A stretch of DNA of 26,234 nucleotides from the IMG/VR virus record IMGVR_UViG_3300032249_000302, positions 1 to 26,234 of that record; one strand, written 5' to 3'. The stretch comes from a virus. The position numbers and the translations under genes are program-made. Shown one piece after another: positions 1-26,234 of the stretch. Positions within the stretch are counted from its first letter, which is position 1. Each line of letters opens with the position of its first letter. A model generated the notes under the pieces. The model did no database searches. It had not been told where the DNA came from and saw only the letters and a list, made by a program, of their open reading frames with translations.

Positions 1-2385
1 ATGTCCTGATTGCGCTGACGAACCCAAAGCCATACGGTAAGAAACAGTTCCCGTGTTTGTGGTTATGTTCAACAAATCAGCAGTTTGACCCGATGCACCC
101 GTAAGAACTAAAGGAATAACACCAGCGCTCTCTGCAGTGATTGTGTGACCGCCAACAGTGAACGCGTTAGCAGCACCCAACTGTGCGTAAGTAGTTGCAT
201 CACCAGAAGTCGCACCAGCAATACTAGTGACCGCACCGCCAGAACCACGCCACTTGAGTGCGCCACCCTCAGCGTACAGAATACCGCCACCGACAGGGTC
301 AGTAGTTGGAACAGTTACAGCGTTGGCAATGCCTAATACGGATGAACCACCACCGACAGACAAAGTTGCACTAAATAACTGCAGGTTTCTTGAGCCTGAT
401 GTAGTTGCAATTACTGTTGAGCCTGCACTGTTTGTGAAGAATGGTGTTCCAATTCCATTGAGTGAGGAAATAATTCCTGTGCTTGAAACACTTGCCTGCA
501 CCGTACCCGCGCTGTTTTGCCATTCCTGCAAATTCGCTGTTTGAGAAGCATTACCTTTAATAATCAAAGTTGGTAAAGTGGTAACACCAGACGGATTACT
601 GATTCCATTCCAAGAAACACCAGCAAATGACTGAAATCCAATCTGTAATCCTTGAACACTAGTAATCAGACCATTTAAAGCAATTCTTGACAACACAGTA
701 CCTGCATCGTTTTGCCATTCCTGAAGATTGGCTGTTTGAGAAGCCGAACCACGAATGATTGCACCGATAACCGCAGCCCCGTTAGTGCCAATCTTGAGTC
801 TTCCACCAGAGATTCCTGCACCTTGGTTAATGGCAATGTTTCCGTCAATGACTTCAAACGCGCCAGAACTTGAAATCTTTGTTAGTACTGTTCCTGCGTT
901 GTTTTGCCATTGTTGCAAGTCAGCCGTCTGAGAAGCAAAGCCACGAACTACCGCACCAACAATCGTAGGTCCTTGCGATTCAATGGAGGCTTGCACACTA
1001 CTAATCGCCGAATCAGCACCATTTTTAATTCGAATACCTGTGGCGTGAACAAATCCGCCGTTTGCTATTCGTGCACCCATAATGGAAGCACTTAATTTCC
1101 ATTCAGTAAGATTTGCTGTTTGGCTGACTGCCGCATTAATAACTAATGGAATAACTGCAGCGGTTGTAGCAATCGTATGACCACCAACAGTGAACGCATT
1201 AGCAGCACCCAACTGGGCATAACGTATGTCGTTCGTTGTGTTGTTCGCTGACTGGTCAAACGCCACAGTCTGGGTGCCAGAGTCATAAGTAATCGGGGAA
1301 GTTGCAGAAGTAACACCTGCTGGACCCGTGACACCTTGGATTCCTTGAATACCTTGAGGACCTGACGGACCCGTCGCACCAGTCGCGCCAGTAGCACCAG
1401 TCGGTCCACTAGGACCAACATTTCCCACCGAAACAACAACTAGAAGCAGAGCATGATTGCTAGAAAAGTTTGTAGTACCAGTACCACCTGAAGAAATCAA
1501 AGTAACTGGAAATAAATCCCATGTCGAATTTTCGGTAGGTGTTCCAGACACTTCCCATTTTTGAAAATTGGCAGAATTGTTTTTATCTTGAACAATTAAA
1601 ATGTCACCCTGATTTATCAAATCCAAAAAGATACTGTCATCTTGACCATCAGCATCTAAATGGTTAACCCGTAATGCGGTAGAACTTATTTGCGTAGAAT
1701 TATTCCAACCAAGTTGATTTGCAGTAGGGTCACCACTAGTAGTATTTGTTCTAGCGTTGTAGTGATAGTGGCTAGAACTGCCTCCTGCTGCACCTTGAGG
1801 ACCTGACGGTCCTGTCGCTCCAGTAGCCCCTGCAGGACCTTGGATTCCTTGGATTCCTTGAATACCTTGTGGACCGCTAGGTCCTGTAACTCCCGTTGCT
1901 CCAGCAGGGCCAGAAGGTCCTGTTATTCCTTGTGGACCTGTCGGACCGCTCGGACCTTGAATACCAGTAGCACCAGCAGGACCTGTTACACCTGTTGCAC
2001 CAGTAGCGCCAGCAGGACCACTAGGGCCAGTAGCGCCAGTGGCTCCTGTCGCACCTGTTGGGCCGCTAGGACCCGTAACACCAGTGGCTCCAGTAGCTCC
2101 GGTATCACCTTTGATACCTTGAATACCTTGAGCGCCAGTTGCCCCTGTAGGTCCAGACGGCCCAGTTGCTCCTGTAGGGCCTGGCACGGTTGAAGCTGCA
2201 CCTGTTGGGCCAGAAGGACCGGAAGGTCCTGTAGGTCCTTGAGCTCCAGTAGGTCCTTGAGGTCCAATAGCTCCACCTTGACCGATGCCTACAGAAACGT
2301 TGGTCTCAGGAGTTCCGGTTGGAGTATTTTCAATAATATTTATTACAATTGGTGGTTCAGGGGTTATACTAATAATTTCGGTCAT
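1..2385 (-). CDS. Collagen-like tail fibre protein (C-terminus beyond window)
   Basis: The frame is open for 795 codons from an ATG and runs off the left edge, so the C-terminal tip is missing. After a short lead come Gly-X-Y collagen repeats (about residues 41-203, [14 protein letters not shown] type), a non-repeat stretch containing HYHY (about 205-320), and a second short Gly-X-Y run (about 324-353). A beta-type repeat region follows. It carries five copies of an SQTA(N/D)L unit, three continuing as QEWQN or QQWQN plus AGTV, and two copies of [17 protein letters not shown] (from residues 389 and 733). Collagen-like shafts plus [10 protein letters not shown] repeats are typical of trimeric phage tail or receptor-binding fibres. 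The start overlaps the stop of the upstream gene as ATGA, so translation is probably coupled. The fibre role is well supported; the receptor is unknown. Confidence 0.85.
106..189 (-). repeat. Duplicated fibre module, distal copy
   Basis: This stretch is nearly the same as 1135-1221 in the same gene. The most conserved part is 152-189 against 1184-1221, encoding [17 protein letters not shown]. The homology continues through an IPLV segment into an SQTA(N/D)L unit, so a module of roughly 45 codons has been duplicated about 1.03 kb apart within the fibre gene. Confidence 0.75.
1135..1221 (-). repeat. Duplicated fibre module, proximal copy
   Basis: This is the partner of the copy at 106-189, in the same orientation and reading frame. 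It follows directly after the second collagen tract. Confidence 0.75.
1777..2265 (-). repeat. Collagen-type Gly-X-Y coding repeat
   Basis: A degenerate 9-18 bp repeat reads GGT-CCT-ACT/GCT triplets on the minus strand and encodes about 160 residues of uninterrupted Gly-X-Y. A shorter tract of the same kind lies at about 1318-1416. Such tracts are prone to slippage and recombination, so fibre length may vary between relatives. Confidence 0.85.
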
Positions 2386-3434
2386 GAAGAGGTGACCTCA
2401 CGCTCACAGATTACAAGCCCGGAAACAAACGTCTTGCGGTATGTAGGGTCTGAAGGAGTTGTAAGTTGCAGATCCCAGTAACTTCTGGTTGGTAGGTTAT
2501 CCGTCTGGTCTTTGGTTAGAGAAATATTTGCAAATCCTCCAACGGCATTTGTAACAGTAATTGCAAAGTTAGCTAGTAACACTGGGCTATTACGTTGTGG
2601 TCGGATCTGAGCGGCTAACACGTAACCGGTAAGGTTGAATGGGAAGTCAATAGTTGCAAGGAAAGAGTCCCCTTGGTAGACCTGTAGGTCAAATGTTCCT
2701 GTAGACGAGTCATTAATTTTTCCGCCGTATGTAGGAACTGGGAAGTACACACGCTCTGGAAGGGAAAGGTCTCCAACTTCCAATGGACGGTAAACAGGTA
2801 CATACCGGTTAGTAAGACGGCTGATACGTCGGAGATTGAACACTTCAATTCGGTAAAGACCAATACCCATCTTTTCACAGAGCTCTTGGTACTGCTCATG
2901 TCTGGTCTTGATCATGTCTGTAAGCTGGCGGTAACGCTCAGATCTTGGGATATTTACGCCGTCTGGAGCAAGGATATCGATGTCAAATGCAGCGTCAGTA
3001 GCAAGAGTATAAAGAGCCTGGGTAGAAGCCAGGATAACGATTGGGTATTCCTCAATCAAGTTCAAACTAGATATAGTAGTTTTTCTACCGTTGGTGTCTG
3101 TTGAGTTCAACGCATGCTGTGCAAAGGCAGTTTCAATATAGACCGCAAGTTCAGCCTCAGTAAAATACCTGTAGAAAGTTCCAGTAATAACAATTACGGC
3201 GTTTAATGCAGCTGGCACATCAAGTATGACTAGACCATTGACTTCATCCACAGACGTAGCTGTTGAGATATCCACACCATTTTTAGTAACAATTAGAGTG
3301 GTGCCATTAATAGGCTTATAGTTTAGTTGAAACCGTGTCTGATTAAGAGTAGCGGTAAAAGATTGGGTAAAGGGTCTGCCTACGTCTCCGATTTCACTTC
3401 TGAGTCTGTCGGAAAGAGATTGAACAGTAGCCAC
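2382..3434 (-). CDS. Head-tail connector / baseplate-like protein with C-terminal BppU-like domain
   Basis: The protein has 350 aa. The start is GTG, with GGAGG four bases upstream. The N-terminal two thirds (about 1-240) contain [22 protein letters not shown] and [15 protein letters not shown]-like stretches that I recall from structural proteins of actinobacterial phages encoded near the connector. The last ~100 residues (247-350; [37 protein letters not shown]) resemble the Ig-like domain placed before tail fibres and in baseplate upper proteins. The stop overlaps the fibre start as ATGA. Position and fold suggest a virion protein linking head or baseplate to the fibre. The exact role is inferred and no enzymatic motif is visible. 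Confidence 0.6.
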
Positions 3435-3493
3435 AAATCCTCCATAAAGGTGTTTGGATAATCATCTAACTAAAATTAGATTTAGTCAGTACA

Positions 3494-3536
3494 AAAAGGA
3501 GCCCGAGTCAGTGGGAGGGCGGTCACTGACTCGGGC
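3494..3536 (-). terminator. Strong rho-independent terminator (leftward)
   Basis: A perfect 13-bp stem, 3501-3513 (GCCCGAGTCAGTG) with 3524-3536, encloses a 10-nt loop. On the minus strand the stem is followed by CC and five T residues (3494-3498). It lies between the small head protein gene and the connector/fibre pair, so leftward transcription of the head genes is expected to drop here. Confidence 0.9.
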
Positions 3537-3555
3537 GGCTTAGAAAAGGCCTGTA

Positions 3556-3930
3556 TTAGGCTCGTTCGTAAAGGTAGCCCTTTTCACGCAAATGTTCTGC
3601 TACGTGCTTAGCGACCTTGTACTTTTGCCCGGCCTTAAATGAGAAGTGTTGACCAACTCCGATTGTTACAAAATCTAGGTCTTCTGCTACACGGATGATG
3701 GTTGCATCATCTGCAGTAGTTACGCCTAAATCTTCAACGTCATCAATGATTGTTGGAAGAGCGGGGTTAACACTAAGATCAGTGACCTCAGTTTCCTTAC
3801 GGACATTGTCTACGGCTGTAGCGATAGACATTTCTTCCGAGCGACGCGCGAGTTCTTCCGCGTTTTCTTTAATAAGCTTTTCACGCTGACGACCAGTTAC
3901 GTCAGTAGGCTTTGTTTTAGATGCTGCCAC
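3556..3930 (-). CDS. Small head-associated hypothetical protein
   Basis: About 124 aa from GTG at 3930. An ATG three codons earlier (3939) is open too, but the only Shine-Dalgarno (AGGAG, 3941-3945) lies one base from that ATG and ten from the GTG, so I prefer GTG. The N-terminal half is charged and helical (EKLIKENAEELARRSEEM). The C-terminal segment (VGQHFSFKAGQKYKVAKHVA) is of a kind often found in small phage proteins encoded just after the capsid. It sits directly downstream of the homing endonuclease gene, suggesting the capsid-to-head-protein junction was interrupted by that gene. Function is unknown; head completion is a guess from position. Confidence 0.65.
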   Translation of the reverse strand: MAASKTKPTDVTGRQREKLIKENAEELARRSEEMSIATAVDNVRKETEVTDLSVNPALPTIIDDVEDLGVTTADDATIIRVAEDLDFVTIGVGQHFSFKAGQKYKVAKHVAEHLREKGYLYERA

Positions 3931-3943
3931 GATATTCATTCTC

Positions 3944-4474
3944 CTAATTAGATTGGTTGTTATTAAGATACGTAGCGGCTGCCGCTAATATCTCGGGGTT
4001 TTCTTTTGCTACGCCTAAGAGTATATTACACTGTCGACATAAAAGGCCTCGTACACACTTTCCACAAGATCTCAACTGTTTAGAGCAACAATTGTGGTTA
4101 TGGTCAATGTGCGGTGATCTAAGTTTTTCAAACGACTGTGTACATATAAGGCACTTGCCACCTTGTTTAGCAAACATTTCTAAGAACTGTTCAACAGTAA
4201 TTCCGTACCGTTTTACATTTTGTCTTAAAGAATTTGCTTTAGCACACTCTCGGCAAGATCTACGATTCTTACACTTTAAAGTATTTTTATCCGTATACGC
4301 ATGTCCAGCAGGACAATGTGTTTTGGCTTTATTATGCCCACCTTGACCAACAGTCTTAGGTCTTCGGATCTTCATCCGTTCTCTGCGACAAGTTCGACAA
4401 TGGCGGTAACCACTCTTATCTATGTAGCTATTTAATTCTGTGTATTCATGTCCGTTAGGACAATCTTGTTTCAT
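3944..4474 (-). CDS. Endonuclease VII-type HNH endonuclease, likely homing
   Basis: 176 aa from ATG 4474, which has AAAGG six bases upstream. A GTG at 4510 in the same frame lacks a ribosome site. Two N-terminal treble-clef-like repeats of the form CPxGHxYT...CRxC occur at about residues 5-29 and 54-77. They are followed by an endonuclease VII domain: CLIC (108-111), the DHNH active site (124-127) and VRGLLCRQCN (zinc cysteines 146 and 149). The family cleaves DNA, either branched DNA or as HNH homing enzymes. Placement as a free-standing gene between the capsid gene and the next head gene is typical of phage homing endonucleases. The tandem zinc modules probably aid DNA binding. Confidence 0.85.
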   Translation of the reverse strand: MKQDCPNGHEYTELNSYIDKSGYRHCRTCRRERMKIRRPKTVGQGGHNKAKTHCPAGHAYTDKNTLKCKNRRSCRECAKANSLRQNVKRYGITVEQFLEMFAKQGGKCLICTQSFEKLRSPHIDHNHNCCSKQLRSCGKCVRGLLCRQCNILLGVAKENPEILAAAATYLNNNQSN

Positions 4475-4533
4475 GATTAGCCTTTCTGGTGAGGATTTTA
4501 ATTTCCCCACCAGAAAAGCTTATCACTTAATAG

Positions 4534-5604
4534 TTAATTTGTTTCCGCAATTACGACTGACTGATCGGTGATCAAACCAAGGCCGTAGATGGCGTACCAT
4601 GCGAGTGCGTGCTCACGACCGAAGTCCAAAATACCACCATCGCGGAGTTCGACTGGCAATGAAATTGCGTGGCCGAATGCGTTGTCACCAATGAAGATTG
4701 CAGAGAAACGATCTTTGTTGCCGTTACCTTGCTTGGTCACTGGGGATGTGTAGCCGCCACCGGTTGAGTAAACTGGTGCGACAGCGCTGTCTGTGGTGTA
4801 GCCTGAGCCAGCACCGTTAGGAACCTTTTCAACCTGAGTGGTTTCAATGAAAACACAGTCGTAAAGGCGACCGATTTCACCGAGCATGAAGTTACCTGGG
4901 GCAGCGTACTTCGAAACTTCGATGAATTCAGGATTGTCACGGAGCTTACGGCTCTGGTGTGGGTGAACAAATGCAACGTAGGTTTCGCCCAAACGAGGGA
5001 TGTTCTTGGTTGCGAGTGTTTCAACAGCATCCTTGATGACTGCAGGAGACAAGAAGAAGTCACCAGTCATAGAAGCGCGGCTTGTAGCCACAGTACCGTT
5101 GTTGTAAGCACCGTATTTAGCGGTAGAGACCTCAGGAGCTGAGTAACCGTAGATGACTGAAGATGCAGCCATAAGGGTGTCACGAGCCTGACCGTCAAGG
5201 TAGATTGCCATGTTACGTCCGAGCAAACGTGAGGCAGAAGCCATAACATCGTCGAAAGAAGCATTGAGCAAGAGTTCTGAAACTGCGATGGCGTAGCCAT
5301 GCTCAGCAACAGTGATGCTGAACTGCTGTGCAGTCAAAGCATTCGTCTGCATGCGGACACCTTCAACGAGTGCAGATGCTGCACCGAGGTTGTTGTAACG
5401 CATGAAGTTAATCTGAAGACCAGGTGCAACGCCGAGTTCGGTCTTCTTAACAGCGAACTGCTCGAAGCGAAGGATTGGCATTGACTGGAACAGAATTTCT
5501 TTTGACCAGATGGTCTGAATTGCCTGGGTTAGCTGTGAGCTAGTTCCCGAATAGGCTGTTGGGGACGCGGCGAGGCTGCCGGTTCCGGTGATACCTGATG
5601 CCAT
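4534..5604 (-). CDS. Major capsid protein (HK97 fold, N4-gp56-like)
   Basis: 356 aa from ATG, with AAGGAG about ten bases upstream. Residues 41-110 contain ILRFEQFAVKKTELG, INFMRYNNL, LVEGV and VAEHGYAIAVSELLL. This is the pattern I associate with the N4-gp56 family: an FxxFA start, an EGV loop, then a QYG/EHG-like helix. The rest is typical of HK97-fold capsid proteins, including a late LVxPHQSRxLRDNPEF-like segment. It follows the coiled-coil scaffold and the portal in the usual order. It would assemble into the icosahedral head. There is no obvious N-terminal delta domain, in keeping with a separate scaffold protein. Confidence 0.85.
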   Translation of the reverse strand: MASGITGTGSLAASPTAYSGTSSQLTQAIQTIWSKEILFQSMPILRFEQFAVKKTELGVAPGLQINFMRYNNLGAASALVEGVRMQTNALTAQQFSITVAEHGYAIAVSELLLNASFDDVMASASRLLGRNMAIYLDGQARDTLMAASSVIYGYSAPEVSTAKYGAYNNGTVATSRASMTGDFFLSPAVIKDAVETLATKNIPRLGETYVAFVHPHQSRKLRDNPEFIEVSKYAAPGNFMLGEIGRLYDCVFIETTQVEKVPNGAGSGYTTDSAVAPVYSTGGGYTSPVTKQGNGNKDRFSAIFIGDNAFGHAISLPVELRDGGILDFGREHALAWYAIYGLGLITDQSVVIAETN

Positions 5605-5649
5605 AGTTGGCTTTCTCCTTTAAATCAGGGTAAAGTGGATAGAGTTGTC

Positions 5650-6438
5650 TTAACCGAAAAGACCCTTGCCACGCTCAGAAGCTGCCTGACCTAGGAGCTT
5701 AGTGCGATATTTTGCGTATTCTGTAACCGACATAGCAGAAATTTGTTCTGCCGTAATTGATTGTTGTTCCGAATTGGTGTCCAAGGGGCCTGAGGGAGGT
5801 GCGGTTACCCGACTTCCCGTCATTTCACGACGTTCAGCTCGCATAGCTGACTGAGCCGCTTCAATAATGCGAGCTGAGCGTGTAGCCAAGCTTGCAATGC
5901 TTTCCTCAACTTCAGCAGGGGTGTTACCCGTGATGAGGTCGATGAGTTCTGGAATGATGTTATCGCGCTCTTCTTCCAAGCGACGGGAACGGTACTCAGT
6001 AAGTTCTGCAAAAGAACGTTCACGCTCAAGCAATGCGAATGCTTTTTCGCGCTCATTACGCTCTTCTTCAAGTTTGGCGTCACGAGACTGTAGTTTTTCT
6101 TCCCACTCGGTTTCCTTCTGCTGAAGGAGCGCACGAATGTCCATTTCTTCTTCCGCTTTACGCTTAGCAGCTGCTTCCGCTTCTGCACGCTGGCGGTCTT
6201 GTTCTACAGATCGTTCTGTCTCTAGCTTCTTAAGGCTGGAGAGTTCTTCCTTTAGGGATTCGATCTGTGGATAAAGCTTTGATTTTTCCTGTTCCCGAAC
6301 TTTCTTCAGATCATCCTCTGTGTAGCGGGTGTCTGGAGTGTTTGTTGCGGGATCCTGAGTTACTGATGCTGGATTAACTTCTTCGAAGAAAGATCCTTTT
6401 GCTGCTTCAATGTACTCATTAGAGGTTGGTGTAGACAT
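5650..6438 (-). CDS. Head scaffolding protein, coiled coil
   Basis: 262 aa from ATG with AAGGA upstream. Residues about 45-150 are a long, highly charged helix rich in Glu, Lys and Arg (KKVREQEKSKLYPQ, ERDNIIPELIDL). The C-terminus carries a helix-like TAEQISAMSVTEYAKYR segment ending in SERGKGLFG. Portal, scaffold, capsid is the classic head gene order, and this composition matches phage scaffolds, which fill the procapsid and leave before or during DNA packaging. The EYAKYRxxLLG ending resembles the capsid-binding tail of other actinophage scaffolds. No protease motif is visible in it. Confidence 0.75.
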   Translation of the reverse strand: MSTPTSNEYIEAAKGSFFEEVNPASVTQDPATNTPDTRYTEDDLKKVREQEKSKLYPQIESLKEELSSLKKLETERSVEQDRQRAEAEAAAKRKAEEEMDIRALLQQKETEWEEKLQSRDAKLEEERNEREKAFALLERERSFAELTEYRSRRLEEERDNIIPELIDLITGNTPAEVEESIASLATRSARIIEAAQSAMRAERREMTGSRVTAPPSGPLDTNSEQQSITAEQISAMSVTEYAKYRTKLLGQAASERGKGLFG

Positions 6439-6567
6439 TACGATTCCTTAGTGTAGTTAGGTCGTTTTCCGAATAAATAGCACGATGGACCTGCGGTATG
6501 TTTTAGTAAGTATAGACAACCAAAAACTTACGTTATTGTCTGTCTAAACTGGTGTTACTCCTCGTTA

Positions 6568-8226
6568 TCAGTAGTCCCCTTTGTCAGGGTTTCTGCGTTG
6601 AGGAATTTTAGTTCCATAGGCTTTAGTTACAAGGTCTGTCTGTAACTGTCCTACGGTTGCTGCTTCGAATGGAGTAGTCTGATCCATTCCAGGCATTGGC
6701 TGGCTGTTACCCTCTGCGTCAGGCAAAATACCCGTAAGCAAAGAGATAGCTGAATTGATTTGGCTCTTAAGCAAGTTAAGTGCGCCATCAGATTTAGCAT
6801 CATCGACCATCTCTGCGCGAATCTCTTCGAGTTTCTCGTCAGGGAATTCTTCTCCAAGCTTGCGCAAGGCTCCTTCACGACTTTCCAGGTTCATGCTCAT
6901 CATGGTTTGAATCTCGTTCAAGACGATCAACTTATCCAGAGGCAATGGTGGTGGGAAGTGAACTACTGACTCATAAGTAATTGGGTCATTAGGGTCAAGT
7001 TGTGGGAGCTGTCCCTCTTTTAGAGGACCATTAATCTCAGGATTGTAGGTAAGAAGCTCAGGTTCTTTAACAGCTAGTTGTAGCATAATCAATTCGTTGA
7101 TTCTTTTAATGCCAAAACTGTATTGAATAATCTTTTGTTGGTATTTATTCATAAGTGGCTGATACTGAATTGAGAGTGCTACACCGGAAGTGTTAGAGAT
7201 TGCTTGAACTTGGCCGAGTGCACTTTCAGGAACACCGACCATCTCATGCATAGATGTTTTAAGAAGTCGTAGGTACTCCAAACCGCCTTGAATACCGGCT
7301 GCTCCACCCTCAAGGTTAAACACCTGAGAGTCTTTAGGAAGTCCAGCCCATACCTTCTTGGCACCTTTTTCAAGTTGGTTTGCTTTTGCTCCAATAATGA
7401 CAGTAACAGGAGCAGCGTGGTAGTTAATGATGTCTGCGATGTCGGTAGCAACTTCATTATAGTTTCTATTAATAACAATAATGTCGTGACAATCGGAAAG
7501 GCCCCAAGGTGATCCAGAGACATGCACGTTAGGAATATGTACCACAGGCACTGTTCCTAGTGGGTTTTCTCTAGAGTCAATAAGTTCATCGTTAATGTAC
7601 TCTTCAATACGGTCATCCGTAAGAATTTCAGTGTAAGTGTATACCTGACGAGTACCTTCTAGGGATGTACCCCAGAAACGGTATTTAAGTTTAAAACGAA
7701 TAAGTCTGTTTCTATCATGTGGGTGAAACTCCGGGAAACAGAACGAGGAGTTAAGAGGAAGGATCTTTGCCTTACCTGGATGGTATCTACCAATGGAATC
7801 TTCGTAAGCTTCTTCATAAGCTACCTTGACAAAGCAGTCTCCAGAAACTCCGCCTTGCTGGCCCATTTCCCAAAGAACTCTGTGCTTGTCATTATCTGTG
7901 TCCCACACTCTTTTAAGAATGTCAGGAACCATAGCTTCGGTTTCTTTAGGACTACGGAATTGAACTCCGCGACCAAAAGTGAAATTAACTAGGTAATCGG
8001 TGAACGCTCTGTAGTAGTTGTATACCATCTGAGATTCACCGATCTCACGTCTGTAAGACCAGTGGTGGCCTAAGTACATTGCCCAGTTGAGAGAGTATCG
8101 GTTAAGGCGTGGTCCATGAACTTCAAATTCTTCGTCAGCAAGCTCTACTAGACCAAGAGGTGAAATAGAGATGGTGAGGTCAGATGACGCCGCCCTATAA
8201 CTAGGGGGTGAAAAGTCAATGCTCAC
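6568..8226 (-). CDS. Portal protein
   Basis: 552 aa from GTG, with AGGAAGG six bases upstream. It matches the SPP1-gp6-like portal pattern. There is an N-terminal region with YNYYRAFTDYLVNFTFGRGV (about 69-88), a wing region, and then an INRNYNEVATDIADIINYHA helix (252-271). Next come the APVTVIIGAK strand (272-281), LEYLRLLKTSMHEMVGVPESALG (316-338) and the stem/tunnel helix SGVALSIQYQPLMNKYQQK (347-365). The portal forms the dodecameric channel at one capsid vertex, where terminase docks and the tail attaches. It sits just upstream of scaffold and capsid, as usual. Confidence 0.9.
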   Translation of the reverse strand: MSIDFSPPSYRAASSDLTISISPLGLVELADEEFEVHGPRLNRYSLNWAMYLGHHWSYRREIGESQMVYNYYRAFTDYLVNFTFGRGVQFRSPKETEAMVPDILKRVWDTDNDKHRVLWEMGQQGGVSGDCFVKVAYEEAYEDSIGRYHPGKAKILPLNSSFCFPEFHPHDRNRLIRFKLKYRFWGTSLEGTRQVYTYTEILTDDRIEEYINDELIDSRENPLGTVPVVHIPNVHVSGSPWGLSDCHDIIVINRNYNEVATDIADIINYHAAPVTVIIGAKANQLEKGAKKVWAGLPKDSQVFNLEGGAAGIQGGLEYLRLLKTSMHEMVGVPESALGQVQAISNTSGVALSIQYQPLMNKYQQKIIQYSFGIKRINELIMLQLAVKEPELLTYNPEINGPLKEGQLPQLDPNDPITYESVVHFPPPLPLDKLIVLNEIQTMMSMNLESREGALRKLGEEFPDEKLEEIRAEMVDDAKSDGALNLLKSQINSAISLLTGILPDAEGNSQPMPGMDQTTPFEAATVGQLQTDLVTKAYGTKIPQRRNPDKGDY

Positions 8227-8272
8227 TTAGAGCCTTCCTGATAAAAATTCATTTACATTACCCTACCGTATT

Positions 8273-8539
8273 CTAGAATACAATTTCACCGTTCTCACGC
8301 CGTTTTTTCTTTTCATTTTCTTTACGGCGTTTCTTGTCGGCATCTTCTTTTTTGTAGTCTCTAAATTTAGGATCCACATCTTTTTTAGAATCTACAAATT
8401 GTCCGCCACTTTGGGCGTACTGTTGTTTTACCCATTTTGCTTCTGGTCTAGTAAGACCACCAGTTGGACTACTGTGTGGGAACTTAGCTCTTGATTGAGA
8501 TACTAATCTGTTCCATAGCTGGGGATTTGCGGGAAACAT
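8273..8539 (-). CDS. Small charged hypothetical protein between terminase and portal
   Basis: 88 aa from ATG, with AGGAGA three bases upstream. The N-terminal half (NPQLWNRLVSQSRAKFP, GLTRPEAKWVKQQYAQSGG) looks folded. The C-terminal 35 residues are almost entirely Lys, Arg, Glu and Asp (KKEDADKKRRKENEKKKRR) and are probably a charged helix. It lies between the portal and a conserved small structural-type gene. I do not recognise the family. A minor virion or assembly role is inferred only from position. Confidence 0.6.
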   Translation of the reverse strand: MFPANPQLWNRLVSQSRAKFPHSSPTGGLTRPEAKWVKQQYAQSGGQFVDSKKDVDPKFRDYKKEDADKKRRKENEKKKRRENGEIVF

Positions 8540-8607
8540 TGTTCTCCTAAAGTAGAGCCCACCCAGCCCCGGAGAAGGAATACGAGGCTGGGAGGACTCT
8601 GTCAGCC

Positions 8608-9015
8608 TTAGTCAGCGACAGTGGCTGGATTCATACGACGGTAGCTAGAACCATCGCGAATAACTTCTTCGATCTCAGCCTCTGCATAATCAGAGAATGA
8701 ACCCTGTGCAAATTCGTTTAGGAACATAGGTGCTTCCACCCAAGCAGCAGAACCGACGTGTGCGCGTTCGCGCATGGTCTCTTCTGGGTACTTTTCAAAA
8801 ACGTTGGCATTGTGGTTTGGTCGTCCTGGAGGAGTGGTGTATCCCTGGAAAGCTCCCTTTTGGAACTCTTGTGGGACATCGGTATCGGTTGCGATACCCT
8901 CTTCAAAACGCAATGGGCCGCGAAGACCTGGTTGCGCTGGACTGAACTTACGCTCGTAGTTAGGTGACATTCTTTCTGGGAATTGTGGCACCGGAGCAAT
9001 ATTTGGAACTGACAT
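8608..9015 (-). CDS. Conserved hypothetical phage protein near terminase
   Basis: 135 aa from ATG, with AGGAG five bases upstream. It is Pro-, Phe- and Glu-rich with no transmembrane segment. The C-terminal part contains RAHVGSAAWVEAPMFLNEFA and ends YRRMNPATVAD. I recall similar C-terminal motifs in proteins encoded between terminase and portal in actinobacterial phages, all unnamed. A structural role is possible. Downstream spacing to the next gene is 68 bases. Confidence 0.65.
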   Translation of the reverse strand: MSVPNIAPVPQFPERMSPNYERKFSPAQPGLRGPLRFEEGIATDTDVPQEFQKGAFQGYTTPPGRPNHNANVFEKYPEETMRERAHVGSAAWVEAPMFLNEFAQGSFSDYAEAEIEEVIRDGSSYRRMNPATVAD

Positions 9016-9107
9016 TTATTCTCCTATAGGGGGATTGAGGATCCTCAGTAAGATTTTCGTACTAATAGCCATATTTGTCGTACTAAAAGCAGATTTATTT
9101 ATCGAAC

Positions 9108-10667
9108 TTAAAAGAACGGAGAAGTACTGACTTCTATCGTTGGCATAACCATATCCTGTGTAAGAGCCACTGCAATGGCTAAAGAATCAACAAAATCGTC
9201 ATGTGCGTGAGCTTCATCAGGAGCTGCCACGGTGAAGTTAGGTCCCTTGTATTTAACTTCGGCGTCTGTCATTTGCTGGTAAAAACGCTTCCACATACGC
9301 AAACGGCGCGTTTTAGCGTGGGCAGGCCAAGAAATCATGCGCCTCTGAATCAATGCTTGAAGATGTTTCCAACGCTTAGACTGCTCTACAGAACTGGAAG
9401 TAATTGCGTGCACTTCAGCTCTAGGTAGTAGGAGCTTTAGCCGTTGAGCTACAGCGTCACCAACGCCGTTGGAGTCAACACCTACAGCAGCAACATCGTA
9501 GTTAGCCAGGAAGTTGACAATCTGGAAATACTGTTCTTCCCAGTCATCGCCCTGGATTTCTAGCCAGTTAAGAACTCGGTGATCGTAGTAGCCAAACTCG
9601 TCTGGTCTATCCCAGTCAACCCAAATAACAGTAACTACTGTGCTGTCCATCTTTCGGGCAGGGTCTACGCCAGCAATAACTGGGCTACGGTGCCAGCTTT
9701 TTACTAGTTCTTGTGAGGTATCGCCTAGTTCATCCATGATTGTGCTTGTTACAAACATGCCTCGTTCTAGGAGCCACTTACAACAATACGACATTTGGAA
9801 CTCGTCTGAGTCCTCTCCAATGCGAAGCATCTCTTTACGAATAAACTTTTCGTAGTTAGGGTTGCACTTAGCAACATCTCTCCAGTCCCACTGGTAATGG
9901 TTCTGTTTTGCCCGGCTACTAGTCTGTCTGCGGCGATTAAATTGAATTGCTTTATAAAAATTATTTTTACTTGTAGTGGGAGTGCCAGTTTTAACCATAG
10001 TGGCGTTGTAGTACGCACCCATTGGGCTGATAGATTTAGCAACTACAAAGTCGTCAGCTTCCTGGCACTCGTCAATAACCATTAAGTGAAACGACTTAGA
10101 TTCAATCTTTGCACGAGGGTTAGCGGTCATCATCATCAAGTTAGAACCAGAGTTTTTAAGTCTGATGTTTCGAGTAACGCCAGGTACTTTGTCAGTTAGG
10201 TCATCAATTTCTGGGTCGCCAAGAACTTCAAGAGCTCTCTCTGAGGTTAGTCTGGAGACTGTACGACCAAACAAAGTTTCAGCCTGTGACTGAACAGGGG
10301 CAAACATGCCCACTAAGATTCCATCTTTAAACTTGCCCAGTAGATCAGGGTACATTTTTGCAAGTCTTGGTAACAAAACCATAAGAGTAGCCACGGTATC
10401 GGCTACTGTTTCAGATTTACCTGACTGACGGGATGCCAAGGCAGTAATCTCTTCACCGTCATTAATGAGGACGGACTCAATAATTCTTCGTGCCAAAGGC
10501 TCTTGATAAGGGTGAAGTGAGTGCCCTACAAGAACGACCATAAACCTCATGATCTTATCTACCAGCATGTTGATAAACTCTTTAGAAAGCTCATCAACCT
10601 CTTCTTCTAAGTCTTCTTCAAAATCTTCTTCGAGGATTTCTTCAAACTTGCCCTCGTCAATCGACAT
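9108..10667 (-). CDS. terL: Terminase large subunit
   Basis: 519 aa from ATG with AGGAC upstream. ATPase domain: Walker A-like ASRQSGKS (78-85), Walker B LMVIDE (195-200) with catalytic E200, and the coupling motif KTGTPTT (226-232). RNase H-like nuclease domain: acidic residues at GVDPA (D335), GVDSN (D398) and HDDFVDS (D490/D491/D494). It pumps DNA into the procapsid through the portal and cuts the concatemer. The N-terminus has an unusual acidic run (residues 10-27, mostly Glu and Asp) before the ATPase core. It overlaps the upstream 82-aa gene by 11 bases. Confidence 0.95.
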   Translation of the reverse strand: MSIDEGKFEEILEEDFEEDLEEEVDELSKEFINMLVDKIMRFMVVLVGHSLHPYQEPLARRIIESVLINDGEEITALASRQSGKSETVADTVATLMVLLPRLAKMYPDLLGKFKDGILVGMFAPVQSQAETLFGRTVSRLTSERALEVLGDPEIDDLTDKVPGVTRNIRLKNSGSNLMMMTANPRAKIESKSFHLMVIDECQEADDFVVAKSISPMGAYYNATMVKTGTPTTSKNNFYKAIQFNRRRQTSSRAKQNHYQWDWRDVAKCNPNYEKFIRKEMLRIGEDSDEFQMSYCCKWLLERGMFVTSTIMDELGDTSQELVKSWHRSPVIAGVDPARKMDSTVVTVIWVDWDRPDEFGYYDHRVLNWLEIQGDDWEEQYFQIVNFLANYDVAAVGVDSNGVGDAVAQRLKLLLPRAEVHAITSSSVEQSKRWKHLQALIQRRMISWPAHAKTRRLRMWKRFYQQMTDAEVKYKGPNFTVAAPDEAHAHDDFVDSLAIAVALTQDMVMPTIEVSTSPFF

Positions 10668-10905
10668 TATTTGTCCTAATAATAATAGTTTCCAGAACCT
10701 TAGCTAAAGCCTCTGCACCCATCCGGGCTTCTTCAAGTGATTCTTCTTTTTTAAACCTTTGCCAGTCTGACATACTGCGACCAATACCAAATAAAGCTTG
10801 GTCTGCCCAAGACAGTAGGTCTGCTGTAGCAAGTTTTTCGATGCGTTTCTCTAAAGTAGTTTTCTCTTTAGTTTCCGCTTTTTCTTTCGCCTTCCGAGTA
10901 AACAC
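10657..10905 (-). CDS. Small helical protein upstream of terL (possible small terminase)
   Basis: 82 aa from GTG, with GGAG five bases upstream. The protein is helical. A Lys/Glu-rich N-terminus is followed by LLSWADQALFGIGRSMSDWQRF and a helix LEEARMGAEALAKVLETII. It is encoded immediately before the large terminase and overlaps it by 11 bases, the usual place for a small terminase subunit. No helix-turn-helix is clear and it is shorter than typical TerS proteins. The TerS call is therefore only a possibility. Confidence 0.6.
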   Translation of the reverse strand: MFTRKAKEKAETKEKTTLEKRIEKLATADLLSWADQALFGIGRSMSDWQRFKKEESLEEARMGAEALAKVLETIIIRTNNVD

Positions 10906-11187
10906 TTATTCTCCAGATCTAATGTGGTCCCACGTGGGGCTGTCATCTATAGGTAGCATTCTACCACCTATGGCATGCGTTAGTGCGGTACCTTCGTCGA
11001 GAGTATTAACCCACACGCCTAAAACCAAGGCTTTTTTAGTAAATGGAACCCTAAATGCAATACCCACACCAGTGTGAAAAGGGGGGTCAATTAGTTGAGT
11101 GTAAGCTTTTTCAACAAATACCTTTGGTATTTCAGGGTAGGTAAAGATTTGTGTGTAGAACTTATGCACCGATTTAATTTCTGACAT
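10906..11187 (-). CDS. Hypothetical protein
   Basis: 93 aa from ATG, with AAGGA five bases upstream. It is mixed alpha/beta and without Cys clusters or membrane segments. The central part (GVGIAFRVPFTKKALVLGVWV) looks like buried beta strands. Its stop abuts the GTG of the next gene, and its ATG overlaps the stop of the previous one as TAATG. It is therefore a member of the terminase operon. I do not recognise a family. Confidence 0.6.
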   Translation of the reverse strand: MSEIKSVHKFYTQIFTYPEIPKVFVEKAYTQLIDPPFHTGVGIAFRVPFTKKALVLGVWVNTLDEGTALTHAIGGRMLPIDDSPTWDHIRSGE

Positions 11188-11999
11188 TATTTTCCTTTTG
11201 AGTTTTTTATCATTTTCTTAAACGCTTTATCTTTGACTACGTTAGCTTTTTTAACTTGAGCAAGCTCACCAGATGCACGTTTACGTGGAGTACCCTTTTT
11301 GGTGTATTTACTGTTATTAGGTCTAATATTGCGACCACCAACAGCAAACTGAGTATTACGCACATTACGGTAGTAAATTTCTCGGTGTTCAGGAGATAAC
11401 TCTGAAACGTCAGCAGGACCTCTAGATTTAGAGTTTAAGAAACTTTCAATTGGCCCACTAGTTCCACCTTTAGAACTAGAGTTCCTAAAAGAATCCCACT
11501 CATCTCTACTAACATCGTAGTAGTTGTATACAGTATTATCTCTAAATACTACCGTCAAAATTCCAACGTCTTCTACGTCATCAATATCTGGTTCATAAAA
11601 CGCTGCAACTGTTCTAGGTCTGGTTGGGTCTGAGGTAGCCGTAGGGGCTTCAGAGTACTCATCATTTGCAAAGTTTACATACCCTTGAGCAGGTCCTGCT
11701 AACCCAGCGTTACTACCCAAAGGAAAAACATAGTTAGGGGAGTTTCTTCCGTACCTAGCTTGTCTATTTGGCATTGCTTGCGCCATCTTAGACATCGGGG
11801 TAACCCCAGGTTCCGTAAACTCTGGGCCACGGAAGTCTCTTCCTAAAAGGTACTGGTTTCTTTCAACAATGCCTTTACCTGCTACAAGGTCTTGAACCCG
11901 TTCAAATTCGTCCAAAGTAGCTCTTAAACCTGGAGGTAAAGAGTTATCAGATAGATCCTGGTACACAAAGTTAGGCTGTGAAGGGTCTGCTGATGCCAC
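11187..11999 (-). CDS. KTSC-like domain protein
   Basis: 270 aa from GTG, with AAGGA five bases upstream. Residues about 130-190 (TVAAFYEPDIDD, GILTVVFRDNTVYNYYDVS, DEWDSFRNSSSKG) follow the KTSC pattern: a beta strand with FxDGxxYxYxxV, then a short helix and SxG. The KTSC domain is small and common in phage and bacterial proteins, with no firm function. The flanks are low complexity. The C-terminus is very basic (KYTKKGTPRKRASG, KKMIKNSKGK), suggesting nucleic acid contact. It is a member of the operon leading into terminase. Confidence 0.65.
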   Translation of the reverse strand: MASADPSQPNFVYQDLSDNSLPPGLRATLDEFERVQDLVAGKGIVERNQYLLGRDFRGPEFTEPGVTPMSKMAQAMPNRQARYGRNSPNYVFPLGSNAGLAGPAQGYVNFANDEYSEAPTATSDPTRPRTVAAFYEPDIDDVEDVGILTVVFRDNTVYNYYDVSRDEWDSFRNSSSKGGTSGPIESFLNSKSRGPADVSELSPEHREIYYRNVRNTQFAVGGRNIRPNNSKYTKKGTPRKRASGELAQVKKANVVKDKAFKKMIKNSKGK

Positions 12000-12024
12000 T
12001 GTAATCCTTACGGGTAATTGTTAA

Positions 12025-12399
12025 TTAAGAAGAGATGTCTTCGTCGTCCCAGTCTTCGTCTTCATCGTCGTAATCATCATCGTCGTCATCAAGTTCTTCG
12101 TTTGAATAACCGCCGATATACGAAGGGACAGGTTCGTCCCTACATATGTGACTTTCTAAGTCAGGCTCTTTAATAGTTTCTCTGCACTCTGTGCATTTAA
12201 ACCACCGGTACGGTTTAAAGTTGTTTTGGGCAGTAGAACCCCAAGGAACTTCTGGCCCACCATTACCACTAACTTGTTCGTATTCGGTATTTACAGGTGG
12301 GTGTGAGAATAACTCTCTTGGAAAAGGACCTTGTGTAGGCATTGCCCGGCTAGGAACAGGGTGACCCTGTTTAGTCGGAACTCTAGTTATTCTGCTCAT
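12025..12399 (-). CDS. Zinc-finger-like protein with acidic tail
   Basis: 124 aa from ATG 12399, overlapping the previous gene by 17 bases. An in-frame TTG at 12417 is possible but less likely. The body holds a CTEC...HIC pattern (FKCTECRETIKE then LESHIC), a plausible single zinc-binding finger. The C-terminal 25 residues are nearly all Asp and Glu (ELDDDDDDYDDEDEDW). Acidic tails of this kind can mimic DNA or bind basic partners. I see no known family. The gene sits near the start of the terminase operon. Confidence 0.6.
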   Translation of the reverse strand: MSRITRVPTKQGHPVPSRAMPTQGPFPRELFSHPPVNTEYEQVSGNGGPEVPWGSTAQNNFKPYRWFKCTECRETIKEPDLESHICRDEPVPSYIGGYSNEELDDDDDDYDDEDEDWDDEDISS

Positions 12400-12655
12400 C
12401 TTCAGCCACTGCCTCAACGATTGGTTCTTCGACTACCACTTCGGCTACTGCCTTAGCTTTTTTAACAGCCTTTTTAGGAGCCTCTTCGGCTACTGCCTCG
12501 GCAGCTGGTTCTTCCCAAAGCTTTAGCATGTTCAATTTAGCTCTGTGGCTGTAAATAGATGGTAGATCAGCGGCGCAGAAGTATTGAGCTGCAGAACCAA
12601 AGTCATCTATGATGTATTTCGGGGCAAAGTGACAGTTGTCACACTTATTATTCAA
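12383..12655 (-). CDS. Small Cys-containing protein, first gene of terminase operon
   Basis: 90 aa from TTG 12655, with AAAGG seven bases upstream. No ATG or GTG offers a better start. An N-terminal CDNC motif (residues 5-8) and a further Cys in YFCAAD suggest a zinc-ribbon-like head. The C-terminal half is an Ala/Lys/Glu/Val low-complexity stretch (EEAPKKAVKKAKAVAEVVV), probably disordered or helical. It is the first gene of the leftward block and lies back to back with the plus-strand lysozyme gene. Function is unknown. Confidence 0.6.
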   Translation of the reverse strand: MNNKCDNCHFAPKYIIDDFGSAAQYFCAADLPSIYSHRAKLNMLKLWEEPAAEAVAEEAPKKAVKKAKAVAEVVVEEPIVEAVAEDEQNN

Positions 12656-12728
12656 CGTAGTACCTTTCTAGGCTTAAAGTAAACAATGCCCAACTTTTGG
12701 AAAAAAGTCAGCATTAACGACTTGTGGG

Positions 12729-12757
12729 TTGAAATTATACCTTATGGCTGGTATCGT
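12729..12757 (+). promoter_or_regulatory. Candidate sigma70-type promoter for the lysozyme gene
   Basis: TTGAAA (12729-12734), 17 bases, then TATCGT (12752-12757), about 50 bases before the ATG of the isolated plus-strand gene. The -35 is a 5/6 match to consensus and the -10 is weaker. The gene needs its own promoter because both neighbours run the other way. Confidence 0.5.
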
Positions 12758-12807
12758 AGACAGTGCAAGCCCCTATGCAAGGGTTTCCAAGCAAACGAGG
12801 TAAGTCT

Positions 12808-13251
12808 ATGGCAAAAGCACGCGCCCTAGTAGGAATTACAATACTCCTGCTAGCCAATTTAGTAACAACAGTTCAATCTACAGCGACCACTACTCCGGCC
12901 ACTGTTAAAGAACCGGTAGAACAGGTAGTTGTCAAACAACCTTCTCCTGTTCGCAAAAAAATTAAACATACACCTGAAACTTCACGCTCATATGCTAGAA
13001 GCACGATGCTTAAAGAATATGGGTGGGGTCCTAAGCAGTACTTCTGCTTAAATAAAATATGGACCAGGGAGTCTCACTGGAATCATAAAGCGAATAACCC
13101 AACCTCTTCGGCACAAGGTATTCCGCAAATTTTAGGATTAACGACAAAAGACCCTAAGCAACAGGTTAATAAGGGTCTTAGATACATACAGCACAGGTAT
13201 GACACTCCATGTAAAGCATGGTCATTCTGGCAAAAGAACCACTGGTACTAA
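12808..13251 (+). CDS. Secreted lytic transglycosylase / lysozyme-like protein (endolysin candidate)
   Basis: 147 aa from ATG 12808, which has GAGG eight bases upstream; an ATG at 12763 lacks a ribosome site. The N-terminus has a basic start and a hydrophobic stretch (LVGITILLLANLV), a signal peptide or signal anchor. A Thr/Val/Pro-rich linker follows. The catalytic domain (about 65-147) has the SLT signature KIWTRESHWNHKANNP with catalytic Glu88, then SSAQGIPQIL, GLRYIQHRYDTPCKAW and a terminal FWQKNHWY. Cys80 and Cys135 may pair. The pattern matches actinobacterial secreted SLT-like proteins, which cut peptidoglycan glycan strands. It is the only plus-strand gene in the left 23 kb. Confidence 0.85.
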   Translation: MAKARALVGITILLLANLVTTVQSTATTTPATVKEPVEQVVVKQPSPVRKKIKHTPETSRSYARSTMLKEYGWGPKQYFCLNKIWTRESHWNHKANNPTSSAQGIPQILGLTTKDPKQQVNKGLRYIQHRYDTPCKAWSFWQKNHWY

Positions 13252-13253
13252 AT

Positions 13254-13287
13254 AAAAAAGCCCCAGCCGTTTGGCTGGGGCTTTCTT
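13254..13287. terminator. Bidirectional rho-independent terminator
   Basis: Stem AGCCCCAGCC / GGCTGGGGCT with loop GTTT (13269-13272), extended by A-T pairs. Rightward it ends in CTTTCTT, leftward in six T residues. It separates the convergent lysozyme gene and the leftward gene ending at 13298. Confidence 0.93.
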
Positions 13288-13297
13288 ATTGGGGAGA

Positions 13298-14254
13298 TTA
13301 GGCCCAAGGTGTAATCGTGATGGTTGCACCAGCAGCGATGCTTGCAGCGCCTGCAGCAGTGCTCTGAGTCTTGATAGTACCTGTGGTACCAGTAAGACCA
13401 GCAACTGTTAGGCCTGTTGTGCTGAGAGTACCTGAAGTAGCTGTTACGTAGCTAACAGTGTTAGTTGCGTTTGCAGTCACGGTGTAGGTACCATTGAGAG
13501 CAGTATCAGGTGCCACAAGGCTGGCCACTGTAATGCTAGATCCTACTGGGTACTTAGCGCCAGCACCTGAAGAGGTGATAGTTGCTACGTTACCGGTACG
13601 AGCCACAGCAGTAATTGTTGAAGCAGTGTTAGTTGCAGCAGTTGCTACAGTAACGGTGCCGAAGCCTGCATCCTGAAGGTCGTCAGTAGCAGCGGCTGTA
13701 GCCAAGCTAAGGACGTTAGGTACTGCAATGTACGCTACGCCAGAGACATAAGCGCCATCGTCAGTTGTTGAAACAACTTCAACGCGTCCACGACCGCCAG
13801 TAACAGCAGCGCCCGTTGCAGAGTTAGTAACAGTGAAAGAAAGTGCATTCTCACTGGCCACTGTCACACCTGAAAGGTTAAACGCTGATGTTGGGAGGTT
13901 AGTGATAGTTACAACATCTCCGACAGCCAAATTGTTAGCTGAGGTGTAAGTAACGGTTGTTCCGTTACCTGAGGCTGCAGTAACCATGTAGTTAGCTTGT
14001 CCTGAAATTTGTGCAGGGTAGCCTGCGTAGGCTGCCAACGCTGTTGCGTGATTGTCTTGTTCTGCGTCCAAACGACCACTTGGGTACACAGTGTATCCTG
14101 ACCAGCTCTTGTTTTGAGTAGCATTATTTGCTACAACAACAACTGGGGTACCATCTGTACGGTCTTCGTTTGGCTGCATTGGAAAATTGCCCCAGACGTA
14201 ATCGACGCGTTCGTTGCCGCCGACAATCTGTGGGTATCCACTGTCTTTTGCCAT
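13298..14254 (-). CDS. Capsid decoration / accessory protein with PASTA-like domain
   Basis: 318 aa from ATG. After a ~60-residue N-terminal domain come two similar beta modules (about 95-155 and 213-280). Both have a TVTYTS/VATITS strand, a VGD/VGSS turn and an LSGV or LNGTYTV strand. A PASTA-like first half begins at 178 (VPNVLSLATAAATDDLQDAGF). A PASTA-like second half (GTIKTQSTAAGAASIAAGA) comes only at about 292-310, after beta module 2. The PASTA unit thus appears split by that module. PASTA and Ig-like modules are common on phage surface proteins, where they may bind cell-wall or carbohydrate ligands. It is the last gene of the leftward block before the terminator. A decoration role is inferred from composition and position. 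Confidence 0.65.
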   Translation of the reverse strand: MAKDSGYPQIVGGNERVDYVWGNFPMQPNEDRTDGTPVVVVANNATQNKSWSGYTVYPSGRLDAEQDNHATALAAYAGYPAQISGQANYMVTAASGNGTTVTYTSANNLAVGDVVTITNLPTSAFNLSGVTVASENALSFTVTNSATGAAVTGGRGRVEVVSTTDDGAYVSGVAYIAVPNVLSLATAAATDDLQDAGFGTVTVATAATNTASTITAVARTGNVATITSSGAGAKYPVGSSITVASLVAPDTALNGTYTVTANATNTVSYVTATSGTLSTTGLTVAGLTGTTGTIKTQSTAAGAASIAAGATITITPWA

Positions 14255-14286
14255 TAGGGTATTACCTTTTCTCTAGAGGGAGGGAG

Positions 14287-14580
14287 TTACGAGCAGTTAC
14301 AATCCCATGCGCGCAGGGACTTGTTAATTCTGCTATTCGGATCTTTAGCGGTTTTAGAGGACGTATTTTGCTTTTTCATGCCGCACATTCTGCTGCAGAA
14401 AGATTTTCTACGAGCCGCCGATTTAGGCGACTTCTTTGCCTCAGCCTTTTTAACAGGAGGCTTGAGGTTACTACCTGGGTGCTCTTTTTCGTAAGACTTG
14501 CGTCCTTTTTCGTTTAAGCCACCTTTTTGATCTTTACCCTCTTTACGAGACCAAGCTGCGGTTTTTTTAGCTGCTGCCAT
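14287..14580 (-). CDS. DUF6321-type small basic protein
   Basis: 97 aa from ATG, with AGGAAA just upstream. The motif order AWSRKEGKDQKGGLNEKGR, SYEKEHPGSNLKPPV, RRKSFCSRMCGMKK, then DPNSRINKSLRAWDC matches the small phage family I know as DUF6321, found in T4-like and other large phages. It is strongly basic with conserved Cys residues (FCSRMCG and a terminal WDCNC), possibly metal binding. Its biochemical role is unknown. It lies between the capsid accessory gene and the Dps gene. Confidence 0.75.
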   Translation of the reverse strand: MAAAKKTAAWSRKEGKDQKGGLNEKGRKSYEKEHPGSNLKPPVKKAEAKKSPKSAARRKSFCSRMCGMKKQNTSSKTAKDPNSRINKSLRAWDCNCS

Positions 14581-14586
14581 GATTTC

Positions 14587-15024
14587 CTACTTTACTGATG
14601 CTTTTAGTTGCCATGACCATTTTTGGTGCATGTCAATGCGGTCTGCAATAAAATTAGCGACACCTTGTTCGTCAAGACTGTCTGCTACTTTGAACACTGC
14701 TTTGAGTTGACCAATGAGGAACTCATTGCCTTCAAGCAAGTCTTTAGCTAAAGACTTAGCGTCATTCATTGTACGTGAGTTATCAGGGAGAGTTTTTAGT
14801 TCAAGGATCCTGTCAAGACGGAAGGGGGCAAATTCTCCAAGTTTACGAATATTTTCGGCTAGCGGGTCAATAGACCCGTAGATGTCTTCGTAGATATCCC
14901 CAAACAAACCGTGGTATTGCGCAAAATCAGGTCCTTCAATATTCCAGTGATGCCCGTGTGCACGAAAGTAAAGGGCTACTACATCAGCTAGCAGTCCTCG
15001 TAACGAATTAATTAGTCCATCCAT
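14587..15024 (-). CDS. dps: Dps-like ferritin-superfamily protein
   Basis: 145 aa. The Dps ferroxidase signature is clear: HHWNIEGPDF (H26), YHGLFGD (H38) and IDPLAENI (D53, E57), with the family spacing (H26 to H38 = 12, H38 to D53 = 15, D53 to E57 = 4). The third ligand from the first subunit (Asp four residues after the second His in bacterial Dps) is Gly42 here, with Asp43 next to it, so iron oxidation may be altered. Dps proteins form 12-subunit shells that store iron, remove peroxide and often bind DNA. The basic N-terminal DNA-binding tail is absent. A phage copy could protect DNA or manage iron during infection. No good ribosome site is visible before the ATG. Confidence 0.85.
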   Translation of the reverse strand: MDGLINSLRGLLADVVALYFRAHGHHWNIEGPDFAQYHGLFGDIYEDIYGSIDPLAENIRKLGEFAPFRLDRILELKTLPDNSRTMNDAKSLAKDLLEGNEFLIGQLKAVFKVADSLDEQGVANFIADRIDMHQKWSWQLKASVK

Positions 15025-15032
15025 GATATTTA

Positions 15033-15245
15033 CTACTTAGAACCAAGACCGAAAGAATCTTCGGAAGAGTCAAGAGCTTTCCACAAAACTGGTGCAACGG
15101 CAATAACGCCAGCACTGACAAAAGTCTTCAAATCGTCAACAGTTAGTGAGAATACATCGACACCGGTTGCAATGAATGCTGCGAGCACTGCACCCAAAAA
15201 GTGACGAAGGTAAGATTTTAGAAGTTTAGAGTAGTTTTCTGACAT
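15033..15245 (-). CDS. Putative holin
   Basis: 70 aa from ATG, overlapping the previous stop as TAATG, with AAAGG nine bases upstream. It has two hydrophobic segments (about 15-29, HFLGAVLAAFIATGV; and 42-58, FVSAGVIAVAPVLWKAL), a short basic N-terminus and a charged C-terminus ending SFGLGSK. The SYLRHFLGAVLAAF...APVLWKAL layout matches small holins of cyanophages and actinophages. A holin would open the inner membrane for the endolysin. The lysozyme is encoded about 2 kb away on the other strand rather than next to it. Confidence 0.65.
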   Translation of the reverse strand: MSENYSKLLKSYLRHFLGAVLAAFIATGVDVFSLTVDDLKTFVSAGVIAVAPVLWKALDSSEDSFGLGSK

Positions 15246-15595
15246 TATTTCTTGCCTTTCTTAGTGGCCACTGCTTTCTTAGCAGAAGCTTTGGCTTTGG
15301 TTCCTGTTCTAGCAACATTACCCTTGGCTACATTTTTGCTTTTAGCCATAGCCTGCAAGTTGCTAGCGGAATTATTATTTTTATTATTGTCTTTATGGTC
15401 TACATCTTGGTCTTTAGACACCTTACGGCCACTGTTTTTCAAATCTTGTCGAGCTCGATTTGTTGAAGTAGTGTGCCATTTACCGTCTGGCCCCTTAGTC
15501 TTACGGACGTAGATCTCTCTACCACCATTTTCTTTACTTCCTTTGTAAGGACCAAGAAGATAAGACTTTTTACCGTTGTGACTTTCGTTAGCCAT
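15245..15595 (-). CDS. HNH-motif protein with histone-like basic tail
   Basis: 116 aa from ATG (TAATG overlap with the previous stop). The core DVDHKDNNKNNNSASNLQ (64-81) is an HNH nuclease motif: D-x-D-H first, Asn in the middle, N-N-L at the end. A short beta segment precedes it (GREIYVRKTKGPDGKWHT). The last ~25 residues are Ala/Lys repeats (KAKASAKKAVATKKGKK), like histone H1 or Hup tails, and should bind DNA non-specifically. It may be a homing-type or packaging-related nuclease. The domain is short and lacks zinc cysteines. Confidence 0.65.
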   Translation of the reverse strand: MANESHNGKKSYLLGPYKGSKENGGREIYVRKTKGPDGKWHTTSTNRARQDLKNSGRKVSKDQDVDHKDNNKNNNSASNLQAMAKSKNVAKGNVARTGTKAKASAKKAVATKKGKK

Positions 15596-15801
15596 TAGTT
15601 ACTTGACTCTCCTTGAACTCCACGACCAGGGGTGTTGTACGTACCAACATCTGGCTTGGTCTTACCCCTACCGTATGTTGGTTTAACGTTCTTTTCACCG
15701 GTAATCATATAACGAGCTCGGTCAGCGTCGTAGCGCAAAGTGCCCACTTTAATTTGCTTCTGACTACCAATACCCTGAGAGAACTCAGTATTGAGTCCCA
15801 T
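15595..15801 (-). CDS. Hypothetical protein
   Basis: 68 aa from ATG. It is polar and Gly/Lys-rich with no Cys or membrane segment. One short beta-like region is KVGTLRYDADRARYMITG. The stop overlaps the start of the HNH gene (TAATG), and the start lies six bases after the stop of the 882-aa gene, so it is translated as part of the block. No clear ribosome site is visible before the ATG. The family is not recognised. Confidence 0.55.
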   Translation of the reverse strand: MGLNTEFSQGIGSQKQIKVGTLRYDADRARYMITGEKNVKPTYGRGKTKPDVGTYNTPGRGVQGESSN

Positions 15802-15806
15802 AGCTA

Positions 15807-18455
15807 TTACGCTCTAGGCTCTTCAGTAGGTTCTACCGGAGGACGTACACCACTAGCAACAATGTTTTTGAGTCTTCGAGCTTCTAGACTCTTACTGCTT
15901 GCGCGTCCTGGGTTAACACCAGATTTAACAACTTTACCGCCACTAGTAGAACCTGGGGCTGGCTTAGGAGGTTCTGGTACATTACTTTCCGGTCTTACAG
16001 GCGCAGCTAACTGTCCTGGGTAGTTGGCTGCTAGTTCTTGACCCAAACCTGAAACAGGAGCTGCGGCAGTTGTACCTGCGTTAGCCACTGTCGGGGTGTT
16101 TGTTGCGGCTGGATTTCCTGCACCGGCAGCTGTTTTACGAAGTTTTCTATCACTTTCGCACTGTCCACAGCGTGGGGCGTGAGCAGGTCCTGCAGTCGTA
16201 GTAACAAACTTATGCCCCATAGGGTTAGTTGGAGTTGGGACATAAGATCCGTCTCCTCTAAGACCATTCTCATGGATTACTGAGCTTGGGTCAGAACCGA
16301 CTCTGGCTGCAGACAAGATGTCCTGCGTAGAAGTAGCGTTGTTATCTTTGCGAATGCCTCTACTTGAGTTTTTAACTCTAGCCTGAGTTAAAGCTAGAGA
16401 ATGTTTTGCTAGATTGTCAATGTAATCTGACACAGCGTTTCTCTGTCCAGGTGCTAGTGCACGGTTACCATCACGCACGTGCTCATGTACACGCTCCATT
16501 GCACCAGATGGATCTGGCTGCATTGCAGGTGCTTTAGGCTGAGTACACTGAGGACACACCTTGTTGAAGTCTACTTCAGACTGTCGTCCTTTTTTACGAG
16601 ACTTTGTAGTAGCACAGTCTGGGTTGTTACATGGACGGAACATAGGGGTTTTGCCATCATCTGACGTAACCGGAATCATTCTAGGCTGAGACAAGACTCG
16701 TTTTGTTTTAGATCTGACCTCAGCTGGCTTTGTAACCTCTCCAGCTGCGTTTCTAATTTCAGGGTAATTAACATCCTGCATAGAGGCTCTGTGCTGCTCA
16801 ATGACACCACGTAGACCAAGAGCAGCGTTTACAACTGTAGCTGACTGATCTCCAGCAGAACGGTTGGTGTAACGTGCGTAGTCATTATCAAATTTCTTAG
16901 CGGCACCTGTTTTGTAAAAATAATCAATTATGTGAGCTTTTGGAATGTTAAGAGGGGTGTTAGTTACAGCGCCTGTTTTAGGGTCAGTTGATGGCGTTGA
17001 GTAATTTTCACTCATGTGGGCTTGAATTTCACCAATTGCCGTTGAATACTCGCCGATAGACTCAACAATATCTATTGGCTCAACCATCCCACGTTCAGCA
17101 GGAGCGTCTGGGGTAAGAGTTCCTCTAATAGCTGCGTTAGGGTCTGCAGGAGGCTCATGGGCAATTACGTGATGAGTAACATTTCCAGATTCATCTATAG
17201 TTTTTTCAAGAGCAAAGTTTCCAAATTTAGGGTGAGATTCATACGTAATTTCTGAAAGATTTGCGTTAGATACTGCGTTATCACGTTTAGTATTAGCAGC
17301 CTCAAAGTTTATAACTGAACGCTCGTTAGCCTTAGAAGCTGCAAAGTTCTGTTCCGCTGCAATTCTTTCATTAACGCTTTTACGAACAGTAGCTTGGGTC
17401 AGATTTGCCGGTGTTTTACGACGTTCAGCTCTTGCACCAGATCGCGTTCGGACTGCTTTGAAATTTACACCTCTTACGCTTGGGGTCATATTTCCGTCAC
17501 CAGTTCTAGCAGAATATGCACGTGGAAGGGCATCACGTTCTGCTTCAGGAACTGCGCCGGTTACACCTGGGACTCTACCAGCTTGTGGTGCGTAGTTATC
17601 AGGAGTAGTGCTTCCTTCAACAGGACCAACGTTAGGTTCAAAACCTTTGTCATCAAATTTAACTACATCGGACGGAGAGCCACTGTATCGAGAACCAGAA
17701 ATGGCAAGGTTACCTGTAGGTGTTTTACCTGGGGCAACGTCCATACCTGCAGCCGCTGCTTCAGGAGAAGTAGATCCAGCTGCTGGTAGAGGAATTCTAG
17801 CCATGCCTGCTTGTCGAGCTTGTTCTTTAGAACCACGCTCTACAGATTTAGCCATCCAATCTTCCCACTGGTCTTTAAAAATAACTCCAGCAGTAGGATC
17901 TTGCGGAACGTTCTGTAGTGGGGTAACAACTGGTTGACCTTGTGCGTCGGCAGTCTCCATTACTGAAGGGATAGTTCTAGCCCGTCTAGGCTGATCTCCT
18001 CTTCTAGGAATAATAGGTGATCGACCACCGGTGCTAACGCTACCAAGATTAGTACCAGCAAACTGAGTGCTGACGTCTTTTCTATTTTTAGCACGGGTTA
18101 GCTCATTAATAATGCTTCCGTACAAAGGGGTCTTTTTATGACCTAGGTCGCCATTTGGATGCTGGTGGAGAGTTACACCACCGTTGGCAATTAAAGATTG
18201 GAAAACACTTGCATTAGCGTCGTGGTCTTTTTGGTCTTGCTTAATTTTCCCCATCTTTTTACCAATAGCCTGGGAACCAAATAGCATATCTTTACCGGAA
18301 TCAACACCTTTAGTAGCAACCTCTTGCTGCTCATCATAGCTAAGGTCTTTAGGACGAGAATTCACATACCGGCTTTGCAACTCTGCTTGAATAGCAGGTG
18401 ACATAGGGTCTACTTGCTGGTACTCCGGAGTATTCTCGGGTAATTCTCTAATCAT
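15807..18455 (-). CDS. Large low-complexity protein with CxxC motifs (possible internal virion protein)
   Basis: 882 aa from ATG, with AAGGA in the upstream spacer. Most of it is Pro/Ala/Ser/Thr/Asn-rich and probably disordered, with scattered basic patches (RRGDQPRRARTIP, SGARAERRKTPA). A helical stretch lies near the middle. Cys is confined to CNNPDC...CPQC and, further on, CGQC near HAPRC, which look like one or two zinc sites. No tape-measure hydrophobic segments, lysozyme or protease motifs are visible. It is followed downstream by small proteins, holin and Dps. Such long, basic, low-complexity phage proteins are sometimes carried inside the capsid. That role is only inference. Confidence 0.7.
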   Translation of the reverse strand: MIRELPENTPEYQQVDPMSPAIQAELQSRYVNSRPKDLSYDEQQEVATKGVDSGKDMLFGSQAIGKKMGKIKQDQKDHDANASVFQSLIANGGVTLHQHPNGDLGHKKTPLYGSIINELTRAKNRKDVSTQFAGTNLGSVSTGGRSPIIPRRGDQPRRARTIPSVMETADAQGQPVVTPLQNVPQDPTAGVIFKDQWEDWMAKSVERGSKEQARQAGMARIPLPAAGSTSPEAAAAGMDVAPGKTPTGNLAISGSRYSGSPSDVVKFDDKGFEPNVGPVEGSTTPDNYAPQAGRVPGVTGAVPEAERDALPRAYSARTGDGNMTPSVRGVNFKAVRTRSGARAERRKTPANLTQATVRKSVNERIAAEQNFAASKANERSVINFEAANTKRDNAVSNANLSEITYESHPKFGNFALEKTIDESGNVTHHVIAHEPPADPNAAIRGTLTPDAPAERGMVEPIDIVESIGEYSTAIGEIQAHMSENYSTPSTDPKTGAVTNTPLNIPKAHIIDYFYKTGAAKKFDNDYARYTNRSAGDQSATVVNAALGLRGVIEQHRASMQDVNYPEIRNAAGEVTKPAEVRSKTKRVLSQPRMIPVTSDDGKTPMFRPCNNPDCATTKSRKKGRQSEVDFNKVCPQCTQPKAPAMQPDPSGAMERVHEHVRDGNRALAPGQRNAVSDYIDNLAKHSLALTQARVKNSSRGIRKDNNATSTQDILSAARVGSDPSSVIHENGLRGDGSYVPTPTNPMGHKFVTTTAGPAHAPRCGQCESDRKLRKTAAGAGNPAATNTPTVANAGTTAAAPVSGLGQELAANYPGQLAAPVRPESNVPEPPKPAPGSTSGGKVVKSGVNPGRASSKSLEARRLKNIVASGVRPPVEPTEEPRA

Positions 18456-18488
18456 TGTTTTCCTTCGCTATTCTATTCGGGTAATCTT

Positions 18489-19253
18489 TTAGTCTTTGTC
18501 TGGGAATGGTAGATTGGTCGGCATTTTTTCGCGACGAGATTTAACATCTGACGGGTTATCTCCTGCATCAGACAAATTGCTTGAAGTTCTAGAGGGGTTA
18601 GTTAACCGGTCACGGGCTTCTAGTTTTTTAAGTTTTTTAACTCCCTCGCCAAATTTCTTTACCGAAGCATCAGCAGCAGGGTTCTTAGGCCCAATAGATT
18701 TACCTGTAGTGTTTGAAATCGGGTCAGGGAACCTCTCACTAATAGTTTTGCCTTTGTTACCCTTGTTTCCCTTATTGGGAATTTCAGCTCCATTTTCATC
18801 AAGTGGCCTTGGTCGTTGAATCTGTTCAACAGTACCTTGAGATTGATTGCCATACTTAACAGCGCCGGATTTTGGGTCTACAGAAACATCTTTCATATTT
18901 TTTGCATGTTCTGGACCAACAGTTTTAATTATGTCTGCAAGCATGCCCTTGCTAGATTCCCTGCGACTTTTCTCCGTAGTACGCTCTTGACCAGCCCTGT
19001 GAGCATCTTTTTTCATGTCTTCAACGGTTCGGTGAGAATATTTTTGATTCTCAAACCCAAGGTCAACGCCTCTTTGTTGAGTGTAAAAATCAAGATCCAT
19101 CTGCTTTTGGGTATCTCGAAGGTCTAAAGCATTCTGGGTAGCTTTCTTTTGGCCAAGAAGACCAAACAGAGCACCGGTAAGGCCACCTCCACCGTTATTT
19201 TGTCTACCATCAGAGTTGGGATCTATCGCCCATTGGCGAGCACGGAATACCAT
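18489..19253 (-). CDS. Hydrophilic hypothetical protein
   Basis: 254 aa from ATG, without a convincing ribosome site. It is Lys/Arg/Asp-rich and mostly helical or disordered. A Gly-rich N-terminal piece (NNGGGGLTGALFGLLGQKK) is followed by a helix (NALDLRDTQKQMDLDFYTQQ) and a triple NKG repeat (NKGNKGNKGK). A short hydrophobic patch (GALFGLLG) is too short to span a membrane. Its N-terminus resembles the start of some phage internal or ejection proteins, but I cannot assign a family. It is co-directional with the 882-aa gene, 33 bases apart. Confidence 0.6.
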   Translation of the reverse strand: MVFRARQWAIDPNSDGRQNNGGGGLTGALFGLLGQKKATQNALDLRDTQKQMDLDFYTQQRGVDLGFENQKYSHRTVEDMKKDAHRAGQERTTEKSRRESSKGMLADIIKTVGPEHAKNMKDVSVDPKSGAVKYGNQSQGTVEQIQRPRPLDENGAEIPNKGNKGNKGKTISERFPDPISNTTGKSIGPKNPAADASVKKFGEGVKKLKKLEARDRLTNPSRTSSNLSDAGDNPSDVKSRREKMPTNLPFPDKD

Positions 19254-19310
19254 AAGAAGATAATCTACTTTCTAGTTAAAAATGTCTGCGTAAACTTATC
19301 AGAGTTTGTA

Positions 19311-19730
19311 TTAGTTAGATTCCTGCGGTGTAATCTCCCGCAAAACCTTTAAGCCTTTTTTAGAGCGTACTTCTTTTACTGGACCATCTGGACCATGAGT
19401 TCCGTGCCAGCGATCTCTTTTTTGTGCCTCTACTTCGTACACTCTAGGAGACTTACTGCCTCCGTCTTGATTATTTCTTAAAGATGCGTAGCTAGTAGCC
19501 GTGTCTTGATCTGGGGTGGAGTATGCCCACGGAGACATACTTGATTGAGAGTCAATGATGTCACCAGGTTTGAATTCATGAGTAGTGCCGTGAAATAAAC
19601 GAGCTTTATGAAACTCATGGCTACGACTTACTCGCTGAGCTTCAAAATTATTGGCCACTGCCTCCACCGTCTCCGCCTCCACCGTCGGAAGCTGCTCCTC
19701 CGCCATCCTGAGCAGTCCACCCTTGGCCAC
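19311..19730 (-). CDS. ADP-ribosyltransferase-like protein (Arr/ART type)
   Basis: Up to 139 aa from GTG 19730; internal GTGs at about 19666 and 19657 could serve and would shorten the overlap with the upstream gene. The ART pattern is RLFHGTTHEFKPGDIID (H47), SPWAYSTPDQDTATSYA (Y70) and RVYEVEAQ (E99/E101). This matches the H-Y-[E/D] layout of Arr-like and phage ART domains: HGT after a beta strand, 'A(Y/W)ST' with a following helix, and a late VYxVE strand. Such enzymes move ADP-ribose from NAD onto proteins, nucleic acids or small molecules. Phage versions (T4 Alt/Mod) modify host RNA polymerase and other targets. The target here is unknown. The basic C-terminus follows the core. Confidence 0.65.
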   Translation of the reverse strand: MAKGGLLRMAEEQLPTVEAETVEAVANNFEAQRVSRSHEFHKARLFHGTTHEFKPGDIIDSQSSMSPWAYSTPDQDTATSYASLRNNQDGGSKSPRVYEVEAQKRDRWHGTHGPDGPVKEVRSKKGLKVLREITPQESN

Positions 19731-19911
19731 TGTCTATATAGCCACTGTTTTGGTAGTTACTACCTGTGGTTGTTGACGTATAACCACCACCGTAGTTCCA
19801 CAGCGGATACATCCATGATGCATAGTGTGGGTACGTGGGCACCACAACTCCGCCAACTAAGGCGAAGTGTGGAGCGACACGGTTTTTAAACTGATGGCGT
19901 TTTCTATGCAT
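19648..19911 (-). CDS. Gly/Tyr-rich small protein
   Basis: 87 aa from ATG, overlapping the previous stop as TAATG. The N-terminus is basic (MHRKRHQFKNR). A Tyr/Trp/Pro segment follows (PTYPHYASWMYPLWNYGGGY), then a Gly/Ser tail (DGGGGDGGGSGQ). This is low complexity of the kind seen in structural or condensate-forming proteins. Its last 83 bases overlap the longest form of the ART-like gene in another frame, so one of the two starts is probably shorter than drawn. No known family. Confidence 0.5.
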   Translation of the reverse strand: MHRKRHQFKNRVAPHFALVGGVVVPTYPHYASWMYPLWNYGGGYTSTTTGSNYQNSGYIDSGQGWTAQDGGGAASDGGGGDGGGSGQ

Positions 19912-20477
19912 TACTTTTCAGACGTCGCTCTTCTATAGGAAGCTGCTGTAGGCCCTGTGGCCACTGCTCTCATTGGGCTACTTGGCATTGGCTTTTTTGG
20001 CTTAGGCTTAAGACCCGCACCGCCGCCATTGTCTTTTGGCCGCCATTCTTTTGGTGGGTTCCTATAGGAACCGCCATGGTCCTTTGGAGGATTCTTATCG
20101 TTGTCTTTAGGATGGAGTTTACTTCCTGAGCCTTCTTTTTTAACGTACTTACGATTATTATCAGAAGTTTCTTTTAGAGTGCTAGACAAACCTCGTTTTA
20201 CAACGCCTTTAGACTTGTTGTCTTCAGATTGGTTAGTAGAGCTACCAATAGCGGTGCGTTGCCCAAGACTTTTTAGGTAGAGATTTCTGTCAGCCCTTCT
20301 TTTAGCAGCTTTAGGATCATATGACTGAATTGATTCTTTTTTCTTCATTGCAGGCTTAGCAGAGTTGCTGTCTTTATTGCTAGACGCTGTAATACCAGCT
20401 TTTTTAGCAGCAGTAGCTACCTTCTTAGGATCTCCAGATCCCTTTTTAACTGTCTTGTTTTTGTCTTTGTTAAACAT
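19911..20477 (-). CDS. Lys-rich basic protein
   Basis: 188 aa from ATG. It is strongly basic and low complexity throughout (KKGSGDPKKVATAAKKAG, PKAAKRRADRNLYLKSLG, GLKPKPKKPMPSSP). It probably binds DNA without sequence preference or neutralises packaged DNA. The single non-repetitive piece is the RNLYLKSLGQRTAIG region. It starts after an AT-rich 75-base gap that may hold a promoter. Neighbouring genes are also basic and low complexity, so a shared role (internal virion or DNA-associated) is plausible but unproven. Confidence 0.55.
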   Translation of the reverse strand: MFNKDKNKTVKKGSGDPKKVATAAKKAGITASSNKDSNSAKPAMKKKESIQSYDPKAAKRRADRNLYLKSLGQRTAIGSSTNQSEDNKSKGVVKRGLSSTLKETSDNNRKYVKKEGSGSKLHPKDNDKNPPKDHGGSYRNPPKEWRPKDNGGGAGLKPKPKKPMPSSPMRAVATGPTAASYRRATSEK

Positions 20478-20552
20478 GTCTGTAAATTTTCCTATCTGTA
20501 TTTAAAAAGTTAAGCAAAAAGATTAGAATATAAATTAAATTTTTGCAAGTTG

Positions 20553-21254
20553 TTATGATTTATCAACTTTATCTGCAAGTCCTCTAAGAAAGTGTCCTGC
20601 TCTAGAACCAAACGATCGAGCAGGGTTAGACCCTCTATTTGCTGGGGAACCTGAAGTCTTTGAAGATGGTGTAGACCAAGGGTCAGCTTTTGATGCGAAT
20701 GGGTCAGCTTTTCCTGCTGAACTCCAATCGTACTCAGGTTCTTTTCTAGCAGGAGGGGTCGCGCCTTTAGGTGCTTCTGCTTCTTTTCTAGCAGGTGGTG
20801 TTGCACCTTTGGTAGTTGGATCAGCACTTGTACCCATATGGTCTAAAGTGACTCCTGGGAGATTCCATGTAGGTTTAGGACTTCCAGATTTACGTGCTGC
20901 GGTTAAAGCATTAAAATAATCGTTACGTGCTTTTTGTACTTGGGTGTCGGTAGTACCTGACGCAAGAGCTTCATGATGTGCATTAAATTCATCGCGATCC
21001 ATTGGAAGAGCAGATACAGTTTTACCACCAACGGTCATTGAATACCCATGTGGGAAGTCAGAACTTCTTGGGGTTCCACGCATATCAGAAAACTGTTTCA
21101 TATAAACGCCATGGTCTGGTTTACCATCTCCACGACCTGCAGTAGGTCCACGGAAATGCGGATCTCCAGAGCCTTCTCCTAGTCTTTCAGACGAAGAGCC
21201 TGAGCCCCGTGTTTTAAAAGAACCGTCTTCATTTAAGTGTTCTGGTCTTGCCAT
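20553..21254 (-). CDS. Low-complexity hypothetical protein with KGATPPARKE repeat
   Basis: 233 aa from ATG, with AGGAG upstream. The N-terminal half is polar with Gly, Asp and Ser. A middle section (TVGGKTVSALPMDRDEFNAHH, RNDYFNALTAARKSG) could fold. It is followed by a tandem KGATPPARKE repeat (encoded near 20742-20813), a DP-F/W-rich repeat (KADPFASKADPWS) and a basic C-terminus (RSFGSRAGHFLRGLADKVD). The DPF/DPW-type short motifs are unusual in a phage protein. No family recognised. Confidence 0.55.
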   Translation of the reverse strand: MARPEHLNEDGSFKTRGSGSSSERLGEGSGDPHFRGPTAGRGDGKPDHGVYMKQFSDMRGTPRSSDFPHGYSMTVGGKTVSALPMDRDEFNAHHEALASGTTDTQVQKARNDYFNALTAARKSGSPKPTWNLPGVTLDHMGTSADPTTKGATPPARKEAEAPKGATPPARKEPEYDWSSAGKADPFASKADPWSTPSSKTSGSPANRGSNPARSFGSRAGHFLRGLADKVDKS

Positions 21255-21301
21255 TATGTTTTCTCCTAGAGTTAAGTAGTAAATTAAATGTTATTCTGTG
21301 T

Positions 21302-21871
21302 TTAAGCTTTGGTCTGCGTGTAAACGTGGACTTTACCGCCAGAGTTAACGTCGTGTCTAATAGCAATAGACACGGCTTTACTCAGGTGTTTAGTAGCAGC
21401 ACTAAGCGTTGATGACGAATGCGCATTTAAAGCCTCTAAGGCCCCTAGAGCAAGTTCTCCACCCGTTCCTGTGACAAAGATGCCACGTTCTTCTCGTTCC
21501 CACGAGTAATCTTCAAATAGATGGTAAAGCTGGCCTTTGATTGCAAGGATGAATTCAGAGTCATGGCATGCCACATCTCCGTCATCTTTCATTTCATAAC
21601 CAGCTTCTATAAAAGCTACTCGGATTGAGGGAATGAGAACAGTTGTTACCCAAACGTCTAGATTTACGTTTGCGGTAGGTTTAGGAGCTTTCCACCCATA
21701 GTGGAGGATATTAGACCCTCGTGAGGATCCAGCGCCTGCAATTAAAATTCCGTTGTTGTCTACAACTTTTCGAGAAACAGTTTCAAGATACCTACCGGTT
21801 TCTAGTGTGGCTTTAGAGTCACACCCAATAGCGACCCAACCATCACCTTGAATAGCTGCGATAGTTGTCAT
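21302..21871 (-). CDS. Proteasome beta/HslV-like N-terminal nucleophile hydrolase
   Basis: 189 aa. Removal of Met1 exposes Thr2 as the nucleophile in TTIAAIQGDGWVAIGCDSKAT. In mature numbering Thr1 and Asp17 fit the proteasome exactly, and the SRKVV lysine is at 34 (33 in the family). A late TGTGGELALGALEA segment matches the GSGxxxALG loop. RHDVNSGGKVHVY supplies the Asp174/Ser177 pair (Asp166/Ser169 in proteasomes). This is a complete T1-type active site with no propeptide, as in HslV. Such enzymes cleave peptide bonds or act as Ntn hydrolases. It overlaps the metallopeptidase stop as ATGA. It might mature virion proteins or act in the host. No ATPase partner gene is visible here. Confidence 0.8.
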   Translation of the reverse strand: MTTIAAIQGDGWVAIGCDSKATLETGRYLETVSRKVVDNNGILIAGAGSSRGSNILHYGWKAPKPTANVNLDVWVTTVLIPSIRVAFIEAGYEMKDDGDVACHDSEFILAIKGQLYHLFEDYSWEREERGIFVTGTGGELALGALEALNAHSSSTLSAATKHLSKAVSIAIRHDVNSGGKVHVYTQTKA

Positions 21872-22689
21872 TTAAGTTTGTCCCTCTCAGCAATCATATA
21901 ATTGGCAACGTCTTCATCTGACTCTTGGCGAACAGGTTGGTTTAAAGTTGAAGGTGCATGCTGCGGGTATTTAATATCTTTTGAGTTGGGGTCATCAGTC
22001 CAGTTAGCTTTTTGTTCGGCTAAAAATTTATCTCCGCCACGAGTAGCTCGATAAGCGTTAAAAAAGTGGCTAGTTCTTTTAGAATTGGGGTTTTTAGGGG
22101 CCCCATAAATAGCTTCCTCTATAGCTTGTTTGTAATAAGCTGTCCCTAAAGGACCAATACGATTAACTTTTCCCTCCGTAAAAGTACTTTGCCTATGCAA
22201 CTCTTCATAGTTATCAGCGTCTGCTTCAAGTACGCCAGTAGATATATCTTTTCTTTTTCTTTCTTCTTTTAAAGGTACATGAGATATATCCCTAGGCAAA
22301 TGAGCAAGTAGTTGTCTACCCGTTCCTCTTTGCCTGTGGTGACCAATTTCATGTACAAGTATTGTTCCCATATGGTCTGAGGCAATTCCACGTGATGGGT
22401 CTAGGTTATTTCTTCCAACGACCTCTCTTATGTGGATAGACTTATCATGGGGGTCGTAATGCCCCTGAGCAGTTGGGACATTTTTATGTGGACTACCAAC
22501 ATTAACGCTACCAATACCCTGAAGGTGACCTGCTGGAACAGTGGAGATAGCTATCTGATGGTGTACAGCACTCTTCTGGCGCGTTTCATCATCTGAGTCT
22601 CCACCTCGGGAGTATACATTTATTTTGCCATCTAATGCTTTAGCGGCATCTTTTACTCTGGCATCATATATTTTACGATCGTAATACAT
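21868..22689 (-). CDS. HExxH metallopeptidase-like protein
   Basis: 273 aa from ATG. The zinc site HEIGH (113-117) sits in TILVHEIGHHRQRGTG. A downstream LEADADNYEEL (E155) could give the third ligand, as in ImmA/IrrE-type and other gluzincins. The N-terminal part (residues 1-100) and the C-terminal ~90 residues look like phage-specific extensions. There is no signal peptide, so it would act in the cytoplasm or virion. Start is before the ATGA overlap with the proteasome-like gene, so the two peptidases are probably made together. Family-level assignment beyond 'HExxH peptidase' is not possible by eye. Confidence 0.7.
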   Translation of the reverse strand: MYYDRKIYDARVKDAAKALDGKINVYSRGGDSDDETRQKSAVHHQIAISTVPAGHLQGIGSVNVGSPHKNVPTAQGHYDPHDKSIHIREVVGRNNLDPSRGIASDHMGTILVHEIGHHRQRGTGRQLLAHLPRDISHVPLKEERKRKDISTGVLEADADNYEELHRQSTFTEGKVNRIGPLGTAYYKQAIEEAIYGAPKNPNSKRTSHFFNAYRATRGGDKFLAEQKANWTDDPNSKDIKYPQHAPSTLNQPVRQESDEDVANYMIAERDKLK

Positions 22690-22697
22690 GGCAGGGG

Positions 22698-23048
22698 TTA
22701 CCGGTAGCCTTGGGTATCTTCAATATGTTTGGTGCGGGCTAAACGTGCCATATGGTCAGCACTTACTGCTCCACCACCCATGAGCTCGTACTCTTCTACG
22801 CTAGGCTCTTCGTAGACTGCCCGATCGGCTCCAGCCTCGCCCGAACGATCTTGGCGTTCCATGAGGGCATCTGCTGATAGTGGAGCTCTACCGCTGACAA
22901 AGTGTTCGTGTAAGACCTTAGTGTCTTCATTATAGGCATCTCGAGCCCCTTCGCTGCGACGCAAGAGTTCCATCTCGTCGTTGAGGTTGCCTTTACGAAA
23001 TATAACCTGTTCTGCAGCTTTTCCGAGCTGACCTGACCCTGGATGCAT
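22698..23048 (-). CDS. Hypothetical acidic protein
   Basis: 116 aa from ATG 23048, which has AGGA six bases upstream. A longer frame to 23153 has no ribosome site and would overlap the ParB-like gene. It is charged and helical (LNDEMELLRRSEGARDAYNED, ADALMERQDRSGEAGADR) with an acidic middle (YEEPSVEEYELMGGG). No Cys and no membrane segment. It lies between the ParB-like and metallopeptidase genes. No family recognised. Confidence 0.6.
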   Translation of the reverse strand: MHPGSGQLGKAAEQVIFRKGNLNDEMELLRRSEGARDAYNEDTKVLHEHFVSGRAPLSADALMERQDRSGEAGADRAVYEEPSVEEYELMGGGAVSADHMARLARTKHIEDTQGYR

Positions 23049-23122
23049 GAGCAGTCCTACTTTCTGTATGAATGAATGAAATGTTACAGCAGTCCTAGCC
23101 ACTGTGTACCTATATAGCTGTC

Positions 23123-23485
23123 TCAGACTTCCCAGAGTTGCTTGTCGTCCCACATGTCTTTGTCTGTAGTCGTGAACTTCACTGGAACACCGGCAGCCAT
23201 TGCAGCAGCTACCCTGTGATGGCCATCCTGCACTTTATTCTCAGGAGTCTTGACATTCACAGGACTGTTCATACCGTTGACCTTCATATCCTCGACCATT
23301 GCGTGATAGGCCTTGTTGCCGTCCTCATCACGATCGAACTCAGGATGTTCCGTAACTTTATCCCACGACTCTGAATACTCACTAGGTGCGTACATAGCTG
23401 TGAACTCATGAGCTGGCATTGACCCGATCTGGTCTTTGTGCTGTTCCATGCTCAAATTACGATTGAACGTCTCTTTTGCCGCCAT
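23123..23485 (-). CDS. ParB/sulfiredoxin-like domain protein
   Basis: 120 aa from ATG, with AAGGA nine bases upstream. Residues 60-110 give the ParB N-terminal pattern: AYHAMVEDMKVNGMNSPVNV, then DGHHRVAAAMAAGVPVKF (87-104), where DGHHR is the core nucleotide/phosphate-binding motif. ParB-like phage proteins can be nucleases, CTP-binding DNA proteins or small-molecule modifiers. The C-terminal DNA-binding part of true ParB is absent. It is the first gene of the leftward block, facing the rightward genes across a ~330-base gap. Confidence 0.75.
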   Translation of the reverse strand: MAAKETFNRNLSMEQHKDQIGSMPAHEFTAMYAPSEYSESWDKVTEHPEFDRDEDGNKAYHAMVEDMKVNGMNSPVNVKTPENKVQDGHHRVAAAMAAGVPVKFTTTDKDMWDDKQLWEV

Positions 23486-23668
23486 TAAAAGCAGTCCTTT
23501 CGAGGTGTGTAGCTCAAAGGATACCCCGCTTTTCGGCCACTGTACCCGTAACTTCGCAGCTCACTAGTGTGTGTCACCTGGCCAAAGGGCTGGAATCGTG
23601 CTCGTAATGGTGGGGGGGTATAAAGATAGTGCTGGCGTGCGCAACCCGCTTGCAGACATAGGGCGGAG
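23486..23668. other. Divergent intergenic region, left part
   Basis: This lies between the leftward ParB-like gene and the leader of the rightward gene. No credible gene is seen. It contains one AAGGATACCCC (23517-23527) repeated at 23731-23741, a G7 run (23612-23618) and no clear terminator. Promoters for both directions should lie here or in the adjoining leader, but I see no pair of boxes good enough to mark. Confidence 0.5.
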
Positions 23669-23815
23669 CCATACACTTTTTTAGTGTTGGCTCGCGCTCT
23701 TTTTTCGTGCCTATCGCCATACTCTCCAGTAAGGATACCCCTGTCTCAGTTCGACTCTGAGGCGGGGGTCGACTCATACCCAAAGTGTATGGGCACTCCC
23801 TATTTAGGAGTAAGT
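23669..23815 (+). promoter_or_regulatory. Structured leader upstream of 177-aa gene
   Basis: Three nested self-complementary elements. An 11-bp perfect inverted repeat CCATACACTTT (23669-23679) / AAAGTGTATGG (23782-23792) spans 102 bases. Inside it a 13-bp hairpin, ACCCCTGTCTCAG (23737-23749) with CTGAGGCGGGGGT (23757-23769), carries the 7-base loop TTCGACT, resembling a tRNA T-arm. Next to the start codon, ACTCC and GGAGT (around 23796-23811) pair and would hide the ribosome site. It could regulate translation of the following gene. There is no T-run, so it is not a typical terminator. Confidence 0.5.
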
Positions 23816-24349
23816 ATGTCCGCATTACAACGCCTTCTCGACTTAGTCGCAGGCTTCGGCAAGGGTGGCGACATTGCAGTCGTCACTACCATTCGCGATG
23901 AGCAACTCTTTGCTGAGTTCTCTAATGTCCGCGCAATGCTAGATACCCTTGCGGTACAGATGAGAGTCTCCAAGACTGGCAAGGTATTCCAATCAGCCAA
24001 GGTCATCCTTGTTGCTGCCTGGACTTCTTCCCGTCACGGACTCGACCCTGAGTTCGCTCTCTCATCTATTCGTACCCTTGGTACCAGCGCAGTTCTAGAG
24101 TTCGAAGGTGATGTCTCTGGCATCTCTTCGGCTCTCGAGGCTCACGCTGTCACCAAGCAGGAAGAGGCTCTTGTTCGTGCGCAAGCCGGCAAGAGTCTCC
24201 CTTCCCTAGCCAAGAAAGGTGCAACATTAGTAGCAACTTACGAGTTGCAACTGGCGCAGGGTGCTCCAGTCGCTGATGTAGCCGCATCTATCAAGGCTAC
24301 TATGGAGGAACTTGAGAAAGTTCTAGCCAAGACACTTATCCGGTCTTAG
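23816..24349 (+). CDS. Hypothetical protein, first rightward gene
   Basis: 177 aa from ATG 23816, with GGAG five bases upstream. The frame is open for 44 more codons upstream but lacks a ribosome site and crosses the leader hairpins. It is helical, with repeated LDLVAGF, LDTLAVQM, ALSSIRTL and AATYELQLAQ-type segments and no Cys. An Ala-rich C-terminal helix (ASIKATMEELEKVLAKTL) ends it. Codons look richer in G/C at the third position than those of the leftward genes. Unknown function. It is a candidate early protein because of its position and leader. Confidence 0.75.
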   Translation: MSALQRLLDLVAGFGKGGDIAVVTTIRDEQLFAEFSNVRAMLDTLAVQMRVSKTGKVFQSAKVILVAAWTSSRHGLDPEFALSSIRTLGTSAVLEFEGDVSGISSALEAHAVTKQEEALVRAQAGKSLPSLAKKGATLVATYELQLAQGAPVADVAASIKATMEELEKVLAKTLIRS

Positions 24350-24427
24350 CAAGCGTGGCGATAGGTACGAATGAAGAGCGCAAACGTCCTTACTTTGGCC
24401 ACTGCTGCTGCACATTTGTGAGTGTAT

Positions 24428-24487
24428 GGCTGTATAGCCAGGTCTACGACTACCCCCTGGGTGTTGTTATCAGGTATCTATACAGCC
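24428..24487 (+). repeat. 10-bp inverted repeat with nested stem
   Basis: GGCTGTATAG and CTATACAGCC are exact complements 40 bases apart. Between them CCAGG and CCTGG also pair, giving a stacked stem in RNA. It could be a small RNA or a protein-binding site. Confidence 0.5.
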
Positions 24488-24539
24488 AACGCTGCTGCAC
24501 TGAGATGGTTCTATCCTCTACATAGGTACTCTCTATCTC

Positions 24540-24553
24540 TTCGCAACAAACAT
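24540..24553 (+). repeat. Direct repeat TTCGCAACAAACAT, copy 1
   Basis: Identical 14-base copy at 25244-25257. Each is followed by a TTCCCGCC within about 20 bases. Both lie in spaces between rightward genes, suggesting a shared regulatory signal. Confidence 0.55.
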
Positions 24554-24633
24554 CCGCTTACAGGCTTCCCGCCAAAAAACTAGCAATACACCGACAGGAG
24601 GTGCATAGCAGGTTCCTCTTCTAGAGGTGCTAT

Positions 24634-24664
24634 GGGGTAATAGAGTCCCTTCCTCTATTATCCC
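24634..24664 (+). terminator. 12-bp hairpin before micro-protein genes (terminator or leader element)
   Basis: GGGGTAATAGAG (24634-24645) pairs with CTCTATTATCCC (24653-24664), with one G-U pair, around loop TCCCTTC. No T-run follows, so rho-independent termination is doubtful. It stands about 30 bases before the next start and may act as an attenuator or RNA-stability element. Confidence 0.4.
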
Positions 24665-24695
24665 TTAGGACCACTAGAGGAAGGAAGGTTCAGTA

Positions 24696-24893
24696 TTGGC
24701 TCGTACTGATGTACACACTCCGGTTAAATACCTACCGGAGTTTGCCAATGTGTTTGACGTCTGGTACTTAGCGTCAAAACACTTTGCGCGCCGTGATGGA
24801 GACGTAAATGACTCCGATCGACGCGAATTGCTCACACGTGCCCAAAGTAAGCGTGTTGCGATGAGAGAGATTATCTCTCAACTGGAAGGTTAA
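24696..24893 (+). CDS. Hypothetical protein
   Basis: 65 aa from TTG 24696, preceded by AAGGAAGG seven bases upstream; no ATG or GTG lies at a better distance. It is helical and charged (YLPEFANVFDVWYLASKHFARR, then DSDRRELLTRAQSKRVAMREI). No Cys. It precedes the tRNA-like element and the zinc-type micro-proteins. Function unknown. Confidence 0.6.
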   Translation: MARTDVHTPVKYLPEFANVFDVWYLASKHFARRDGDVNDSDRRELLTRAQSKRVAMREIISQLEG

Positions 24894-24901
24894 GTCCTTC
24901 C

Positions 24902-24966
24902 CGCCGTTGCTTGGCAGCGCATACGTTCCCCCGACGTATGTTGAGGTTCGATTCCTCAAACGGCAC
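24902..24966 (+). tRNA. tRNA-like element with collapsed D-arm (Gly-CCC-like), probably degenerate
   Basis: 65 bases. The acceptor GCCGTT (24903-24908) pairs with AACGGC. The T-arm TGAGG-TTCGATT-CCTCA (24942-24958) is perfect. The anticodon arm is a long 8-bp stem with loop TCCCCCG, giving anticodon CCC but lacking the usual U33. The D-arm is shrunk to GC-TTGGCA-GC, about ten bases less than normal. No CCA is encoded. It is either a decayed tRNA or a tRNA mimic. A standard tRNA gene is less likely. Confidence 0.4.
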
Positions 24967-24990
24967 GTGTCTCTTGAAAGGAGAACTGTT

Positions 24991-25110
24991 ATGCCTTGTC
25001 AGTGCATAGCTAAGCATTACCTATCCGCTTGCGGCCTTGCCTGCCGTGTAGCCGACGAGCATGTCTGCTCACCTTGTGAGTGCGACTGCCATTACCCACA
25101 GGAGGGGTAA
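24991..25110 (+). CDS. Cys-rich micro-protein (8 Cys in 39 aa)
   Basis: 39 aa from ATG 24991, with GGAG seven bases upstream. Cys at 3, 5, 14, 18, 26, 29, 31 and 33 plus several His give CxC, CxxxC and CxxCxCxC clusters. This is likely a metal-binding miniature protein or a cysteine knot. Its stop overlaps the next start as TAATG, so translation is coupled. No family recognised. Confidence 0.65.
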   Translation: MPCQCIAKHYLSACGLACRVADEHVCSPCECDCHYPQEG

Positions 25111-25238
25111 TGGTTTGGTACACATACGCAGAGCCTCCTTACTCCCCCGATGGGGAGCATTGCAAACGGTGTAACTTCTACACCGAGAAACCTTGGAAGT
25201 GGCACACAAAGTGTGCTGCTTGTGATGCAAAGGCTTAG
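25110..25238 (+). CDS. Zinc-ribbon micro-protein, 42 aa
   Basis: 42 aa from ATG 25110, with GGAGG four bases upstream. C-x2-C-x13-C-x2-C (Cys 18, 21, 35, 38) is a textbook zinc-ribbon spacing, with aromatic residues between (KPWKWHTK). Probably binds nucleic acid or a protein partner. Coupled to the previous gene by TAATG. Family not recognised. Confidence 0.7.
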   Translation: MVWYTYAEPPYSPDGEHCKRCNFYTEKPWKWHTKCAACDAKA

Positions 25239-25243
25239 TCCTT

Positions 25244-25257
25244 TTCGCAACAAACAT
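25244..25257 (+). repeat. Direct repeat TTCGCAACAAACAT, copy 2
   Basis: Same 14 bases as 24540-24553, directly after the stop of the 42-aa gene and 28 bases before the next ATG. It is followed by TTCCCGCC. Confidence 0.55.
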
Positions 25258-25284
25258 TCCCGCCCAACTAGTAAGGAGCACTAA

Positions 25285-25434
25285 ATGGCACACAATAAGG
25301 CTTGGCGCAAAAGCGCACTTGCAGAAATTTGCATACTTGCCGAACACTCAATGGTCTGGTGCGAAGCGACCAAGTCTATGACTCCAGAACTTTGCCCAGC
25401 CTGCGATCGTTTGGTTAGAATCGTGGCTGGCTGA
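25285..25434 (+). CDS. Cys-containing micro-protein, 49 aa
   Basis: 49 aa from ATG 25285, with AAGGAG about five bases upstream. Cys at 16, 26, 37 and 40, the last two as CPAC. His21 lies in LAEHSMVWC. This could bind one zinc ion. A helix precedes it (KAWRKSALAEICILAEH). Its stop TGA overlaps the next start as TGATG. Function unknown. Confidence 0.65.
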   Translation: MAHNKAWRKSALAEICILAEHSMVWCEATKSMTPELCPACDRLVRIVAG

Positions 25435-25568
25435 TGGATCGTCAGGTTTACCTTGAATGCTCTGATTGCTCAGTTAGCAGCACAGAGCCAGAAGCTAGTG
25501 CTTTTATCAAAAAGCACTTGGCTTCTTGCAAAGACGTTGAATTCCTAGTCAAATGGAGGACAGTATGA
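25434..25568 (+). CDS. C2HC zinc-finger micro-protein, 44 aa
   Basis: 44 aa from ATG 25434 (TGATG overlap). C-x2-C-x15-H-x3-C (Cys9, Cys12, His28, Cys32) fits a C2HC or treble-clef zinc finger with a helix between (EASAFIKKHLASC). Its stop overlaps the next ATG (ATGA). A regulatory DNA- or protein-binding role is inferred. Confidence 0.7.
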   Translation: MDRQVYLECSDCSVSSTEPEASAFIKKHLASCKDVEFLVKWRTV

Positions 25569-25948
25569 AATTTCTGTACAGCACGCACCACACAGGTCCC
25601 GTATGGGACAAGAACATCGACGAGTGCGACAAGTTCGTGTGTGTAATCGAGGAGATCAACCTAGAGACACACATGTCCAAGTCAACAGATGTGTGGGTAT
25701 GCCCTGATCAACGCACTGTAATCTTTAGGCACAGTGATAAGCCTGACGATTACACATCAGGACTCAATATGACTGTGCTTAACACAGTTGATAAGTCAAT
25801 ACGTAACAAGGTATTCGCCGAAATACTAGATACCTTGTTGCCTGCCCCCAAAGTTACCTATGGCTACTACGGCTGTGAGGTACATATGAAACCAGAGGGA
25901 CGCTGTCCCACTGACGAGCAACAATGCTCGTTCAGCTGGTATGACTAG
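25565..25948 (+). CDS. Hypothetical protein, 127 aa
   Basis: 127 aa from ATG 25565, with GGAGG five bases upstream; an ATG 12 bases earlier lies before that ribosome site. Mixed alpha/beta, with Cys residues in DECDKFVC, VCPDQ, GCEV and RCPTDEQQC. The C-terminal CxVH...C...C group could bind metal. It is the longest member of the micro-protein run and is coupled to the previous gene by ATGA. No family recognised. Confidence 0.7.
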   Translation: MKFLYSTHHTGPVWDKNIDECDKFVCVIEEINLETHMSKSTDVWVCPDQRTVIFRHSDKPDDYTSGLNMTVLNTVDKSIRNKVFAEILDTLLPAPKVTYGYYGCEVHMKPEGRCPTDEQQCSFSWYD

Positions 25949-25956
25949 GAGGAAAT

Positions 25957-26112
25957 ATGCCAGACGAAGAAACCGCGTTCATCTGTGACCAATGTGAGGG
26001 TAACTTTGAGATTGTCTGCAAAGATACCTCATACATCGCAATGGCAGCAGACGCATTCAGTTATCACATGTCAATTGAACATGGAATAGAACTTACTGAC
26101 AAGTGTGAGTAA
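25957..26112 (+). CDS. C2H2-like zinc-finger micro-protein, 51 aa
   Basis: 51 aa from ATG 25957, with AGGAGG about four bases upstream. C-x2-C-x23-H-x4-H (Cys10, Cys13, His37, His42), with the last two in a helix (ADAFSYHMSIEHG), resembles a C2H2 finger with a long loop. Small, acidic start. Probably a DNA-, RNA- or protein-binding micro-protein. Confidence 0.7.
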   Translation: MPDEETAFICDQCEGNFEIVCKDTSYIAMAADAFSYHMSIEHGIELTDKCE

Positions 26113-26123
26113 GTAACACAATC

Positions 26124-26232
26124 TCCCTACACATCGTGGTAATCCGACTAGCGTGTGCTCGTGTACCTGGGTGGGCGCACACCACACGCACTACGAACGC
26201 TTCGCGTAGAAAACTATCGGCGATGTGTAGGG
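26124..26232 (+). ncRNA. Putative structured RNA at right edge
   Basis: A perfect 12-bp closing stem, CCCTACACATCG (26124-26135) with CGATGTGTAGGG (26221-26232). Inside it are further pairs: CCGA with TCGG, GCGTGTG with CACACGC, and CTACG with CGTAG. Together they form a multi-branched fold of 109 bases with no reading frame. The strand is a guess from the neighbouring genes. It may extend beyond the window. Confidence 0.45.
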
Positions 26233-26234
26233 TC

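Follow-up and report, generated by a model that had tools for sequence, protein, structure and literature searches.

Proteasome homologs encoded by phages have been described under the names PPH and AAH (Fuchs, Alva, and Lupas, 2021; PMC8665760). The same study reported no AAA+ partner for them, no telling genome context, and no AAH in actinobacterial phages, and phage proteasome homologs have so far been without a known function or an informative genomic setting. The DNA analysed here (the window) is a stretch of 26,234 nt representing positions 1 to 26,234 of virus record IMGVR_UViG_3300032249_000302, and it encodes a proteasome-type hydrolase of 189 amino acids (Table 1). A phage-borne enzyme of this kind is already known, and the remark of the earlier note that it would be unusual for a phage was too strong, given the homologs described in 2021 and the more than 500 viral contigs encoding relatives of the window protein. 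These relatives tell more than the window itself, since they supply the missing context in the form of a slot next to the portal gene, exchange of alleles at this slot, and probable actinobacterial hosts.

Table 1. Positions of the hydrolase gene, the overlapping ORF and the packaging and head genes in the window.
Feature	Position	Strand	Basis or remark
Proteasome-type (T1, Ntn) hydrolase, 189 aa	21302-21871	-	Residues, profiles and fold
Ribosome-binding-site-like GAGAGGGA preceding the hydrolase ATG	21872-21888	-	Read from the sequence; reverse complement GAGAGGGACAAACTTAAATG
Orphan ORF, 273 aa, with HEIGH motif and downstream EADADNYEE stretch	21868-22689	-	Putative zinc metallopeptidase by motif alone
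Terminase large subunit	9108-10667	-	78-83% identity to whiB-bearing relatives of ~100 kb; assigns the window to group B
Portal protein, SPP1 type	6568-8226	-	75-79% identity to group B relatives
Coiled-coil-rich protein, encoded between the portal and major capsid genes	5650-6438	-	Probably scaffold-like, from position and composition
Major capsid protein	4534-5604	-	85-88% identity to group B relatives

The hydrolase, whose N-terminus reads MTTIAAIQGDG, is a genuine member of the proteasome superfamily, and its likeness to the other members is not due to chance. It exceeds the curated cut-off of Pfam family PF00227 (Proteasome; E 1.9e-7, 31.4 bits against a cut-off of 22.4) and matches PHROG 1040, annotated as "peptidase HslV family", over residues 1-186 (E 2.4e-21). 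Among the structures in the PDB, a profile of the hydrolase and its relatives matched HslV best (E 4e-11), BPH with an E value of 2e-8, and also the 20S beta subunit. An AlphaFold2 model based on 23 aligned sequences (pLDDT 80, pTM 0.79), the fine details of which should be taken with caution because the remaining four runs scored 48-55, was assigned by Foldseek to the proteasome-type fold (E 4e-9); it gave Z values of 17.7 to 20S beta, 17.2 to BPH, and 17.0 to Anbu, and contains helices at residues 51-57 and 71-89. The T1/Ntn fold proposed in the earlier note is thereby borne out. Scores for the equivalog families are far lower, with 18.8 bits for HslV (TIGR03692, cut-off 157.75) and 26.6 bits for the archaeal 20S beta subunit (TIGR03634, cut-off 224), and we class the protein with the group I-like proteasome homologs, its fold being of the HslV/BPH kind. 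Bacterial and archaeal genomes were scanned twice with sequence patterns, which reach close relatives only, and yielded no relative of the hydrolase, and a search of plasmids gave a single partial match (27%).

A view on the active site shows that Thr2, Asp18, Lys35, Gly48, and Gly135/Gly137 (initiator Met counted) are identical in all 160 viral relatives. The first three correspond to Thr1, Asp17, and Lys34 if Met is not counted, and the equivalents in the proteasome site are Asp17, Lys33, and the oxyanion Gly47. The intact Thr-Asp-Lys site that had been read from this protein alone is thus confirmed over the whole set, and the oxyanion glycine is equally invariant. The numbering used at that time was mixed, with Asp17/Lys34 given without and Thr2/Asp174/Ser177 with the initiator Met, and only part of the residues named has stood: Thr2, Asp17, and Lys34 are invariant, but Asp174 is not conserved, this position being occupied by Asp in 98, Thr in 33, Ser in 24, and Asn in 5 of the 160 relatives. 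Residue D166 also differs across the hydrolase types described below. The residue equivalent to Ser129 of the proteasome is Thr136 in the window copy and Ser in 159 of the 160 relatives, which, as judged from the alignment, is a conservative change private to this copy and was overlooked in the earlier note. Median dN/dS values lie at 0.045-0.128 within the genomic contexts and, together with the invariant active site, indicate that purifying selection acts on the hydrolase, which is probably catalytic.

The start of the hydrolase gene overlaps via ATGA with an ORF on the same strand that carries a HEIGH sequence, the sole HExxH motif among the ORFs of the window. The ORF and the overlap are both present as first reported, and they would fit a module of two enzymes, in which the threonine hydrolase and a HEIGH metallopeptidase work jointly. 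We regard such a module as very improbable, because the HEIGH ORF has no relatives in viral contigs (searched with peptide patterns), in phage records (tblastn), in 32 related phage records, or in more than 400 loci searched with phmmer, and because none of the 154 other hydrolase loci contains an HExxH ORF within three genes of the hydrolase. The overlap itself carries little weight, as among the 28 gaps between same-strand genes of the window, 15 are just as tight (10 nt or less, or overlapping), and tight packing of genes is therefore ordinary here. The best profile match of the HEIGH protein, DUF6647, stays under the cut-off (E 0.051), and its single-sequence structure model reached a pLDDT of 35. 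A conserved pair with an HExxH peptidase is largely refuted by these data, and the functional coupling proposed before is not supported: the two genes are paired in this contig alone, which tells little about function.

The terminase, portal, and capsid proteins of the window are 75-88% identical to their counterparts in phages of ~100 kb, which are referred to as group B in the following. A block on the minus strand (15807-23485) has no BLAST counterpart in four close relatives, with the exception of the hydrolase, which is 53-58% identical. Several other minus-strand genes of the window may be mentioned in passing. A small ParB-like protein (23123-23485; PHROG matches with E about 1e-5) heads the hydrolase operon, and a 139-aa ORF (19311-19730) resembles Arr-type rifampin ADP-ribosyltransferases at a score below the cut-off (PF12120, E 0.0012). 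A Dps/ferritin-like protein is encoded within the virion-gene block (14587-15024; PF00210, E 4e-15), and an HNH-like ORF with CxxC motifs adjoins the capsid gene (3944-4510) and is missing at that place in four relatives.

The genomic surroundings of the hydrolase were surveyed in 155 loci, comprising 99 distinct hydrolase DNA sequences and the window, and its presence was additionally scanned for by starting from neighbour genes, taking the best-scoring 80 loci with near-copies included (63 distinct slots in group A). As judged from gene order, the relatives, which occur in freshwater phages, fall into four settings. Group A shows the order terminase, portal, hydrolase, small protein, giant protein (~1000-1760 aa), scaffold-like ORF, and capsid, and the hydrolase directly follows the portal gene at a distance of 18-114 nt in 75 of the 78 assessable loci among the best-scoring 80. 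Three group A loci (L215, L216, and L217) are devoid of the hydrolase with the flanking genes intact. In group B, the lineage of the window, the hydrolase stands between genes for a small protein and a PASTA-like protein, followed by a giant protein, several kb upstream of the terminase gene; this upstream position was found in 18 of 22 assessable loci among the best-scoring 80, the number being small because most contigs are too short. Group C has the order hydrolase, phosphatase-like protein, histone-deacetylase-fold protein, and terminase, and contains the hydrolase in 40 of 63 assessable loci (again among the best-scoring 80), and group D represents another setting with four loci. The hydrolase is thus located between the portal and capsid genes in group A, but not in groups B, C, and D or in distant phages. 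Two neighbours deserve mention in their own right. Of 35 distinct group B loci with enough flanking sequence, 22 carry an Hsp20 gene upstream of the hydrolase, at a distance of no more than five genes (e.g., L068:2975-3499), which may indicate a link to proteostasis, and the histone-deacetylase-fold protein encoded between hydrolase and terminase in group C matches PF00850 with an E value of 1e-55 (e.g., L040:7154-8074).

Three types of hydrolase, represented by 40, 11, and 5 distinct proteins, occupy the slot of group A, with mean identities between types of 29-42%. The type changes 11 times on a tree of the portal proteins and 13 times on a tree of the N-terminal part of the giant protein, the latter ruling out that the hydrolase type travels together with the downstream giant protein. 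The exchange is best seen in L175 and L181, which share 86% DNA identity upstream and 78% downstream of the hydrolase, whereas the hydrolase proteins are only 34% identical; homology ends ~24 nt inside the gene and returns ~22 nt before its other end. This is an exchange of the hydrolase as a single gene. The pairs L180/L185 and L180/L187 had been considered as further single-gene swaps and were rejected, since the giant protein differs as well (46%). In the literature searched, which mostly did not extend to subscription papers, no description of a portal-adjacent exchange slot in actinophages was found.

The hosts of the phages carrying the hydrolase are probably Actinobacteria, as suggested by whiB genes in all 26 long related records tested. 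WhiB has been used as a marker of actinophages (PMC6802176; PMC10202952), and in a control search over 14 genomes it was matched in Corynebacterium only. The actinobacterial host assumed in the earlier note is thus supported; for the window, which is a fragment, it is deduced from the relatives. Two cultured freshwater actinophages, the Planktophila phages LanE43AprE7 (E7) and AprF5 (F5; OX376640/OX376641), which infect "Ca. Planktophila" (PMC10202952), also carry whiB and a relative of the hydrolase. It consists of 178 amino acids and is encoded 15-17 nt after a portal gene whose product is 86-88% identical to the portal of group A; it belongs to type 3, with 54-56% identity to other type 3 copies and ~28% to the window copy. 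The database records of both phages carry no gene annotation, and the publication describing them (PMC10202952) does not name a proteasome or protease in its main text. No HslU was found in the same number of related records (26) by a search that was positive in 14 of 14 control genomes, which agrees with the earlier description of the enzyme as lacking its own ATPase; these records may be fragments, and an HslU of the host is possible.

Taken together, the hydrolase may best be regarded as a self-compartmentalising threonine peptidase without an ATPase of its own, acting on host or misfolded proteins rather than in head maturation, a reading that we favour tentatively and to which we would assign slightly less than an even chance. 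Removal of the initiator Met would expose Thr1 as N-terminal nucleophile, to be activated by Asp17 and Lys33/34; with the Thr placed immediately behind the Met, a propeptide should be dispensable. If HslV and BPH are taken as a guide, the subunits would assemble to rings enclosing the active sites, and without a cognate unfoldase the enzyme would be expected to cleave peptides and those unfolded or loosely folded proteins that enter unaided. Its position suggests that it is probably expressed late, together with the head genes, in the infected actinobacterial cell, where host factors or misfolded phage protein may be degraded or clipped.

The most serious competitor of this interpretation is maturation of head or ejection proteins, in which the hydrolase would be packaged or act in the prohead and cleave scaffold, portal-associated, or giant virion proteins in place of the usual prohead protease. 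The location in group A speaks for it and against the reading favoured above, since the gene follows the portal gene in 75/78 loci (among the best-scoring 80) and precedes the genes for the giant protein, the scaffold-like ORF, and the major capsid protein; the position upstream of the terminase in group B (18/22 among the best-scoring 80) and the lack of S78, ClpP-like (S14), and S49 proteases in group A or B records point in the same direction. On the other hand, L215-L217 retain the rest of the module without the hydrolase, an allele of only 33-34% identity can take its place without a matching change in the portal or giant protein, and in group D and distant phages the gene is found away from the head genes. 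Moreover, an S78-type prohead protease domain is present in three group C records, one of which (G007) also has the hydrolase (a weak match), and in Psychrobacter phage D'Alembert a head maturation protease is annotated in addition to an Ntn protein. In the window, the capsid protein also has no long N-terminal extension resembling a delta domain, and a scaffold-like protein is encoded by a gene of its own. The gene absences, the exchange of alleles, and the S78-type domains in group C weaken head maturation as the sole reading; the virion maturation suggested in the earlier note is still conceivable from the group A position but rather unlikely, and substrates of host or misfolded origin fit the exchange of alleles better. 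Interference with the proteasome of the host, likewise suggested in the earlier note, is a conjecture on which the data bear neither way.

A narrower form of the favoured peptidase reading would see the hydrolase as a host-directed protease for counter-defence or takeover at a fixed slot next to the portal gene, with alleles being swapped because the targeted defence or regulatory proteins vary between hosts. Single-gene swaps at a fixed slot, the accessory occurrence in group C (40/63 among the best-scoring 80), and the lack of relatives in the two scans of bacterial and archaeal genomes are consistent with this. Still, the hydrolase gave no match in a library of anti-phage-defence proteins, there is no known target, most counter-defence genes are not as nearly universal as the hydrolase is in group A, and neutral recombination can equally produce the exchange of alleles, so that we consider this form unlikely. 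Even less probable is a non-proteolytic Ntn hydrolase or peptide ligase. Connectase sets a precedent for a ligase with a proteasome-like fold (PMC8665760), and the types differ from one another at D166 and around helices H3/H4, but the best matches (HslV, BPH, and 20S beta) are all peptidases, and the model shows no connectase-like insertion of two helices between strands 3 and 4.

Compared with the known systems, the window protein shares with HslV and BPH the fold and the top profile matches among solved structures, but differs from HslV in scoring under the equivalog cut-off and in the lack of an HslU partner in the 26 related records. PHROG 1040, which is matched over nearly the full length by the window copy and by type 2 of group A (E 3e-28), provides a family name only. 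Full-length relatives are annotated as "ATP-dependent protease subunit HslV" in Actinomycetia phage DSL-LC01 (35% identity) and as "protease" in the Arthrobacter phages Pitbull and Hum25 (28%), but none of these genes is adjacent to the portal gene. Phages E7 and F5 do encode a portal-adjacent proteasome homolog, but of the type 3 allele, unlike the window copy; as their host is in culture, they are open to functional tests. An active enzyme would represent a viral proteasome-type protease standing on its own, in phages that infect very abundant lake bacteria. With PPH and AAH it has in common the phage origin, the HslV/BPH-like character, the Thr/Asp/Lys site, and the absence of a propeptide and of any cognate AAA+ ATPase found. 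The PPHs are shorter (~140 residues) and devoid of helix H2, whereas the window protein has 189 residues and helices at 51-57 and 71-89, which sets it apart from them. The AAHs, compared here by their description, were reported from no actinobacterial phage and without a telling context, whereas the relatives of the window hydrolase have probable actinobacterial hosts and a clear genomic context.
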